From assembly GCF_018224925.1 (NCBI RefSeq), contig NZ_JAGTUF010000001.1:310001-374000 (forward strand): a stretch of 64,000 nucleotides of DNA, in the 5' to 3' direction. Both the position numbers and the translations under genes were made by a program. The notes under the pieces are model-generated. The model had not been told where the DNA came from, did no database searches, and saw only the letters and a program-made list of their open reading frames with translations. Source of the stretch: Magnetospirillum sulfuroxidans. Lineage in GTDB: Bacteria > Pseudomonadota > Alphaproteobacteria > Rhodospirillales > Magnetospirillaceae. Shown here one piece after another: positions 1-64,000 of the stretch; the first letter of the stretch is position 1; each line of letters starts with the position of its first letter.

Positions 1-19
1 AATCAGCGAGTTCCAGCAT
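1..19 (-). CDS. Possible start of a truncated minus-strand gene
   Basis: On the minus strand an ATG at 19 opens a frame (Met-Leu-Glu-Leu-Ala-Asp) that runs off the window edge. An AGGA-like ribosome binding site lies about seven bases upstream, and the arrangement is divergent to the hydrolase gene at 100. Only six residues are visible, so no product can be named. Confidence 0.3.
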
Positions 20-99
20 GGTCGGCTTCCTGACGGCAGGGGACAAAGATCGGCAAACAGATATACTCGCCCGCAACCGCAACACCAAGGGGCCGCCCG

Positions 100-939
100 A
101 TGAAAAACCGCCGCTCGTTTTATCTTGCCATCGCTGGTCATGAAATCCATGTCAGCGAGTGGGGCGATCCGGCCGCGCCAGCCTTGGTGATGTGGCACGG
201 TTTGGCGCGAACCGGCCGTGATTTCGACACCGCAGCCGCCTTTTTCGCCGATCGGTACCGGGTGATCTGCCCCGACACCATCGGTCGTGGCCTGTCCAGC
301 TGGTCCACCGCCCCCGATACCGATTACACCTTGCCGGTCTATTGCGGCATCGCCATCGGGCTGCTGGAAGCGCTGGGGATCACCTCTTGCCGCTGGGTCG
401 GCACCTCCATGGGGGGGCTGATCGGCATGGCCTTGGCCGCCAGCGATTTGGGCCGCGGCCGCATCGACAAGCTGGTGGTCAACGATATCGGCCCGGCCCT
501 TAACGCCGACGCCGTCAACCGCATCAAGGCCTATGTCAGCATGGTGCCGGAATTCGCCACCATGGATGAATTCGAACGGTTTTTACGCGTGGTTTACACC
601 CCGTTCGGTCAGCTCAGCGATGCGGAATGGCGGTTGATGGCGGAAACCAGCGTGCGGCGGCGCGATAACGGCAAGTTGTCATCACATTTCGATCCGGCGG
701 TGATGCGGGTGTTCTGCGAACAGTTCGACGGCTCCGAAGCGTGGGAGATGTGGGATGCCATCGCCTGCCCGACCTTGGCCCTGCGCGGCGCGGTTTCCGA
801 TCTTTTGTTGGCCGAGACCGCGACGGAAATGACCCGGCGCGGCCCCAAGCCGGCCCTGATCACCGTTCCCGGCTGCGGTCATGCGCCGATGTTGAACGTG
901 CCGAGTCAGTTGCAGCCGGTGGCGGCGTTTCTGGCCTAA
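100..939 (+). CDS. Alpha/beta hydrolase
   Basis: A 279-residue alpha/beta-hydrolase-fold enzyme of unknown substrate. The N-terminal strands are followed by an oxyanion-type HG pair (MWHGLARTG), the nucleophile elbow G-T-S-M-G-G near residue 104 and a C-terminal GCGHAPML that supplies the catalytic histidine. There is no signal peptide, so it should be cytoplasmic. Length is normal for small esterases, C-C hydrolases and haloperoxidase-like members. The start has an AAGGGG ribosome binding site seven bases upstream. No functionally related neighbour points to a pathway. Confidence 0.85.
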   Translation: MKNRRSFYLAIAGHEIHVSEWGDPAAPALVMWHGLARTGRDFDTAAAFFADRYRVICPDTIGRGLSSWSTAPDTDYTLPVYCGIAIGLLEALGITSCRWVGTSMGGLIGMALAASDLGRGRIDKLVVNDIGPALNADAVNRIKAYVSMVPEFATMDEFERFLRVVYTPFGQLSDAEWRLMAETSVRRRDNGKLSSHFDPAVMRVFCEQFDGSEAWEMWDAIACPTLALRGAVSDLLLAETATEMTRRGPKPALITVPGCGHAPMLNVPSQLQPVAAFLA

Positions 940-1308
940 GGACGTCAGACCCCGACTATTTTGACGAACGGCCGCATGGGTTTTTGGTCGCTGTCGGTGA
1001 TGGCCATATTCGCGCATGGCGGATGAGGCGTGTTCTGCCGCGTCCGCCATTCCGGCGCTTGGTCATGCGCGTCATCTATTTTTCTCCCAATCTTTGCAAG
1101 GCAGCCGAAGAGGGGGAGATTCGCATTGGCGTGCTGAATTACACTAAATGCGCGAATAGTTAGTGAATAGATATATACTTAGAATGGGTGTATCATGCGA
1201 GGATTGACTCGTTTTACGTGTGTACGATAGCCTTAGATACAGGCATAAGATGTCTTGCCTACTGAGCTGCTTTTAAGGCGGATCCAATACGCATAGGGAG
1301 ACGAAGTC
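940..1308 (+). other. Intergenic region, 369 bp, no gene recognised
   Basis: This gap lies between the hydrolase and the first orphan paralogue. It becomes AT-rich after about 1130. A TATACT at about 1174 and a TTGACT at 1204-1209 look promoter-like, but neither has a well-spaced partner. Open frames here are extensions of shadow frames from the hydrolase. It probably carries the promoter and a leader for the gene at 1309. Confidence 0.4.
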
Positions 1309-2481
1309 ATGTCCGATGATAGCTTTGCTGACCTTCAGAAAGTTTTTTTTGCTGCCTTCATTCAAGGGGTTGGTTTCCACCTCAGCCAGCCAGCTCAGAT
1401 GGTTCAGCCGGCGCCGCCGATCATCGGTGACGATGATGATGAGGCGGATACGCTTTTATGGAATTACCTCAATACCATTCCAGAGTATTCTTTGACTCGG
1501 AATACGACTTTGTCGTCGGGCGCACAGTTTCTTGCGAATTATTCCGCGGTGATGAGTTCCATGGTAAGCCCTCCCAATGACTTCAAGAAGGTCATTGGCG
1601 ATTATTGCTTCGACGCCTATTCGTCTGCCGTGGAAAACGGCTATGCCGTGGCATCGCCAAAGGGGTATCGCGATTGGGCGTTTTTGGTCGGACCGTGTTC
1701 GGAAAACGCCGATGCCGGTGCCTCGGCTTATGCCCGCATGCTGCTCAATCCGATTTTTGCCGGCCAAAACAACGTTCTGGCTTATAAGCCGGTGGGGCGT
1801 AAGCCGGTTGATTTCGTCCCCGGCTATGCCACGATGATGAAGCAATTGAAGAAGGCGCCGGCCGTCACCTTCGCTGCCAATCTCAGCGTGTCGAGCCAAG
1901 ATTACAAGAAGACCTGGACTGGCGGCAGCCAATCAGCGGTGTTCGGCTTGTGGTCCAATAGCAGCTCGGACACGGAAATCAGCAAGAAATTCTCGTCCAG
2001 TGAAGTGACGATGAACGCCAGTTTCAAGAACTTGCTTCCGTTCAAGGGGACTCCCGGCGATTGGTACACTTCGTCCGCGTTTGGTATCGCCTATCATGAT
2101 CCCAGTTCCAAGGTCTGGGCCCCCGGCGGCCAAAAGACTTGGGACAACACGTTCTCGTCCAAGGGGGACATGCAGCGTTTCACCACGATTTTGCTGATCG
2201 CCAATCAGATGACGTTGAATTACAGCACCAAGGCGGTCTTCAGCAGCAGCGAGCAGCGCGAGATCAGCAACCACAAGGGCGGCGGTCTGTGGCCGTTCTA
2301 CAACTCCTCCTCCGGCGGTTATTCGGACACCCAGGTGGATTTCAACACCGCCGGCAATCTGAATGTGACGGTTGTCACGGAAAAGAACGTGCCGACCATC
2401 GTTGGCGCCGTCGTCGAGCCCGTGGATCAATTCCTGGGATACGCGAAGGAAGCATCGAAGCTGCTTGTGGCGAACCTGTGA
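1309..2481 (+). CDS. Orphan-family protein, first of two tandem paralogues
   Basis: A 390-residue protein that I do not recognise. It has no obvious signal peptide or transmembrane helix, an acidic run (DDDDEAD) near residue 44, and is rich in Ser, Asn, Thr and aromatic residues. It shares conserved blocks in the same order with the next gene: FVPGYATMMKQL, AVFGLWS, DWYTSSAFGIAYHDP, GLWPFY and GNLNVTV...PTIVGAVV. The last blocks are spaced like a beta-rich domain. The start follows a GGGAG ribosome binding site. It could be a secreted, surface or toxin-like protein, but nothing in the sequence proves a role. Confidence 0.75.
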   Translation: MSDDSFADLQKVFFAAFIQGVGFHLSQPAQMVQPAPPIIGDDDDEADTLLWNYLNTIPEYSLTRNTTLSSGAQFLANYSAVMSSMVSPPNDFKKVIGDYCFDAYSSAVENGYAVASPKGYRDWAFLVGPCSENADAGASAYARMLLNPIFAGQNNVLAYKPVGRKPVDFVPGYATMMKQLKKAPAVTFAANLSVSSQDYKKTWTGGSQSAVFGLWSNSSSDTEISKKFSSSEVTMNASFKNLLPFKGTPGDWYTSSAFGIAYHDPSSKVWAPGGQKTWDNTFSSKGDMQRFTTILLIANQMTLNYSTKAVFSSSEQREISNHKGGGLWPFYNSSSGGYSDTQVDFNTAGNLNVTVVTEKNVPTIVGAVVEPVDQFLGYAKEASKLLVANL

Positions 2482-2495
2482 ATTAAGCCGATATG

Positions 2496-2523
2496 GGACG
2501 CCTCGCCCAATGGTGGGGCGTCC
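2496..2523 (+). terminator. Intercistronic hairpin between the paralogues
   Basis: GGACGCC (2496-2502) pairs with GGCGTCC (2517-2523) around a 14-base loop and is followed by TTATT. It could be a partial terminator that lowers expression of the second paralogue, or an RNA-processing site. Confidence 0.45.
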
Positions 2524-2553
2524 TTATTCTGCCCTTAAGGGGGAGATGCTCTG

Positions 2554-3456
2554 ATGCGTGGTTTCTATCAGCTCCAAACCTTGTTTGCCGCTCAACAGGC
2601 GACAGCCATCGGATTGACGCCGAGCAGCATGAATCTCTATCAAGCTGCCCAGCTGCCTCCCGCCGGTTCGGATGAGTTCCTCTGGGGGCTTCTTAATCAG
2701 CTTCCGGATGCGGGACCAATACAGTCCGGTTCTACCGCCGGCACATTCTTTGACGCCTATAGCACGGTGATCAATGCCCTGGTCGCCGGACACAATCCCT
2801 TGGATGCCGTCGCCGCAGCGAAACGCAATCTTGCCGAGTGGGGGCACCAGCCGCCGGCTTGGGTTCGCGGTTATAAGTCGATGGCCAAGCAGCTTGGCGC
2901 CGCGCCGCATCTGAGCTTTAGCTTCACCATTCCCTCGGACGAAGACCCTGCCGTTTGGGGATTATGGCGGCAGGCAGAGGTGGTGGGGGGGCCTTCCGCC
3001 CGCTTTGCCGAGGCACGGCTGAGCATGAAGACAGCTTTTGGCCGTCTGCTCAATTTCGCCCCGGAAGCGTCAGACTGGTATACGTCCTCGGCGATGTCCT
3101 TGGCTTATCATAACCCTGGCAAGGCCCCCTGGAATCCGAATTCGGCGGTGAATTGGGAATCCACTTTTGGCGACGGCGGCAGCCTGAACCGCGTGGTGAT
3201 CGGGTTGCTCTGCGTTCGTGATATCGCCTTGTCTTATGAGTCCGAGGCTGAATACCCGGATGAAGAACAGACAGAAATCGAAGACGGCTCCGCGCTCGGG
3301 CTGTGGCCTTATTATCTGGACAACCGAGTATCGACGACACAAGCGACATTCAACGCCGATGGCAATCTGGATGTCTCTGTCGACAGTTCTTCTGGAACGC
3401 CTGTGATCGTCGGCATTGTTACCCAATCGGCGGCGCGGTTTTTCGGCGGACAATAG
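2554..3456 (+). CDS. Orphan-family protein, second of two tandem paralogues
   Basis: A 300-residue paralogue of the upstream protein, shorter because a segment corresponding roughly to upstream residues 110-160 is missing. Shared landmarks are WVRGYKSMAKQLG, AVWGLWR, DWYTSSAMSLAYHNP, GLWPYYLDN and GNLDVSV...PVIVGIV. It is preceded by a strong GGGGGAG ribosome binding site and lies 72 bases behind the first gene, so the two are probably one transcription unit with a hairpin between them. No catalytic motif is apparent. The pair looks like an old duplication, since identity is confined to blocks. Confidence 0.75.
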   Translation: MRGFYQLQTLFAAQQATAIGLTPSSMNLYQAAQLPPAGSDEFLWGLLNQLPDAGPIQSGSTAGTFFDAYSTVINALVAGHNPLDAVAAAKRNLAEWGHQPPAWVRGYKSMAKQLGAAPHLSFSFTIPSDEDPAVWGLWRQAEVVGGPSARFAEARLSMKTAFGRLLNFAPEASDWYTSSAMSLAYHNPGKAPWNPNSAVNWESTFGDGGSLNRVVIGLLCVRDIALSYESEAEYPDEEQTEIEDGSALGLWPYYLDNRVSTTQATFNADGNLDVSVDSSSGTPVIVGIVTQSAARFFGGQ

Positions 3457-3561
3457 CGCGGATTGCGAGGCCGTGAAGCCTGCGCGGTAATTGAGCGGAC
3501 CCGGCGCGGGCCGCCATGGCTAAGCTGGAGCCGATTTCGGTTGATCGGAAACGGCACTGGC

Positions 3562-3609
3562 GCATGGATCCATTCCGATGGTGCGCTGATTCTCCGAATG
3601 GATCCGTGC
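3562..3609. repeat. Imperfect inverted repeat downstream of the paralogues
   Basis: GCATGGATCCATTC (3562-3575) faces GAATGGATCCGTGC (3596-3609), 13 of 14 bases complementary, with a 20-base loop. It lies in the convergent gap between the second paralogue and the cyclase gene, so it may fold in both transcripts and help termination. Confidence 0.35.
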
Positions 3610-3625
3610 ACAATTCGTTGATTTT

Positions 3626-3671
3626 GTGGTCCGGTCCAAACAGAGGGTTCATGTCAATGAACCTTCTGTTT
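3626..3671. repeat. Copy 1 of a dispersed palindromic repeat
   Basis: AAACAGAGGGTTCAT (3638-3652), a GTCA loop, then ATGAACCTTCTGTTT (3657-3671): a 15-base-arm palindrome with one mismatch. The left arm is extended by GTGGTCCGGTCC. Closely similar units occur at 46224-46284 and, as a half unit, at 45290-45319. Its right end overlaps the stop codon of the minus-strand cyclase gene. It can act as a hairpin terminator for both flanking genes, but its recurrence marks it as a repeat family. Confidence 0.7.
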
Positions 3672-5965
3672 TAGGTTCCCGGCCAGTGCAGGGCGCCGTC
3701 TTGAACCAGATCATCCATGTCGGTGGTGGTTGATTTCTTGGTTTTGCGGCCCTTGCGTTTGGGCTGTTCGGTTTCCGAGCGTTCCATCATCCGCGCCACC
3801 GTTTCCAGAACGGAACCGACCGATGTTGCCGGGGTTTCGGTGATGCCGCTGTTGTCGGCAGCCTCCAGCATGGCGTGCACCACCGTCTCCATGGCTGCCG
3901 GCATGGTGTTTTCCTCGCTGGTGCGGCGGCGCAGGTGATAGACGGTCTGCTTGCCGAAATCCTTGGCCAGCGACAGCACGCCGACATATTCGCTGATGTA
4001 TTTGTCGGCGAATTCCTCGGCGTTATTGACGGCTTCGGTGCGCATGGCCGATTGCTCGGCGGTAAGCACGGCGACGAATTGCTGGGTGGCGTAGACGTGG
4101 CCGATCACCGTCACCGGCTCCAGACGGGCGGCGCGGTTGATGTGGCTGCCGTAGAAATTCTTGTTGTTGCGGATGGGGTCGATGGCTTCGAACACCGGGC
4201 CGGCATGCAAGCTGATGCGCAGGGTCAGCGGATTGGTCAGCCGGTCCTTCATCTCGACGCCCAGGCGGGCCACCACTTCTTGCATGGTCAGGGCGTATTC
4301 GGCCATGGGGGTGGCCTTGTCCATGACGACGAAGATGGCGTCGCCCCAGGTGTTGATGGATTTTGGTTCGATCCCGGACGCGGTCAGGCCGTCCTTCAGC
4401 CGTTGCAGGAATTCCAGGAAGTCAGGAATATGTTCTTCCTTGAGCTTGGAATAGCCGGCGATGTCGCAAAACAGCATCGAGCGGATGACCCGGCCCTGGC
4501 CTTCCTCGTCATTTTCCTCGCTGCCGCCGAAATCCAGGTTGGGCATGGCCGGGCCGTCGGGGCACAGTTCCGGATTTTGGGTCAGCAATCCGTCCAGATC
4601 GATGATGCGCAGGCGCGAGATATCTTCCCACTGGTCGATGAAATCGCCGGCGCCGCCAACCAGGGAGCCGGGCATCATGTCCCACACCGCCAGCAGATAG
4701 GGGCTGGTGCGCAAAAAGCCAGAACGCAGCGTCGCCAGACCGTGCAGGCACTGATTGGCGAAGCGGTACAGCATATCGTGGCCAAGGAAACGTTCTTCGG
4801 TGGCATAGGTGACCGAAGCGGCCAGCTTCAAGGCATTGCGGAACCGCATTTCCCAGCGCGGGCCGCCATAGCGAACATCGGCGGCGATGAAATCGTCGAT
4901 GGCGAAGGGCATCACCACGTTGACTTCGGCGCCGCGTTCCAGCATGGCCTCGATGAACAGCAGATCCGAGCCGCAGGCGGCGGTGGAATAGCCGATCTGG
5001 GCGTCCAATTCGTCCAGTTGCGAGGCGATTTCCGCCCGGACCACCGCTTCCAGCGCCGGGGGGAAATGCGGGCCTTCGCCCGGACGGTCAAGCGCATGGC
5101 CGGTGAAAACCACCACCGTCGGCGGCTTGATGATGGTGGCCAGTTCGTCGGGAACGTCGATGCCGCCTTGTTTCAGCAACTCGATCTGTTTCAGCGCCGA
5201 GACCACGCGGCCGTAATGCACGCCTTCCAGCGCCCGCGCCCAGTGGAAGGTGTCCAGGGCGGCATCGCCGTCGCCCAGCAATAATTGCGCTTGGCCCAAG
5301 GTGGCCAACATGCGGTAACGCTCGTCGGCGGGCAGGGTGGGGTCGACTTCGTGGGCGGACAAGAAGTCGTTGACGCGTCCGGCCAGGGCCTTGGCCTGGG
5401 GCAGGTCACCCAGCATCACCGACATCACCGCCGCGTCGATCCCATCGCGCGGGTTGCCGCCGACGGCGAAGGCGCGCAGGAACAATTGCCGACAATGTTC
5501 CAAATCGTTCCGGGCGCCCGAGGCCAACCAGGCCTCGCGGAACACCCGGGCAAGGGCGTTATAGGTTTCGGCGTCGGCATCGGCTTCCAGCTTCTTGCCG
5601 CGGACCATCTCGATTGCCTCGGCCAGATCGGCCATGGCCGACAAAGCGTCTTCGGAATGGATTTCGTCCAAGGTGACGATGGCCGCTTTCAGGCTGGCTT
5701 GCAGGCGCCGGAACGGGCCTTCGTCGATCAAGATAACGTCAAGAACCGGGGCCAGCAGGCGCCGGGCTTCATCGACGGCGCCGGTCTGCGACAGGGCGAT
5801 GGCGCCGAAGATGGCCAGTTTGAAACTGTTGGGGAAAAATCGCAGGCCATCACGGCAAACGTCATGAGCCAGGAAGTTCTGGCCGTCATCCAGCAGCGCC
5901 CGGGCCGAGCGTTCCCATTCATCTTGGTTTTTCGGCATCCCCGTCATCGCCGCCGACTCGCCCAT
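3671..5965 (-). CDS. TPR / SLOG-like / class III cyclase fusion protein
   Basis: A 764-residue soluble protein. Residues about 10-270 are helical and TPR-like (RALLDDGQNFLAHDVCRDGL, LATLGQAQLLLGDGDAALDTF). Residues about 285-440 form a Rossmann-like domain with TGHALDRPG and GYSTAACGSDLLFIEAMLERG, resembling SLOG nucleotide-binding domains. From about 490 comes a class III adenylate/guanylate cyclase domain with metal-binding Asp residues in LFCDIAGYS and NTWGDAIFV. It should make a cyclic nucleotide in the cytoplasm, gated by the N-terminal modules. ATP or GTP preference cannot be told. The C-terminal tail is Lys/Thr rich (KRKGRKTKKSTTT). It appears monocistronic, and its stop codon lies in the palindromic repeat. 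Confidence 0.8.
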   Translation of the reverse strand: MGESAAMTGMPKNQDEWERSARALLDDGQNFLAHDVCRDGLRFFPNSFKLAIFGAIALSQTGAVDEARRLLAPVLDVILIDEGPFRRLQASLKAAIVTLDEIHSEDALSAMADLAEAIEMVRGKKLEADADAETYNALARVFREAWLASGARNDLEHCRQLFLRAFAVGGNPRDGIDAAVMSVMLGDLPQAKALAGRVNDFLSAHEVDPTLPADERYRMLATLGQAQLLLGDGDAALDTFHWARALEGVHYGRVVSALKQIELLKQGGIDVPDELATIIKPPTVVVFTGHALDRPGEGPHFPPALEAVVRAEIASQLDELDAQIGYSTAACGSDLLFIEAMLERGAEVNVVMPFAIDDFIAADVRYGGPRWEMRFRNALKLAASVTYATEERFLGHDMLYRFANQCLHGLATLRSGFLRTSPYLLAVWDMMPGSLVGGAGDFIDQWEDISRLRIIDLDGLLTQNPELCPDGPAMPNLDFGGSEENDEEGQGRVIRSMLFCDIAGYSKLKEEHIPDFLEFLQRLKDGLTASGIEPKSINTWGDAIFVVMDKATPMAEYALTMQEVVARLGVEMKDRLTNPLTLRISLHAGPVFEAIDPIRNNKNFYGSHINRAARLEPVTVIGHVYATQQFVAVLTAEQSAMRTEAVNNAEEFADKYISEYVGVLSLAKDFGKQTVYHLRRRTSEENTMPAAMETVVHAMLEAADNSGITETPATSVGSVLETVARMMERSETEQPKRKGRKTKKSTTTDMDDLVQDGALHWPGT

Positions 5966-6033
5966 GATCGCGCCCCATGCAGTCTATCCCCGATCATCAA
6001 GGTTTAACACGCAGCCCGGCGGGGGGCGAGCCT

Positions 6034-7749
6034 TTATGCCGCCGGCAGTGCCTGATCCAGCAAGTCGGGATTGCGCATCTGGCCGACGAAGCGATCGACC
6101 GCTTGTTGCAGACGGCTGGCGCCACCGGCCAGATCGGCGGCGGTGTTGAGCACCTGAACCGAGGAATCGCCGGTCTGATCGGCGGCCTGGGTCAGTTGAC
6201 CGACGCCCTGCGACACGGCGACGGTGCCGCGCGCGGCTTGATCGACATTGCGGGCGATTTCGTCGGTGGCGGCCTCTTGTTGGCGCACGGCTTGGGCGAC
6301 GGCCTCGGAAATCAGGCTAAGCCGGCCGACGATGTCGCCGACATGAGCGATGGAATGAACGGCGCGGGCGGTTTCGTCCTGTACGGCGGTAATGTGGCTG
6401 CTGATTTCCGCCGTGGCCTTGGCGGTCTGGTTGGCCAGGGTCTTGACCTCGTGCGCGACCACGGCAAAGCCTTTGCCGGCCTCGCCGGCCCTGGCCGCCT
6501 CGATGGTGGCGTTCAGCGCCAGCAGATTGGTCTGGCGGGCGATGGTGCCGATCAGGGTGATGATTTCACCGATGCGTTCGGTGGCGCCAGCCAGATCGGC
6601 GATGATGGCGTTGCTGCTGTTGGTTTCCGCCGCCGCTTCGGCGGCGATGCGGTTGCTTTCGGCCACTTGCGTGGCGATGGCGGCAATCGAGGCCGACAAT
6701 TCCTCGGTGGCGGCGGCGACGCGGGCGGTATTGTCCGAGGCGTTGCGGGCGGCATTGTCCACTTCTTGCGCTTCGTGACGGGCGTCGGTGGAAACCTGGG
6801 ATAACGAGCGGGCCGAGCCTTCCAGGCTGGCGGCGCCATGGGTCACCGAATCCAGCACTGCGCGCACGCCCGAATCGAATTCCTCGGCCATGCGGATGCG
6901 GGCTTGCCGGCGTTCCTCACTTGCCTGTCGGGCTTGTTCAACCTGTTGCCGGCGCAAATCTTCACGTTCGATGGCGTTGTCCTTGAAGGTGGCGACGGCG
7001 CGGGCGATGTCGCCGATTTCGTCGCGTCGCTCGGCCCCGCCGACCACGACCGAGGTATCGCCGGCGGCCAGACTGCGCATGGTGGCGATGGCGGCGGCGA
7101 TGGGAAAGGTGATGGAACGGCCGATGCCGATGGTGACCACCGCCAGCAGGATCAGACCGCCGACGGTCACCGCGCCGGCGGTCAGGCTGGCCCGGTTCCA
7201 CGCGGTCATGGCGCCATCGAATTGTTCCTGCGCCAACGTAATTTGCAGATCGGTCAGTTCGCGCAGGATTTGCGCTGTTGCGGCATAGGTCTGCGCATCG
7301 CTTTCCCCCACATTCTCACGGGCGCCAAAGGCATCGCCTTGGGCCAGCATGGCCAGGGTTTGGGCATAGGCTTGCCGCCATTGTCCCAAGGCCGCCTCGA
7401 AATCCTTGCCCAGCCGGGTTTCGTCGGCGTCATGGGGGAGACGGCGGTATTGTCCCCACAAATCGTCAATGGTCTTGGTGCTGGCGTCGATGTCGCCCGA
7501 CAGCCGGTCAAGCGTCAGCCGGCTTTCGCTTTGGACAATCTGCACCACGTCGCCGCGCACATGATGAACATGGTCAAGGATGCGGGCCAACTGGCCCATG
7601 GCGGTAACGCGCTGGGCATTGACCGCCTCGGCGCCACGGGCCAGATCGCGCCCCCCCAACATGGCGGTGCCGCCGACAATCAGCAATAGAATTGCCGCGG
7701 CGGACAGAAGGATCAAAAGTCGTTGCCCGAATTTGACACGATGCAGCAT
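6034..7749 (-). CDS. Methyl-accepting chemotaxis protein
   Basis: A 571-residue chemoreceptor. A transmembrane helix at about 9-31 is followed by a helical periplasmic sensor of about 150 residues, a second membrane helix near 188-208, a HAMP segment ending in [18 protein letters not shown], and a cytoplasmic signalling domain whose hairpin tip reads [19 protein letters not shown]. It should transmit a ligand or redox signal to CheA/CheW. No CheW-binding pentapeptide-type tail is visible at the C-terminus. The gene lies downstream of trmJ on the same strand, but 126 bases with two hairpin-forming segments separate them, so it is probably transcribed on its own. Confidence 0.93.
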
Positions 7750-7832
7750 GTCTCGCTCCCCATTCGCACTATATTTTCTGTGCGTAGGGGGGCGGTTTTA
7801 CATTTCGATTAAGCTTTCCCGCAATTGGGGGA

Positions 7833-7852
7833 ATCCACAGCGGCTTGTGGAT
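7833..7852. promoter_or_regulatory. Dyad upstream of the chemoreceptor gene
   Basis: ATCCACA (7833-7839) and TGTGGAT (7846-7852) form a perfect 7-base dyad with a 6-base spacer, between trmJ and the chemoreceptor. It could be an operator or part of a trmJ 3' hairpin. There is no T-run. Confidence 0.35.
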
Positions 7853-7875
7853 ACTGTCATAATCGAAAGTTTAAT

Positions 7876-8646
7876 TCAGTTCTCGCTGTTGTGGGTTTTG
7901 CCCTTACGGTGACGATAGGTCACCAGTTCGTGGACGATGCCGTGCAGGGTCTGCACTTCCTGGCCCGTCAGGTGGGCGCGCTGGAACAGATTGCGGATAT
8001 TGCGCACCATCACCGGCCGTTTGTCGGCAAGGCGCAGGAAGCCGCATTCGTCGAGTTCTCGTTCCAGATGGTCAAAGAAATGCTGTAATTTTTCTTTGGT
8101 GGCGGGTGGCTCGGCCCCCTTGGTCATATGCTGTTCCGGCAGCACCGGGTCATCGGTCTGGTACCATTCATAGGACACCAGCAGCACGCATTGCGCCAGA
8201 TTGAGCGATGAATAATCCGGGTTCAGCGGCACGGTGATGACGGTGTCGGCCAATGACACGTCCTCATTCTCAAGGCCGGTGCGTTCGGGGCCGAACATCA
8301 CCCCGAATTTCTGGCCGTCGGTGGCGATGGCGCGCATGGCGGCGGCGGCGGTCCTGGGGGTGTTCACCGGCTTGACCATGAAACGGTTCCGCGCCGTGGT
8401 CGCCCATACCCGGTTAAGGTCGGCGACGGCTTCGGCGGTGGTGTCGAATATCTTGGCCCCCAGCACCACCCGGTCGGCGCCCGAGGCGGCGGCGATGGCC
8501 CGGTCGGACAGCCAATCCGGCCTGGGGCCGACCAGACGCAGATCGGTCAGGCCGTTATTGAGCATGGCCCGCGCGGCGGTGCCGATGTTTTCGGATAATT
8601 GCGGCCGCACCAGGATGATGGCGGGGCCGGTCGCGGAATCAGTCAA
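7876..8646 (-). CDS. trmJ: tRNA (cytidine/uridine-2'-O-)-methyltransferase TrmJ family
   Basis: A SpoU-class (SPOUT) RNA 2'-O-methyltransferase of about 256 residues. Family motifs are RPQLSENIGTAARAMLN near the N-terminus, FGPERTGLENED, and VPLNPDYSSLNLAQCVLLVSYEW, which builds the trefoil knot and SAM site. The C-terminal helical extension is typical of TrmJ, which modifies position 32 of tRNAs. No ATG precedes the conserved domain; the best start is a TTG at 8646 that overlaps the stop codon of the upstream gene (TTGA), implying translational coupling. The longer in-frame extension to 8838 only reads the upstream gene in another frame. Confidence 0.88.
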   Translation of the reverse strand: MTDSATGPAIILVRPQLSENIGTAARAMLNNGLTDLRLVGPRPDWLSDRAIAAASGADRVVLGAKIFDTTAEAVADLNRVWATTARNRFMVKPVNTPRTAAAAMRAIATDGQKFGVMFGPERTGLENEDVSLADTVITVPLNPDYSSLNLAQCVLLVSYEWYQTDDPVLPEQHMTKGAEPPATKEKLQHFFDHLERELDECGFLRLADKRPVMVRNIRNLFQRAHLTGQEVQTLHGIVHELVTYRHRKGKTHNSEN

Positions 8647-9329
8647 TGCAGAACACCCATGATATAGCCGATGAGAACGCCGACAACGGTCATGAAGGGC
8701 AGGCCGAAGCCGCCCAGCACCTTGCGGATCTTGGCGTCTTTTTTGGTGGTGAAGACGAAATGGCGTTGCATGGACCGCACCACCACTTCCACCGCCGCCG
8801 CACCGGCGAAATCGGTGAAGACACCGGATACCGCCCATGGTCCATAGGTGCCGTCGTCATAGCCGTTGAGCACGGCGCGGCTGGTCTTGTCGTTTCCTTC
8901 AAGAAAGGTTTCCCAGCAGGATTTGACCTTCTTGCCCTGTACCTTGTCCATCTGCGGTTCGATGCGCAGGAAGGTATAGGTGGTGTCGATGACCCGGACG
9001 ATGCGGGAATTGGGTTCCGGCTTGGGCGGCGGTGGCGGCGCCACCACCGCCGGCTTGTCCTCGGGCGGCGGTCCGCCGCCCATCACCGCATGGATGGGAT
9101 GATCGGCCGGCACCAGCATTTGCCAGCGCTTGATCGCTTCGCGCGCCACATCCAGATGCCCCTTGGCCACCAATAATTCGGCGACGGCTTGCCAGTAATC
9201 GGCCGGCCCAGGCTCGCCACCGTCTTCGGTGCGGGCATTGTTGAGGGCGGCCAGCAACTCGGTACGGAGCGGTGGGGGGCCGTAAATGGCCACCCAATCC
9301 TGCATTTGCGCCAGAATTTCCGAGGCCAT
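8643..9329 (-). CDS. Hypothetical protein with C-terminal membrane anchor
   Basis: A 228-residue protein of unknown function lying between cimA and trmJ, three bases after cimA and overlapping the trmJ start. The N-terminal 70 residues are helical and TPR-like (ADYWQAVAELLVAKGHLDVA). A Pro-rich linker (PPPPPKPEP) follows near 100, then an alpha/beta segment (RIVRVIDTTYTFLRIEPQMD), and a hydrophobic helix near the C-terminus (LPFMTVVGVLIGYIMGVL). It may be a tail-anchored membrane protein. Coupling to trmJ and cimA reflects an operon rather than an evident shared pathway. Confidence 0.75.
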   Translation of the reverse strand: MASEILAQMQDWVAIYGPPPLRTELLAALNNARTEDGGEPGPADYWQAVAELLVAKGHLDVAREAIKRWQMLVPADHPIHAVMGGGPPPEDKPAVVAPPPPPKPEPNSRIVRVIDTTYTFLRIEPQMDKVQGKKVKSCWETFLEGNDKTSRAVLNGYDDGTYGPWAVSGVFTDFAGAAAVEVVVRSMQRHFVFTTKKDAKIRKVLGGFGLPFMTVVGVLIGYIMGVLH

Positions 9330-9332
9330 GGA

Positions 9333-10985
9333 TCAAATCCCGTCCGCGAAGCGGTACAGCATGTAAGCGATGGAATCCTGAAGCGCTTCCAGCGACGCCT
9401 CAAGGACGTTGGAATGGACCCCGACCGTATTCCAGCGATGACCGCGCCCATCGGTGCTTTCGATGGTGACGCGGGTGCGCGCCGAGGTGCCGGCGGTGCT
9501 TTCGACGATGCGGACGCGGTAATCGGCCAGTTCCAGCGCCTCTAATTGCGGATAGGGGCCGGTCAGCACCTGACGCAGGGCGGTGTCAAAGGCATGGACC
9601 GGGCCGTCGCCTTCGCCCACCTGGATGTATTCCTTGCCGGCGACCTCGACCTTGACGGTGGCTTCCGACAACGTCACCCAGTGACCGACGGCATTGCGGC
9701 GGCGTTCGTCGATGACGCGATAGCGTTCCAGCCGGAAGTAATCGGGCACTTGACCAAGGGCGCGGCGGACCAGCAATTCGAAGCTGGCGGCGGCGGTGTC
9801 ATAGGCATAGCCCTCGTGCTCCAGCCGCTTGATCAGATCGACCAGATCGACGACGTCGCGCGGGTCGAAGGCGACCTGCATCTGCTCGACCACGGCGATC
9901 AGCGCGTCTTTCTTGACGCTGGCGATGTCGAGGCCCAGATCGGCCATGCGGGCGACGATGTTGGAACGTCCGGCCTGATCCGACACCACGATCTGCCGGG
10001 CATTGCCGACCATGGACGGATCAATGTGTTCATAGCAACTGGGATCCTTGGCCACGGCCGACACGTGCAGCCCGCCCTTATGGGCGAAAGCCGACGAGCC
10101 GACATAAGGCTGCGAGCGATTGGGCTTGCGGTCCAGTACTTCGTCCAGCGCCCGGCTGGCGCGGACCAGATTTTTCAGCGCTTCCAGGCTAATGCCGGTG
10201 TCAAAGCCCATCTTCAGCATCAGATTGGGAATGATCGAAACCAGATTGGCATTGCCGCAGCGTTCGCCCAGACCATTGATGGTGCCTTGGACCTGTCGCA
10301 CCCCGGCCTTGACCGCAGCCAGGGAATTGGCCACCGCCGCATCGGTGTCGTTGTGGCAGTGAACGCCAAGATGCGAACCGGGGATGCCGGCGGCGATGAC
10401 TTCGCCGACGATGCGTTCAATGTCGTGCGGCAGCGAGCCGCCATTGGTGTCGCACAGCACGATCCAGCGGGCGCCGTTGTCATAAGCGGCGCGCAGCGCC
10501 GCCAGGGCATAGGCCGGGTTGGCCTTGTAGCCATCGAAGAAATGTTCAGCGTCGTACAGAACCTCGGGCACCTTGGTGCCCAGATGGGCGATGGATTCGC
10601 CGATCATGCGCAGGTTCTCGTCCAGTTCGACCCCCAGCGCCACGGTGACCTGGAAATCCCACGACTTGCCGACCATGGTCACCGCGCCCACGGTTTCGTG
10701 CGCGACCAGGGCGTTCAAACCGGGATCGTTGTCGGCGGACCGGCCGGCGCGCCGGGTCATGCCGAAGGCGCACAGCTTGGACTGGGTGAAACCCGGCGGA
10801 TTGGCGAAGAACGCATCATCGGTCGGGTTGGCGCCGGGCCAACCGCCCTCGATATAGTCAATACCCAGCGCATCCAGCTCCCGCGCAATCTTGGCCTTGT
10901 CGGCGGCCGAGAAATCGACGCCCTGAGTCTGGGCGCCATCACGCAAGGTGGTGTCATAGATATAAACGCGAGAGCTATTGGTCAT
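9333..10985 (-). CDS. cimA: Citramalate synthase
   Basis: A 550-residue enzyme of the isopropylmalate/homocitrate synthase family. It condenses acetyl-CoA with pyruvate to (R)-citramalate, the threonine-independent entry to isoleucine. The TIM-barrel signature YDTTLRDGAQTQG lies at residues 9-21, the metal-binding HCHNDTDAAVANS near 200 and NGLGERCGNANL near 225. A C-terminal LeuA-dimer-type regulatory domain (about 420-540) fits feedback control by isoleucine. The length fits the long CimA class rather than LeuA. It is the first gene of a minus-strand operon with the 228-residue unknown and trmJ. Confidence 0.93.
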   Translation of the reverse strand: MTNSSRVYIYDTTLRDGAQTQGVDFSAADKAKIARELDALGIDYIEGGWPGANPTDDAFFANPPGFTQSKLCAFGMTRRAGRSADNDPGLNALVAHETVGAVTMVGKSWDFQVTVALGVELDENLRMIGESIAHLGTKVPEVLYDAEHFFDGYKANPAYALAALRAAYDNGARWIVLCDTNGGSLPHDIERIVGEVIAAGIPGSHLGVHCHNDTDAAVANSLAAVKAGVRQVQGTINGLGERCGNANLVSIIPNLMLKMGFDTGISLEALKNLVRASRALDEVLDRKPNRSQPYVGSSAFAHKGGLHVSAVAKDPSCYEHIDPSMVGNARQIVVSDQAGRSNIVARMADLGLDIASVKKDALIAVVEQMQVAFDPRDVVDLVDLIKRLEHEGYAYDTAAASFELLVRRALGQVPDYFRLERYRVIDERRRNAVGHWVTLSEATVKVEVAGKEYIQVGEGDGPVHAFDTALRQVLTGPYPQLEALELADYRVRIVESTAGTSARTRVTIESTDGRGHRWNTVGVHSNVLEASLEALQDSIAYMLYRFADGI

Positions 10986-11094
10986 TTTGCTTCAACTATG
11001 CTGACAGGGCGCGAGCTTTCGCCCACGGGGGACGGCAAGCATATAGAAGCCGCCGGCCGTCGCCAACCCAAACGGTTGGGCGTGACGGCATAAC

Positions 11095-11119
11095 CCCCGT
11101 TAGACGAATTTTAACGGGG
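11095..11119. terminator. Hairpin downstream of the DUF218 gene
   Basis: CCCCGTTA (11095-11102) and TAACGGGG (11112-11119) form a perfect 8-base stem with a 9-base AT-rich loop. It lies 46 bases past the stop of the minus-strand DUF218 gene. There is no T-run on that strand, so it is at best a weak terminator or an mRNA 3' stabiliser. Confidence 0.4.
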
Positions 11120-11164
11120 AAAACCATGGTGTCGGTGATTTGCAGCGGTACTGGCCGGGATATT

Positions 11165-11680
11165 CTAAGAATGTTGCTCCCGGTCCTCGACCGTCAGTCG
11201 AACCAAGGTCTTGAGCATCGCCGGGACTTCGCGGGCATGTGACAGCAGCCATTCGGCGCTGATCCGTTCGGGGCTGGCGCCCGATCCGGTCACGCTTAGG
11301 CCGTGATGACGAAAGATCAGGCGCGCCCGCGGCAGGTGGAAGCGGTCGGTGACCACCAGCAATCGTTGCCAGCCATGGGCGGCAATGATCGGGACGCAAC
11401 AGCGGGCGTTGCCGATGGTATCGCGCGAACGGTCTTCCACAAGCACCCGTTCGGCGGCGATGCCGGCGGCAACGGCCAGGTCGCGCATGACATGGGCTTC
11501 GGGAGTGGGGTGGTTGACGGGGCCGCCGCTCATCAGCAGATGGCGCACCTGCCCCCGGCGCGCCAATTCCGTCGCATGGGCGACCCGACGGGCCAAGGCG
11601 GCCGAGGGGGTGCCATCCGTCAGCACCTTGGCGCCCAAGACGATGGCGCAATCGAACTCGACTTTCACCGGCATTTCCAT
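11165..11680 (-). CDS. DUF218 / YdcF-like protein
   Basis: A 171-residue DUF218-family protein. The hallmark strands are present: CAIVLGAKVL near residue 11, LLMSGGP near 48, RDTIGNARCCVPIIAAHGW near 86 and LLVVTDRFHLPRARLIFRHHG near 107. The family includes ElyC/SanA/YdcF proteins linked to envelope polysaccharide metabolism. This copy has no N-terminal membrane helix, so it should be soluble, and its substrate is unknown. The start could be Met1 or Met3. It is divergent from the methyltransferase at 11718, with only 37 bases between the starts. Confidence 0.82.
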   Translation of the reverse strand: MEMPVKVEFDCAIVLGAKVLTDGTPSAALARRVAHATELARRGQVRHLLMSGGPVNHPTPEAHVMRDLAVAAGIAAERVLVEDRSRDTIGNARCCVPIIAAHGWQRLLVVTDRFHLPRARLIFRHHGLSVTGSGASPERISAEWLLSHAREVPAMLKTLVRLTVEDREQHS

Positions 11681-11717
11681 ATAAGCATCACATCATAAGC
11701 CACGAGGAGAGCAAAGC

Positions 11718-12401
11718 ATGCAACGCCGCCGCAATGCCGATGTGATTGTCGAGACGCTGGACCTGGAAGGCAAGCACGTCGTCGATGTGGGATGCGGTGA
11801 CGGCCATCTGGTGCGCCTGCTGACCCGGAACGGCGCCCAGGTGCTGGGGGTGGAATGCTCGCCCCGCCAATTGGCCAAGGCGTGGGCGGCGCAAAAGGTG
11901 GGCGACGAACGCATCGTCGAAGGCGTGGGCCAGGACCTGCCGGCCGAGACCGCCAGCGCCGATATCGTGGTGTTCTTCAACTCGTTGCATCATGTGCCCG
12001 GCGATTTCATGGCCGCCGCCCTGGCCGAAGCCGCCCGCGTGCTTAAGCCCGGCGGGCTGGTCTATGTGTCGGAACCGGTCGCCGAGGGATTGTTCTTCGA
12101 GACCTGCAAGCCCATCGACGACGAAACCCGTGTCCGCGCCCAGGCCTTGGCCGCTTTGCGCGCGGCGGCCGGTTTCGAGATGGCCGAGGAATTGACCTAT
12201 CTGCACACCGTGTCGCTGAAATCGTACGAAGCGCTGCGCGAACGGATTATTTCGGCCAATTCCGAACGCGAAGCCAAATTCGCCGCCATGGATGGCGAAA
12301 TGCGCGCCCTGTTCGCCGCCAACGGCCGCGCCAATGGCGATGGCGGCATGGATTTCGATCAACCCATGCGGGTCAATATCTTGCGCAAGCAGGGCGGCTG
12401 A
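11718..12401 (+). CDS. Class I SAM-dependent methyltransferase
   Basis: A 227-residue methyltransferase of the UbiE/Methyltransf_11 type. The SAM-binding motif VVDVGCGDGHLVRLL is at residues 22-36, motif II VLGVECSPRQLA follows, and the post-motif region VFFNSLHHVPGDFM...RVLKPGGLVYVSEP is typical. The acceptor is unknown; the HHVP segment resembles small-molecule or lipid methylases. It has a good GAGGAG ribosome binding site and converges on the chemoreceptor gene at 12446. Confidence 0.88.
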   Translation: MQRRRNADVIVETLDLEGKHVVDVGCGDGHLVRLLTRNGAQVLGVECSPRQLAKAWAAQKVGDERIVEGVGQDLPAETASADIVVFFNSLHHVPGDFMAAALAEAARVLKPGGLVYVSEPVAEGLFFETCKPIDDETRVRAQALAALRAAAGFEMAEELTYLHTVSLKSYEALRERIISANSEREAKFAAMDGEMRALFAANGRANGDGGMDFDQPMRVNILRKQGG

Positions 12402-12445
12402 ACGGCGGCGGAAAATCCCCATGCGGCGGCTTTGGCGTCAAATCG

Positions 12446-14407
12446 TCAAATCGCCTTGATGCTGTCGAGGAAGGTTTCGGTTTCCCGGCTCATCGCCCCG
12501 GTTTCCACTTTCAGGTCGTCGGCGGCCTGATTGAGCTGGCAGGCCAACTGGCCGGTGGACCCGGCTTCGGCGCTGACTTCGCCGATGCTGCGGGTGACGA
12601 TGGCGTTGGCGCCGGCGACTTCTTGGACGTTGCGGGCGATTTCCTGGGTCGCGGCGTTTTGTTCCTCGACCGCGGCGGCGATGGATGTCACCACCTGATC
12701 CACTTGGCGGATGGTGCTGGTGGTGCGGTCGATGACGGAGACCACCGAACGGGTGATGCCTTGGATATCGCCGATTTGGGCCTGGATTTCGCCGGTGGCT
12801 TTGGCGGTTTGATTGGCCAGGGATTTGACTTCGTTGGCGACGACGGCAAAGCCCTTGCCGGCCTCGCCGGCCCGCGCCGCCTCGATGGTGGCGTTGAGCG
12901 CCAGCAAATTGGTCTGGTTGGCGATGGCTTGGATCAAGCGCACCACTTCGCCGATGCGGATGGCCACTTGCTGCAATTCCTCCACCGTGCGGGTGGTTTC
13001 CTCGATATGTTCGACGGCGGTCTGGGAAATCAGCGATGTTTCTTGCACCCGGCGGCTGATTTCGCTGGTTGAAGCGGACAATTCGTCGGTGGCCGAGGCG
13101 ACGGTTTGCACATTGGCCGAGGTTTCCTCGGCCGCCGAGGTCACGGTGATGCTGCGTTCCCCCGTCTGTTCGGCAGATTGGCGCAGATTGTTGGAGGCGC
13201 CATGGACCTGTTCGACGGTGGCGTTGACCCGCGCCAGCAATTGCCCGACCACGGCGTCATAGGCGGCGACCACTTCGTCGCGGCGCTGGGCGCGGACGAT
13301 TTCCGCCTTGGATTTTTCCCGTGCCAGGGCTTCCAGGCGTTCGGCCTGGATCAAGCCTTGCTTGAAGGTTTCCACCGACCGGGCCATCTCGCCGATTTCA
13401 TCGCTTTTGTCGATGAAGGGGACGGCGATATCGCGGCGGCCGCCACTGAGCGCGCTCATCACGCCGGTCATGCCGCGCACCGGAATGGTGATGGAGCGGG
13501 CGATGCGCCAGGCCACCAGCGCCGAAGTGGCGATGCCGGCCAGCGACGCCAAGCTGATCGTCCATTTGATGCGGCTATCAAGGGCGTTCATCTGCTCGTG
13601 CACGGCCTTGGTCTGGACGACGCCGAATTCGCCGATGCGGTCGATGGCCGGGGCAATGGCGGCATAGGCGGTGCTGAGGCTGGCGATGGCGGTGTTGGTG
13701 GCATCGGTTTGGCCGACCAGGCGACGCAAGGCGGAAACATAGTTGTCCAGCAGGGATTGAGCATCGCGCTGCTGTTCGCTGGTCAGCGCCGACCCGGCCA
13801 GGATTTGCTGAAAACGGGTCGCTTCTTGTTCCGCCTTGGTCAGATATTCGGGGTTGTCGCGCAACAGGAAATCTTTTTCATGCCGCCGCATCATCAGCAT
13901 GACGTTGGCCAAGCGGACGTCGTTGACCGATTTCAGCATGGTCTCAAGCGTATGAACGGCTTTGCGCAAATCGCCTTGGGCGCCGGAATCCTGGTTCAAA
14001 CCCTTGGCGACCATATTATCGGTCATGATCTGAAAAGCGGCGCCATAGGCTTTAAGGCCGGAGGTGACGGCGTCGATGTCTTGACCGATCGCTTGGGATG
14101 CGGCGTTGGCTTTGAGCGTATTGCTCAGGGAGGCGGCGTTTTGTTGGGCCGCGTGGCTTTTCTCCGCATAGCTTAGGTCACTGCGCAGCAAAAAATCCTT
14201 TTCCGTCCGACGGATTTCCAGGCCGGCGATGCGCAGATCCTTGGATAGGATTTCCAGATCGTTGAAAGCGGCGGCCTGCTGGTCAGCCTGGTCCATTTGC
14301 ATCAAAGCCCAGGCGAACAGACCGCACAGAGCGATGGCCAAGGCGATACCCATGCCGGCCAAGGCCATGATTTTATCGCCGATTTGCAGGGAGCGCCGTT
14401 GTGCCAT
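12446..14407 (-). CDS. Methyl-accepting chemotaxis protein with HBM-type sensor
   Basis: A chemoreceptor of about 653 residues from the ATG at 14407; an in-frame TTG 63 bases further upstream is less likely because the first membrane helix ([20 protein letters not shown]) would then lie deep. The periplasmic part carries two copies of a helical motif, [12 protein letters not shown] and [12 protein letters not shown], matching helical bimodular (HBM) sensor domains. A second membrane helix is near residue 300, followed by HAMP ([18 protein letters not shown]) and a signalling domain with the tip [22 protein letters not shown] sensors in other bacteria bind organic acids; the ligand here is unknown. 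Confidence 0.93.
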
Positions 14408-14578
14408 ACCAATATCCAATTCGCTTAATAGGTCTTTTGCTATAGTTGGGGACAGTGTGAAATACGGCAATCGTGCTTAGGCATATCAGGTCTGAGCTTT
14501 TAGTCGGATATGACCCTTGCGCCCTGCGCGGTTTCGAGGGTACGAGAGGCGCGTCATCAACAAAGAGATGTCGCCGTC

Positions 14579-15241
14579 ATGATGCTGACCCCCATCGACC
14601 ATGGCACGTTGCTGCCGCTGCTGCCTGAATTCGCCCAGTCCCTGGGGGAAGACGATTTGGCGCGCAAGGTCTTCAAGCGCATCACCAGGTTGATTCCCGA
14701 TGGCGATCTGATGAAGCTGTCCACCGATGTCGGTCATCACGGCCAAGGCGTTGCGCTGTGCCGGCAGTTCGGTTTCGGCATTTTGGATGTCGATCCCAAG
14801 ACCCATTGGACCTGGGACGGCGTCAGTGTCGCCATCCGCATGGAACCCAGCGTGCTGATCCACGAGGTTGCCCATTATCAATGCGCCGCGCCTGAACGGC
14901 GGGCGGTGATCGATTTTGGCCTTGGCTGCGGCCCGGAAAGCGGGCGCCGCGCCGAAGCCGATGCGGTGCAGACCCTGTTCTGCCCCGAACGCGATGTCGA
15001 AGAAGCGTTGTGTTCGCTGCTCGGCATTTTGTGGGAAGCCGAATTGGAGCAGCCGGCGGTGCTGGCGTTTTTAGAGCAAAATTGGATGGAGGGCGGGGTA
15101 TCCCTGCACAACATCGCCCATTTTCGCAAGATCGTGCGCTGGCTGCGCCAGATGGACTTGATTGATGATGACGGCCGGCCGACGCGTGGCTTGCGGCAGG
15201 AAGGCGACGATACTTTTTTCAGCCGTTGGTTCGCCGAGTAA
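14579..15241 (+). CDS. EpmC (EF-P hydroxylase)-like metalloprotein
   Basis: A protein of about 220 residues resembling E. coli EpmC (YfcM), which hydroxylates modified elongation factor P. The core reads SVLIHEVAHYQCAAPERR, then VIDFGLGCGPESGRRAEADAVQ, paralleling the EpmC order IHEISH, a basic pair, VDFG and a Pro-x-GR block. The HExxH histidines presumably bind metal. The extra N-terminal 90 residues and the C-terminal arm (RKIVRWLRQMDLIDDDG) are longer than in EpmC. The start is one of two adjacent ATGs behind an AGAGA ribosome binding site; an upstream start at 14510 is possible. It is coupled (TAATG) to the protease gene. No efp, epmA or epmB is in the window. Confidence 0.6.
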   Translation: MMLTPIDHGTLLPLLPEFAQSLGEDDLARKVFKRITRLIPDGDLMKLSTDVGHHGQGVALCRQFGFGILDVDPKTHWTWDGVSVAIRMEPSVLIHEVAHYQCAAPERRAVIDFGLGCGPESGRRAEADAVQTLFCPERDVEEALCSLLGILWEAELEQPAVLAFLEQNWMEGGVSLHNIAHFRKIVRWLRQMDLIDDDGRPTRGLRQEGDDTFFSRWFAE

Positions 15242-15681
15242 TGTCCGCCCTGGTCATCGGCATTGGTCACCCTTTTCGTCACGATGACGCCGTTGGTTGG
15301 TTGGTGGCCGAGCGGGTGGCGGCGTTGAAGCTGGCCAATGTCACCGTGCTGACCCATCACGGCGAAGGAACCGATCTGATGGCCCGTTGGCACGGCTTTG
15401 ACCGCGTGGTGCTGGTTGACGCCACCGTTTCCGGGACCGAACCGGGGGTATTGCGGTGCTGGGACGGTGCCGAAGTGTTGCCGACGTCCTGTTTTCCCAA
15501 AAGCAGTCACGTTTTCGGTGTGGCTGAAGGCGTGGAAATGGCCCGTCTGTTGGGGCGTTTGCCCCCTTTTTTGCGTGTCATCGGCATTGAAGCGGCTGAT
15601 TTTAGCGCCGGAGAGGGGATCGATCCCGCCCTGCATGAAGCGGTGGAGCGGGCGACCGCCATGGTTGTGGATTTTATCTAA
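15241..15681 (+). CDS. Hydrogenase-maturation-type endopeptidase
   Basis: A 146-residue member of the HycI/HyaD/HybD protease family, which clip the C-terminus of the NiFe hydrogenase large subunit. Landmarks: GIGHPFRHDDAVGWLVAERV with the metal-binding acidic residue, VVLVDATVSGTEPG with the second Asp, and SSHVFGVAEGVEMARLLGRLP. The start ATG overlaps the stop of the EpmC-like gene by one base. No hydrogenase structural or hyp genes are in this window, so its substrate must be encoded elsewhere or differ. This family also has members outside hydrogenase operons. Confidence 0.82.
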   Translation: MSALVIGIGHPFRHDDAVGWLVAERVAALKLANVTVLTHHGEGTDLMARWHGFDRVVLVDATVSGTEPGVLRCWDGAEVLPTSCFPKSSHVFGVAEGVEMARLLGRLPPFLRVIGIEAADFSAGEGIDPALHEAVERATAMVVDFI

Positions 15682-15734
15682 GACAAAAGTTATATTACCT
15701 GAGGTAGTAAGTGCCGATCGGCGAGGAGGTGTTC

Positions 15735-16181
15735 ATGTGTCGCTGCGTATTCTTGGTGCTGATGGCTTCGGCTGTGCTGACACAGACGGTGGTGGCGGCC
15801 GAGCCGGTGGGACAGGTGAAAACTCTTGACGGTTCGGCCCAGGTGCTGCGTGCGGGCGTGCCGGCGGCGTTGCAGGCCGGTTCGGACGTTTTTGCCGCCG
15901 ATGAAATCCTTACGGCTGACAAGTCCCGTCTTGGCCTGATTTTGCGGGACGACACCACCTTATCCATGGGGCCGTCCAGCCGCTTGGTGGTGGAACGGCT
16001 GGAATTCGAACCCGCGGCCGACAAGCTGAGCCAGGGCTTGGCGCTGGGGGCGGGGACCTTTTCCATTCAAACCGGGCAGATCGCCAAATTGGCGCCGGCC
16101 CGTACCGATATCCGCACACCGCAGATGAGCATCGGCATTCGCGGCACTTCGTTCCTGGTTAAGGTGGATGGCGATGAATAA
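15735..16181 (+). CDS. FecR-domain periplasmic protein
   Basis: A 148-residue exported protein. A signal peptide (LMASAVLTQTVVAAE, cleaved after AxA) precedes a FecR-like domain: GQVKTLDGSAQVLRAG, a hydrophobic LILRDDTTLSMGPSSRLVVER strand pair and the ending RTPQMSIGIRGTSFLVKV. The start is the ATG at 15735, five bases behind an AGGAGG; the in-frame GTG at 15711 would put eight polar residues before the signal peptide. It overlaps the OmpA-like gene by eight bases. The role is probably envelope sensing or scaffolding, not iron regulation, as no sigma factor or TonB receptor is nearby. Confidence 0.8.
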   Translation: MCRCVFLVLMASAVLTQTVVAAEPVGQVKTLDGSAQVLRAGVPAALQAGSDVFAADEILTADKSRLGLILRDDTTLSMGPSSRLVVERLEFEPAADKLSQGLALGAGTFSIQTGQIAKLAPARTDIRTPQMSIGIRGTSFLVKVDGDE

Positions 16182-16764
16182 GGCGGTTTTGGCTTTGGCC
16201 GCGCTTTTGGCGCTGGCCGCCTGCGCTCCGCAAAGCGTGGTGGTGTTGGTTCCCGATGCCGATGGTCATGTCGGCCGCATCGAAGTGGCGGCGCAAGGGG
16301 GCGTTGTGGTGCTGGATCAGCCCAATAACGCCAGTTCCGCCACCGCCGGCAAACCGCCATCGCCAGCGAAAGCTCTGTCGGAACAGCAGATCAAGCAAGA
16401 TTGGGGCGATGCCCTGGCCGCCATGCCGGCGCGGCCGGTCACGTTTCAGCTGTATTTCGACAGCGGCACCGCCGATCCGGTTCCGCAAGCCCGCGTGTTG
16501 ATTGCCCAGGCGGTGGCCTTGGCGGCACAGCGCCCGCATGTGTTCGTGATGGTGGCCGGCCATGCCGATTCCGTGGGATCGGCCGAGGTCAATGACCGCA
16601 TCTCCCGGCGCCGCGCCGATGCCGTGCTGAGCCTATTGCTTGAACAGGGGATGTCGGCCAAATCCATTCAGACGTCATCGCATGGAAAGCGCAACCCACT
16701 AGTTCCGACCGCCGATGGCGTGGCCGAGCCGCGCAATCGGCGGGTCACTCTGACGGTTCAATAG
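16174..16764 (+). CDS. OmpA-family lipoprotein
   Basis: A 196-residue outer-membrane lipoprotein. The lipobox LAACAP lies at about residues 16-21. The C-terminal half is an OmpA-like peptidoglycan-binding domain with YFDSGTADPVPQARVLIAQA, VAGHADSVGSAEVNDRISRRRA and SHGKRNPLVPT...EPRNRRVTLTV. It should tether the outer membrane to the cell wall. The start within ATGAATAA overlaps the FecR gene stop, so the two are translationally coupled and probably work together in the envelope. An ATG two codons earlier is equally possible. Confidence 0.87.
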   Translation: MNKAVLALAALLALAACAPQSVVVLVPDADGHVGRIEVAAQGGVVVLDQPNNASSATAGKPPSPAKALSEQQIKQDWGDALAAMPARPVTFQLYFDSGTADPVPQARVLIAQAVALAAQRPHVFVMVAGHADSVGSAEVNDRISRRRADAVLSLLLEQGMSAKSIQTSSHGKRNPLVPTADGVAEPRNRRVTLTVQ

Positions 16765-16854
16765 TTTGTGTGTCTTGTGGCGGTCGCCTCAATGGACTGT
16801 AGGGGGTGAACAAGCACCTTAAGACAAAAGTTTGTGGTATCGTGCAACAAGAGG

Positions 16855-16883
16855 TTGCCATTGATGCCAAAAGTAGTGACAAT
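16855..16883 (+). promoter_or_regulatory. Candidate promoter of the first XRE gene
   Basis: TTGCCA (16855-16860) and GACAAT (16878-16883) are separated by 17 bases, giving a sigma-70-like promoter about 37 bases ahead of the ATG at 16920. It supports that start over the in-frame one at 16806, which would lie upstream of the promoter. Confidence 0.4.
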
Positions 16884-16919
16884 AAGCCCGTGGGGCATAG
16901 CCACAGGAATTTGAGAATT

Positions 16920-17408
16920 ATGATTTCTACCGCCAATAACGAACTGAAGAGCAGCACTCGCCGGGTGTCCAGCCGTGGACGGACTCCGGGGGGCAAGCCT
17001 AATCCTATCGACGTTCATGTGGGCGCTCGCGTCCGCTTGCGGCGTACCTTGATGGGCATGAGCCAGGAAAAGCTGGGTGAAGCCCTGGGCTTGACCTTCC
17101 AGCAGGTGCAAAAATACGAACGCGGCGCCAATCGCGTCGGTGCTTCGCGCCTGTTCGATCTGTCTCGTGTTCTCGACGTTCCGGTCAGCTTCTTCTTTGA
17201 CGACATGTCGGAAGCTGTCGAAGCGTTGTCGCCGCGACTGATCTCGGGCTTGGCCGAGGAACCGGCTTCTTTCGACGCCGATCCGATGACCAAGCGCGAA
17301 ACCTTGGAACTGGTGCGGGCCTATTACCGCATCACTGATCCGCACGTGCGCAAGCGGGTGCTGGATCTGGCCAAGGCTTTGGGTGCGGTGACCGAAGTCT
17401 CTGAATAA
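16920..17408 (+). CDS. XRE-family transcriptional regulator (PhrR-like)
   Basis: A DNA-binding protein of about 162 residues. The helix-turn-helix reads VRLRRTLMGMSQEKLGEALG...FQQVQKYERGANRV, followed by SRLFDLSRVLDVPVSFFFDDM. The C-terminal part (KRETLELVRAYYRITDPHVRKRVLDLAKAL) is a helical dimer or effector region. This architecture matches PhrR/SinR-like regulators common in alphaproteobacteria. It converges on a related gene at 17456 with a shared terminator. The start is set by the promoter at 16855 and the likely ribosome binding site; the frame stays open upstream to 16806. Confidence 0.9.
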   Translation: MISTANNELKSSTRRVSSRGRTPGGKPNPIDVHVGARVRLRRTLMGMSQEKLGEALGLTFQQVQKYERGANRVGASRLFDLSRVLDVPVSFFFDDMSEAVEALSPRLISGLAEEPASFDADPMTKRETLELVRAYYRITDPHVRKRVLDLAKALGAVTEVSE

Positions 17409-17413
17409 AAGCA

Positions 17414-17459
17414 TTAAAGCCCGGTGGCGGTGATGGTGAGCACCGTTGCCGGGCTTTAA
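17414..17459. terminator. Bidirectional terminator shared by convergent XRE genes
   Basis: TTAAAGCCCGG (17414-17424) pairs with CCGGGCTTTAA (17449-17459), and an inner CGGTG/CACCG extends the stem after three mismatches. The A- and T-rich outer bases give a U-tract in both directions. The right arm contains the stop codon of the minus-strand gene. Confidence 0.8.
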
Positions 17460-17881
17460 ACTTCAGTCTTTTCCGCCAAGGTTTGCGCCAGTTCGTGGAC
17501 CCGCTGGCGGTCGCCACTGTCGACGATGGCCATATAGGCGCGCAGCAGATCCAGCGTTTCCCGCATGTCTTCGCCGGTACAGCCCAAGGCGCCAAGATCG
17601 GCGAAGGGAGTGCCGGGAAAGCCGCTTTGCAGCTCGCGCGGCATGCCGTCGAAAAAATAACTGACCGGAACCTCAAGAAAGCGGGACAGCGCATGCAGAT
17701 GCACTGGCGTCACCCGTTCGCTGCCATTTTCCATTTTGTGCAGTTGCTCGGGGGGAATTGCCAGCGCTTTGGCCAGGTTTTCGCACGATAGCATCAAAAC
17801 GGTACGACGGGCACGAATGCGCCGCCCTAAATTGGCGTCGATGGGGTCGATGGCGTTTTCTGCGGGAATGGCGTCAGTCAT
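17456..17881 (-). CDS. XRE-family transcriptional regulator, paralogue of the convergent neighbour
   Basis: A regulator of about 141 residues. The helix-turn-helix is RRIRARRTVLMLSCENLAKAL...PEQLHKMENGSERVTP, followed by LHALSRFLEVPVSYFFDGM. The tail (MRETLDLLRAYMAIVDSGDRQRVHELAQTLAEK) aligns with the convergent gene, so the two are paralogues. The ATG at 17881 puts the domain at the usual distance; the frame is open to 17998 but that part overlaps the luxR leader. It is divergent to the luxR-type gene, so the two promoters share 17882-17964 and cross-regulation is plausible. Confidence 0.87.
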   Translation of the reverse strand: MTDAIPAENAIDPIDANLGRRIRARRTVLMLSCENLAKALAIPPEQLHKMENGSERVTPVHLHALSRFLEVPVSYFFDGMPRELQSGFPGTPFADLGALGCTGEDMRETLDLLRAYMAIVDSGDRQRVHELAQTLAEKTEV

Positions 17882-18032
17882 GGCACACGCAACATTGATT
17901 GGTGCATCGGGTCTGTATACCATACGCGTCGAAGGTGTAAAACCCATGGTCGGTGCGAGGTAACATGGTCGGCGACAATTTTCGCTTGGCGATTTCATCG
18001 AACGGACCCTGGCGGCTTCCTCTGCTCCGGCT

Positions 18033-18692
18033 TTGATGGCCGAGCTTAAGACGGCGCTGGTTCATTGGGGCTTTCCTCATATGGCGTGCGGCGCCTTCGG
18101 CGACCCTGACCGGCCTCTGGATGACGACACGGTTCCCGCCGTGGTCGTCGATTATCCGCAAGAGTGGCAAAAGCACTATTTCGAAAAGAACTACGTGACC
18201 ATCGACCCGGTGGTGACGCGGGCTTTCCAAGCGCACATCCCCTATCGTTGGGATCAATTGCGCGATCTGACCACCCTGCAAAATCGCATGTTCAACGAAG
18301 CGCACGAAATCGGCTTGTTGCACGGTATCACCGTGCCCATTCACGGCCCCACCGGCGGGGTTTTCGTCGCCAGCATCGCCAGCCCGCACGACGACATCGA
18401 CCACCTGCGGAGCTTGTCGGTGGCCAACATCTTGGTGACCCAGGCCTATTCCGTTCTGGTCGGCCTGAAACATCCCGGCGCTCCTGGCGCTCCGGTGGCG
18501 TTGACTGGCCGCGAGCGCGAATGCCTGATCTGGAGCGCACGTGGCAAATCGTCGTGGGACATTGGGGTGATCCTCAATATCTCGGATAATACGGTCAATT
18601 TTCATCTCAAGAATGCCATGAGCAAATTAAAGACCTCCACCCGCGTCCTCGCTATCGTCAAGGCTATTCGCATGGGACTGATCGTTCCGTAA
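18033..18692 (+). CDS. LuxR-family quorum-sensing regulator with disrupted start
   Basis: The autoinducer-binding residues typical of TraR/LuxR are present: Trp45, Tyr49, Asp58-Pro59, Trp73 and Gly98 counted from the TTG at 18033. The C-terminal LuxR helix-turn-helix reads LTGRERECLIWSARGKSSW...NTVNFHLKNAMSKL. The true N-terminus seems to lie upstream: the frame reads back through DFIERTLAASSAPAL, as in full-length family members, but meets stop TAA at 17961 with no usable start. A well-placed ATG at 17965 (GAGG ribosome binding site) is one frame off, the two joining at a T4 run (17979-17982). With luxI downstream it should sense an acyl-homoserine lactone if full-length protein is made. Confidence 0.87.
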   Translation: MMAELKTALVHWGFPHMACGAFGDPDRPLDDDTVPAVVVDYPQEWQKHYFEKNYVTIDPVVTRAFQAHIPYRWDQLRDLTTLQNRMFNEAHEIGLLHGITVPIHGPTGGVFVASIASPHDDIDHLRSLSVANILVTQAYSVLVGLKHPGAPGAPVALTGRERECLIWSARGKSSWDIGVILNISDNTVNFHLKNAMSKLKTSTRVLAIVKAIRMGLIVP

Positions 18693-18773
18693 ACCCCTCA
18701 ACCTTGGCAGGATGTAATAATACTCATTTCGTCTTCTTCTAGCGCTCAGAACGATATGCGCCAGGAGGGGTTG

Positions 18774-19397
18774 ATGATTGAGGTTGTAAACTGGGCTAAT
18801 TCACACGCATTTGGCGATTCTCTTGCTGCCCATCATCGGTTGCGCCATAAATGCTTCGTTGAGCGAAATGGTTGGACCGTTCCCAGTCATGACGGCATGG
18901 AATACGACCAATTCGATACTCCGGCCGCCACCTATCTGATCCACCGTGATGACCATGGCCCGGTGCAAGGGGTGGCGCGATTGATCCCCACCACGCGGCC
19001 TTACATGCTGAAGGAATTGTGGCCCGATCTGTTGGGTGGCGACGTGCCGGTCAGCACTCAGGTGTGGGAAGCCACACGCTTTGGCATTGATGATGATCTG
19101 GAGCCGGCGGTCAAGCGCCGGGTGGCGGCGGAAATCGTTCTGGGCTGTCTGGAATTCGCCATGTCCATGGGGATCGAGCGCTATCTGGTGCTGATGCCGC
19201 ATCTGATCATTCGCCGGACCATCGGTGGGGCCGGGTGTAAGTTCCGCTTTCTGGGTGAGACACGGGCGCTGGCCGATTATCCGGTGGCGGCGGCCGAAAT
19301 CGAAGTTAACGCCCAGGCTTTAGCCAGTGCGCGGGCCAAGGTCGGGGTGTATGGCTCGCTGCTGCGTCGGCATGATGTCGCGGCGGAGGCGGCGTGA
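18774..19397 (+). CDS. luxI: Acyl-homoserine-lactone synthase, LuxI family
   Basis: A 207-residue autoinducer synthase that makes N-acyl-homoserine lactone from SAM and an acyl-ACP or acyl-CoA. The invariant set is complete: Arg24, Phe28, Trp34, Glu43, Asp45, Asp48, Arg69, Glu99 and Arg102. The start at 18774 follows AGGAGG by five bases, better than the in-frame ATG at 18756. It lies 81 bases behind the luxR-type gene, and its stop overlaps the start of a 64-residue gene (TGATG). The acyl chain cannot be told from sequence. I see no clear lux box in the short upstream gap. Confidence 0.93.
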   Translation: MIEVVNWANSHAFGDSLAAHHRLRHKCFVERNGWTVPSHDGMEYDQFDTPAATYLIHRDDHGPVQGVARLIPTTRPYMLKELWPDLLGGDVPVSTQVWEATRFGIDDDLEPAVKRRVAAEIVLGCLEFAMSMGIERYLVLMPHLIIRRTIGGAGCKFRFLGETRALADYPVAAAEIEVNAQALASARAKVGVYGSLLRRHDVAAEAA

Positions 19398-19591
19398 TGG
19401 GCAGGGGCGTGGCGCCGTACGGGCGATTGGAGCTGCCGCTGGCCGGTGACGCCGCCATCATCGGCCAGGCCTTGGAGGCCTTGGCGGGGCGGGCGCGCGA
19501 TGTCGGCCTGGCCGCGTTGGCGGAATCAATCCTCGAACTGGGGCTGGAAGCGGCGGAAATCGCCCGCCATACCGGCAAGTTGACCCACTGA
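19397..19591 (+). CDS. Small protein translationally coupled to luxI
   Basis: A 64-residue protein whose ATG overlaps the luxI stop (TGATG). It is Ala/Leu/Gly rich and predicted helical (AAIIGQALEALAGRARDVGLAALAESILELGLEAAEIARHT is one long heptad-like stretch at about 20-58, given here by range only for its repeat character). It has no membrane helix or signal peptide. A strong terminator follows eight bases after its stop, so it closes the luxI unit. The role is unknown; a modulator of the synthase or of the regulator is possible from position alone. Confidence 0.65.
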   Translation: MGRGVAPYGRLELPLAGDAAIIGQALEALAGRARDVGLAALAESILELGLEAAEIARHTGKLTH

Positions 19592-19598
19592 ACGCAGC

Positions 19599-19629
19599 AA
19601 GGCCCGCTTCCCTGGGGGAAGCGGGCCTT
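19599..19629. terminator. Strong bidirectional terminator after the luxI unit
   Basis: AAGGCCCGCTTCCC (19599-19612) pairs perfectly with GGGAAGCGGGCCTT (19616-19629) over a three-base loop. It separates the 64-residue gene from the convergent 52-residue gene. Confidence 0.85.
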
Positions 19630-19646
19630 GTTCGTCACGGACGGGA

Positions 19647-19805
19647 TCAGTGGACGGTTTCGCTGGCATCCTCGGCGGCCAGGCCGGCCACTTCGATCAG
19701 TTCAGCCAGTTCGCGCAAATCTGATTGGCGCGCTTCTTTGGCCAAATAGTCCAGGCAATGCTTGATTGCCTTGGCATTTTCGGTGCGGCTCTTGGCTTCG
19801 TTCAT
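19647..19805 (-). CDS. Small conserved-looking helical protein, 52 residues
   Basis: A short frame on the minus strand starting MNEAKSRTENAKAIKHCLDY and ending DASETVH. A GGAGG ribosome binding site sits seven bases ahead of the ATG, codon use matches neighbours, and the frame ends just before the terminator at 19599-19629. The product is charged, helical and soluble with one Cys. Its start lies 15 bases from the palindrome at 19820-19845, shared with the divergent radical SAM gene. Function unknown; it could be a small regulator or partner of the quorum-sensing locus. Confidence 0.6.
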   Translation of the reverse strand: MNEAKSRTENAKAIKHCLDYLAKEARQSDLRELAELIEVAGLAAEDASETVH

Positions 19806-19819
19806 CTCCAACCCTCCGT

Positions 19820-19845
19820 GGCATAGCTTTAGCTAAACCTATGCC
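19820..19845. promoter_or_regulatory. 26-bp near-perfect palindrome in a divergent promoter region
   Basis: GGCATAG, C, TTTAG, then CTAAA, C, CTATGCC: a 26-base palindrome with one C-C mismatch per arm and no loop. It lies between the divergent 52-residue gene (start 19805) and the radical SAM gene (start 19986), a typical operator position. It does not match the usual lux-box CTG-N10-CAG, so the binding protein is unknown. Confidence 0.5.
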
Positions 19846-19985
19846 TTCCACCGTTTTTCCGGTACCTACCAGACTTGGTGGGGTGGGGTTGACGTAAAGA
19901 CCCTACAGGGCCAGTTGTTGAGATGGATTTCAGATACGGTTATCGTGCCGACAGTGAACGCAACGGCACCTTAAGCGGGGATTTC

Positions 19986-21695
19986 ATGAACCGGCAGGCC
20001 AATATCGCCATCTGTCCGTTTTCCTTTCCGGCCAGCTTGCCGTTAGGTCCTTCGATCATCAAGGCTTTCGCCGAGGAACATTCGGACTTCAAGGTCAATT
20101 GCGTTGATCTGAATGCCGAATGGTACAACACCTTTGTCGATGCCGCCCTGGCCGGCAAGAGCTTTGTCCAGTTCACCCCCGAGGCCCGGACCGATTTCGC
20201 CAAGGCGGCGAAGATGTTCCGCGATGGCGGTGATGTCTTTTGGGACGAGGCCGAATACCAGCGGCTGTCGCGTTTTTTCGAATCGATCATCCGCAAGGTG
20301 GAAAACGTCTTTCTGGACGGTTTCGAACGCGCCTGCGCCAAGGGCGAATACGTGCCGCCAATCAAGGCCTATGCCGAGCATGCGGCGCGCAAGCTGCTGG
20401 CCAATGATCCGTCGGTGGTCGGTTTCTCGCTGATGTTTCGTGAACAATACATGCCATCGGTGCTGATTGCTTATTACGTCAAGGCGCTGCGTCCTGACGT
20501 TAAGATCGTCTTTGGCGGCGGCTATACCAGCGCCTGCCATCCGTCGATCCTGTTCGCCAATCCATTTATTGACTTCGTCGTTTTCAACGAAGGCGAGGGC
20601 GGCTTCCATGCTCTGCTGATGGCCTTGGACGAAGGGCGGACCCGCTTCGACGGCATCGCCAACCTGATCTGGCGCGACCCCACCGTCGAGGAGGGCTGGA
20701 CCAAAAACCCGAAATCGCCGTCGGTGGACTTCAAGACTCAGCCTTACCCTGATTTTTCCGATTTCCAGCTCGATTCCTATTTCCAGCCCGAGCCGGTGTT
20801 CCCGATCATGAGCTCCAAGGGCTGTGCCTGGGACAAATGCACTTTTTGCACCCACCACCGCTCCTATTCCGGCGCGCATCGTGCCGCCCCCACCGACCGG
20901 GTGGTGGGCGAGATCGAGCACATGGTCAACACCTATGGCGTCAAGCGCTTCGCCTTTGTCGATGAAATGATCTCGCCCGGCCGTTTCCGCCGAATCTCGG
21001 AAGATCTGATCGAAAAGAAAATCGACATCACGTGGTACGCCCTGGCCAAGCCCGACCTGATCTATACCGAGGAAATCCTCAAGGTCATGCACGATGGCGG
21101 CTGCCGGTATATTCTGTGGGGGGTGGAATCGGCCAACCAGCGCATCATCGACCTGATGGACAAGGGTACCACCCCGGACGGCGTTTCCGAGGTTTTGGCC
21201 CGCTCGACCCGCGCCGGTATCCACAATCATCTGTTCATCATCGTCGGCTTTCCATCGGAAACCGAGGCGGAATTCCAAGAAACCATGGAATTCCTCTATG
21301 ACAACCGCAACAACGTGCATCGCATCTTGGCCTGCGGCTTCTCTCTCGATAACGGTTCGGTTATCTTCAAGGAACCGGAACGCTTTGGTATTTCCCGCAT
21401 TTGGGATGTGTCCAACATCGCCACCGTCAGCGTCAAATACGACGTCGAGCAAGGGGTGGGGTGTTTCGACACCGAAAAGCATGCCATGTTCTGGAAGACC
21501 AATTTCTTCGACCATTTCGAGGCATTCAAGGGCGATCTGGGGTTGTTCCGCAATCACGCCTTGCTGCACTATACCTATCCGGAACGGATCAAGCCGGTTG
21601 GCGGGCGGCGGGTTCCCAATCCGCGCAAGCTGAAGCCCCCGCCTTACCAGGCTGGGCGCACCGTTGCCTCCGACCGGAAGGTTCTGACGAAATAG
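19986..21695 (+). CDS. B12-binding-type radical SAM protein
   Basis: A protein of about 569 residues. An N-terminal Rossmann region (VVGFSLMFREQYMPS, VKIVFGGGYTSACHPSIL) resembles cobalamin-binding folds but lacks an obvious DxHxxG. The radical SAM cluster motif is Cys280-x4-Cys285-x2-Cys288 (GCAWDKCTFC), followed by FAFVDEMISPGRFRRIS and GCRYILWGVESANQRIIDLM. The C-terminal 150 residues are family specific. The reaction is unknown; B12-type members do methylations and rearrangements in natural product routes. The start at 19986 follows AGCGGGGA; the frame is open to 19923. It lies just upstream of HD, ACP and AsnB genes. Confidence 0.85.
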   Translation: MNRQANIAICPFSFPASLPLGPSIIKAFAEEHSDFKVNCVDLNAEWYNTFVDAALAGKSFVQFTPEARTDFAKAAKMFRDGGDVFWDEAEYQRLSRFFESIIRKVENVFLDGFERACAKGEYVPPIKAYAEHAARKLLANDPSVVGFSLMFREQYMPSVLIAYYVKALRPDVKIVFGGGYTSACHPSILFANPFIDFVVFNEGEGGFHALLMALDEGRTRFDGIANLIWRDPTVEEGWTKNPKSPSVDFKTQPYPDFSDFQLDSYFQPEPVFPIMSSKGCAWDKCTFCTHHRSYSGAHRAAPTDRVVGEIEHMVNTYGVKRFAFVDEMISPGRFRRISEDLIEKKIDITWYALAKPDLIYTEEILKVMHDGGCRYILWGVESANQRIIDLMDKGTTPDGVSEVLARSTRAGIHNHLFIIVGFPSETEAEFQETMEFLYDNRNNVHRILACGFSLDNGSVIFKEPERFGISRIWDVSNIATVSVKYDVEQGVGCFDTEKHAMFWKTNFFDHFEAFKGDLGLFRNHALLHYTYPERIKPVGGRRVPNPRKLKPPPYQAGRTVASDRKVLTK

Positions 21696-21701
21696 GAAAG
21701 C

Positions 21702-22337
21702 ATGATGACCGAGGCGCGAGCCTGGGTTCTGCTCAGGTCCAAGCGGCGCTTCGATCTGCTGAACCCCACTCCCTTTGATTGGGAACTGGCCGACCTTGCC
21801 GAGGGGGAGGCCCGAACCTTCCGCTGGGGCGGTTCGTCAGCCTGGGAATGGCCGCTTTCAGTGGCTCAGCACAGCTTGTTGACCCTGGAAATTCATCGCG
21901 CGGCGGCCCCCACCGGGCTGTCACCGGCGCTGGAACTGGCTAACCTGGTCCATGACGGGGCCGAGGCGCTGGGGGTGCGCTGGGATCCGATTACTCCGGT
22001 CAAGCCGTTCTTGGGCGATGGTTTCCACAAGATGGATCGTGCGATCCAGCGCGCCATCCATATTCGCCTAGGCTTGCCGGCCGATATTCCCGTCGATTGG
22101 AAAAAGGCGATCAAGCATGCCGACCGTCGGGCGGCAGCGGCGGAAGCCCTGCATATCGCCGGCTGGAGCCGCGAGGAAATCCGCTCGACCCTGAAAATCC
22201 GCTTGGCCCCCCTGGCCGAGGACCCACTGCAACGCCGCTATGGCGGGACTGCGTGGGAGCCTTGGCCCATGCGGGTGGCCGAGGAACGCTTCCTTGCCGA
22301 GTTGGAGCGGTTGTTGCACCGCCATTCACTGGGATGA
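21702..22337 (+). CDS. HD-domain phosphohydrolase (YfbR-like)
   Basis: A 211-residue HD-superfamily hydrolase. The metal ligands are seen in SVAQHSLLTLEIH (first His), ANLVHDGAEALGVRWDPITPVK (His-Asp pair and following helix) and DRRAAAAEALH. The order matches YfbR/YedJ-type 5'-nucleotidases or related phosphohydrolases. It begins six bases after the radical SAM gene, so they are co-transcribed. Either nucleotide housekeeping or removal of a phosphate in the neighbouring pathway would fit; the substrate is not evident. Confidence 0.75.
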   Translation: MMTEARAWVLLRSKRRFDLLNPTPFDWELADLAEGEARTFRWGGSSAWEWPLSVAQHSLLTLEIHRAAAPTGLSPALELANLVHDGAEALGVRWDPITPVKPFLGDGFHKMDRAIQRAIHIRLGLPADIPVDWKKAIKHADRRAAAAEALHIAGWSREEIRSTLKIRLAPLAEDPLQRRYGGTAWEPWPMRVAEERFLAELERLLHRHSLG

Positions 22338-22521
22338 CCTGTTCACCCCCTGAGATCACGGAGCTTTTTTACCCGACGCATCCATCTTCTCAAGGGCTTG
22401 CCCCGGTGGCTGGCGGGCTGAGCCCGTATCGGGATTTTGTCCCTGGACTTGCCCGAAGACAAGTTTGACAAAGCCCTGTATGCTGCCCTGCACACCTACG
22501 GTTTAGCGGTGATCGACCCAA

Positions 22522-22776
22522 ATGGATAAAATTCGCGCTTTCATCGAAGAACAATTCCTGATCGAATTCGACGATGACTTCCCCGAGGACAGTAATTTGT
22601 TCAAAGAGGGGGTGATGGATTCGTTTGGCTATGTTCAATTGATCCGTTTTCTCGAAAAGGAATTCACCATCACCTTTTCCGAAGCGGAAATGACCGGCAA
22701 TGTTTTGGTCAGCCTGACCCGCATGCAAGAAGCGGTGGCCGCCAAGCTGGCCGCCCGCGACGGCGCGACGGCGTAA
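22522..22776 (+). CDS. Acyl carrier protein
   Basis: An 84-residue stand-alone acyl carrier protein. Ser34 in VMDSFGYVQLIRFLEKEF is the phosphopantetheine attachment site, with the usual acidic helix II and length. It differs from the housekeeping fatty acid AcpP (no DSLDTVEL sequence), which points to a specialised carrier. It lies six bases ahead of the asnB-type gene and should hold the acyl or aminoacyl group that the amidotransferase modifies. The 184 bases upstream have no gene and contain a small CCCG/CGGG hairpin followed by ATTTTG. Confidence 0.9.
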   Translation: MDKIRAFIEEQFLIEFDDDFPEDSNLFKEGVMDSFGYVQLIRFLEKEFTITFSEAEMTGNVLVSLTRMQEAVAAKLAARDGATA

Positions 22777-22782
22777 TCTGGG

Positions 22783-24747
22783 ATGTGCGGAATCGCCGGC
22801 CTGATCCACACGGCCCAGCCCGCCGCGGATCTGCCCGCCACCATCGCCGCCATGCTGGGGCGCATCGGTCATCGCGGCCCCGATGGGTTGGGCGGGGTGG
22901 TCGGCGACGATTGGGCCATGGGCACGGCGCGACTGGCTATCATCGACCCGAGCTCGGGGCACCAGCCCTTGGGCGATGCCAGTGGCCGCTTTTGGCTTTG
23001 CTACAACGGTGAAATCTATAATTACCGGGAATTGCGGGCCGAGCTGGAGGCTTTGGGGCACGCATTCCACACCCATTGCGACACCGAAGTCTTGCTGGCC
23101 GCCTGGCTGGCCTGGGGGCAACGTTGCCTAAAGCGGCTGAATGGCGGTTTTGCCTTTGCCCTTTATGACCGTCTTGAGCGGACATTAGTGCTGGCGCGTG
23201 ACCGTTTCGGCAAACGGCCGCTGTTTTACGCCCGTTTCCAGGGCGGCTTGCTGTTCGCCTCGGAAATGAAGGCGTTCTTGGCCGTTCCCGGCTTTGACTT
23301 TACCCAGGATCCGGCGCAACTGGCCTCGATTTACGGGCAATGGACGCCCTTGCCGGATCAAAGCGGCTTTGTTGGCATCCATTCCCTGCCCATGGCCGAA
23401 TACATGATTTTCGCCGATGGCGCCCTGCACCATCACGCTTATGCGCCGTTGGCGTTTGATCGCGGCGCCATGCCGACCAGCGAGGCCGAGGCCAAGGAAC
23501 AGATCCGCCAGCACCTGACCGATAGCGTTGCCTTGCGCCTGCGCAGCGACGTCGAGGTCGGGGTTTATCTGAGCGGCGGCGTCGATTCGGCCATCGTCGC
23601 CCGCCTGACCCGTGATGTCAGCGGCCGACCACCGGCCACCTTTTCGGTGTCCTTTGATGATGCCAGTCTGGATGAATCGTCTGAGCAAAATCAGGTCGCC
23701 GCCGCCCTGGGCACCCGCCACCACACTTTGCGCATTGGCCACGCCGACATTGCCGCCGCGTGTCCACAGGCGGTCTATCACGGCGAAGTGCCGGCCTTTC
23801 GCAGTGCCTTTATCCCCATGTTCCTGCTGTCGGGGATGACGTTCGCGGCTGGCATCAAGGTGATCCTGAGCGGCGAGGGGGCCGACGAGGCTTTCCTGGG
23901 GTATGACCTGTTCAAGGAAACCCTGCTGCGCCGCGCCTGGGACACCATGGACGAAGACACCCGCCGTCAGCGTTTGGGCCGGCTGTACCCCCATCTTGAC
24001 CATTATGGTCCGCAAGACATGGCGGCGCTGACCGGGCTTTATCAGCAATTTTCCACCGAGCATATGCCCGGCCTGTTCTCGCACGAACTGCGTTTGCAGA
24101 ACGGCCGCTTTTCCGCCCGTCTGATCAAGGGGGCGAAAGACCCGTTCGGGCCGTTGTCCGCCCTGGTCGCCGATCACCCGGAAGTCGCCCGTCTCAGCCC
24201 GGTGCAACAGGCGCAATGGCTGGAATACAAGACCTTGCTGCCCGGTTATCTGCTCTCGACCCAAGGCGACCGCGCCGCCCTGGCTCATGGGGTGGAAAAC
24301 CGTTGCCCGTTTCTGGACCCGGCGGTTTTGGATCTGGCCTCGCGGTTGAATTTGCGCTTTGACGACGGCTTTGATGAAAAGCGGCTGTTGCGTCAGGCAT
24401 TTGCCGGAATGGTGCCCGATTCGGTCATCAACAAGCGCAAATTCCCCTATCGCGCCCCCGACGGTGCCGCCTTTGCCGAATCCCGTCCCGATTACCTGGA
24501 ACTGGTGCGGTCGGAAACCGAATTGGCCAAGTTGGACTTTCTTGATGCCGGCTTCGCCCGCCGCCTCAGCGCCAAGGTCTTGACCCGCCCCGCGGCGGAA
24601 ATCAGCACCAAGGAAAACCAGACCTTCTTGTTCTTGCTGTCCACCATGCTGCTGCGCCGCTTTTTCGTCGAGCGGCACATACCCAAGGCAATGGCGCCGC
24701 CGCCCTTGCTGCGGATGATTGATCTGCGAAGCGCCGCAATCGGTTAA
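22783..24747 (+). CDS. asnB: Asparagine synthase-type glutamine amidotransferase
   Basis: A 654-residue two-domain enzyme. Cys2 of MCGIAGLIHT is the glutaminase nucleophile; the Ntn domain runs to about 190 with NGEIYNYRELRAELEALGH and RDRFGKRPLFYA. The synthetase domain has the PP-loop LSGGVDSAIVARL near 262, LSGEGADEAFLGYDLF near 364 and HGVENRCPFLDPAVLDLA near 505. It either makes asparagine or amidates another carboxylate. Because it is paired with a dedicated ACP, as in several exosortase-linked and natural-product clusters, a role on an ACP-bound substrate is likely. No exosortase or PEP-CTERM gene is in the window. Confidence 0.88.
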   Translation: MCGIAGLIHTAQPAADLPATIAAMLGRIGHRGPDGLGGVVGDDWAMGTARLAIIDPSSGHQPLGDASGRFWLCYNGEIYNYRELRAELEALGHAFHTHCDTEVLLAAWLAWGQRCLKRLNGGFAFALYDRLERTLVLARDRFGKRPLFYARFQGGLLFASEMKAFLAVPGFDFTQDPAQLASIYGQWTPLPDQSGFVGIHSLPMAEYMIFADGALHHHAYAPLAFDRGAMPTSEAEAKEQIRQHLTDSVALRLRSDVEVGVYLSGGVDSAIVARLTRDVSGRPPATFSVSFDDASLDESSEQNQVAAALGTRHHTLRIGHADIAAACPQAVYHGEVPAFRSAFIPMFLLSGMTFAAGIKVILSGEGADEAFLGYDLFKETLLRRAWDTMDEDTRRQRLGRLYPHLDHYGPQDMAALTGLYQQFSTEHMPGLFSHELRLQNGRFSARLIKGAKDPFGPLSALVADHPEVARLSPVQQAQWLEYKTLLPGYLLSTQGDRAALAHGVENRCPFLDPAVLDLASRLNLRFDDGFDEKRLLRQAFAGMVPDSVINKRKFPYRAPDGAAFAESRPDYLELVRSETELAKLDFLDAGFARRLSAKVLTRPAAEISTKENQTFLFLLSTMLLRRFFVERHIPKAMAPPPLLRMIDLRSAAIG

Positions 24748-24880
24748 ACGTTTCCGGAGGCATATCACCGGAGATCAGAAGCCGCTTTCTTGCACGACGG
24801 CAGCGGCGGCTCGGCGTCAGCCGAAATCGCCGGGGGACACTTTGGGACGGCCATATTTTCTAAGGAAATCAAGGGAGAGA

Positions 24881-24955
24881 TGGTGGGCGATGCAGGGATT
24901 GAACCTGCGACCCCACCCGTGTGAAGGGTGTGCTCTACCGCTGAGCTAATCGCCC
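24881..24955 (-). tRNA. tRNA-Val (anticodon CAC)
   Basis: The minus strand folds into a cloverleaf: acceptor GGGCGAT/ATCGCCC, D arm GCTC...GAGC, anticodon stem CACCC/GGGTG with loop TTCACAC, T arm GCAGG TTCAATC CCTGC, discriminator A and encoded CCA (75 nt). The anticodon CAC reads GUG valine codons. Confidence 0.95.
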
Positions 24956-25025
24956 ATCTCTCGGCCGGCGCTGGGGGTGTTCCGTGCGTCGGGAGGCGGC
25001 TTTATAGAACCGGTGAGGCGGGCTG

Positions 25026-25607
25026 TCAAGCGGTCTCCTTCGCGATCACTTTAACCACCTGAGGTGGGGTGTAATCGGCGAATCCATCCAGCAGAACCAT
25101 TGGGTCGGACGACAGCGTCACCATGTCGCGGTGACGCTGTTTCAAGAAGCCCTCGGCGGTCATGTGGTCGAGAAAAGCATGCAGGTGCCGGTAAAAGCCG
25201 CCAACGTCAAGAAAGCCCGCCGGTTTGGCGTGCAGGCCCAACTGACCCCAGGTCCACACCTCGAACACTTCTTCCAAGGTCCCGATACCGCCGGGCAGGG
25301 CGATGAAGGCGTCGGACATTTCGGCCATCATCGCCTTGCGTTCATGCATGGAGCCGACCACGTGCAATCGGCTGACGTCGCGATGGCCCGCTTCCATGCG
25401 CATCAGGGCTTCGGGGATGATGCCGGTGACGGTGCCGCCGGCGGTCATCACCGCATCGGCGACAATGCCCATCAGCCCGACATTGCCACCGCCATAGACC
25501 AGTTCCAGGCCGCGTGCGACCAATGCGGCGGCCAAGCCGCGGGCGGCATCGGCGTATTCGGGCCGGATGCCGGGGTTGGAGCCGCAAAAAACGCAGACGC
25601 GCCGCAT
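25026..25607 (-). CDS. LOG-family protein (cytokinin/AMP phosphoribohydrolase type)
   Basis: A 193-residue LOG (lysine decarboxylase-like, TIGR00730) protein. Signatures are VFCGSNPG at the N-terminus, LVYGGGNVGLMGIVADAV near 36, HERKAMMAEMSDAFIALPGG and PGGIGTLEEVFEVWTWGQLG near 104. Family enzymes remove ribose 5-phosphate from N6-modified AMP or from purine and pyrimidine monophosphates. The gene is two bases downstream of thiE, the last of a four-gene minus-strand operon. Confidence 0.9.
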   Translation of the reverse strand: MRRVCVFCGSNPGIRPEYADAARGLAAALVARGLELVYGGGNVGLMGIVADAVMTAGGTVTGIIPEALMRMEAGHRDVSRLHVVGSMHERKAMMAEMSDAFIALPGGIGTLEEVFEVWTWGQLGLHAKPAGFLDVGGFYRHLHAFLDHMTAEGFLKQRHRDMVTLSSDPMVLLDGFADYTPPQVVKVIAKETA

Positions 25608-25609
25608 GC

Positions 25610-26323
25610 TTATTTCTCCGTCAAGACCTTATTGAACGCCTTGATCGCGGCATCTGGCCCTTCGGCGTGGTTCCATACGCCGCCCGACACCGCCAGGAAA
25701 TCGGCGCCGGCACGGATCAGCGGTCGGCAATTATCGACGGTGATGCCGCCGATGGCCACCGAGGGGACGGTGAACAGGGGGCTCCACCATTCCAGCAATT
25801 CCGCTTCGGCGTGGAATTTGGCTTCCTTGGTGTCGGTGGGGAAGAAGGCGCCAAAGGCGACGTAATCGGCGCCCTTTTCCCCGGCTTCCATGGCCAAGTG
25901 GCGGGAATCGTGGCAGGTGACGCCGACGATACCGTCGCCGATCATCTTGCGCGCCGCTTCGAACGTGCCGTCTTCCTGGCCGATATGGACGCCGTCGCAG
26001 CCGGTTTCAAAAGCCAGGTCGGCGCGATCATTGAGCAGCACGGCGATGCCGCGCTTTTGAGCCGGCGGTCGCAACACGTCGATGGCCCGGCACAAGGCAT
26101 CGTCGTCCAATCCCTTCAGACGAATTTGGGCACAGGCGATATCGCCGGCATCCAGGGTCTGTTCCCATACCGGCAACCACTGGTACGGGTTCTCGATCAC
26201 CGGCGGGGTGATCAGATAAAGGCGGCAAGGCTCTTTGGAAATGGTCGTTACTCCTGGCGGATTGGCTGGAACGGATGAAGCATGAAGGGGCGGAGAAAAG
26301 CAACCATGCCCACAAAAGGCCAC
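25610..26323 (-). CDS. thiE: Thiamine phosphate synthase-like protein
   Basis: A 237-residue TIM-barrel protein of the ThiE/TenI family, which join the pyrimidine and thiazole halves of thiamine. Motifs: CAQIRLKG near 62, LLNDRADLAFETGCDGVHIGQED near 95, GVTCHDSRHLAMEAGEKGADYVAFGAFFPT near 130 and VAIGGITVDNCRPLIRAGADFLAVSGGVW near 190. The start is a GTG at 26323 with AAGGA six bases upstream; the first 30 residues are extra relative to usual ThiE. No other thi gene is nearby, so a ThiE-like paralogue is possible. Confidence 0.82.
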   Translation of the reverse strand: MAFCGHGCFSPPLHASSVPANPPGVTTISKEPCRLYLITPPVIENPYQWLPVWEQTLDAGDIACAQIRLKGLDDDALCRAIDVLRPPAQKRGIAVLLNDRADLAFETGCDGVHIGQEDGTFEAARKMIGDGIVGVTCHDSRHLAMEAGEKGADYVAFGAFFPTDTKEAKFHAEAELLEWWSPLFTVPSVAIGGITVDNCRPLIRAGADFLAVSGGVWNHAEGPDAAIKAFNKVLTEK

Positions 26324-26387
26324 AATTCGTCCTTAATGCCGCCACGAGCGGCGGGCATGGTTTCTTATCTTCAGCGGTTTGCTCCCA

Positions 26388-26798
26388 TCACCGCTGAAGG
26401 AACTCCTGGCAGGTTTTGCCGGGGTCTCGAGCGCCGAGCAGATCGAGGGTGTCGCATCCCCACCGACCCTCCCCCCAAGCCCCTTTCTGCTCGGCCGCTT
26501 GACGAACAGCCCAGTGCGCTGGTCCATCCCCCGACAAGACGATCCGTTCGACGCCCGAGCGCAAGGCGGCCAAGGCCCAGCCGGGGCAATCGGCGCAATC
26601 CAGCGCGCCGACGATGTCGGCATGGGGAAATTCGTCGCGCAGCCGCGCCAGCAGGCGCAGCCACCAATGCGGCCCCTGTAATCCGGCGGCGCCGGGGGGG
26701 CTAAGCAGGATCAACCGCTTTGATCCTGCGGCGGCGACGGCGGCGCGGGCGTGTTCCAGGTCATGAACGAGGATGACCGGGGCGGTGCCGCCGGCCAT
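26388..26798 (-). CDS. Hypothetical alpha/beta protein
   Basis: A protein of about 136 residues that I do not recognise. It starts MAGGTAPVILVHDLEHARAA and alternates strands and helices (KRLILLSPPGAAG, ADIVGALDCADCPGWALAALRSG, RIVLSGDGP), suggesting a small TIM-barrel-like or Rossmann fragment with a Cys pair (CADC). The ATG at 26798 lies two bases after the DUF3124 stop, whereas the longer frame to 26921 overlaps that gene. Its place just ahead of thiE hints at a link to that barrel family, but this is inference. Confidence 0.65.
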   Translation of the reverse strand: MAGGTAPVILVHDLEHARAAVAAAGSKRLILLSPPGAAGLQGPHWWLRLLARLRDEFPHADIVGALDCADCPGWALAALRSGVERIVLSGDGPAHWAVRQAAEQKGAWGEGRWGCDTLDLLGARDPGKTCQEFLQR

Positions 26799-26800
26799 GA

Positions 26801-27310
26801 TTACTTGGTTCCCGTGGTGATGGCGCGGCCGGGGCTGGTGAAGGCCAGCGAATGGGGGCCGAAGAAATAGGCGTTGACGGTTTCGATGATCGGCTCGCTG
26901 ATCGGCCGCTCCGCACTCCATTCCACCAGGAAATTCGCGCCGGTTCCGCCGGCGTCGTCCTTGTGTTCGACAAAGACGTCGGTGGAGGCCATCGGGCCCA
27001 GGCTGGAGGGATCGGGCATGAATTCCCGCACCATCTTGCCGCTGGTGTCGTAATAGCGCACCGAGCGCACGGTCAGGCCGGCCTGGGGGTCGGTGTTGCG
27101 GATGGACAACATGGATGACAGCAGCAAGGTCTGCGGTTTTTGCTTGGAATCCAGATTGCCGTGCCAGATATGCGAATAGACCGGCACATAGACAAGCTGG
27201 CCCTTGGATTGTCGCAATTCCTCGGCCCCAGCCATTTCGGCGCAGGCCAGGGACAGGACAAGGGCAACGACAACCGCAAGGGGGGCGGCGAGGGGGGCGG
27301 CCAAGCGCAT
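26801..27310 (-). CDS. DUF3124 exported protein
   Basis: A 169-residue exported protein matching the DUF3124 pattern: QLVYVPVYSHIWHG, LSSMLSIRNTDPQAGLTVRSVRYYD, PMASTDVFVEHKDDAGGTGANFLVEW and AYFFGPHSLAFTSPGR. A signal peptide at the start (long hydrophobic run ending in LACAEMAGAEE) takes it to the periplasm; a lipobox-like LACA is possible. The start is the ATG at 27310 because the longer frame lacks family similarity. It heads the operon DUF3124-unknown-thiE-LOG. No function is established for the family. Confidence 0.82.
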   Translation of the reverse strand: MRLAAPLAAPLAVVVALVLSLACAEMAGAEELRQSKGQLVYVPVYSHIWHGNLDSKQKPQTLLLSSMLSIRNTDPQAGLTVRSVRYYDTSGKMVREFMPDPSSLGPMASTDVFVEHKDDAGGTGANFLVEWSAERPISEPIIETVNAYFFGPHSLAFTSPGRAITTGTK

Positions 27311-27445
27311 GGATCGTCTCCGGCTGATGATCGGGCTAAGGCTAGTCCCCTGACGGCGGCTGTCAAGACGGCGGCAACGTTGACACTGCTCTGTATCGGC
27401 CCTAACCTCGGGCTTTGATGCCTTAATCCCCTGGGGGAATTTGTT

Positions 27446-27670
27446 TTGTCTGGAGCCTTGAGCCGTACCGAAGCGGCCATTGATCGGCTGGGCGCCGCCA
27501 TCGACCGTCTGGAAGCCGCCGCCGCCCGCGTCGGCGCCGGCGATCTGTTGCTGGCTGGCGAATTGCGCGACGCCCGCGACCAGCATGCGGTGCTGGAAGA
27601 TACGACGCGGGTGGTGGCCCAGCGGTTGGATGGGGCCATCGGCCGCCTTCGCACCCTGTTGGAGGCTTGA
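27446..27670 (+). CDS. DUF4164-like coiled-coil protein
   Basis: A 74-residue coiled-coil protein (TEAAIDRLGAAIDRLEAAAARV repeats with heptad spacing) encoded directly upstream of zapA, as is usual for DUF4164 proteins in alphaproteobacteria. The start is a TTG behind GGGGGA. It ends three bases before the zapA start, so the two are coupled, and a role with ZapA at the division ring is plausible though unproven. Confidence 0.8.
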   Translation: MSGALSRTEAAIDRLGAAIDRLEAAAARVGAGDLLLAGELRDARDQHAVLEDTTRVVAQRLDGAIGRLRTLLEA

Positions 27671-27673
27671 GCC

Positions 27674-28000
27674 TTGGCCTATGTCAATTTATCCATCAAC
27701 GGCCGCATTCATGAAATCGCCTGTGACGATTCCCAGGTTGCCCGCATCCATGTCCTGGGCCAGATGATCGACGGCATTGCCCAAGATCTGCTGGGGCAGT
27801 TGGGAAATGTTCCCGATACCCGGCTGATGGTGATGGTGGCTTTGTCGCTGGCCGACGAATTGGCCGAAACGCGTGAGAACCTGAATGCCGCCAATAATGA
27901 CCTGACCAGCCTGGCCGATGGCGACCAGGATCTGGCCGAAGGCATCGAATCGTTGGCGGCGCGCATCGAAGCCATTGCAGAACGCCTGGAAAGGCCCTAG
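27674..28000 (+). CDS. zapA: Cell division protein ZapA
   Basis: A 108-residue ZapA homologue that bundles FtsZ filaments. The N-terminal domain reads VNLSINGRIHEIACDDSQ, the middle has DTRLMVMVALSLADEL, and the C-terminal half is a coiled coil. The start is a TTG eight bases after GGAGG. Followed by 6S RNA and the fau gene, a synteny conserved across proteobacteria. Confidence 0.9.
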   Translation: MAYVNLSINGRIHEIACDDSQVARIHVLGQMIDGIAQDLLGQLGNVPDTRLMVMVALSLADELAETRENLNAANNDLTSLADGDQDLAEGIESLAARIEAIAERLERP

Positions 28001-28011
28001 GTTCATCCCCA

Positions 28012-28176
28012 GGAGCGGTCTGCTGCACGGTGCGTCAGGCAGCTAATGTCCCTGGGGCGATATTTCTCCTATTGGGAGCTGTCTCTGGTGGGGCTCTGGC
28101 CCCATTACATGGCGCCCACCTGACAAGTCAGGCCACGGAGGACTTACAACGCCAACGGCCGAGGCGGCGCCGCTCC
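28012..28176 (+). ncRNA. ssrS: 6S RNA
   Basis: The gap between zapA and fau is the classic 6S RNA site. The segment CCTGGGGCGATATTTCTCC (28051-28069) matches the conserved 5' side of the central bubble (E. coli GAGCCGAUAUUU). GGAGCGG at 28012-28018 pairs perfectly with CCGCTCC at 28170-28176, giving a closing stem and a length of about 165 nt. It would bind the housekeeping RNA polymerase holoenzyme in stationary phase. Exact ends are inferred. Confidence 0.75.
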
Positions 28177-28184
28177 GCATTTTC

Positions 28185-28787
28185 ATGATCCATCCAAACC
28201 ACCCCGATCCCGACTTGACCACCGCTAAGGCGCAGGCCCGCGCCCACGCGGTGGCCGTGCGCCGTCAGGCCCACAGCGATTACGGCCGGCTGGCGGCGGA
28301 AAAGCTGGCCATCTATGGCAATGCCCTGACCTTTGACATCGGGACGGTGGTGGCCGGTTACTGGCCGATGGGCGATGAACTTGATCCCCGCCCCCTGCTT
28401 GAGCTTTTGGGCGGGCGGGGCTGTACATTGGCCTTGCCGGTGGTGACGGCGCGGGGGCAGGCATTGACCTTTCGCCGCTGGGACAGCGGCGACCCGCTGG
28501 AAGCCGGTTTCCATGGCACCCTTCACCCCATCGCCGCATCCGCCGTCCTTGTGCCAAAGGTCTTGCTGGTGCCGTTGCTGGCCTTTGATGCCCACGGCTA
28601 TCGGTTGGGGTATGGTGGCGGTTATTATGATCGCACCCTGGCCGATTTGCGACTTCATGCCCATGTAACCGCCATCGGCATCGCCTTTGCCGCCCAGCAG
28701 GTGCAGGCGGTGCCGCGTGACCGCCACGATCAGCCCTTGGACCTGATGTTGACCGAACACGGTCCGATGAAGCCGGAGATTTCATGA
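28185..28787 (+). CDS. 5-formyltetrahydrofolate cyclo-ligase
   Basis: A 200-residue enzyme converting 5-formyl-THF to 5,10-methenyl-THF with ATP. Motifs are YWPMGDELDPRPLLELL, LVPLLAFDAHGYRLGYGGGYYDRTL with the ATP/substrate loop GYGGGYYDR, and VTAIGIAFAAQQV. It lies just after 6S RNA, as ygfA does in E. coli, and overlaps the next gene by four bases. The N-terminal region (TTAKAQARAHAVAVRRQAH) is typical. Confidence 0.9.
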   Translation: MIHPNHPDPDLTTAKAQARAHAVAVRRQAHSDYGRLAAEKLAIYGNALTFDIGTVVAGYWPMGDELDPRPLLELLGGRGCTLALPVVTARGQALTFRRWDSGDPLEAGFHGTLHPIAASAVLVPKVLLVPLLAFDAHGYRLGYGGGYYDRTLADLRLHAHVTAIGIAFAAQQVQAVPRDRHDQPLDLMLTEHGPMKPEIS

Positions 28788-29602
28788 GACTTTTGTATTT
28801 GGGCGATATCGTTGGCCGCGCCGGCCGTGACGCGGTGGTGGGCGCTTTGGGGCAAGCGCGGGAGCGGCTGCGGTTGGATTTCGTCGTTGCCAACGGCGAG
28901 AACGCCGCCCATGGCTTTGGCATTACGCCCAAACTGTGCGACGAGTTGTTCCAAGCCGGTGTCGATGTCATCACCCTGGGCAATCACACTTGGGACCAAC
29001 GCGAGATCATCCCCCATCTGGACGCCGAGCCGCGGTTGTTGCGCCCGGCCAATTACCCGGCCGGCACGCCGGGCAAGGGCGTCGGCATCTTCGAGGCGCC
29101 GCGCGGCAAGAAGGTGATGGTGGTCCAGGTGATGGGACGCTTGTTCATGGACCCGCTGGATTGTCCGTTCGCGGCGGTGGAAAAAGAATTGCGCAAGGTC
29201 CGGCTTGGGCCGGGCGGCGCCGATGCCATCATCATCGACATTCATGCCGAGGCGACCAGCGAAAAGATGGCGCTGGGCCATGTGTGCGACGGCGGCGCCT
29301 CGCTGGTGGTCGGCGGGCATTCCCATATTCCCACCGCCGATGCCCAGATTTTCCCCGGCGGGACCGCCTATCAGACCGATGCCGGCATGTGCGGCGATTA
29401 CAATTCGGTCATCGGCATGAAAAAAGATGCCGCCATCCACAAATTCGTCCGCAAGATTCCGGGTGAACGGCTGTCGCCAGCCGATGGCGACGGCACCTTA
29501 TGCGCGGTTTTCGTCGAAACCGATGATCGCACCGGCCTGGCGGTGCGGGTGGCGCCATTGCGCATCGGTCCGCGGTTGGCGGAAAGCTGGCCGGATTGCT
29601 GA
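28784..29602 (+). CDS. YmdB-type metallophosphoesterase (TIGR00282)
   Basis: A 272-residue calcineurin-like phosphodiesterase of the YmdB family, which hydrolyse 2',3'-cyclic nucleotides. Metal ligands appear in LYLGDIVGRAGRD (residues 4-16), VANGENAAHGFG near 38, TLGNHTWDQREI near 66, DIHAEATSEK and VVGGHSHIPTADAQ near 185. Length is normal. The start overlaps the fau stop (ATGA), so they are coupled. Confidence 0.92.
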   Translation: MRLLYLGDIVGRAGRDAVVGALGQARERLRLDFVVANGENAAHGFGITPKLCDELFQAGVDVITLGNHTWDQREIIPHLDAEPRLLRPANYPAGTPGKGVGIFEAPRGKKVMVVQVMGRLFMDPLDCPFAAVEKELRKVRLGPGGADAIIIDIHAEATSEKMALGHVCDGGASLVVGGHSHIPTADAQIFPGGTAYQTDAGMCGDYNSVIGMKKDAAIHKFVRKIPGERLSPADGDGTLCAVFVETDDRTGLAVRVAPLRIGPRLAESWPDC

Positions 29603-29656
29603 TCGGCTTCATCTGTACGAAAAAAGCGGCGGTGGCGTAACTTTCGTCGCGGCGCC

Positions 29657-29697
29657 GGCGAAATCCCCTTTATCGACATCATCGAGGGGATTTCGCC
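29657..29697 (+). promoter_or_regulatory. Perfect hairpin burying the ribosome binding site of the thioredoxin gene
   Basis: GGCGAAATCCCC (29657-29668) and GGGGATTTCGCC (29686-29697) form a perfect 12-base stem with a 17-base loop ending directly at the ATG (29698). The GAGGGGA ribosome binding site is in the right arm, so translation should depend on opening the stem. A dimeric-repressor operator is the alternative reading. Confidence 0.65.
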
Positions 29698-30081
29698 ATG
29701 AACCGAATCTTGCTTTCCGCCACCCTATGCGCCGGCCTGTTGTTCAGCTTGCCGGCCTTGGCCGCCGAAGCCTTCACCAAAGCCGCCTTTACCCAAGCGC
29801 AAGAGGCGGGGGCGGACATCTTGCTGCATGTGCATGCCCCGTGGTGTCCGACCTGCAAGGCACAAGAGCCCAGTGTCGCGATGCTTGAGCACGACATCCC
29901 CGCGCTCAAGGTTTTCCGGATCGACTTCGATAGCCAAAAAGACATCTTGAACGAACTCAAGGTGCGTTCGCAAAGCACGTTGATCGCCTTCAAGGGCAAG
30001 ACCGAGACGTCGCGCATGACCGGGGTGACCGATCCCAAGGCGATCACCGCCATGGTTGCCCCATCCGCCATGATGAAATAG
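29698..30081 (+). CDS. Periplasmic thioredoxin-like protein
   Basis: A 127-residue exported thioredoxin-fold protein. A signal peptide (LLFSLPALAAEA) is followed by the redox centre HAPWCPTCKAQEP near residue 44, with a CPTC active site, and RSQSTLIAFKGK with a position equivalent to the cis-Pro replaced by Thr-Leu context. It should exchange disulfides in the periplasm and receive electrons from the CcdA-like protein encoded nine bases downstream. The 5' end is under a striking hairpin. Confidence 0.88.
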   Translation: MNRILLSATLCAGLLFSLPALAAEAFTKAAFTQAQEAGADILLHVHAPWCPTCKAQEPSVAMLEHDIPALKVFRIDFDSQKDILNELKVRSQSTLIAFKGKTETSRMTGVTDPKAITAMVAPSAMMK

Positions 30082-30089
30082 GCGCGGCC

Positions 30090-30794
30090 ATGGCTGCCTT
30101 GATCGCCGCCTATCTGGCCGGCATTTTGTCCACCTTGTCGCCGTGCGTGTTGCCGCTGATCCCGGTGTTGCTGGGCAGCGCCCTGCAAAGCCATCGCTTG
30201 GGGCCGGTGGCTTTGGCCGCCGGTCTGGCGGTGTCTTTCGCCGGTTTGGGCATTGCCTTGGCGACGTTCGGCTTCGCCGTCGGTTTGGATGGTCAGGCGA
30301 TCCGCATGGCCGCGGCGCTGGCCATGGGCATCTTTGGTCTGGTCTTGCTGGTGCCCGCTTTCGGTCGCGGCTTTGCCGTCATCGCCGCGCCGCTGGCCGG
30401 TCACGGCAATGCGGTGCTGGGCCGTATCTCGGGCGATGGTCTGGGGGGGCAATTCGCCCTGGGGCTGTTGCTGGGGGCGGTGTGGTCGCCGTGCACCGGC
30501 CCGACCTTGGGGGCGGCGGTGGGGTTGGCCGGGGCCAGCGACACGGCCGCACAAGCCGCGGCGGTGATGGTCGTCTTCGCTTTGGGGGCGGCGAGTCCGC
30601 TGTTGATGCTGGCTTATGGTCTGGCGTCGTGGCGGCGGCATTTGGCCGGTTTTGCCGCCAGAGCCAAGCCCGTGATGGGCGGATTGCTGCTGCTGGTGGC
30701 GGTTCTGGCGCTCAGCGGCGGCGACAAGGCGCTGGAGACTTGGCTGGTATCGGTGATGCCGCCGTGGCTGGTGGCGTTGACGGTCATGCTGTGA
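30090..30794 (+). CDS. CcdA-family transmembrane thiol transporter
   Basis: A 234-residue membrane protein with about six helices, of the CcdA/DsbD-gamma family. The paired redox cysteines lie in LSPCVLPLIP (about residue 18) and WSPCTGPTLG (about residue 133). It should carry electrons from cytoplasmic thioredoxin to the periplasmic thioredoxin-like partner encoded upstream. No cytochrome c maturation gene is nearby, so a dedicated two-component thiol relay for oxidative or metal stress fits better than heme delivery. Its end overlaps the convergent cyclase gene by about 11 bases. Confidence 0.88.
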   Translation: MAALIAAYLAGILSTLSPCVLPLIPVLLGSALQSHRLGPVALAAGLAVSFAGLGIALATFGFAVGLDGQAIRMAAALAMGIFGLVLLVPAFGRGFAVIAAPLAGHGNAVLGRISGDGLGGQFALGLLLGAVWSPCTGPTLGAAVGLAGASDTAAQAAAVMVVFALGAASPLLMLAYGLASWRRHLAGFAARAKPVMGGLLLLVAVLALSGGDKALETWLVSVMPPWLVALTVML

Positions 30795-31869
30795 GGGAGG
30801 GGACGGTCAGGCCAGAGAGAAAAGCGACTTCGTATTCGCCCAATCCTTTAAGGGGAAGCCGGCGGATTTCCGCCGAACCGAAACGATCCCCCAGATGGGC
30901 AAGGGCCTTTGCCGGCAGGCACAGGCCGGACGGTTGGGCGCTGGAACATAATCTGGCGGCGGTGTTGACGGTGTCGCCCCAAACGTCGAATTGCATACGC
31001 TTGCCGCCGATGATGCCGGCGACGGTGGGGCCGAAGGCCACGCCGATCCGCACTTCCCAGCCGATCTCCAACTCGCGGGTCTGGCGGATCATTTCCAGGG
31101 CGGCGGCAATCAGTCGATCCTCGACATTCGGCACTTTTTCCAGAACTCCACAGGCGGCCATATAGGCGTCGCCGATGGTCTTGATCTTTTCCAGGCCAAA
31201 CGTTTCTGAAATGGCTTCGAACCGTCGGATCAGGCGGTTCAGGTTGACCACCACCTTGGTCGGGGTGTTGTTGCGGGTGAAATTGGTGAAACCGCAGACA
31301 TCCGCGAACAAGACGCCGGCATGGTCAATGACCGATGGCCGGAATGTGCCGTTGGCCATGAATTCGTCCACCACCTTTTCCGGCAAGGTGTTGCGCAGCA
31401 AGGTGCGTTGTTTTTCGTGTTCCGCGCACAATGTTTCCTCGACCGCGCGGCGTTGCCGCATATTGGCGTTTTGGGCCAGCAGGCCGGTGATGCGGGCGCG
31501 AAAAATCGGGGGGCGATACCGTTTCGGCATGAAATCCGCCGCCCCGGCATTGAGATAGGCGCTGACCAGGCTGTCGTCGTGTTCCTGGGCGGTGACCACC
31601 AACACCGGAATATCGCGGTAATCGGGCACGCGGATGAAGCTGGCCATGAAGTCCAGCCCGGTCATGTCGGGCAAATGGTGGTCGAGCAGAATAAGACTGA
31701 TGGATTTGTCGGCCAACATCTCCAGACCGGCGGTCCCGGTGTCGGCGGTAATCACTTCGATGGTGGAAAACAGGCGGATGGCCTTTTCCATCACCGCCTG
31801 AGCGGTACGGCTGTCATCGACGATGAGAATGGCACCGGAAGGCAAGGCGGCGGTGGTGTCAGTCGTCAA
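30784..31869 (-). CDS. Response regulator with adenylate/guanylate cyclase output
   Basis: A protein of about 361 residues. A receiver domain (ILIVDDSRTAQAVMEKAI, phospho-acceptor Asp in LILLDHHLPDMTG, Lys in FMPKRYRP) is followed by a coiled linker (EKQRTLLRNTLPEKVVDEFM) and a class III cyclase domain with metal sites in VLFADVCGFTNFT and KIKTIGDAYMAACG, and FDVWGDTVNTAARL. Phosphorylation should control cyclic nucleotide synthesis. The probable start is a TTG at 31869; the frame extends to 32037 through low-complexity, non-family sequence. The cognate kinase is not adjacent. Confidence 0.87.
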   Translation of the reverse strand: MTTDTTAALPSGAILIVDDSRTAQAVMEKAIRLFSTIEVITADTGTAGLEMLADKSISLILLDHHLPDMTGLDFMASFIRVPDYRDIPVLVVTAQEHDDSLVSAYLNAGAADFMPKRYRPPIFRARITGLLAQNANMRQRRAVEETLCAEHEKQRTLLRNTLPEKVVDEFMANGTFRPSVIDHAGVLFADVCGFTNFTRNNTPTKVVVNLNRLIRRFEAISETFGLEKIKTIGDAYMAACGVLEKVPNVEDRLIAAALEMIRQTRELEIGWEVRIGVAFGPTVAGIIGGKRMQFDVWGDTVNTAARLCSSAQPSGLCLPAKALAHLGDRFGSAEIRRLPLKGLGEYEVAFLSGLTVPSLTA

Positions 31870-32075
31870 GCCTGTCGCTCCCGTTCTGTCTCGTGACGGT
31901 ACAATAGACCGATCAACGGTTGCGCGAAAGAGGCGTCTCGTCGACGGCTGTCGCTGCTGCTGGATGGGCCGACCACCGGCTTTGCCCGCCGGCTGTCTGC
32001 CCCATGGCCTTTCTCCCACAAGATATGGTATAGGCAAGGTTTGTTCGTTTGCCCAAACTAAGGTTGTCGACAGTC

Positions 32076-32825
32076 ATGGCTGGTCATTCCCAATTCAAGA
32101 ACATCATGCACCGCAAGGGCGCACAAGACGCCAAGCGCGCCAAGGTCTTCACCAAGCTGATCCGTGAATTGACGGTTTCGGCCAAATCCGGCCAGCCCGA
32201 CCCGGCGATGAATCCGCGTTTGCGTGCCGCCATTCAGGCCGCGCGTGCCGCCAACATGCCGAAAGACACCATGGACCGCGCCATCAAGCGTGGCGCCGGC
32301 GGTGAAGACGGGGCCAATTACGAAGAAGTGCGCTATGAAGGCTATGGCCCTGGTTCGGTGGCCGTCATCGTCGAGGGGCTGACCGACAACCGCAATCGCA
32401 CCGCCTCGGAAGTGCGTTCGGCCTTTTCCAAGAATGGCGGCGCCCTGGGCGAATCCAATTCGGTGTCGTTCATGTTCGACCGCATCGGCGCCATTCGCTA
32501 TGCCGCTGAAATCGCCGAAGCCGACGCCATGTTCGAGGCGGCGCTGGAAGCTGGCGCCGACAATGTCGAATCGTCGGAAGACGGTCACGAAATCACCTGC
32601 ACTCCCGATGATCTGGCCACCGTCCGCGATGCGCTGGAAGCCACCTTCGGCACGCCGGAATACGCCCGCCTGGATTGGAAGCCGCAGACCAGCGTGCCGG
32701 TGGCCGATGAAAACGCCGCCAAGACGCTGATGAAGCTGCTGGACGCGTTGGAAGACAATGATGACGTCCAGCGGGTTTCGGCCAATTTCGAAATCCCCGA
32801 CGACATCATGGAAAAGTTGGGTTGA
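32076..32825 (+). CDS. YebC/PmpR-family transcription/translation factor
   Basis: A 249-residue YebC protein beginning [20 protein letters not shown], with [16 protein letters not shown]-like [17 protein letters not shown] near residue 65, [23 protein letters not shown] near 90 and [17 protein letters not shown] near 120. The family was described as DNA-binding regulators and more recently as ribosome-associated factors helping at proline stretches. It directly precedes ruvC with a three-base gap, a common arrangement. The in-frame ATG at 32049 is less likely. Confidence 0.93.
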
Positions 32826-32828
32826 TAA

Positions 32829-33326
32829 ATGCGCGTGCTGGGGCTGGATCCGGGGTTGCGGGTGACGGGTTGGGGGATGATCGAAATGATCGACAACCGG
32901 TTGCGTTATCTTGGCGACGGCACCATCCGCTCTGATGCGACCTTGTCCCTGGCCGAACGGCTGGGGCAATTGCATCGCGGGGTTATCGAGGTCATCGCCG
33001 CCTGGTCGCCCGATGGGGCGGCGGTGGAACAGACCTTCGTTAACAAGAACCCGGAAAGCACGTTGAAGCTGGGGCAGGCGCGCGGCGTGGTGATGCTGGC
33101 GCCGGCTTTGGCCGGTCTTGCGGTGGGCGAATACGCGCCGACCCAGATCAAGCAGGCGGTGGTCGGAAGCGGGCGGGCCGCCAAGGAACAGGTGGGAATG
33201 ATGGTGCGTACCTTGCTGCCCGGCTGTCTGGTGACCAGTCCCGATGCCGCCGACGCCCTGGCGGTGGCCATCTGTCACGCCCATCATGCCGCCACGGCGC
33301 GACGGATACAGGCGGCCAGCCGATGA
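32829..33326 (+). CDS. ruvC: Holliday junction resolvase RuvC
   Basis: A 165-residue endonuclease that cuts Holliday junctions. Catalytic acidic residues appear in [12 protein letters not shown] (Asp7), [22 protein letters not shown] (Glu near 68) and [17 protein letters not shown] (Asp near 140). Length is typical. It overlaps ruvA by four bases in the ruvCAB operon. Confidence 0.96.
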
Positions 33327-33946
33327 TCGCCAAGCTCAAGGGCCTGATTGATAGCCTGGGGGATGATTTCGCCATCGTTGATGTCGGTGGCGTCGGGTAT
33401 CTGGTGTTTTGTTCGGGCCGCACGCTGGGGCGGCTGCAAACCGGTGCCGCCGCGGCCTTGCATGTGGAAACCCATGTGCGCGAGGATCATATCCATCTCT
33501 ATGGCTTCATCGAGCCGGGCGAGCGCGATTGGTTCAATCTGCTGACCACGGTTCAAGGGGTGGGGGCCAAGGTGGCCCTGGCCATCTTGTCGGTGGCCGG
33601 ACCGGAACAATTGCTGCAAACCATCGCCGCCCAGGACAAGGTGTTGTTGACGCGGGCCAGCGGCGTCGGTCCCAAGCTGGCGGTCCGTATCCTCACCGAG
33701 CTCAAGGACAAGGCCGGCAAGATGAGCCTGGGCGCTTTCGCCCCCAGTGCGGCGGCGGCGATTTCCACCCCGGTTGGCGGCGGGGTGATGGAAGACGCCA
33801 TCTCGGCCTTGGTCAATTTGGGCTATAAGCGGCTGGAAGCCTTTGAAGCGGTCGGAGTGACCGCGCAGGAACTGGGCGAGGGGGCTGATTCCTCCAGCCT
33901 GATCCGCCATGCGCTCAAGCGCCTGGGCAAGGATCTGATGCGATGA
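33323..33946 (+). CDS. ruvA: Holliday junction DNA helicase subunit RuvA
   Basis: A 207-residue RuvA. The OB-fold N-terminus is [29 protein letters not shown], with helix-hairpin-helix motifs [17 protein letters not shown] and [22 protein letters not shown], and a C-terminal domain III ([18 protein letters not shown]) that contacts RuvB. It overlaps both ruvC and ruvB. Confidence 0.96.
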
Positions 33947-35007
33947 GCGACCGCGCCGGCGACGCGACCACGGACCGCATGGTGGCGCCACAGCTGAATC
34001 CCGCCGATGTGGAAACCCATTTGCGGCCGCAGGTGCTGGACGATTTCATCGGCCAGCAGGCGGTGCGCGAGAATTTGAAGGTGTTCATCACCGCCGCCAG
34101 CGCGCGGGGCGAGGCGCTGGACCATACCTTGTTCTTCGGCCCGCCCGGTCTGGGCAAGACCACCTTGGCGCAGATCGTCGCCCGTGAATTGGGGGTGGGC
34201 TTTCGCGCCACCTCGGGGCCGGTGATCGCCAAGGCCGGCGATTTGGCGGCGTTGCTGACCAATCTCGAACCGCGCGACGTCTTGTTCATCGACGAAATCC
34301 ACCGCCTTAATCCTGCCATAGAGGAAGTGCTCTATCCTGCCATGGAGGACTTTCAACTCGACCTGATCATCGGCGAGGGACCGGCGGCGCGGTCCGTGCG
34401 CATCGATCTGCCGCCCTTCACCCTGGTGGGGGCGACCACTCGCTCGGGCTTGCTGACGACGCCGTTGCGCGAACGCTTCGGCATTCCCATGCGGATGAAT
34501 TACTACACCCCGGACGAGTTGGAATTGATCGTCACCCGTGGCGCCCGCGTGCTGGGGTTCGCCGTTACCGCCGAAGGCGCGCGCGAAGTGGCGCGGCGGT
34601 CGCGCGGGACGCCGCGCGTCGCCGGCCGGTTGTTGCGCCGGGTGCGCGATTTCGCCGCCGTCGCCGGTCAAAGCCCGGTCGACGCCAAGATCGCCGATGC
34701 GGCGCTGACCCGGCTTGAGGTCGATCATATTGGCCTGGACGCCATGGATCGGCGCTATCTGAAATGTATCGCCGACAATTACGGCGGCGGCCCGGTGGGC
34801 GTCGATACCTTGGCCGCGGCGCTGTCGGAAAGCCGCGACACCTTGGAAGAAGTGGTCGAGCCTTATTTGTTGCAGCAAGGACTGATCCAGCGCACGCCGC
34901 GCGGCCGCATGCTGTCGGCTGCCGGCTTCAAGCATATCGGCCTTAATCCGCCGCGCGAGGTTCTGGTGCAGTTGGATTTGCTGGCGCAAAACGAGGGGGA
35001 TGAATGA
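33943..35007 (+). CDS. ruvB: Holliday junction branch migration ATPase RuvB
   Basis: A 354-residue AAA+ motor. Walker [16 protein letters not shown] is near residue 64, Walker [17 protein letters not shown] near 112, sensor [17 protein letters not shown] near 164, and the winged-helix C-terminus includes [18 protein letters not shown] and [10 protein letters not shown]. It overlaps ruvA by four bases and ybgC by four. Confidence 0.97.
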
Positions 35008-35429
35008 CCCCCCATCTCCACTCGATTCGTGTTTACTGGGAAGACACCGATGCCGGCGGCATCGTCTATCATTCCAATTACCTGAATTTCGCCGAGCGCG
35101 CCCGCACCGAGATGGTGCGTGCCCTTGGCCTGTCGCAAGCGGAACTGGCCGATGGCGGCAAGGGGCATGCCTTTGCCGTGCGCCGCGCCGAAATTGATTT
35201 CATCAAATCGGCGCGTCTGGACGATCTGTTGCAGGTGGAAACCGTGGTCAGTGCTTTGGGCGGGGCGTCCATGCAATTGACCCAGACCATCAGGCGGCTT
35301 GACGACGGCGCCGATTTGGCGTGTCTGCACATCAAACTTGCCTTCATCTGCCTGGACGGTGGCCGTCCGGCCCGAATTCCGGAATGGATGAAGAAAACTT
35401 TGCGCGATTTGGAAAGCGAGAGGCGATAG
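35004..35429 (+). CDS. ybgC: YbgC-type acyl-CoA thioesterase
   Basis: A 141-residue hotdog-fold thioesterase of the tol-pal-associated YbgC family. The active-site helix region reads [28 protein letters not shown] (residues about 9-36), with the catalytic Asp of DTDAGG, followed by [24 protein letters not shown]. It links ruvB to tolQ in one apparent operon. Confidence 0.93.
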
Positions 35430-35431
35430 TC

Positions 35432-36157
35432 ATGGATCCTGTTCAAACGGCCGAGTTGGCCGGCTCGGTGGCCGCGCACAACATGTCCATGTGGGGCTTG
35501 TTCATGCAGGCGGACATCATCGTCAAGGTGGTGATGATCGCTTTGCTGGGGGCTTCGTTCTGGTGCTGGGCCATCATTTTCGACAAGCTGCTGCGTCTGC
35601 GTTCGTTGTGGCAAAAGGCCGAGCATTTCGAGGAATCGTTCTGGTCCGGCGGCTCGCTGGAAGATCTTTATGACCGCATCGGCTCGCGCCCCATCGATCC
35701 GATGAGCGCCATTTTCGTCGCCGCGATGCGCGAATGGCGCCGCTCCGCCGCCAAGGGCCTGACCGAAAAGGAAAATGCCCGCGTCAGCCTGCCGCAGCGC
35801 ATCGACCGCGTCATGCACGTCACCTTGGGCCGCGAGATGGACACGCTGGAACGCAATTTGGGCGTGCTTGCCTCGGTTGGCTCGACCGCGCCGTTCATCG
35901 GTCTGTTCGGCACCGTCTGGGGCATCATGAATTCGTTCCAATCCATTGCCGCGACCAAGAACACCAGCCTTGCCGTGGTGGCGCCGGGGATCGCCGAGGC
36001 GCTGTTCGCCACCGCCCTGGGTCTGGTCGCCGCCATTCCGGCGGTGATCGCCTATAACAAGATTTCCAGCGACATGGACCGTTACGCCAAGCGGCTTGAG
36101 AATTTCTCCGGCGAATTCGGCGCCATCTTGTCGCGGCAATTGGAAGAGAAGATCTGA
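35432..36157 (+). CDS. tolQ: Tol-Pal proton channel subunit TolQ
   Basis: A 241-residue inner-membrane protein with three helices ([19 protein letters not shown]; about 135-160 [24 protein letters not shown] region; and [22 protein letters not shown]). The conserved [13 protein letters not shown] segment is diagnostic. With TolR it converts proton flow into motion that works TolA. The start at 35432 is set by family length; the open frame to 35321 overlaps ybgC. Confidence 0.95.
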
Positions 36158-36618
36158 TGGGCGCCGCCATCGGTCCCAGAAAGGGGGGGCGGCAGCGGCA
36201 TCGGCCGGTGTCGGACATCAATGTCACCCCCATGGTCGACGTCATGCTGGTGCTGTTGATCATCTTCATGGTCACCGCGCCCTTGCTGACCGCCGGCGTT
36301 CAGGTCGATCTGCCCAAGACCGATTCGGCTCCGATCAAGGGCGACGATCAGCCGTTATCGGTCAGCATCGACGCCCATGGCGACATCTGGATTCAGGAAA
36401 CCAAGGTGACGCTGGAAGAACTGGCGCCCAAGCTGCACGCCATTACCGCGCAAAAGCCAGAGACCCGCATCTTTATCCGTGGCGACAAGGGTATCGATTA
36501 CGGCCGGGTCATGCAGGTGATGGGCAATTTGGGGGCGGCGGGCTTCACCAAGGTGGCCTTGGTCACCGAGATGCAGCAGGGCGAGCCGGCGCAGCCGGCC
36601 AAGAAGGGAGGCCGTTGA
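36157..36618 (+). CDS. tolR: Tol-Pal proton channel subunit TolR
   Basis: A 153-residue ExbD/TolR protein. The single membrane helix [25 protein letters not shown] carries the proton-accepting Asp. The periplasmic domain includes [29 protein letters not shown]. Its ATG overlaps the tolQ stop (TGATG). Confidence 0.95.
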
Positions 36619-36628
36619 CGGCCCGAGC

Positions 36629-37573
36629 ATGAGCATGCGGCGCGAAAGCTATATTTTTTCTGGTGTGTTGCACGTGGTCATCGCGTTGATCGCGGTGTTT
36701 GGCCTGCCGCAATTCTTCCGTGATCCGCCACAGGTGGAAACGCCGCTGGTCGTCGATCTGGTTCCCATCGGGGCGAAAAGCAACCCGCCGCCCAAACAAA
36801 ACCAGGCCGACCCGCAGCCGGAACCGCCCAAGCCGGAAGAGGTCAAGGCCGAACAGCCCAAGCCCGAACCGCCCAAGCCGGAACCCAAGCCGACGCCGCC
36901 ACCGCCACCACCACCGCCGCCGCCGCCCAAGCCGCCGGAACCGGAACCGGCGCCGATTCCCAAGCCCGAGCCGAAACCGGAGCCCAAGCCGGAACCCAAG
37001 CCCGAGCCGAAGCCGGAACCGCCCAAGGTGCCGGAACAGAAATTGTCCGACATCAAGCCGCAGCCGCGTCCCAAGCCGCAGGAAAACGACCTGGATTCGT
37101 TGCTGAAATCAGTGGACAAGAAAAAGCCGACGCCTTCCAATCCGCTGGATGATCTGCTTAAGGCCACCGATAAGGCCAAGCCCAACACGCCGTCGGCGGA
37201 AAAGGGCACGCAGCCCAAGCAGCAGAACGTCAAGGGCTCGGATCAGCATAATCCGAACGAACCGATCTCGATGACCGAGATGGACCGCATCCGCAAGCAT
37301 GTCTCTGATCGCTGGAGCATTCCGGCCGGGGCCAAGGATGCCGCCAATTTGATCATCGAAATCCGCGTCTCGGTGCAACCCGACGGCACGGTCACCGATG
37401 CCAGGGTGGTCAATGCGCCGTTGATGGCCGATTCGTATTGGCAGGCTGCCGCCGACAGCGCCCGGCGCGCCGTGCGTCTGGCCAGTCCGTTGCCCATTCC
37501 GCGCGACAAATATGATCAGTTCCGCGATTTTGTATTGTCGTTCAACCCGAAACAGATGGTCATGGGAAGGTAA
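36629..37573 (+). CDS. tolA: Energy transducer TolA
   Basis: A 314-residue TolA. One N-terminal helix ([19 protein letters not shown]) anchors it. A periplasm-spanning arm (about 65-140) is made of Pro-Glu-Pro-Lys repeats with a run of about eleven consecutive prolines, TonB-like and unlike the helical arm of enterobacterial TolA. A Lys/Asp-rich stretch with the short repeat [10 protein letters not shown]-type follows. The C-terminal domain ([51 protein letters not shown]) binds TolB/Pal. It stands between tolR and tolB as expected. Confidence 0.92.
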
Positions 37574-37578
37574 ATACC

Positions 37579-38934
37579 ATGGTGACCCGCATTCGCATTG
37601 CCCTTGTGGGCCTTTTGGCCGTCTTCGGCCTGTTCGTCGCCTCGGCGGCACAGGCCGAGGTGCGGATCGACATCACCCGTGGCAACATGAAGCCGTTGCC
37701 CATCGCCATCCCCGATTTGTTCGGGACGCAGCCGGCGGAACTGCAAACGGGCAAGGATATTGCCCGTGTGGTCGCCGCCGATCTGGAACGATCGGGCCTG
37801 TTCAAGCCCATCGACCAGCGCGCTTTCATCCAGAACGCGGCGGCGTTGCAGGCTGGTCCGCGTTTTGCCGACTGGCGTCAGATCAACGCCGAGGCGCTGG
37901 TGTCGGGCAAGCTCGAGATTTCCGGCGACGGCGATCTGATGATCGAGTTCCGTCTGTGGGACGTGTTCTCGGAAACCCAGATGATCGGCACCCGCTACAA
38001 CATTGCCGGCAAGGATATCCGCCGCAATCCGAATTTGTGGCGCCGCGCCGCCCACCAGATCGCCGACGCCATCTATAAGCGCGTCACCGGCGAGGATGGC
38101 TATTTCGACACCCAGCTCATCTATATTTCGGAAAGCGGTCCCAAGAACGACCGTAAGAAGCGGCTGGCGATCATGGATCAGGATGGTGAAAACCATCGTT
38201 TCCTGACCTCGGGCGAGGATCTGGTGCTGACGCCGCGTTTTTCGCCCACCGCCCGCGAAATCACCTATATGTCCTATTTCCGTGGCTCGCCCCGCGTCTA
38301 CATCTTGCAGATCGACACGGCGCGGCGCGAATTGTTGGGCGATTTCCCCGGCATGACCTTTGCCCCCCGGTTCTCGCCCGATGGCAACAAGGTGATCATG
38401 AGCCTGTCTCAGGACGGCAACGCCGAAATCTATGAAATGAATCTGCTGACCCGGCAAAAGGTTCGTCTGACCAATCATCCGGCCATTGACACCTCGCCCA
38501 GCTATGCGCCCGATTCGGCGCGGGTGGTGTTCAATTCCGATCGTGGCGGCAGCCCGCAGCTGTACACCATGGGCTCCGATGGCGGCAGCGTCGCCCGCAT
38601 CAGCTTTGGCGATGGCCGCTACACCACGCCGGTGTGGTCGCCGCGCGGCGACCTCATCGCCTTCACCAAGCAAAAAGGCAGCGAATTCTTCATAGGTGTC
38701 ATGCGTCCCGATGGGTCGGACGAGCGTTTGCTGGCCCAGGGCTATCTGGTCGAGGGTCCGACCTGGGCGCCGAACGGTCGTGTTTTGGCCTTTTGGAAGG
38801 AAACAGCCTCGGATTCCCGCGGTCATGGCGGCACGGCCAAGCTTTATACCATTGACTTGACCGGCTTTAATGAAAGGCAAGTCATCACACCTTTGGACGG
38901 GTCCGATCCTGCGTGGTCCCCCTTGATTCCCTAG
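37579..38934 (+). CDS. tolB: Tol-Pal periplasmic beta-propeller TolB
   Basis: A 451-residue periplasmic protein. The signal peptide ends AAQAEVRID. An N-terminal domain is followed by WD40-like PD40 repeats, for example [58 protein letters not shown] and [18 protein letters not shown]. It binds Pal and TolA. Length and spacing (five bases after tolA) are standard. Confidence 0.95.
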
Positions 38935-38949
38935 TTGGTAACTATTATA

Positions 38950-38986
38950 GTCCGCCGCGATTAGGATTTTTACGGTCGCGGCGGAC
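38950..38986 (+). terminator. Hairpin between tolB and pal
   Basis: GTCCGCCGCGA (38950-38960) pairs perfectly with TCGCGGCGGAC (38976-38986) with a 15-base T-rich loop. There is no T-run after it, so it may be an attenuator or a 3' protective stem that lets pal be expressed separately. Confidence 0.5.
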
Positions 38987-39103
38987 ATAAACCCCTGACG
39001 TGGCCGGTTGTTTGCGTCGATTTTCAGAGTTCGCCGCACGGCAACATAAAGTCCACCCGGCATTTTCCTGAACCCGTAATCCTCTGAGGGGGAGTCCTCA
39101 CTA

Positions 39104-39598
39104 ATGAAACTGCGTTTCCTGAGCATCTTCGCCGCCGCCGCTCTGCTGGCCGCTTGTGAATCCGCCCCCGAGAGCACTGGCGCCAAGGCCGGCGCTGGTA
39201 CTGCCGCTCCGCCGGTTGTTACCAAGCCGAGCATCGTTCCGGGCTCCGAGCAGGACTTCATCGCCAATGTCGGCGACCGCGTGTTCTTCGACCTGGACAA
39301 GTACGCCCTGCGTGCCGATGCCAAGGCGACCCTGGACAAGCAGGCCGCTTGGTTGAAGAAGTACCCCGCTTACTCGCTGACCATCGAAGGCCATGCCGAC
39401 GAGCGCGGCACCCGCGAGTACAACTTGGCTCTGGGCGAGCGTCGTGCCAATTCCGTCAAGGAATACCTGGCCGGCGCCGGCATTCCGGCCGCTCGCGTCA
39501 AGACCATCTCCTACGGCAAGGAGCGCCCGGTCGCTCTGGGTTCGAACGAGGCCGCCTGGTCTCAGAACCGTCGTGGCGTGACCGTTCTCAGCAAGTAA
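39104..39598 (+). CDS. pal: Peptidoglycan-associated lipoprotein Pal
   Basis: A 164-residue outer-membrane lipoprotein. Lipobox LLAACESAP at about residues 13-21. The OmpA-like domain has VFFDLDKYALRADAKATLDKQAAWL, LTIEGHADERGTREYNLALGERRANSVKEYL and YGKERPVALGSNEAAWSQNRR, with the peptidoglycan-binding Asp and Arg in place. The upstream GGGGGAG ribosome binding site and a terminator on each side suggest strong separate expression. Confidence 0.97.
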   Translation: MKLRFLSIFAAAALLAACESAPESTGAKAGAGTAAPPVVTKPSIVPGSEQDFIANVGDRVFFDLDKYALRADAKATLDKQAAWLKKYPAYSLTIEGHADERGTREYNLALGERRANSVKEYLAGAGIPAARVKTISYGKERPVALGSNEAAWSQNRRGVTVLSK

Positions 39599-39627
39599 TT
39601 TCTGAGACGTCCGAGACGTAAATAGGG

Positions 39628-39670
39628 CGCCCGCTTTTCCGTGATGGGGAAAGCGGGCGTCTTATTTTTT
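39628..39670 (+). terminator. Rho-independent terminator after pal
   Basis: CGCCCGCTTTTCC (39628-39640) pairs with GGGGAAAGCGGGCG (39646-39659), followed by TCTTATTTTTT. Confidence 0.9.
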
Positions 39671-39679
39671 GCCCCAACT

Positions 39680-39707
39680 TTGCCTTGAACCCGCTTTATG
39701 CTATGAA
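39680..39707 (+). promoter_or_regulatory. Candidate promoter of cpoB
   Basis: TTGCCT (39680-39685) and TATGAA (39702-39707), spacer 16, about 85 bases before the GTG of cpoB and just after the pal terminator. It would allow cpoB to be expressed apart from the rest of the tol operon. Confidence 0.35.
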
Positions 39708-39792
39708 CGCCCGATAATGACCGAGATGGAGTGAGCGCGAAACGCGAGCAACCATCCCCGTTGATCCCGTCCCGACTGATCGAGGTTCGCCC

Positions 39793-40746
39793 GTGCGCCG
39801 TCTTCTTCTTTCCGTAGCCCTGGCAAGCATGACCGTGTTGGCCCAGCCGGCCTTCGCCCAATACGAAAACCGCGCCATGGCCGATCGTTTGGACCGGCTG
39901 GAACGCGATCTGCAAATGATGCAGGCGCAGGCAGCCCGCAGCGGGAGCGGTGGTTCGACGGTGATCACGTCCCCGGCTTTAGGCGGTGGCGCCATCAACC
40001 GGCCCTCGGGGGTGACCAGCCCCAATCCGTTGCCTGCCGGCATGGCGGTGCGTCTGGATGAACGGGTCGACCAGTTGGAAGAATTGGTCCGCCAATTGAC
40101 CGGTCGAGTGGAAGAAGCCAATTTCAAGGCCAATCAGGTGGCCAAGCAGATGGAACGGCTGCAAGCCGATCTGGAGCTGCGCTTCAAGGAATTGCAGGCT
40201 CCGCAGCCTCAGGCAAGCGGCGCCGCGCCGGCGCAATTGTCCATGCCGGCGACTGCGGCCAAGGGCGCCGATACGCCCATTCCGGCGGGGACGCAGAGCC
40301 TGGGCACGCTGTCGGACAAGGATTTGAAGAAGCCGGGCAATGCCCCGGTCGCCCCGCCCAAGGATGCCCAGGGGCAATACGACATGGCCTATGACGCGCT
40401 TCAGTCGGGCGATTACGCCACCGCCGAAAAGGGCTTCCAGGATTTTCTCAGCCAGTACGGCAATCACCAACTGGCCGGCAATGCCCAATATTGGCTGGGC
40501 GACATCGCCTATGTGCGTAAGGATTTCAACACCTCGGCGGTGACCTTCCTTGAGGGCTACAAAAAATTCCCCAAGCATTCCAAGGCCGCCGACATGATCT
40601 ATAAGGCCGGCTCGGCCTTTGGCCAGATGGGCAAGAAAAAAGAGGCCTGCACCGCCTTTGGCATCTTGTTCAGCGAACAGCCGAAAATGCCCGACCGGGT
40701 GAAGCGGGCGGCCACCGCCGAAAAGCAGAAATACGATTGCAAATAG
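39793..40746 (+). CDS. cpoB: Tol-Pal system coordinator CpoB (YbgF)
   Basis: A 317-residue periplasmic protein. A signal peptide (ALASMTVLAQPAFAQ) is followed by a coiled-coil trimerisation region (RLDRLERDLQMMQAQAA, LDERVDQLEELVRQLTGRVEE) and C-terminal TPRs: AYDALQSGDYATAEKGFQDFL, GNAQYWLGDIAYVRKDFNTSAVTFLEGYKKFP and ADMIYKAGSAFGQMGKKKEA. CpoB couples outer-membrane constriction with cell-wall synthesis. The start is a GTG at 39793. Confidence 0.93.
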   Translation: MRRLLLSVALASMTVLAQPAFAQYENRAMADRLDRLERDLQMMQAQAARSGSGGSTVITSPALGGGAINRPSGVTSPNPLPAGMAVRLDERVDQLEELVRQLTGRVEEANFKANQVAKQMERLQADLELRFKELQAPQPQASGAAPAQLSMPATAAKGADTPIPAGTQSLGTLSDKDLKKPGNAPVAPPKDAQGQYDMAYDALQSGDYATAEKGFQDFLSQYGNHQLAGNAQYWLGDIAYVRKDFNTSAVTFLEGYKKFPKHSKAADMIYKAGSAFGQMGKKKEACTAFGILFSEQPKMPDRVKRAATAEKQKYDCK

Positions 40747-40749
40747 GAA

Positions 40750-40781
40750 AAGGCCCCTTCCGCGGAAGGGGCCTTATTTTT
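40750..40781 (+). terminator. Rho-independent terminator after cpoB
   Basis: AAGGCCCCTTCC (40750-40761) and GGAAGGGGCCTT (40764-40775) form a perfect 12-base stem with a two-base apex, followed by ATTTTT. Confidence 0.93.
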
Positions 40782-40827
40782 GTCGGCTTCCCCATACCGC
40801 GAAAATCGCATCCGAATTTCGGAATAA

Positions 40828-42162
40828 ATGCATGAGAGGCTTTTGTTCGGGATGAAAGCGTTGTCGCCGCCTGAATTTTCCGCCCTGATGGAGCGATTGG
40901 GGCCATTCGAACCGGCGCCACGCTTGGCCGTGGCGGTGTCGGGGGGGGCTGATTCCTTGGCGGCGACCTTGCTGGCCGCCCATTGGGCCCATGAGCGCGG
41001 GGGCCAGGTTGTGGCGTTGACCGTCGATCATCGGTTGCGGCCCAATTCCACCGCCGAGGCGGTTCTGGTCGGGCGGTGGCTTGCCAATCACGGCATCGAG
41101 CATCACATTTTACCCTGGCTGGGCGACAAACCCGCCGCCGATCTTCAGGCCCAGGCCCGCGCCGCCCGCTATGCCTTGCTGGAGCAATGGTGCCGCGCCA
41201 CCGGCATCGTCCATGTGGTGCTGGCGCACCATCAAGACGATCAGGCGGAAACCTTTTTATTGCGGCTGGCCCGTGGTTCGGGCCTGGAAGGCTTGTCGGC
41301 CATGGCCGATATCCGCCACGGCCCGCATTTGCGCTGGTTGCGGCCACTTTTAGGCATCGCCAAGGGGCGTTTGCTGGTAACGCTGCGCGACTGGGATCAG
41401 GATTGGGTTGATGACCCGTCCAACAGCGATCCCCGTCATGCTCGGGTGCGGTTGCGGCTGTTGGCCGGAACCTTGGCGGCAGAGGGGCTGGAATCGGCAC
41501 GTCTGGCCGAAACAGCGGCCCGGCTGGGATTGTCCCGCGATGCCTTGGAACGGGATCTGGCCGATGCCCTGGTGCGCTGGGGCCGCATTCATCCCGCTGG
41601 CTTTGCCTGGGTTGACGATCAGGCTTGGCGGATCTTGCCCGAGGATTTGGCGTTGCGGCTGCTGACCCGGCTGCTGCGCAGCTTTGGCGGCGAGGCCATG
41701 TCTCCGCGTTTGGAACGCAGCCAGGGTCTGTTGCAGCGCCTGCGGCGGGGGCAGGGCGGGACCTTGGCCGGTTGCCGGGTGGTGCCCCAGGGCGACGGCC
41801 AGATTTTATTTTGCCGCGAAGCCGGACGGATGGCGCCGCCGATGGCAGCGCCGCCGGGGGCGGCGATCCATTGGGATGGACGCTTCCGCGCCGTCCTGCC
41901 CGCCGATTTGCCCGCCGGTCTGGAATTGGGCGGATTGGGGCCGCAGGGCTGGGGACAGGTGGCCAAATCCCTTGGCCGCCGAGCCTTGCCCGCGGTTCCA
42001 GCGGTGGTGCGCCCGACGATCCCGGCCTTATTTGATCAGGATGGTGTTTTCGCCGCGCCTTACCTCGGCTATAACCGTGGAACTGAATCGTTGTTGTCGG
42101 CGCCCTGGATATGGGCGGCTCCGCGCCGTCCGCTGACTGAGATTGCTCATTGCCTTGTCTAA
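40828..42162 (+). CDS. tilS: tRNA(Ile)-lysidine synthase TilS
   Basis: A 444-residue PP-loop ATPase that makes lysidine at position 34 of tRNA-Ile(CAU). The P-loop VAVSGGADSLAATLLA is near residue 34, followed by DHRLRPNSTAEA, RAARYALLEQWC, AHHQDDQAETFLLRLARGSGLEGLSAM and DPSNSDPRHARVRLR. It lies ahead of ftsH as in many proteobacteria. The start could also be the ATG eight codons later. Confidence 0.93.
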   Translation: MHERLLFGMKALSPPEFSALMERLGPFEPAPRLAVAVSGGADSLAATLLAAHWAHERGGQVVALTVDHRLRPNSTAEAVLVGRWLANHGIEHHILPWLGDKPAADLQAQARAARYALLEQWCRATGIVHVVLAHHQDDQAETFLLRLARGSGLEGLSAMADIRHGPHLRWLRPLLGIAKGRLLVTLRDWDQDWVDDPSNSDPRHARVRLRLLAGTLAAEGLESARLAETAARLGLSRDALERDLADALVRWGRIHPAGFAWVDDQAWRILPEDLALRLLTRLLRSFGGEAMSPRLERSQGLLQRLRRGQGGTLAGCRVVPQGDGQILFCREAGRMAPPMAAPPGAAIHWDGRFRAVLPADLPAGLELGGLGPQGWGQVAKSLGRRALPAVPAVVRPTIPALFDQDGVFAAPYLGYNRGTESLLSAPWIWAAPRRPLTEIAHCLV

Positions 42163-42243
42163 ACGCCGACGGGCACTATCTGTAGGGAACGCTGTTATCA
42201 TCCGGCGCGATTCATGCGCTGGCGAACCGGGAAGGGCTTGACC

Positions 42244-44160
42244 TTGAATTTCAGCAAGAACCTGGCGCTGTGGATCGTCATCGCCGTGCTTCTGGTGGTG
42301 CTTTTCAACCTGTTTCAGACCTCGACGCCGCAGCGCGGCATGGGGCAGGTGGCGTTCTCGGATTTCATGGCCGAAGTGGATGGCGGTCGCGTCGCCGACG
42401 TGACCATCCAGGGCTATACCGTGTCGGGTCATTATTCCGACAATCGTCCATTCTCGACCTATATGCCGCCCGAAGCCAATATCGTGCCCAAGCTGCGCGA
42501 ATCCGGCGTGCGCATTTCGGCGCTGCCGCCGGCTGACGATCAGCCGACGCTGTGGGGGATCTTGGTGTCGTGGTTCCCCATGCTGCTGTTGATCGGCGTG
42601 TGGATTTTCTTCATGCGCCAGATGCAATCGGGTGGCGGCAAAGCCATGGGCTTTGGCAAGTCCAAGGCCCGGCTGCTGACGGAAAAGCAAGGCCGCATCA
42701 CCTTCGAAGACGTGGCCGGCATCGACGAAGCCAAGCAAGAGCTTGAGGAAATCGTCGAATTCCTCAAGGACCCGCAGAAATTCCAGCGTCTGGGCGGTAA
42801 AATTCCCAAGGGCTGTCTGCTGGTCGGCCCGCCCGGTACCGGCAAGACCCTGCTGGCCCGCGCCATCGCCGGCGAAGCCAACGTGCCGTTCTTCACCATC
42901 TCGGGTTCTGATTTCGTCGAAATGTTCGTCGGTGTCGGTGCGTCGCGTGTCCGCGATATGTTCGAGCAAGGCAAGAAGAACGCGCCGTGCATCATCTTCA
43001 TCGACGAAATCGACGCCGTTGGCCGTCATCGTGGCGCCGGCCTGGGCGGTGGCAATGATGAACGCGAACAGACTCTCAACCAATTGCTGGTCGAGATGGA
43101 TGGTTTCGAATCGAACGAAGGCGTCATCCTGATCGCCGCCACCAACCGTCCCGACGTGCTGGACCCGGCCTTGCTGCGTCCCGGCCGTTTCGACCGTCAG
43201 GTGGTGGTGCCCAACCCCGATATTTTAGGGCGCGAAAAGATCTTGAAGGTGCACATGCGCAAGGTGCCGTTGGCCCCCGACGTGGAACCGCGCATCATCG
43301 CCCGTGGCACCCCCGGTTTTTCCGGCGCCGATCTGGCCAATCTGGTCAACGAAGCCGCCTTGTTGGCTGCCCGCGCCGGCAAGCGCGTGGTGACCATGGG
43401 GGAATTCGAATCGGCCAAGGACAAGGTGATGATGGGGGCGGAACGCCGCTCCATGGTGATGAGCGACGATGAAAAGCGCCTGACCGCTTATCACGAAGCA
43501 GGGCACGCCGTGGTCATGCTGCATGTCCCCGGTCATGATCCGCTGCACAAGGTCACCATCATTCCCCGTGGCCGTGCCCTGGGGGTGACCATGGCCCTGC
43601 CCGAGCGGGATCGTCTGTCCATGTCGCAACGTCAGCTCAAGGCCTCGATTGCCAGCCTGTTCGGTGGCCGCGTGGCGGAAGAGATGATCTTCGGCGCCGA
43701 TTCCGTCACCACCGGCGCGTCCAGCGACATCCAGCGTGCGACCGAATTGTCGCGCAAGATGGTCACTGAATTCGGCTTTTCGTCGAAGCTGGGGCCGTTG
43801 CGCTATAGCGACAATCAGGAAGAGGTGTTCCTGGGCCATTCGGTGACCCAGCACAAGAATGTCTCGGAGGCGACGGCTGCCACCATCGACGGCGAAGTGC
43901 GCCGCTTCGTCGAGGAAGGTCAAACCACCGCCAAGAATATCCTGACCGAGTTCAAGGACGAGCTTGAGGCCATCGCCAAGGGCTTGTTGGAATACGAAAC
44001 CCTGTCGCGGGACGAGATTGATTCCCTGATCCGGGGCGAACCGGTGATCCGGGACGGCGGTTACGTCCGCCCCAAGGATGCGCCGCGTCGGTCCTCGGTG
44101 CCCAGTTCCGGCATTCCCACCGCCGGCGGGCTTGATCCCGAACCCCAGCCGGGGCCGTGA
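42244..44160 (+). CDS. ftsH: ATP-dependent zinc metalloprotease FtsH
   Basis: A 638-residue membrane AAA+ protease. Two helices (residues about 5-22 and 100-118) flank a small periplasmic domain. Walker [20 protein letters not shown] is near 195, Walker [22 protein letters not shown] near 250, the second region of homology [21 protein letters not shown] follows, and the zinc motif HEAGHAVV is near 415. Family members start NFSKNLALW, so the TTG at 42244 behind GAAGGG is preferred over 42214. It degrades LpxC, sigma-32 and misfolded membrane proteins in relatives. Confidence 0.97.
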
Positions 44161-45293
44161 GCGCGACTGTAACCTCTGCCTTTCGCCGAAGCCCCGCCTT
44201 GCCGCGGGGTTTCGTGCGAGAGGATGATGTTTACCTGCTGCCCGCTGGTTTGGTGGCGGGTGAGCAAGCGGCGGCGGCGGTGATTGGCGGCCATGGCTGG
44301 CCCATCGCCGATGGCGCCCTGGCCTTTACCAGCGCCGGCTTGATCTGGCGCGAGGGAGGCGAGGCGTGGATTGCCCTGGCCCCTTATGCCGAATTGGTCA
44401 ATTGGGCCGAGGCCGAGGGGGAGGAGATGGCCCGCCATGTGGGGCGAACGGTGCGGCGCATCGGGGGCAAGCGGCGGCCATGGGCCGGTCTGAGCCTGGA
44501 ACGGCCCCGTATCATGGGCGTGGTTAACGCCACCCCCGACAGCTTTTCCGATGGCGGCCGCAATCTGGTGGCGCAAACCGCCATCGCCAATGCCCTGGCC
44601 ATGGTCGAATCCGGGGCGGATATCATTGATGTCGGCGGCGAATCCACCCGTCCAGGGGCGCAGCCGGTGCCGGTGGACGAGGAAATCAATCGCGTCTTGC
44701 CAATCATCACCGCGCTGGCGGAATGGAACGTCACCGTTTCCATCGATACCCGCCATGCCCCGGTGATGGAAGCGGCCATGGCGGCCGGCGCCAAGATCAT
44801 CAATGACGTCACCGCCTTGGAAGGGGCGGGGGCGGTGCAGGTGGCGGCCAAGACCGGGGCAGCGGTGATCGTCATGCATATGCAAGGCCAGCCGCAGACC
44901 ATGCAGGCCGACCCGCGCTATGCTTGCGCCCCCCTCGAGGTTTACGATTACCTTGCCGCCCGCGTCGCCGCCTGCGAAGCCGGGGGCATCAGCCGAGAGC
45001 GCATCATGGTTGATCCCGGGATCGGTTTCGGCAAGAATCTTAGCCATAACGCCCAAATTCTGGCGACTTTACCGCTGTTGCACGGTCTGGGCTGCCCGGT
45101 CTTGCTGGCGGCCAGCCGCAAGACCTTTGTCTCGCAGCTCAGCCAGGGCGAGCCACCGACCCAGCGCCTGCCCGGCACCTTGGCCGCCCATCTGGCCGGT
45201 CTCAACGCCGGGGTACAGGCCTTGCGCGTGCATGACGTGGCCGAGACGGTGCAAGCGCTCAAGGTGTGGCGGGCACTGTCGGCTGCCGGTTAG
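44157..45293 (+). CDS. folP: Dihydropteroate synthase
   Basis: A 378-residue folate-pathway enzyme joining para-aminobenzoate to dihydropterin pyrophosphate. The C-terminal 270 residues are the DHPS barrel: [56 protein letters not shown] and [14 protein letters not shown]. About 110 extra N-terminal residues are common in alphaproteobacteria. The GTG start overlaps the ftsH stop. The TAG stop at 45291 falls within a copy of the dispersed repeat, and glmM, normally next, is displaced by 2.7 kb. Confidence 0.93.
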
Positions 45294-45319
45294 TGGTCCG
45301 CTCCAGACAGAAGGTTCAT
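45290..45319. repeat. Copy 2 (half unit) of the dispersed palindromic repeat
   Basis: The 30 bases from TTAGTGGTCCGCTCC through ACAGAAGGTTCAT match the outer arm of the 46224-46284 unit in inverted orientation at 26 of 30 positions. It begins at the folP stop codon and has no matching right arm next to it; the nearest facing copy is about 940 bases away. Confidence 0.65.
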
Positions 45320-45354
45320 TCGTATCAGCTTGGAAGCGGCGCGGGGGGATTTTA

Positions 45355-46158
45355 CTACTGGTACAAGGCTTTGAGCGGCGCCGCCGACATGGCGCTGGGC
45401 GGTTGGAACGGATTCCCTTGTATCAGGACGATGGCCGCCGTCGGCGCCGCTGCAGCGGCAAACAGGGCGATGGCCAGGATTTCCGCCTTGGGCTGATCCA
45501 CATAGACCATGGCGATGGAAATCATCGTCAACAGCCCAAGAAAGGCCATGCCCAGCCATTTCAATGGATTGACGTGGGTTTGCGACAACGAGATCCGCTG
45601 TTCGCGGGCATCGCGCACGGCAATGGCTTGTTGCAGCATTTCGCTGTGGGTGGCCTGGGCCAGGGACAGAGCCATTTCCGGCCGCGACAGCACTTCCAAC
45701 AACGAGGCCATGGCCAAGGTGGTGGTTTCCGAGGATTGGCGATGGGCCAGCATCGGCCATTCGGTTTCAGCGGCGCTGCTGGCATAAGCTTTGACCGTGT
45801 CATCAACCAGATGCCGTTGCGCCACCGGCAAGGCAGTGGCCAAGGCCAGGATCGAGCGTAACCCCCCCGCTTCGTGATAGACCGCACTGACCGCCCGATC
45901 ATGGGCGTTCCAGGTGTCGTTGGCGAGAAAGGCCAAGGTCAGGGCGAACAGCACGCCGATAACATTGACGAAGGGCGGCGACAGGCCGCGATAACCGCGG
46001 ATCAGCGAGGCGAAGCGCGAATAATGGGCCAGCCACAACAACAAAGCGGCGGCCCCCAGGGTGCCGAATAAGGCGATAGCGGCCAAGAGGTAATGGTCAT
46101 AGGTTATTAAAAAGGCAGGCATGCTTTGGTCCGATACGATGCATGCCTTAGTCTTCAT
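45355..46158 (-). CDS. DUF4239 / bestrophin-like membrane protein
   Basis: A 267-residue membrane protein with four predicted helices: YLLAAIALFGTLGAAALLLW, GLSPPFVNVIGVLFALTLAFLANDTW, WLGMAFLGLLTMISIAMVYV and ILAIALFAAAAAPTAAIVLI. The segment after helix 2 (NDTWNAHDRAVSAVYHEAGGLRSI) is the usual DUF4239 signature. The family has no established function. The start may be Met1 or Met13. The gene sits alone between inverted repeat copies at 45290 and 46258, which also interrupt the folP-glmM pairing. Confidence 0.8.
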   Translation of the reverse strand: MKTKACIVSDQSMPAFLITYDHYLLAAIALFGTLGAAALLLWLAHYSRFASLIRGYRGLSPPFVNVIGVLFALTLAFLANDTWNAHDRAVSAVYHEAGGLRSILALATALPVAQRHLVDDTVKAYASSAAETEWPMLAHRQSSETTTLAMASLLEVLSRPEMALSLAQATHSEMLQQAIAVRDAREQRISLSQTHVNPLKWLGMAFLGLLTMISIAMVYVDQPKAEILAIALFAAAAAPTAAIVLIQGNPFQPPSAMSAAPLKALYQ

Positions 46159-46171
46159 GAAATGTTGGATT

Positions 46172-46202
46172 TCGTCGACCGCAATTTTATTGCAGTCGAC
46201 GA
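46172..46202. promoter_or_regulatory. Hairpin upstream of the DUF4239 gene
   Basis: TCGTCGAC, C, GCAAT, loop TTT, ATTGC, A, GTCGACGA: a 13-pair stem with one mismatch, 14 bases upstream of the minus-strand start at 46158. It may be an operator or leader hairpin. Confidence 0.45.
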
Positions 46203-46223
46203 GGGGGATGAGGCGCGGGACTT

Positions 46224-46284
46224 GTGGGCCGACTCACCAAACAGAAGGTTCATGTCAATGAACCTTCTGTTTGTATCGGTCCAC
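46224..46284. repeat. Copy 3 of the dispersed palindromic repeat
   Basis: A 61-base palindromic unit running from GTGGGCCG to CGGTCCAC. Its core is AAACAGAAGGTTCAT (46239-46253), loop GTCA, ATGAACCTTCTGTTT (46258-46272), perfect over 15 bases. It ends in the stop codon of the minus-strand lipoprotein gene and is followed by TA, as copy 2 is preceded by TA. It can act as a terminator for the lipoprotein genes. Confidence 0.75.
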
Positions 46285-46700
46285 TAATTAGAATAGGTCT
46301 CGCATTGGTTGATATCGTCTTGCATCGCCGCTTTGGGCCACAGGTTCCCCAGCAACCCGCGCAAGGCATAGACGGTGATCAGCGATGTGTCCATACTTTG
46401 CGGATTGGGCGTGGTTTCTATGATATAAGCCAGCTGGCTACCAAGCGAAATTCTTTGGACATAGGAAATGCGGAATGTCTTCGTTTTTGAATTATTGAAG
46501 CGATGGAGTACACCAGGTCCATATGTCCGTTTCGTCCTAATTTGCCAAATACACTCGCCAATATTCTCGTAATTCATTTTCGATGTAAGGTAATATTCTG
46601 GGCCCCTATTTTTAAATTCTTCAACGTTGCTTGTGCCGCACGCGCCAAGAATTAACGTTAGTATAATTGCGGATGGTCTTAGTAATTTGTTTAAAATCAT
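46284..46700 (-). CDS. AT-rich lipoprotein of unknown function, second of a pair
   Basis: A protein of about 138 residues with the lipobox ILGACGTS near residue 17. The mature part has no family I recognise; landmarks are GPEYYLTSKMNYENIGECIWQIRTKR and two further Cys. The ATG at 46700 overlaps the stop of the upstream lipoprotein gene (ATGA), so they are coupled; an in-frame start at 46721 is possible. Base composition and codon use are clearly more AT-rich than the surrounding core genes, suggesting recent transfer. Confidence 0.7.
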   Translation of the reverse strand: MILNKLLRPSAIILTLILGACGTSNVEEFKNRGPEYYLTSKMNYENIGECIWQIRTKRTYGPGVLHRFNNSKTKTFRISYVQRISLGSQLAYIIETTPNPQSMDTSLITVYALRGLLGNLWPKAAMQDDINQCETYSN

Positions 46701-47104
46701 TGGTTTCCTCTTGTCATGCATAATATTGCCTCAGGGCTGTTTTTTTGAAAAATCCCGTAACTTGTGTAGGTTCCGTTGTGGTTTAGCGCGATTAAGACCG
46801 TATTTTTTTCAGTGTCCTGAGCGCAGGCAACTGTGAATCCTTTAAATATCGCATTTAGTCTGAATACTTTGTCGAGCTGATCCTGAGCTGATCCGGCAAC
46901 AAGTCTGGTTGATATGAATGGTCTGTTTTTTGGATGTTCTATGTAAACAATATTATTTGGTCTGTAATTGTCGTCTTTTCCGCCTAGTATTGATATTATT
47001 GCATCTGCATCATGCTTTTTTTGTTCATCATCTTTGTAGGATGAGCAGGCAGATGAAGAAAGTAATACGGAGAGCAATATGATGATGGTTGTGGCCTTCG
47101 GCAT
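46697..47104 (-). CDS. AT-rich lipoprotein of unknown function, first of a pair
   Basis: A 135-residue protein with the lipobox SSSACSSY at about residues 17-23 after a short hydrophobic signal. The mature part is hydrophilic (YKDDEQKKHDADAIISILGG, STRLVAGSAQDQLDKVF, TVACAQDTEKNTVLIALNHNG) and contains Cys that could form a disulfide. No family is recognised. It is markedly AT-rich and coupled to the next lipoprotein gene. The two may form a secreted or surface pair, for example an envelope inhibitor or immunity-type system, but nothing in sequence proves it. Confidence 0.7.
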   Translation of the reverse strand: MPKATTIIILLSVLLSSSACSSYKDDEQKKHDADAIISILGGKDDNYRPNNIVYIEHPKNRPFISTRLVAGSAQDQLDKVFRLNAIFKGFTVACAQDTEKNTVLIALNHNGTYTSYGIFQKNSPEAILCMTRGNQ

Positions 47105-47275
47105 TGATATATCTCTTTAGATTTATCTTTTCAGGGTATAGGGTTCACTTCCAATAGGTGTATATCTTTTTGATGTAAACTCCTATTAGTCCGAGTAAAC
47201 CTTAGCCGATGCCGATGTGTGTGGCAACTGATAGGGGAAAATGACGGTCGCTGCGCTAAGCGAAGGCGGCCGGTC

Positions 47276-47887
47276 TTAGCCGAGGCTGAAGCCGGTCCGC
47301 ACCAGTAATCCGGCGCCGACGGCGGCCATGACCAACGCGCACAACCGTCGCAGCGGCCGAGGATGCCGCAAAAATCCCATGGCGCCATGGACCAGGGCGG
47401 CATAGCCCAGCATCACCAAGCAAAGGGTGACGGCAACGATGAGCGCCGCCAGCATGGCATCGGCCAATCGCAAGCCTTGGGGGCCGATGATGATGGGCAA
47501 CAGGGCCATGTAGAAGATGATGGTTTTGGGATTGCCCAGGGTCAGCAGCCATGCCGCCATGAACGAGGCCGATGCGGTGGCGGCGCTTAAGGGGTGATCG
47601 GCTGTCAGCCATTGTTTCCAGCCCAGCCACAACAGCCACAATCCGGCCAAGCCCGACAGCAAGGGCAGCCACGGAGCAAGCGCGGCGCCGAGTGTCGCCA
47701 TCCCGGCCATGGCCACTGTGAAAAGCACAAGATCGCCGGCGACCATGCCGGCAATGAAGGGCAGCGAACCGACAATTCCCGCATTGGCGGCCCGCGTCAC
47801 CAGGGCGGCGACACCGGGGCCGGGGCTGGCCATGGCGGCCAGACAGGCGGTAAACAGCACCAAGATATGGCTAAGGCTCATGTTCAT
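47276..47887 (-). CDS. LysE/RhtB-family exporter
   Basis: A membrane exporter of about 203 residues with six helices. The family signature is MASPGPGVAALVTRAANAG near residue 20; LTLGNPKTIIFYMALLPIII lies near 125. Members export amino acids or related small molecules. The ATG at 47887 (Met-Asn-Met-Ser) gives the usual start before helix 1; the frame stays open to 47923. It is divergent to glmM, 86 bases away. Confidence 0.88.
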   Translation of the reverse strand: MNMSLSHILVLFTACLAAMASPGPGVAALVTRAANAGIVGSLPFIAGMVAGDLVLFTVAMAGMATLGAALAPWLPLLSGLAGLWLLWLGWKQWLTADHPLSAATASASFMAAWLLTLGNPKTIIFYMALLPIIIGPQGLRLADAMLAALIVAVTLCLVMLGYAALVHGAMGFLRHPRPLRRLCALVMAAVGAGLLVRTGFSLG

Positions 47888-47973
47888 CAGTGTAAACACG
47901 GTGAAAAGCCTTTCAAAAGCCATTCTTTGGCGCTATCCAATCTGCTTCTCGTGACACAGGGGTTAATCTGGGA

Positions 47974-49326
47974 ATGACGCGCAAGCTGTTCGGCACCGAC
48001 GGTATCCGGGGCACCGCCAATTTGGACCCCATGACCGCCGAGACGGCGCTGAAGCTGGGCATGGCCGCAGGCCGCCATTTCACCCGTGGCGATCACCGCC
48101 ACATGGTGGTGATCGGCAAGGACACCCGTTTGTCCGGCTATCTGCTGGAGCCGGCGCTGACCGCTGGTTTCATCGCCGTGGGCATGGACGTGGTGTTGTT
48201 GGGGCCGCTGCCGACGCCGGCCGTGGCCATGCTGACCCGGTCGTTGCGCGCCGATTTGGGCGTGATGATTTCGGCGTCGCACAACGCCTATCAGGATAAC
48301 GGCATCAAGCTGTTCGGTCCCGACGGCTTCAAGCTGTCGGATGAGGACGAGATCGCGATCGAACACAAGATGTTCAATGGCCTTGAAGCATATCGCGTCG
48401 GTTCCGACCATCTGGGCAAGGCCAAGCGCCTGGATGACGCCGCCGGCCGCTATATCGAATATGCCAAGGGCAGCTTTCCCCGTGGCCTGCGTCTGGACGG
48501 TCTCAAGATTGTCGTCGATTGCGCCAACGGCGCCGCTTACAAGGTTGCTCCCACCGTGTTGTGGGAATTGGGGGCCGAGGTGATTCCGGTGGCGGTCACC
48601 CCTGACGGCTTCAATATCAACAAGGATTGCGGCTCGCTGCATACCCAGACCTTGCAGACGCAAGTGGTTGCTCATGGCGCCCATTTGGGCATCGCGCTTG
48701 ATGGCGACGCCGACCGTCTGGTGTTGTGCGACGAGAAGGGGAAGGTTATCGACGGCGATCAGGTCATGGGCCTGATTGGTCTGACGCTGGCCAAGGCCGG
48801 CCTGTTAAAGGGCGGCGGCATCGTCGCCACCGTCATGTCCAACATGGGGTTGGAAAAGCATCTTGCCGGCCAGGGGCTTGAACTGCATCGCACCAGCGTC
48901 GGTGATCGCTATGTGCTGGAACGCATGCGCCGCGATGGATTCAATGTCGGTGGCGAGCAATCGGGCCACATCATCTTGTCCGACCATTCCACCACCGGTG
49001 ATGGTCTGGTGGCTGCATTGCAGGTGCTGGCGGCTTTGGTTGAATCGGGCAAGCCGGCCAGCCAGATGCTGCATCTGTTCGATCCGTTCCCCCAGGTGCT
49101 GAAAAATGTGCGGGTCACCGGCCAGCCCGAGGCGGTGCTGGAACTGGACATGGTCAAGGCGGCCATCGCCGCAGGCGAACAACGCCTGAATGGCAGCGGT
49201 CGGGTGCTGATCCGCAAATCCGGCACCGAACCGCTGATCCGGGTGATGGCCGAGGGCGAGGACACGGAACAGGTCAACAATGTGGTGGATGATATCGTCG
49301 CCACCATTACCCAGGCGGCCGGCTGA
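47974..49326 (+). CDS. glmM: Phosphoglucosamine mutase
   Basis: A 450-residue enzyme converting glucosamine-6-P to glucosamine-1-P for UDP-GlcNAc. It begins [13 protein letters not shown]; the phosphoserine loop is [23 protein letters not shown] near residue 102, the metal loop LDGDADRL near 245, the sugar loop [19 protein letters not shown] near 325, and the phosphate-binding [12 protein letters not shown] near the C-terminus. It is usually next to ftsH-folP; here 2.7 kb of other genes come between. Confidence 0.97.
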
Positions 49327-49410
49327 GCGTTTGCGTGTCGGATTTATCCAAGACCGAGAGGCGAGGCCTGGCCTAGGCTGGGCGTCGCCATTCGGCCAAG
49401 GAGAACGAGC

Positions 49411-49800
49411 ATGCGTCTTGGATACACTATTTTATATGTGGAGAACGTGGCCCTGAGCGTGGGGTTTTACGAACAGGCTTTCGCCCTTGAGCGGAAGTTC
49501 GTGCATGAAAGCGGTGATTTCGCCGAGATGAATACCGGCCAGACCGCCTTGGCGTTTTCCTCGCGCCGATTGATGGTGGAACTGGGCAAGAACCCCCAAA
49601 AGGCTGATGCCGCCGCGCCTTGTTTCGAGATTGCCCTGGTCACGGATGACGTGCCCACCGCCCTAAAGCGGGCCATTGCCGCCGGGGCGCGTCTGGTGCA
49701 GTCACCCCAAGACATGCCGTGGGGGCAAACCGTCGCCTATGTTGCCGATCCCGATGGTTTTTTGGTGGAATTGTGCACGCCGGTGGGCGCTCAGCCATAA
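49411..49800 (+). CDS. VOC-family (glyoxalase-like) protein
   Basis: A 129-residue vicinal-oxygen-chelate fold protein. It shows the paired beta-alpha-beta modules: YTILYVENVALSVGFYEQAF at the start, FEIALVTDDVPTALKRAIAAGARLVQSPQDMPWGQTVAYVADPDGFLVELCTP at the end (given by its landmarks DVPTAL, WGQTVAY and DPDGFLVEL). The metal ligand Glu in VELC is present. Similar proteins are glyoxalases, dioxygenases or antibiotic-resistance proteins. It converges on the AraC gene with a ten-base overlap. Confidence 0.87.
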   Translation: MRLGYTILYVENVALSVGFYEQAFALERKFVHESGDFAEMNTGQTALAFSSRRLMVELGKNPQKADAAAPCFEIALVTDDVPTALKRAIAAGARLVQSPQDMPWGQTVAYVADPDGFLVELCTPVGAQP

Positions 49801-50417
49801 CCGGATTGGGTGATGGTGGCCCGTAATGCCGTGTTTATGCGCAAGGCGGCGGGGGTGGTGGCGAACCAGCGGCGGAACGCGCGGTTCATATGGGCCTGAT
49901 CGTAATATCCGTGCAGGAGCGCCAGCGCCGCCAAATCGTCGCCGCCGTCCAGGGCGGCGGCGGCCCGGCGGGCGCGGGACAAGCCCCGCCAGAACATCGG
50001 CGGCCGCCCGGTATGGTGCTTGAGCAATCGCTCGAGGCTGCGCTCGGATAAGCTGTTCGGGGCGGCCTTGCCGTCGGCCAGACAGGCCAAGGCTTCGGTG
50101 ACCCGTGGGTCCATATGGGTGAAATCGTCGATCAACGAGAGAATGGCTGTCGCGTCGGCGTCGCAAGCATGGGCGACAATTCCCAGCAACCCCGCTTCGT
50201 TCAAACTGACGCCAGGGCGCAGACGATAGCCGTCGAAACGGGTGCCGGCTTGGCACTCGCTGTAATAGCAGCTATCGGCCAGGGGAGAGACGATGAAAAA
50301 CGGCTTTTGGCCGGGCGCGGCGATCCGAATAAGATCGCGGCATCCGTCGGGAACAATGACGATCGGGGCCGTTTGCGTCGCCTGATGGCTCCAGGCTTCC
50401 AGCAGCGCCGCCGGCAT
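49791..50417 (-). CDS. AraC-family transcriptional regulator
   Basis: A 208-residue regulator. The N-terminal region (APIVIVPDGCRDLIRI, FDGYRLRPGVSLNEAGLLGI) matches the DUF6597-type sensor found in a large AraC subgroup. The C-terminal helix-turn-helix pair reads LSERSLERLLKHHTGRPPMFWRGLSRARRAA and ALLHGYYDQAHMNRAFRRWFATTPAAL. It starts six bases after the exonuclease gene stop, so may be in that unit. The convergent VOC gene could be its target in the sense of neighbourhood only. Confidence 0.87.
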   Translation of the reverse strand: MPAALLEAWSHQATQTAPIVIVPDGCRDLIRIAAPGQKPFFIVSPLADSCYYSECQAGTRFDGYRLRPGVSLNEAGLLGIVAHACDADATAILSLIDDFTHMDPRVTEALACLADGKAAPNSLSERSLERLLKHHTGRPPMFWRGLSRARRAAAALDGGDDLAALALLHGYYDQAHMNRAFRRWFATTPAALRINTALRATITQSGYG

Positions 50418-50422
50418 GATGG

Positions 50423-52453
50423 TCAGAACGCCCGTTGGCGTTCATGCAGCACCATGTTCATGTCCAATTCCTTGATGACCTGTTCCAAGGTGGTGATGCC
50501 TCGGCTTTCCAGGGCGTCGATCTGGTTCATCAACACGGCGGCGGTGACGATGGCGTCGCCCAGCGCGGTGTGACGATCGGTGATCGAAATGCCCAGGCGG
50601 TCACAGATGGCGTCAAGGGAATGCCCGGTTTCCGGGCCATCCAGATAATTGGACAACATCATGGTGTCGAGCACCGGATTATCGAAGGTAACGCCGAATT
50701 CCCGTTCGTGCATGCGCAGGAATTTCAGGTCAAAGGCCGCGTTATGGGCGACCAGGACGGCATCGGCGGCAAAGGCCTTGAATTGCGGCAGCACGACGCC
50801 CAGCGGCGGCTTATCCTTGACCATGTCGTCGGTGATGCCGTGGAACTTGATGCTTTCCACCGGAATCTGCCGACCGGGATTGATGATGCGATTGAAGCTT
50901 TCACCCGACAGAATGCGGCCGTTGACGATGCGCACGGCGCCGATCTGCACCATGCGGTCGCCCTGGCTGGGCTGTAAGCCGGTGGTTTCGGTGTCGAAGA
51001 CGATAAAGGTCAGGCTGCGCAGGGGTTGGCGGCCTTTTTCGCCGATGTCGCGGGCGGCATCCAACAAGGCCATGTCATAAAATTCCGGCCGGGTCGGCAA
51101 AATCACCTTGGCTTGATAATGTTGTTCGATGCCCTTGCGCATGGGCAGACGCAGCCACGAATGGCCCGAGCGGTGTTCCTGGCCGATGTCAGAGCCGGCA
51201 TGGTGGTCGAGCACGTCGCGCACCCGCATGCCGCCCAGGCTGGGCAAGGGCTGGGTCAACCAGCGTTCCAGCGCCGGCTTGGCGGCGGTGGAGCCGGCCC
51301 AGCCGATTTCGACCCAACAGCCTTGCTCGTCCTCGGTGGCGGCCAGATCGACCTCGGCCAGATTGAAGCGCTCGGAAATCTGGCGGATCAGGGTTTCCAT
51401 GGCCAGGGACAACGAATGCGAATCGCCATGCAGCCACACCGGCAGGCCGGTGACGGTGACCTTGACCGTCTGTTCATCGAAGCGGTGGGCGACAAAGGCG
51501 AACAGGTCGGCGGAATTCAGGTCGGCCATGGGCCACCAGCCCGACAGCGCCCGCTGATAGCCGTCGGTGACCCGCTTGATCGCCGCTTCGATATTGGCGG
51601 ATTCGCGTTCGACGATGGTCGGATTGCCGGCGGCGACGCGCAGGCGGATCAAGGGCGATTGCAGGCCTTCGGCGACTTCGCGCAACAAGGCGTCACGCCG
51701 CGACAGCGCCGCCACCTGCGGGCTGGCATCGACTAGGGTGATGACATAGCCCGAGGCTTCGCCGTCGCTGTCACGGATCAGCGACATTCGGGCTTGCAAC
51801 AAGGTGGCGCCGTCGGTGGCGCTGGCCAGGAAGGGGGTGCCGCGGCTGCCCATTTCCGGCCGGTGGGTCAGCACCTCCAGCATGTGCGCCACGGCTTCGC
51901 GCGTCACGGTCTCGAACAGGGAACGGCCCAACCCCACCGGGCCGATGCCGGCCAGCATGTCCATGGCGACCGAATTGTACAAGACGATCTGATGGCGCAG
52001 ATTGCAAACCACCACGCCTTCATGCAGATCGTTAAGGATGGCGGCCAGGCGGTTGGCGTTCTCTTCGGCCTTGCCGGTGGCGCTTTTCAGTCCCTCGGCC
52101 AGTTCCTGGCGGGCTTGCAGCATCTTGGCGATGATCTGGTTGACCGATTCCGGCAATGGCGCCAACAGCGGATAGCGCTCGATTTCGATGTCGGTGCGGT
52201 TGCCGCCATGGGCGATGGCGCGGATTTCCGCGGCCATGCGCTTTATTCCGCGCATAACGGCGAAATCGACGATCTTCCAGGCCAGAACGAACATCAGCGC
52301 CGCACCGGCCACGGCAATCATGGCCAGAGCGTTCAGTTCTTCGCGATCGACGACGCCTTGGCTCAACATGTAAGCCGTGGCGACGATGGCGGCGACATTG
52401 GCGACAAAGGCCAGCGCCAGCCAGGGAAGGTGACCCCGCCATTTTTGCGGCAC
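50423..52453 (-). CDS. Membrane sensor fused to DnaQ-like 3'-5' exonuclease
   Basis: A 676-residue protein. Two N-terminal helices (LPWLALAFVANVAAIVATAYML; MIAVAGAALMFVLAWKIVDF) are followed by a coiled linker, a PAS domain (RLAAILNDLHEGVVVCNLRHQIVLYNSVAMDMLAG near 130-165), a degenerate kinase-like helical region to about 450, and a C-terminal DEDD exonuclease domain (FIVFDTETTGLQPSQGDRMVQIGAVRI near 480, LVAHNAAFDLKFLRMHERE, DRHTALGDAIVTAAVLM). The exonuclease acidic residues are intact. I infer signal-controlled or membrane-localised nucleic acid processing. No receiver domain is attached. Confidence 0.88.
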   Translation of the reverse strand: MPQKWRGHLPWLALAFVANVAAIVATAYMLSQGVVDREELNALAMIAVAGAALMFVLAWKIVDFAVMRGIKRMAAEIRAIAHGGNRTDIEIERYPLLAPLPESVNQIIAKMLQARQELAEGLKSATGKAEENANRLAAILNDLHEGVVVCNLRHQIVLYNSVAMDMLAGIGPVGLGRSLFETVTREAVAHMLEVLTHRPEMGSRGTPFLASATDGATLLQARMSLIRDSDGEASGYVITLVDASPQVAALSRRDALLREVAEGLQSPLIRLRVAAGNPTIVERESANIEAAIKRVTDGYQRALSGWWPMADLNSADLFAFVAHRFDEQTVKVTVTGLPVWLHGDSHSLSLAMETLIRQISERFNLAEVDLAATEDEQGCWVEIGWAGSTAAKPALERWLTQPLPSLGGMRVRDVLDHHAGSDIGQEHRSGHSWLRLPMRKGIEQHYQAKVILPTRPEFYDMALLDAARDIGEKGRQPLRSLTFIVFDTETTGLQPSQGDRMVQIGAVRIVNGRILSGESFNRIINPGRQIPVESIKFHGITDDMVKDKPPLGVVLPQFKAFAADAVLVAHNAAFDLKFLRMHEREFGVTFDNPVLDTMMLSNYLDGPETGHSLDAICDRLGISITDRHTALGDAIVTAAVLMNQIDALESRGITTLEQVIKELDMNMVLHERQRAF

Positions 52454-52558
52454 CCGACGTGCTCCTTGGACGATTTCTTTTCGTTACCACAAGTTTTATC
52501 ACGACCGGGCGCGGGGGCAATGGCCCTAATTGTCGCGGAGCATAAAGAGCTGATGGAA

Positions 52559-52762
52559 TTATGCCGCCTTATGGCCCTGTTCCAGCGAAGCGCGGACCTG
52601 ATCGTAAAGCGAGGCGGCGGAAACACCGCGATAATAGCCGTCCCGCAACAGGCTGTGATCGACACCCAGGGTTTTCGCCGACAGGCCGAAGCGATCCATC
52701 AGGCGGGTATCGACGTCGGAAATCCATAAGGTGAAACCGCAATCGAACAAGGGGTAGGTCAT
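52559..52762 (-). CDS. Small hypothetical protein
   Basis: A 67-residue soluble protein beginning MTYPLFDCGFTLWISDVDTR, with one Cys and a helical end (LYDQVRASLEQGHKAA). A GGAG site lies eight bases before the ATG, codon use matches neighbours, and it precedes the exonuclease gene by about 105 bases on the same strand. I know no family. Reading as a real gene rests on codon pattern and ribosome binding site. Confidence 0.5.
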   Translation of the reverse strand: MTYPLFDCGFTLWISDVDTRLMDRFGLSAKTLGVDHSLLRDGYYRGVSAASLYDQVRASLEQGHKAA

Positions 52763-52922
52763 GGCACGCTCCGCCGCTGGGAATTATCGATGAAGATAAG
52801 ACTACGCCCCGGGTGCGGCGGCTCTTTGCCCAAATGACGGCAAGATTGGGGCAAGATGATTCCAATTGCCTGAGCGAATGCTTTGGTGTGTCCTGATGCG
52901 CAGGAAAAATAAGGAGATGGCC

Positions 52923-53690
52923 ATGAGGGCGATCGCATTTGGAATGCTGGCGCTGCTGTTCTTGCTGGTCGGCGGCGATGCGCGGGCGGCGCAAGTGGTG
53001 CGCGTCGGCGGTTATGACTTCCCGCCATTCGTCGAAAGCGGCAAGGATTTTCCCGCCAGCCTGACCCTGCGACTGATCGAGTCCTTGAACCAGATGCAGG
53101 GGGATTATCGCTTCGAGTTCGTCCCGATCGCCGCCCGCCGACGCTATGGCGATCTGACCGAGGGACGTTTCGACGTCATCTTCTTCGAAAGTCCGCAATG
53201 GGAATGGCAGGCCCAAGGCTACGCGGTCGATTTCACCAAGGTGTTCCTGCGCGGCGGCGAGGTGTTCATCGCCCAAGCCGAGCCGGGGCGGGATGAAAGC
53301 TTTTTTCAGGATCTGTCCGGCAAGAAGCTGGTGGGGATTTTGGGCTATCATTACGGCTTCGCCGGTTATGACGCCGACCCCGAGCATCTGAGCAAGAGCT
53401 TTGACATCAAGCTGGTCAGTTCCCATCGTTCCAGTATCGATTTGGTGTTGACCGGGCGTCGCGATATCGCCGTCGTCACCGATGCCTATCTCAACGCCTA
53501 TCTGCACGACACCCCGCAGGCGCAGGGGCGGCTGCTGGTGTCACGGCATCTGGACCAAGTGTATGAACATCGGGTTCTGGTTCGCCGCGCCGGACCGATC
53601 AATGTCGCCACCATGGACGCCCTGATGGATGAATTGGCGGCCAGCGGCCGGCTGCGGGATATTTTCCGGGCTGCCCGTATCGGCAAATGA
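52923..53690 (+). CDS. Periplasmic solute-binding protein (SBP_bac_3 type)
   Basis: A protein of about 255 residues. After a signal peptide (LALLFLLVGGDARAAQ) come features of family 3 binding proteins: VVRVGGYDFPPFVES, GRFDVIFFESPQWEWQAQGYAVDFTKVF, LSGKKLVGILGYHYGF, and LVLTGRRDIAVVTDAYLNAYL. No transporter subunits are adjacent, so it may act as a sensor accessory for the nearby chemoreceptor or another system. The start at 52923 follows AAGGAG by six bases. Confidence 0.85.
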   Translation: MRAIAFGMLALLFLLVGGDARAAQVVRVGGYDFPPFVESGKDFPASLTLRLIESLNQMQGDYRFEFVPIAARRRYGDLTEGRFDVIFFESPQWEWQAQGYAVDFTKVFLRGGEVFIAQAEPGRDESFFQDLSGKKLVGILGYHYGFAGYDADPEHLSKSFDIKLVSSHRSSIDLVLTGRRDIAVVTDAYLNAYLHDTPQAQGRLLVSRHLDQVYEHRVLVRRAGPINVATMDALMDELAASGRLRDIFRAARIGK

Positions 53691-53777
53691 TGTGGAATTT
53701 CAAGAATTTGCAACTGGAAGTTTGGCGTATGGCCTGATAGGTGGAAGGCTCCTTTCCTGCCAGCGGTGTGGGGCCAC

Positions 53778-54068
53778 ATGGACTTCCAGATCAATCAAGA
53801 GGGTGGTGGCGTCGTCGCCGTGTTGTCCGGGCGGCTGACGTTTAAGGAAAATACCGCGTTCCGCACCTTGCTGGGCCGGCTGGGCCAAGCCAAGGGGGGG
53901 CTTGTGCTCGATCTTCGTCAATTGGAATTCATTGATTCGGCTGGCCTCGGCATGTTGCTGGTCATGCGCGATGGGCATGACGGGGCGATTGGCCTGCGCA
54001 CGGGGGACGGCTTGGTGGCGCGGTTGTTGGATCTGGCCCGCTTTTCCGATTTTTTTCGGATGGAGTGA
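53778..54068 (+). CDS. STAS-domain anti-anti-sigma-like protein
   Basis: A 96-residue stand-alone STAS domain: VVAVLSGRLTFKENTAFRTLLGRL and LVLDLRQLEFIDSAGLGMLLVMRDG, with the phosphorylatable Ser in FIDSAGLGML. Such proteins control partner-switching (anti-sigma) or act in chemotaxis-linked pathways. It lies between the binding-protein gene and a chemoreceptor gene. The internal ATG at 53778 is chosen over 53766 since the domain begins there. Confidence 0.85.
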   Translation: MDFQINQEGGGVVAVLSGRLTFKENTAFRTLLGRLGQAKGGLVLDLRQLEFIDSAGLGMLLVMRDGHDGAIGLRTGDGLVARLLDLARFSDFFRME

Positions 54069-54187
54069 GCCCGGACGTCGTTGTTCCGGCAAAGGCCCCG
54101 TAACGCACAAGTTTAACCGAAGCTTCAGACCTTGGTCACGGCGCTGTCACACCCCGCCCTTATAGTCGGTGTTCTCGAATCGACGAT

Positions 54188-56272
54188 ATGGAACAGGTCG
54201 TGAAAAAAGCAGTATCAGCCCTTGCCCTCGCTTTTCCCACTGGCTTTCCCGACCTGCGCCTTGCCGGTTTCGGCCAATCCATAGCCGGGGCTTGGCATAG
54301 CGGCGACCTTCCGATTCTCAGCAATCTGTCCATCCGTGTGCGCTTTGCCCTGTTGGTCGGCATGGCCTTGATCGGGGCGGCGGCGTTTGCCGGGGTGTTC
54401 CATGTGGTCGAAGGCCGCATCGATTCGCTGTTGGTGGCCCAGGACGGTTTTCGCCGCTTGAACGATCTGGCCGGCGACGTCCGGGCCAAGGCGGCGGCGC
54501 TGCAAAATCACGAAGAACACTTCTTGCGCGAACGCGACAAGGATTCGGCCCAGGGCTTCCGCGCCGATGTCGCCTTTATCGCCAGCAGCCTGGAAACCAT
54601 GGAAAAGCTGCCCAGCGCCGCCCCTCTCAGCCAACAAGTGGCGACCTTGCGGCAGGGTTTCGCCCAGGTGGGGCAACGTTTCGACGCGGTCGAGCGTCGC
54701 GCCGGCGTGCTGGGGCTGACCGCGTCCGCGGGGTTGCGCGGGCAATTGGCCGGTTCGGTCAAGGCGGTCGAGGACGAATTGAAAATGTGGCCCAATGCCG
54801 GGCCTTTATTGCCGACCATGTTGCAGATGCGTCAGGCTGAAAAGAATTTCATGCTGTACGAAAAAGACAGCTATATCGGCATGCACCGAAAATATTCGAA
54901 TCAGTTTGATTTTGAACTTGATGCTTCGGCATTGCCGAATTCCACCCGTGAGGATTTGCGCAAGCTGTTGGTCGCTTATGCCGAGGACATGAAGTCATTC
55001 GCCGGGGAAACCATGGCGTTGAACGCCGAAGTGGTCGCCTTGCGTCAGGACTTCCAGGCGTTGCGGCCGGTGCTGACCCAGGTTTTCGGTCATGCCCGCG
55101 ACGGCATGAATCAGGCCATCGGCCAGCAGGAAGCGGCGCGCCGGCAGATGTCCAACCTGATGGCGGTGTTCAATCTTGCCGCCTTGGCGGCCTTTTGTCT
55201 GGTGGCGCTGGTGCTGGCGCGTTCCATCACCCAACCGGTGCGGCTGATTGAAGATGCCATGGAACGTCTGGCCGGCGGCGACCACACGGTGCTGGTTCCC
55301 GGCATCGCCCGCCGTGACGAGATTGGCGACATGGCCAAGGCGGTGGCGGTGTTCAAGGACAATGCCATCGCCATGGTGCGCATGCAGCAAGAACAAGAAG
55401 CCATCCGTGCCGAGGCCGAGGCGGTCAATCATGCCCGCATGCTGGCCTTGGCCGATCATTTCGAACAAGCGGTCGGCTCGGTGGCCGAGGCCGTCAACAC
55501 CAACGCCCAGGCGATCAAGGAAACCGCGGCCCGCATGGTGCGGCGCGACCGAGCCGGCGACAGCCGCTCGCTCAGCGTCGCCGAGGCGGCGGAACGCTCG
55601 CGCAATACCGTCGCTGCCGTGGCCGAGGCCGCCGCCGAGCTGACCTCAAGCGTCGAGGAAATCGCCCATCATGTCACCGCCACCTCGGAAGTGGTGCGCT
55701 TGGCCGTCAATGAATTGGAACGGACCAATGCCCAGGTCACCGGTCTGTCGCAGGTCGCCAGCAATATCGACCGGGTGGTTAATTTGATCAGCGATATCGC
55801 CGGGCGCACCAACATGCTGGCGCTGAACGCCACCATCGAGGCGCAGCGGGCCGGCGAAGCCGGCAAGGGCTTTGCCGTGGTCGCCGACGAGGTTAAGCAC
55901 CTGGCGCAAAAAACCGCTGATTCAACCCGCGAGATCGCCGAGCAAATCAGCGCCATCCAGAACGCCACCGCCGATACCGCCGCCGCCATTGGCGATGTCG
56001 GCGACGCCATTCGCCGCATGGACGATATCGCCGCCAAGGTGGCCCAGGCGGTGGTGCGGCAATCCGAGGTGACCGACAAGATCAGCCGCTGCGTCGAGGA
56101 AGTCACCGCCGGAACCCAAGACGTCACCGGCGGCGTTGTCGGCGTCACCCAATCGGCGGCGCGCTATTGCGGCGGCGCCGTGCGGGTGATGTGGGCGGCT
56201 GACGATTTGGCCGGCCCCGCCGCCAATCTAAAACACGAGGTCGATGGCTTCTTGCGCACCATCCGGGCCTGA
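54188..56272 (+). CDS. Methyl-accepting chemotaxis protein with extended N-terminus
   Basis: A 694-residue chemoreceptor. The first membrane helix ([22 protein letters not shown]) starts only after about 50 residues, so the true start may be later or there is a cytoplasmic extension; a GTG at 54200 is another option. The periplasmic part is helical with an HBM-like motif ([17 protein letters not shown]). A second helix near 325 and HAMP ([18 protein letters not shown]) lead to a signalling domain with [19 protein letters not shown], where the usual Ala is Gln. The linker [18 protein letters not shown] is atypical. Confidence 0.9.
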
Positions 56273-56464
56273 TCAGCTCAGCGCCACCAGGGCCAGCAAC
56301 AGGGCGATGGTCAGAAATTGCAGGCCGACCCGCATTTTCATCAGCGTGTGGGCGTGACGCTGGTACCACGGGCCGTTGCGGACGAAGCCCAGCAACCCGA
56401 CCAGCAGAACCGTCGCCACCAGCACCGGCAGCAGCAGCATGACCCAAGATGACAGCGTGCTCAT
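56273..56464 (-). CDS. HIG1-type twin-transmembrane protein
   Basis: A 63-residue membrane protein with two helices separated by GFVRNGPWYQRHAHTLMKMRVGLQF, the basic loop pattern of HIG1-domain proteins. Alphaproteobacterial homologues are small inner-membrane proteins related to mitochondrial respiratory complex factors. Its stop abuts the stop of the convergent chemoreceptor gene with no gap. Confidence 0.8.
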   Translation of the reverse strand: MSTLSSWVMLLLPVLVATVLLVGLLGFVRNGPWYQRHAHTLMKMRVGLQFLTIALLLALVALS

Positions 56465-56520
56465 GGTGTTGACATGGGAAGTGGTGGCGGCTTTGCCCAG
56501 GGGGGGGGCGTGTCGGGGGA

Positions 56521-57705
56521 TCAGACGCGCTTGCGGGCAAAAATCAGGATGGCAGCGCCGGTCAAGGCGGGCAGGGCCGACAAGGCATAGGTGCCGGTAT
56601 AACTGCCGATCACGTCATGCAGGGCGGCAAAAGCCGGCGGCCCGACCAGAACGCCGCCATAGGTGAAGAACAATGACGCGCCGGTGACCCGGGGAATTTG
56701 CGCCGGTTCGCTGGAATGGGCCAGTTCGGCCAGATAAACGCCATTCCAACCCAAGGCGGCGGCGCCGAACGGAATCAGGATGGCGAACACCAGGGGCGAT
56801 GGCCAGGTCGGGCTCAGCAGACCGGTCAGCACGGCCAGCAGACAGGTAATCACGCCCAAGGCGATCAGGGTCGCGGTGCCGCCGAAAAAGCGGTCGGCCA
56901 AGGAACCGATGCCGATGCGGCCGATGACCCCGGCCACTTGCAGGGCGGACAGCAATAACCCGGCATCGACCAACGACCAGGACAGATCGCTGACCAGCAT
57001 GGTGACGGCAAAGGCGGAAACCGACAATTGCACCGCCGCATAGGCGAATCCGGCCAGGGATAAGGCTCGCAATCGGGGCATGCGCCAGATGGCCGCCAAT
57101 CCGGCAAAGGGATTGCCGGTCATCCGCGCCTTGGGGTCGCGGTCGCAATCCCAGCGGCGGCGAACCGCGATCAGCACCAGAGCCAGCACCAAGCAGGTCA
57201 GGGCCACCGCCATTATGGCCGCTGGCCAGCCCCAGGCCTGGGTCAGGCGTGGGGTGATCAGTCCAGCCAGGGTGCCACCCAATGGGACGCCGGTTTGTTT
57301 GATGGAAAAAACCAGGTTGCGGCGTTCGGGGCTGGTGGTCTTGGCCAACAGGTGCGACGCCGCCGGATTGGTCATGCCATAGCCCAGGCCGGTGATCAGC
57401 GCCGCCAGCAAGGCCAGGGGCAGGGTGCCGATCATCATGGCCATTCCGCCGACAAACGCCAGCAGCAGCCCGATCTGGGTCGAACGGGTGGCGCCCAGAC
57501 GTCTGACCGCGTTGCCCCCCAATAACGAGGTCACCATGGCGCCGCCATAGGCCATGCTGATCCACCAGCCGATCATCGAGCCGGAAATCTGAAGGTCCTG
57601 AGCGATGGCCGGGGCGATGGCCGCCGGTGACAGCACAGCCAGCGACACCAGCGATTGAGCGGCGGTGGTGGCGACGAGAACAGGGATATAAGCGGGGATC
57701 GACAT
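56521..57705 (-). CDS. Major facilitator superfamily transporter
   Basis: A 394-residue transporter with about twelve helices. The loop 2-3 signature appears as GGNAVRRLGATRSTQIGLLLA near residue 66, and NLVFSIKQTGVPLGGTLAGL near 130 suggests a drug/metabolite exporter subgroup (YbfB- or CynX-like). The ATG at 57705 begins MSIPAYIPVLVATTAAQSL directly before helix 1, but its ribosome binding site is poor. The open frame continues to 57840 across the mobB promoter region. Substrate unknown. Confidence 0.85.
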   Translation of the reverse strand: MSIPAYIPVLVATTAAQSLVSLAVLSPAAIAPAIAQDLQISGSMIGWWISMAYGGAMVTSLLGGNAVRRLGATRSTQIGLLLAFVGGMAMMIGTLPLALLAALITGLGYGMTNPAASHLLAKTTSPERRNLVFSIKQTGVPLGGTLAGLITPRLTQAWGWPAAIMAVALTCLVLALVLIAVRRRWDCDRDPKARMTGNPFAGLAAIWRMPRLRALSLAGFAYAAVQLSVSAFAVTMLVSDLSWSLVDAGLLLSALQVAGVIGRIGIGSLADRFFGGTATLIALGVITCLLAVLTGLLSPTWPSPLVFAILIPFGAAALGWNGVYLAELAHSSEPAQIPRVTGASLFFTYGGVLVGPPAFAALHDVIGSYTGTYALSALPALTGAAILIFARKRV

Positions 57706-57794
57706 TCCTCTGTCATGCCGCTTTTTTCCGTCCACGGTCAATACTGCTGATGCGGGGCTGGCTTGTCCCCTGCCGCAGGCATTACAACGGGGGT

Positions 57795-58307
57795 ATGAAG
57801 GTCTTTGGCATCGCCGGCTGGAGCGGCAGCGGCAAGACAACGTTGATCAAGGCTTTGCTGCCCGTACTCTCGGCCCGTGGGTTGAGGGTGGGGACGGTCA
57901 AGCATACCCATCACGATCCCGTTTTCGGCACACAATCCGACGCATTGCTGGCCACGGCCGGCTTGGTCGAGACCATGATGGTCTCAACCGATCGCTTCAC
58001 CTTGGTCCATGAGCATCAGGGACAATCCGAACCACCCTTGCCATCCTTGCTTTCGGCCCTGGCCGGGATTGATCTGGTCTTGGTCGAAGGGTTCAAATTT
58101 TCCCGTCATCCCCGGCTGGAAATCTGGGATTCTGCTTTGCAGCATCCGTTGATGGCGGTCAGTGATCGTTCTGTTCGCGCCGTCGTCAGCGATGATTCGG
58201 GGGACGGATTGAGCGGGCTTGTAATTCCGCGCTTTCATCGCCATGAGATCATGCCAATCGCTGAATTCATTGTCAGCAATTGCATACCTCTAAGCGAATT
58301 AGAGTGA
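57795..58307 (+). CDS. mobB: Molybdopterin-guanine dinucleotide biosynthesis adaptor MobB
   Basis: A 170-residue P-loop protein: VFGIAGWSGSGKTTLIKALLPVL (Walker A at residues 7-15), VGTVKHTHHDPVF, and DLVLVEGFKFSRHPRLEIW. MobB binds GTP and assists MobA in making the MGD form of the molybdenum cofactor. MobA is not adjacent. Divergent from the MFS gene. Confidence 0.92.
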   Translation: MKVFGIAGWSGSGKTTLIKALLPVLSARGLRVGTVKHTHHDPVFGTQSDALLATAGLVETMMVSTDRFTLVHEHQGQSEPPLPSLLSALAGIDLVLVEGFKFSRHPRLEIWDSALQHPLMAVSDRSVRAVVSDDSGDGLSGLVIPRFHRHEIMPIAEFIVSNCIPLSELE

Positions 58308-58534
58308 TGATTTTATATAAAATGTGTTGGAGTAAAACTCGCAAGCTTCGGTTTTTTCATTGACGAAGATCTTGTGACGTATACTTTTGTCTGGGGTCTG
58401 ATAAATCTACGGTCCATCCTTTTTTGTCGTTCCCGCAGTTTTCTTGCAAGATATGGGAAAGGTGTCTTGCCGGTTGTAGTGGCGATTGGCTAAGATGACA
58501 CTTCAAGTCAGACCAACAACAAGGTAGACCTGGG
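58308..58534 (+). other. AT-rich intergenic region before the response regulator
   Basis: Two hundred and twenty-seven bases with no gene. It is notably AT-rich and contains TTGACG followed 14 bases later by TATACT near 58360, which is a short spacing for a promoter, and a T-run near 58425. It probably carries the response regulator promoter. Confidence 0.35.
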
Positions 58535-59161
58535 ATGAGAGTACTTCTTGCCGATGATCACGCACTTTTTCGTGAGGGGGTCAGGCTGGTACTGGAAAAT
58601 CTGGTTGATGGACCTCTGGAGGTAATCGAGGCCGGCGATTTCGTGCAGGCTGTGTCGGCGTTGCGCGCCGGCAGTGATTTCGATGTTGGTTTGATTGATC
58701 TGAATATGCCGGGCATGGATGGCTTCGATGGTATCGAGGCGGTGTGTCGGGCTGCTCCCAATATGCATCTGGTGGTGATCTCGGCGTCGGAATCGCCCAC
58801 CGATGTGCGCCGCGCCCTGGATGCCGGGGCGCAAGGCTATATCGCCAAGACTTCGTCCAGTTCATCCATGCTCGAAGCCATCCGTCAGGTTTTGTCGGGC
58901 GACACCTATCTCAGCCCCCGGCTTGAGGTGGCGACCGCCAGCGACGATGGCGGCAGCCGTGATCAGGCCCGCAATGTGCTGACGCCGCGTCAGCGCGACG
59001 TGCTGGCCATGCTGCGCCAAGGCAAAAGCAACAAGGAAATCGCCCGCGATCTGAATTTGGCGGAAATCACCGTCAAGTTGCATGTCACCGCCATTTTGCG
59101 GGCTCTGGGGGTGGAAAACCGGACCCAGGCGGCGATTTTAGCGGCCAAGATCGGCTATTGA
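58535..59161 (+). CDS. NarL/FixJ-type response regulator
   Basis: A 208-residue two-component regulator. Receiver: LLADDHALFREGVRLVLENL, phospho-acceptor Asp in VGLIDLNMPGMDG, Thr/Ser in VVISASESPTDVRRALDAGAQGYIAKTSS with the conserved Lys. Output: LTPRQRDVLAMLRQGKSNKEIARDLNLAEITVKLHVTAILRALG, a LuxR-type helix-turn-helix. The kinase is not adjacent, so the signal is unknown. It stands alone in front of a small lipoprotein gene. Confidence 0.93.
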   Translation: MRVLLADDHALFREGVRLVLENLVDGPLEVIEAGDFVQAVSALRAGSDFDVGLIDLNMPGMDGFDGIEAVCRAAPNMHLVVISASESPTDVRRALDAGAQGYIAKTSSSSSMLEAIRQVLSGDTYLSPRLEVATASDDGGSRDQARNVLTPRQRDVLAMLRQGKSNKEIARDLNLAEITVKLHVTAILRALGVENRTQAAILAAKIGY

Positions 59162-59234
59162 ACCCGATCTGACTTGCCAAGCGCCCGCGCTGGCGTTAGG
59201 CAAAGGTGGGTGCTGTTATCAAAAGGGGATTTCC

Positions 59235-59525
59235 ATGAGGCACGTCGTCTTTGCCGCCGCCGCCGCGCTTGCGCTCGCCGGGTGCTCTACGTCTCCGCGT
59301 CCTCTGGCTCCTGGGACCGCCGAAGGGCCGACCAGCTATGTCTGCTATTCCAGCATGACCTCGTCGCCGGAAGAAGTGCGCAGCATCGCCGAAAACCAAT
59401 GCCGCCGTTCCGGCTTTGGCGTTTCCGGTCTGTTGGGGCAAAGCTGGACGCCGCTGCGCTGCGGTTTCCTTACCCCCAGCGTTGCCGCTTTCCAATGCGG
59501 ATCATCGTACTGGTCCGGCTATTAA
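59235..59525 (+). CDS. Small lipoprotein
   Basis: A 96-residue protein with signal and lipobox LALAGCSTSP at residues 12-21. The mature part has four Cys (YVCYSSM, NQCRRSG, LRCGFLT, FQCGSSYW), probably forming disulfides. No family is recognised. It is followed by a terminator. Confidence 0.7.
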   Translation: MRHVVFAAAAALALAGCSTSPRPLAPGTAEGPTSYVCYSSMTSSPEEVRSIAENQCRRSGFGVSGLLGQSWTPLRCGFLTPSVAAFQCGSSYWSGY

Positions 59526-59560
59526 GCCGTTTTCGCCGTCAAACACGGCTGTTAAAAGTT

Positions 59561-59593
59561 CAAGGGCCGGGGAAATCCCGGCCCTTGTCGTTT
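59561..59593. terminator. Bidirectional terminator
   Basis: CAAGGGCCGGG (59561-59571) pairs perfectly with CCCGGCCCTTG (59577-59587) over a five-base loop, followed by TCGTTTT. It lies between the lipoprotein gene and the convergent ppk2 gene. Confidence 0.88.
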
Positions 59594-59596
59594 TGA

Positions 59597-60619
59597 TCAG
59601 GGCTTGCGCAGGTCCGGGTGCAGGGACGTGCCCAAGATGTGTTCGCTTTTTTGCACCACATGCGACCCCTTGCCGACGATCAGCGGATCGGGCTGATGGA
59701 CCACCGAGTGGTCCTTGCCGGGATAATCCAGCAAATTCAGGAAGTGCAGCATGCAATTCAGCCGCGCCCGCTTCTTGTCGTTGGACTTGATGATGGTCCA
59801 CGGCGCATCGGCGGTGTCGGTGTAAAAGAACATGGCCTCTTTGGCTTCGGTGTAGTCGCCCCACTTATCCAGCGACGCCACGTCGATGGGTGACAGCTTC
59901 CATTGCTTCAGCGGATCGTTGCCACGGGATTCGAAGCGGTTGCGCTGTTCTTCCTGGGTCACCGAGAACCAGTATTTGTAAAGTTGGATGCCGGAACGGA
60001 CCAGCATGCGTTCCAGTTCCGGGGTTTGGCGCATGAATTCCAGATATTCGGATGGATTGCAAAAGCCCATCACCCGCTCGACGCCGGCGCGGTTGTACCA
60101 GGAGCGGTCAAAGAAGACCATTTCCCCGGCGGTGGGCAGGTGCTGGATATAACGCTGGAAGAACCATTGGCCCCGTTCCAGTTCGCTGGGCTTTTCCAGG
60201 GCGACGATGCGGGCACCGCGCGGGTTCAAGTGCTCCATGAAGCGCTTGATGGTGCCGCCCTTGCCGGCGGCGTCGCGGCCTTCGAACAGCAAGACGAATT
60301 TCTGTCCGGTGTTGCGGCCCCACAATTGGACTTTCAGCAATTCGGCCTGCAACTGGGCTTTTTTCTTTTCGTATTCGTCCCGCCGCATTTTGGTCTTATA
60401 GGGATATTCGCCGGTCTCAAAGGCATGGCGAACCGCGTCCGGGTCGTGACGCATGGCGGCGAGCCGTTGGCGGGTGGCGGCGCCTTTCATGGCCGGAGAG
60501 GGCGCGGCGGTGATTTCATCATCCGCGCCCTTCGGCGCTTCGCTGGTCGCCGGTTTTGCATCGTCGCTGGAAGGCGATCCCGGATCGGCGGATGTGACGG
60601 GTTTCGCATCATCAGGCAT
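59597..60619 (-). CDS. Polyphosphate kinase 2
   Basis: A 340-residue PPK2. Walker A FEGRDAAGKGGTIKRFMEHLNPRGARIVAL, the GQWFFQRYIQHLPTAGEMVFFDRSWYNRAGVERVMGF core (landmarks WFFQRY, FFDRSWYNRAGVE) and KYWFSVTQEEQRNRF are typical of the polyP-driven nucleotide kinases. It makes NTP from NDP and polyphosphate, or the reverse. An N-terminal extension of about 45 residues is low complexity with repeated DDAKPxTS. The start at 60619 follows GGGGGAG by seven bases; the frame stays open to 60703. Confidence 0.92.
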   Translation of the reverse strand: MPDDAKPVTSADPGSPSSDDAKPATSEAPKGADDEITAAPSPAMKGAATRQRLAAMRHDPDAVRHAFETGEYPYKTKMRRDEYEKKKAQLQAELLKVQLWGRNTGQKFVLLFEGRDAAGKGGTIKRFMEHLNPRGARIVALEKPSELERGQWFFQRYIQHLPTAGEMVFFDRSWYNRAGVERVMGFCNPSEYLEFMRQTPELERMLVRSGIQLYKYWFSVTQEEQRNRFESRGNDPLKQWKLSPIDVASLDKWGDYTEAKEAMFFYTDTADAPWTIIKSNDKKRARLNCMLHFLNLLDYPGKDHSVVHQPDPLIVGKGSHVVQKSEHILGTSLHPDLRKP

Positions 60620-60692
60620 GAACAACTCCCCCTTTGCTTCTTGGTCTGTCAACCAACAAGCGTATGCTTTATGCACACGGCGGACAATTGCT

Positions 60693-61439
60693 TTATCGGA
60701 CACTGCCGGCCAGCAGATGAATGAGGATTGAAGCGGTCGCCGAGACGTTCAAAGACTGCACCCGACCCGAGCCGGGGATGGTGACGATGTCGTCGCAAGC
60801 GGCCAGGGTCGGGGCCGGAAGCCCGTCTTCTTCGTTGCCCAGAACAAGGGCCAAGGGCTTGTCGTGCGATGCGAAAATTTCCTGCATCGGCCGATGGGCG
60901 CCAAGCGCGGTGCCGACAACGTGATAATGCGGCTTCAGCCGGGGCAAGACTTTGGCCAAGGCTGGCGCTTGGTAGACGTCGATCCATTCCAGCCCGCCCT
61001 CGGCGACACGATAGGCGGCATCCGATGGCAGGGCCTGCTCGGGATGGTCGGAAAGGATAAGCTTGGTCAGGCCGAAAAAGGCCATGGTCCGGGCGATGGC
61101 GCCGAGGTTATGCGGGTTGCCGATACCGTCCAAGATCACCAGCGGTTCCCGCGCCTTGGCCCAGTTGAAGCTTTTCACCGCTTCAAGCGGAGCCAAGGGT
61201 TGCGGCTGGCAGACGACGACGATACCGCCATTGAGGGGAGTGCCGGCGACTTTGGCCAATTCCTCGGTCGATACGTGCCGGAATGGCTTGCGCGCCGCCG
61301 CCATCTGCTTGCACAGGGGTTGCGCTTCGGCTTTCATGCGGTCGTCGAAGAACAGCCGCTCGGCCCGCTGCGGATTCCGCTCGAACAGGGCGGAGACGGC
61401 GGGCAGGCCGCCAATGCGGGAAAGTTTCGGCTGAGACAT
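60693..61439 (-). CDS. SpoU-family 2'-O-methyltransferase (TrmH/RlmB type)
   Basis: A 248-residue RNA methyltransferase. An N-terminal L30e-like substrate-binding domain ([24 protein letters not shown]) is followed by the SPOUT domain: [55 protein letters not shown] and [21 protein letters not shown]. Whether tRNA or 23S rRNA is the target cannot be told. It is divergent from the RluE-type gene at 61475. Confidence 0.9.
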
Positions 61440-61474
61440 GGGGGCGGGATTTCCGTCAGAGTGAGTTTGGCAGC

Positions 61475-62056
61475 ATGAATTTGGAGAGTGTTGTGCCTCG
61501 GTTGATCTTGTTCAACAAGCCTTATGACGTGCTGACGCAATTTACCGATCGCGAAGCCGGCCGCGCCACCTTGGCCGATTACGTGCCGGTGCCGGGGGTT
61601 TATCCGGCCGGCCGGCTGGATCGCGATTCCGAAGGTTTGCTGGTGTTGACCGACGATGGCCCGCTGATCGCCCGCATCGCCCAACCACGCCATAAGCTGG
61701 CCAAGGTTTATTGGGCGCAGGTCGAGGGCATTCCCACTGACCAAGCCTTAGGCAATTTACGTCGTGGGGTGATTTTGAAGGATGGCCCAACCTTGCCGGC
61801 CGGGGCGGAGCAGATGGCCGAGCCCGATTGGCTGTGGCCGCGCGATCCGCCGATCCGCTGGCGCGCCGCCATTCCCACCGCGTGGCTGAAATTGACCCTG
61901 CAGGAGGGACGCAATCGCCAAGTGCGGCGGATGACCGCGGCGGTGGGCCTTCCCACTTTGCGGCTGATCCGCTGGGCGGTGGGCGATTGGAGCTTGGAGG
62001 GTTTGGCGCCGGGCCAATGGCGCGAAGCGGCGCCCGTTCTTGGGCGCCGCCGCTGA
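61475..62056 (+). CDS. Pseudouridine synthase, RluE type
   Basis: A 193-residue RsuA-family pseudouridine synthase. [13 protein letters not shown] at the start, the catalytic-Asp motif [17 protein letters not shown] near residue 47, and [31 protein letters not shown] near 140. It lacks the N-terminal S4 domain, as RluE does; RluE modifies U2457 of 23S rRNA in E. coli. The start at 61475 is family based. Confidence 0.9.
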
Positions 62057-62074
62057 AAAAGCTGAAATATTGGC

Positions 62075-62689
62075 TCAGACCGCCAGTTTGACGATCTCGG
62101 CCTGGGCCAGGCTCAGGGCCTTGTCGCGGGCATCCGCCCCCATGGCCACGCCTTCGGCGCGGATCACCTGAACCTCGGTGATGCCGATGAAGCCAAGGAA
62201 GGCGCGCAAGAAAGCTTCTTGGTGATCCATCGCCGCTTCGTACGGGGTGCCGGCATACAGGCCGCCGCGGCTGGAGACGATGATCACCTTGCGGCCGCCG
62301 GCCAAGCCCTGCGGGCCGGTTTCGGTATAGCGGAAGGTGCGGCCCGGCTGGGCGATGCGGTCGATCCATGCCTTGAGTTGGGTGGGAACGCTGAAATTGT
62401 ACATGGGGGCGCCGATGACGATGATGTCGGCGGCCAGCACTTCTTCCACCAATTGGTTGGTTAAGGCCAGCTCGGCCTGTTGGCGCGGGCTGAGGTCGTC
62501 GACATTTTGAAATTTCACCACCTGCATCAGTTCGCCGCTCAGATGGTCGGGCGGCGACGCTGCCACGTCGCGATAGGTGACTTCGGCGCCGGGATGCGCG
62601 ACGCGCAGCTGGGCGACGACATCGGCGGTCAATTGACGCGACACCGAAGCGGTGCCAAGAGCGCTGGAATCCACATGCAACAATTTCAT
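62075..62689 (-). CDS. azoR: FMN-dependent NADH-azoreductase
   Basis: A 204-residue flavodoxin-fold quinone/azo reductase. It begins MKLLHVDSSALGTASVSRQL, the phosphate-binding loop for FMN; IIVIGAPMYNFSVPTQLKAWIDRIAQPGRTF near 95 and IIVSSRGGLYAG near 140 complete the site. It uses NADH to reduce quinones and azo compounds two electrons at a time. Divergent from a LysR gene, the common regulator-target arrangement. Confidence 0.93.
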   Translation of the reverse strand: MKLLHVDSSALGTASVSRQLTADVVAQLRVAHPGAEVTYRDVAASPPDHLSGELMQVVKFQNVDDLSPRQQAELALTNQLVEEVLAADIIVIGAPMYNFSVPTQLKAWIDRIAQPGRTFRYTETGPQGLAGGRKVIIVSSRGGLYAGTPYEAAMDHQEAFLRAFLGFIGITEVQVIRAEGVAMGADARDKALSLAQAEIVKLAV

Positions 62690-62804
62690 TTTGGGCCTCG
62701 TCAGCAGAGATGATTGTCTGAGGAAAGCCTATCTCCGCGACGACATTGCCAATAGAGGCCAATTCCGGCACGCTGTGTCCCATGAATGGAACGATGGTAC
62801 CGCG

Positions 62805-63701
62805 ATGCGTGATCTGAACGATCTTTATTTCTTCACCCAGGTGGTTGAACACGGCGGCTTTTCCGCCGCCGGCCGGGTGTTGGGCGTGCCCAAATCCAAG
62901 CTCAGCCGGCGGGTGGCGCAATTGGAAGACGGTTTGGGGGTGCGGCTGTTACAGCGTTCCAGCCGCCGTTTCGCCCTGACCGAGATGGGCCAAGCCTATT
63001 ACCGCCATTGCCGCGCCATGGTCATCGAAGCGGAAGCGGCGGAAGAGGTGATCGAGCATTCGCAGGCGGAAGCCCAAGGAACCATTCGCATGTCCTGTCC
63101 GGTGTCGTTGGCCCAGGCCCGCATGGGGGCGATCATCGCCGAATTCCTGGTTGCCCATCCCAAGGTGCGGATTCATCTGGAAGCCACCAACCGACGTGTC
63201 GATGTCATCGAGGAGGGCTTCGATGTGGCGCTCAGGGTGCGCCAGCCGCCGTTGGAAGACAGTGACCTGATCGTCAAGGTGTTGGAACAGCATCAAAGCT
63301 ATCTGGTGGCGTCGCCGGCTTTTCTCGACCGTCACGGTCGACCGCACTCACCCGCCGATCTGGCCGGCCTGCAATCCCTGGCCATGACGCGGGCCGGTGA
63401 CCGTCATTCGTGGTTACTGACCGATGTCGATGGCGGCGAAATCGAGGTGCCGCACCAGCCGCGTCTGGTCACCGACGACATGGTCACCTTGCGGCACGGC
63501 GCCCGTGCCGGCTTGGGCATCGTGCAGCTTCCCAGCCTGATGGTGGAAGAAGATCTGTATCATGGGCGGCTGGAAAAAACATTGACGGCATGGACGCCGC
63601 CGCGAGGCCTTGTCCATGCCGTCTTTCCGTCGCGGCGGGGACTGGTTCCCGCCATTCGTCTGTTTTTGGATGCCCTGGCGGCGGCTTGGGTCAGCGTTTG
63701 A
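62805..63701 (+). CDS. LysR-family transcriptional regulator
   Basis: A 298-residue LTTR. N-terminal winged helix DLNDLYFFTQVVEHGGFSAAGRVLGVPKSKLSRRVAQLEDGLGVRLLQRSSRRFALTEMG (landmarks SAAGRVLG and KLSRRVAQLE), then the substrate-binding domain with GTIRMSCPVSLAQARM and VDVIEEGFDVALRV. It probably controls the divergent azoreductase gene; the intergenic space is 115 bases. The ATG at 62805 is preferred; the frame stays open to 62652 inside azoR. Confidence 0.92.
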   Translation: MRDLNDLYFFTQVVEHGGFSAAGRVLGVPKSKLSRRVAQLEDGLGVRLLQRSSRRFALTEMGQAYYRHCRAMVIEAEAAEEVIEHSQAEAQGTIRMSCPVSLAQARMGAIIAEFLVAHPKVRIHLEATNRRVDVIEEGFDVALRVRQPPLEDSDLIVKVLEQHQSYLVASPAFLDRHGRPHSPADLAGLQSLAMTRAGDRHSWLLTDVDGGEIEVPHQPRLVTDDMVTLRHGARAGLGIVQLPSLMVEEDLYHGRLEKTLTAWTPPRGLVHAVFPSRRGLVPAIRLFLDALAAAWVSV

Positions 63702-63876
63702 AGCCAAAGGGGGAAAAACGCACTTTGCCGGCCGAAGCGGCGGCGACGCGGGTCACCGCCATGCCCATGGCGAAATGGGGCGTCAGGTAGGGATAGGTTT
63801 TTTCGGCGCGCACACCCTCGGTCCGTTCTTCGGCCAAGGCTTCGTCCAACTCGCGCAGTTCCGCCGGTCCCAACAT
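63691..63876 (-). CDS. Small hypothetical protein
   Basis: A 61-residue protein, acidic and helical at the start (LGPAELRELDEALAEERTEGV) and with a basic end (GKVRFSPFGFKR). An AAGGGA ribosome binding site precedes the ATG at fitting distance. It overlaps the end of the convergent LysR gene by eleven bases. No family recognised. Confidence 0.5.
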   Translation of the reverse strand: MLGPAELRELDEALAEERTEGVRAEKTYPYLTPHFAMGMAVTRVAAASAGKVRFSPFGFKR

Positions 63877-63905
63877 ATCGGTGTCCCTTCGTCCCCAGAA
63901 TGGCG

Positions 63906-63978
63906 CCTGTCGGTAAGGGGTATTTGAAAGTTTCGTTCGCCCCGAACCAATTTGTCGGACACTTTATTACCCGACAGG
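63906..63978. promoter_or_regulatory. Inverted TGTCGG half-sites upstream of the last small gene
   Basis: CCTGTCGG (63906-63913), TGTCGG (63953-63958) and CCGACAGG (63971-63978) form a close dyad with a 12-base spacer plus an extra half-site. They lie 30-100 bases upstream of the minus-strand start at 63876 and could be an operator. Confidence 0.3.
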
Positions 63979-64000
63979 CAATTGCACTGCAACAAAAAAT

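Follow-up and report, generated by a model that had tools for sequence, protein, structure and literature searches.

Gene organization of the locus

The host of the 64-kb window (the whole stretch of DNA analysed here) is a relative of a magnet-making bacterium. In this window, a luxR-luxI pair is followed by genes encoding a cobalamin-type radical SAM enzyme, an HD-domain phosphohydrolase, an acyl carrier protein (ACP), and an AsnB-type amidotransferase, which raises the question of whether these four gene products act in a single autoinducer-controlled pathway, as the original prediction suggested. According to our analysis, the locus probably represents a quorum circuit with a radical SAM-HD output, standing beside a separate sesbanimide-type ACP-AsnB pair. 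The features are as follows.

16806..17408, plus strand: Xre-type regulator (Pfam HTH_3, 47.5 bits; synteny)
17456..17998, minus strand: second Xre-type regulator (Pfam HTH_31, 28.7 bits; synteny)
18033..18692, plus strand: luxR (Pfam Autoind_bind, 94 bits; GerE, 63 bits)
18693..18712, plus strand: lux-box-like element before luxI (six-genome alignment; genome-wide pattern search)
18774..19397, plus strand: luxI, acyl-homoserine lactone (AHL) synthase, 207 aa (Pfam Autoind_synth, 92 bits)
19394..19591, plus strand: small protein, 65 aa (overlaps luxI stop; conserved in six genomes)
19597..19631, no strand assigned: terminator-like hairpin between the convergent small genes (folding energy)
19647..19805, minus strand: second small protein, 52 aa (81-90% identity in five relatives)
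19864..19883, plus strand: lux-box-like operator candidate before the radical SAM gene (conservation; pattern searches)
19986..21695, plus strand: cobalamin-type radical SAM enzyme, 569 aa, Cx4Cx2C cluster motif (Pfam Radical_SAM, B12-binding)
21702..22337, plus strand: HD-domain phosphohydrolase, dNMP-phosphatase-like (PDB 2gz4 match; profile searches)
22522..22776, plus strand: ACP, SbnK-type, foreign to the quorum locus (Pfam PP-binding)
22783..24747, plus strand: AsnB-type amidotransferase, SbnJ-type (Pfam Asn_synthase, GATase_7)
24881..24955, minus strand: tRNA-Val(CAC), right-hand boundary of the segment differing from relatives

The genes fall into two units, with a junction between 22338 and 22521. 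Unit A (16806-22337) contains the two Xre regulators, luxR, luxI, the two small proteins, the radical SAM enzyme, and the HD protein, while unit B (22522-24747) is the ACP-AsnB pair, located behind the HD gene, where relatives have other genes. All five other genomes possessing this radical SAM enzyme show the same luxR-luxI-small protein-radical SAM order, and in four of them the HD gene is part of it; the ACP-AsnB pair was found at the quorum locus in none of these five relatives, and synteny breaks after the HD gene. The original prediction had named a break between 19591 and 19986 as the observation that would count against it; this comparison was run, and the relatives show no break there. 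All of the genes that it named are present, and luxR, luxI, the overlapping small ORF, and the radical SAM, ACP, and AsnB genes do lie on the plus strand (ORF calls, Pfam), but they do not make up one unit, because the synteny of relatives ends after HD. Both predicted small proteins were also found, the second of them on the minus strand (19647-19805) and convergent with the first. The tRNA-Val(CAC) gene is also located upstream of LOG and ThiE genes in genomes G005, G007, and G011.

Quorum-sensing genes and small proteins

The luxR product carries autoinducer-binding and GerE domains, the luxI product carries an Autoind_synth domain, and the two genes are adjacent, as in a LuxR-LuxI pair. 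The luxI gene most likely starts at 18774 and is 87-93% identical in relatives. In the window, the open frame of luxR begins no earlier than 18033, whereas the proteins of four relatives extend from an upstream start, with an N-terminus longer by about 23-28 residues; near 17990, where the luxR frame differs, the window is one base shorter in a run than all five relatives. The first Xre regulator (76-93% identity across five relatives) is putatively PraR-like by resemblance. The second, divergent from luxR, is paralogous to the first and shows 48-60% identity in five relatives.

A small protein gene, conserved in six genomes, is located directly after luxI and overlaps its stop in the window, which is the layout of CinI-CinS/PraR. 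When the 65-aa protein was used as a profile, the 52-aa protein (E 1.5e-4) and a further luxI-adjacent ORF (E 0.004) were recovered; with the 52-aa protein as profile, nine of 29 other loci of the class showed a related ORF immediately downstream of luxI; a search of the small proteins against plasmids returned no match. The hairpin at 19597 has 16 pairs and a folding energy of -33.5 kcal/mol (39 nt), and was not listed by the terminator scan. In previous reports, CinS and MmaP are small-protein precedents that bind PraR (PMC4149787, PMC10790750); by analogy, the 65-aa protein is possibly a CinS/MmaP-like anti-regulator.

Lux-box-like sites

The operator candidate of the original prediction is present at 19862-19883, where three overlapping 20-bp windows tie as the most conserved intergenic stretch (18 of 20 columns in six genomes); a second conserved intergenic stretch before the radical SAM gene spans 19909-19931 (17 columns in six genomes). 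Dyad symmetry is weak, with 12/20 positions at the radical SAM site, a value reached by 3.0% of the 20-mers in the window, and 10/20 at the luxI site. A search with a las/rhl-type box, allowing up to three mismatches, gave 19865-19882 as the sole match in the window (0.00 expected from 100 shuffles). At 0-1 mismatch, the consensus of the two sites matches only before luxI and before the radical SAM gene in five of six genomes, with one additional match in G011; the fit of both sites is by construction, because the consensus was built from them. In shuffle controls at up to three mismatches, two matches occurred in 1 of 100 shuffles for the 20-mer and in 38 of 100 for the 18-mer.

From sequence and synteny, an autoinducer-controlled radical SAM output is supported. 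The prediction of an autoinducer-controlled locus hence stands for the radical SAM gene as a putative target (synteny in 5/5 genomes, conserved lux-box-like site), but not for one pathway shared with ACP-AsnB.

Radical SAM enzyme and HD phosphohydrolase

The radical SAM enzyme, whose start is most likely at 19986, belongs to a subfamily of its own. Among 385 genomes of the class, the only match at 1e-60 was the window's own, while 17 matches at 1e-50 were obtained from 317 genomes of the order, 11 of them outside the genus; a named scan of genome contigs gave four close and two distant loci. A mobile origin was considered and set aside, as the enzyme has no place at 80% coverage in phage or plasmid collections.

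Over both domains, the best NCBIfam matches of the enzyme are TIGR03975 (RiPP maturation C-methyltransferase) and the PhpK-type P-methyltransferase, both far below cut-off (168 vs 281.85 bits and 142 vs 600 bits, respectively). TIGR03975 is the nearest model, and all 17 family members match it at 1e-20, as would be expected if the enzyme modified a peptide or protein by RiPP-type C-methylation, perhaps a small protein of the locus. However, the three cut-off-passing members tested carry Cx7Cx2C rather than the Cx4Cx2C of the window enzyme and belong to a separate clade, and genomes of the class without such a radical SAM enzyme at 1e-60 also encode related small proteins after luxI, so that we consider a peptide or protein substrate quite unlikely.

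In a profile search of PDB, OxsB ranks first. An AF2 model (pLDDT 86.9; an earlier model with pLDDT 48.5 was set aside) shows a B12-binding domain with a radical SAM barrel, and Foldseek with this model placed 5ul2 first (1.0e-17), followed by TsrM (1.1e-17) and TokK (3.2e-17). Membership in the OxsB group, at first favoured by profile, fold, and Cx4Cx2C, was rejected because the tree places OxsB in another clade: OxsB and four relatives are split from the window clade by a 100/100 branch, with a program warning of long branches. The Cx4Cx2C spacing is no mark of a clade, because the four OxsB relatives have Cx3Cx2C. The tree was built from 28 rows: the 17 rows of alignment A5, OxsB itself, and a further 10 picked manually. 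The G561 copy, which contains a stop, was omitted, as were L014 and the bulk of two sets of plasmid records (155 and 26).

No Pfam family matches the HD gene product at 1e-3; the protein does match phage dNMP-phosphatase families. A profile search of PDB gave 2gz4 (Atu1052, 1.2e-64), followed by OxsA (8.5e-7) and YfbR (7.9e-4), and a single-sequence search gave 2gz4 alone; OxsA was thus rejected as the closest solved relative, Atu1052 being far closer. G005 has no HD gene beside the radical SAM gene and G010 has HD without radical SAM, which counts against a quorum circuit with a radical SAM-HD output.

Another possibility is that the radical SAM enzyme tailors the signal by modifying the AHL or its acyl precursor. 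The gene follows luxI in all six genomes and a lux-box-like site is common to both; on the other hand, it probably has its own transcript, and 12 of 12 loci of the order (7.7-20 kb) with a related radical SAM gene contain neither a luxI homologue nor an adjoining HD homologue. A tailored signal therefore seems rather improbable.

ACP-AsnB pair and polyketide cluster

The ACP (Pfam PP-binding, 21.1 bits against a cut-off of 20.8) is 78-84% identical to polyketide-cluster ACPs of four genus relatives, and the AsnB is 74-78% identical to polyketide-cluster AsnBs. The neighbours of the pair in G005, G007, G008, G011, G046, and G057 are ECH, KS, a discrete ACP, HMGS, P450, and FkbM genes (for G007 also by Pfam). 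In the genome of the window, partner genes are located at 281-286 kb of the contig that also holds the window (C11), within a PKS region with a beta-branching cassette (C11:231-286 kb; PKS frames from 233 kb). The window's ACP-AsnB pair is hence not inside the cluster, but lies about 46 kb away, with the other cluster genes upstream; searches of the whole genome returned a single match for the ACP (E 0.001) and a single match for the AsnB (1e-100). In G007, acyltransferase, binding-protein, and transporter genes precede the ACP; the examined stretches of the window genome lack them. An exchange of phosphopantetheinyl-transferase genes between quorum locus and cluster was also considered and dropped on the identities of the cluster enzyme of the window genome (64% to the cluster copies of G008/G011, 53% to the G057 cluster copy, and 50-54% to quorum-locus ones).

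In the sesbanimide R report, AsnB and ACP are proposed to amidate ACP-bound malonate (SbnJ step, PMC8262917), and the predicted amidation of a carrier-bound acid proves right in kind as far as this proposal goes. The suggestion that the set relies on genes elsewhere likewise holds for ACP-AsnB, most of whose polyketide cluster lies about 46 kb upstream. What is not supported is the joining of radical SAM, HD, ACP, and AsnB in one autoinducer-controlled pathway on a carrier-bound acid, as ACP-AsnB is at another locus in the four genus relatives that have it.

Several observations would fit such a pathway. The four genes are all on the plus strand with an HD-ACP gap of 184 bp, and no plus-strand terminator-like site is listed in 22338-22521 by a scan that also missed the 19597 hairpin; given this short same-strand gap and the lack of a listed site, transcripts of the radical SAM operon could read through. 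High-identity ACP-AsnB occurs in five of six genus genomes with the radical SAM enzyme and in none of seven without it (Fisher 0.005, not corrected for shared ancestry), G002 having matches of only 33% and 43%. Against this, the pair is off this locus in five of five relatives and within a polyketide cluster in four, G046 and G057 have the pair but no radical SAM match at 1e-30, and a pattern search of the polyketide contig with up to two mismatches gave only the two quorum-locus sites and none at the cluster. Because ACP-AsnB is absent from the quorum locus of relatives and sits in polyketide clusters, the one-pathway reading is not supported, and we regard it as very unlikely.

The move could alternatively be adaptive, with read-through placing the polyketide starter step under autoinducer control in this species. 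The same strand, the short gap, and most of the cluster being on the same contig are consistent with this, as is the lack of a sigma-70-like site near 22522; the promoter scan says little, because it gave one site in 7.7 kb versus 2.4 expected in shuffles. However, the displaced arrangement occurs in one genome only, the cluster has no site at up to two mismatches, and three-mismatch box matches in the two 20-kb stretches tested are at chance level, which leaves an adaptive move doubtful.

Proposed mechanism and significance

In the preferred reading, a quorum circuit beside a separate pair, unit A would be a LuxR-LuxI circuit of the CinR-CinI-CinS/PraR kind. LuxI would make an acyl-homoserine lactone; LuxR with AHL would act through the 18693 and 19864 sites to activate the luxI operon and a separate radical SAM-HD operon; the small proteins would probably act by binding the Xre regulators, just as PraR is bound by CinS and MmaP. 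For the radical SAM enzyme, C- or P-methylation or a related radical rearrangement of a small molecule is the most likely reaction, and the HD protein is predicted to remove phosphates. The ACP-AsnB pair would supply an amidated malonyl unit as the starter for a sesbanimide-type glutarimide polyketide, and the displaced pair may still serve the polyketide cluster. Gene content, synteny, the conserved sites, and the polyketide genes on this contig are direct observations, whereas AHL control, the small-protein function, and each enzyme reaction are inferences. A more specific proposal, in which the quorum-controlled operon yields a modified nucleotide or nucleoside, the radical SAM enzyme rearranging or methylating it and the HD protein dephosphorylating it in an OxsB/OxsA-like manner from a separate enzyme lineage, is unlikely; if true, it would imply a density-dependent nucleoside signal or antimetabolite, with polyketide starter genes behind the same switch here.

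Among the open-access papers searched, none describes in its title or the opening of its abstract a Magnetospirillum quorum system or a luxI-linked B12 radical SAM enzyme, and PMC8262917 mentions a predicted homoserine-lactone cluster in MSR-1. The quorum system of one Magnetospirillum lineage thus gains a short target list, with two close lux-box-like sites in the genome, one of which precedes an enzyme with uncharacterised chemistry. Since ACP-AsnB is accounted for by a described pathway, no effort need be spent on a false four-gene pathway, and the locus is an example of a glutarimide starter module that lies apart from its assembly line.

Comparison with known systems

The sesbanimide R cluster of Magnetospirillum gryphiswaldense (sbnJ AsnB, sbnK ACP) has a like pair, and most of the partner genes are on the contig of the window; it differs in that the window's pair stands about 46 kb away from the remaining cluster. 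OxsB-OxsA of oxetanocin A shares the combination of a B12-type radical SAM enzyme and an HD phosphohydrolase, and OxsB also has Cx4Cx2C; unlike that pair, the window radical SAM enzyme belongs to another clade, the HD protein is nearer to Atu1052, and 12 homologues in the order have no HD homologue beside them. CinR-CinI-CinS/PraR of Rhizobium leguminosarum and MmaR-MmaI-MmaP/PraR of Methylobacterium fujisawaense share with the window LuxR-LuxI, a small gene after luxI, and Xre-type regulators, a likeness drawn from gene arrangement. In contrast to these systems, the window locus has two Xre genes and two small proteins, one small gene being on the opposite strand, and carries a second lux-box-like site before an enzyme operon.

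Gene content and conservation of the quorum-sensing locus

The quorum circuit is conserved, has one dedicated enzyme operon (radical SAM-HD), and adjoins a displaced starter module. All of the genes listed in the original prediction are present in the window (G000:C11:310001-374000, within a 4.13-Mb draft genome), where the main features are:

16806-22337, quorum locus (two Xre genes, luxR, luxI, 65-aa and 52-aa small proteins, radical SAM, HD)
18693-18712, lux-box-like site of luxI
19864-19883, lux-box-like site of the radical SAM gene
19986-21695, radical SAM gene
22522-22776, acyl carrier protein (ACP) gene
22783-24747, AsnB gene

The two small proteins predicted after luxI were both found, although the second (52 aa) is encoded on the minus strand and not in line with its neighbors. 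These two convergent genes are separated by a hairpin of -33.5 kcal/mol, and luxI and the radical SAM gene are therefore probably transcribed separately. The luxI start is likely at 18774, while the luxR frame is open from 18033 only and the LuxR proteins of four relatives begin farther upstream. Within 17966-18036, a run near 17990 is one base shorter than in all five relatives; this frame difference could reflect a sequencing error or a genuine change of the N-terminus. A class-wide search returned a single luxI for this genome. Some 20 kb 5' of luxR-luxI, it also encodes a second LuxR-type protein with a strong Autoind_bind domain (123 bits; L059:17775-18491, i.e., G000:C11:307775-308491).

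Full-length radical SAM protein is encoded in 6 of 13 genus genomes (our own and 12 searched), the best match in G002 reaching 29% identity only. All five other carriers share the gene order seen here (both Xre genes, luxR, luxI, the 65-aa protein, radical SAM), the 52-aa protein was found in all six genomes with radical SAM, and HD directly follows radical SAM in four of the five other carriers, the exception being G005. AhpC homologues come after HD in G007, G008, G011, and G012 (truncated by the contig end in G012), as does AhpF in the first three; the DNA immediately 3' of HD is similar in G008, G011, and G012 and differs in G007. A name-based scan identified close loci in two Magnetospirillum sp., a Rhodospirillaceae bacterium, and a Stygiobacter sp.

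Both Xre proteins may be PraR-like. The profile of the 65-aa protein detects the 52-aa protein (E 1.5e-4), and the profile of the latter detects ORFs 3' of luxI in 9 of 29 other loci (E <= 0.008), three of the nine coming from one genus or family; the search of 385 class genomes had yielded 61 luxI matches from 52 of them, and 30 of these loci, including that of the window, were examined. The small proteins CinS and MmaP, encoded after luxI-type genes, bind PraR (PMC4149787, PMC10790750).

Lux-box-like operator sites

In the intergenic alignment 5' of radical SAM, where 78 of 318 columns are identical, three 20-bp windows within 19862-19883 share the top conservation (18/20 columns), followed by a second conserved stretch at 19909-19931 (17 columns). 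A las/rhl-type box consensus matched the window only at 19865-19882 with up to three mismatches (expected 0.00, 100 shuffles). The joint consensus of the luxI and radical SAM sites gave 46 matches in six genomes at up to two mismatches versus 63 for a reversed control pattern, so only the class with 0-1 mismatch stands out; its 13 members are both quorum-locus sites of each genome plus one extra in G011, the consensus being derived from these very sites. In the window, this consensus gave two matches versus 0.20 expected as a 20-mer (up to three mismatches) and two versus 1.46 as an 18-mer. Taken alone, the dyad symmetry of the sites is weak.

The radical SAM enzyme and the HD protein

The radical SAM protein contains B12-binding and Radical_SAM domains (Pfam), and among NCBIfam models it scores best against TIGR03975 (168 bits versus a cut-off of 281.85) and PhpK (142 versus 600). 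Matches at 1e-50 occur in 17 of 317 order genomes, six of the genus and 11 outside. The latter hold 12 copies (loci L120-L131), longer homologues from other families of the order, with open frames of 676-1102 aa in 11 cases and 575 aa in the remaining one; TPR repeats precede the radical SAM part in both non-genus copies tested. GCxWxxCxFC is invariant across 17 aligned members, whose profile against PDB ranked OxsB first (1.8e-18), then 9ccb (MgmA, from its record title), TokK, AprD4, and TsrM, while 9ccb and AprD4 outrank OxsB when only the six genus proteins form the profile. For the AF2 model predicted from the 17 sequences (pLDDT 86.9), Foldseek ranks OxsB first, with TsrM and TokK nearly equal. 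In a tree of 28 rows, three TIGR03975 members, all scoring over the cut-off, form their own clade (100/99), and the genus clade (100/100) is nested among order homologues with modest support (80-87/83-85). We therefore assign the enzyme to a B12-type radical SAM subfamily of its own. At L014 and L019, in G002 and Paramagnetospirillum caucaseum, further radical SAM genes (25-27% identity) are found no more than a few kb from AsnB-type genes (33%); by eye, L019 resembles a surface-sugar locus.

The HD profile matched Atu1052 (1.2e-64), OxsA (8.5e-7), and YfbR (7.9e-4) in PDB, and its two nearest PHROGs families are annotated as dNMP 5'-phosphatases. The genus HD is distinct from a second HD type of other genomes (37-43% identical), both types being present in G008. 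The match to OxsA, which acts as an HD phosphohydrolase together with OxsB in oxetanocin synthesis (PMC13331322), raised the reading of radical SAM and HD as an OxsB/OxsA-like nucleotide-modifying pair under quorum control. However, this is improbable: a 100/100 branch sets OxsB and four relatives apart from the window's enzyme, G005 has radical SAM and no HD match at 1e-12, and G010 has HD without a radical SAM match at 1e-30 or any lux gene within the 20 kb inspected. Likewise, the 12 homologous loci outside the genus (7.7-20 kb, some truncated by contig ends) contain no luxR, luxI, HD, ACP, or AsnB homologues at 1e-4.

The probable ACP-AsnB starter module

In the window, AsnB is followed by tRNA-Val, LOG, and ThiE. 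This tRNA lies about 7.7 kb after HD in G007 and about 10 kb in G011 (in G005 it is on a different contig), and thus ACP-AsnB occupies a site where G007 and G011 have other genes. A short open stretch (22422-22529) ending at the ACP start codon is perhaps the remnant end of a gene lost upon arrival of ACP-AsnB. In G007, a phosphopantetheinyl transferase is encoded 2.5 kb 3' of HD (L097:2832-3572); the sesbanimide R study (PMC8262917) reports that the MSR-1 polyketide cluster has none.

In their own genome, ACP and AsnB have single matches at 0.001 and 1e-100, respectively. Highly identical ACP (71-84%) was found in G005, G007, G008, G011, G046, and G057 among 60 other relatives; a search of 40 others, a set without G057, gave AsnB (74-78%) in the first five of these genomes, and the AsnB of G057 was seen in a separate locus comparison. 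ECH, KS, discrete ACP, HMGS, P450, and FkbM share one 17-20 kb stretch with ACP-AsnB in all six genomes; the families were confirmed by Pfam in G007, save the discrete ACP (no match at 1e-8). Our own genome has PKS frames, PPTase, FkbM, P450, HMGS, discrete ACP, KS, and ECH at C11:231-286 kb (268001-270000 excluded), ending 46 kb upstream of ACP, and no counterparts of the acyltransferase, binding-protein, and transporter genes that precede ACP in G007 turned up in the stretches searched. We read ACP-AsnB as a starter module displaced from the other genes of a known polyketide pathway. PMC8262917 also records a predicted homoserine-lactone cluster in MSR-1. Its authors detected the sesbanimide R product when the wild type was grown aerobically, and under microaerobic or anaerobic conditions wild type and mutant did not differ significantly; in the sesbanimide R pathway, SbnJ was proposed to amidate ACP-bound malonate, initiating glutarimide formation.
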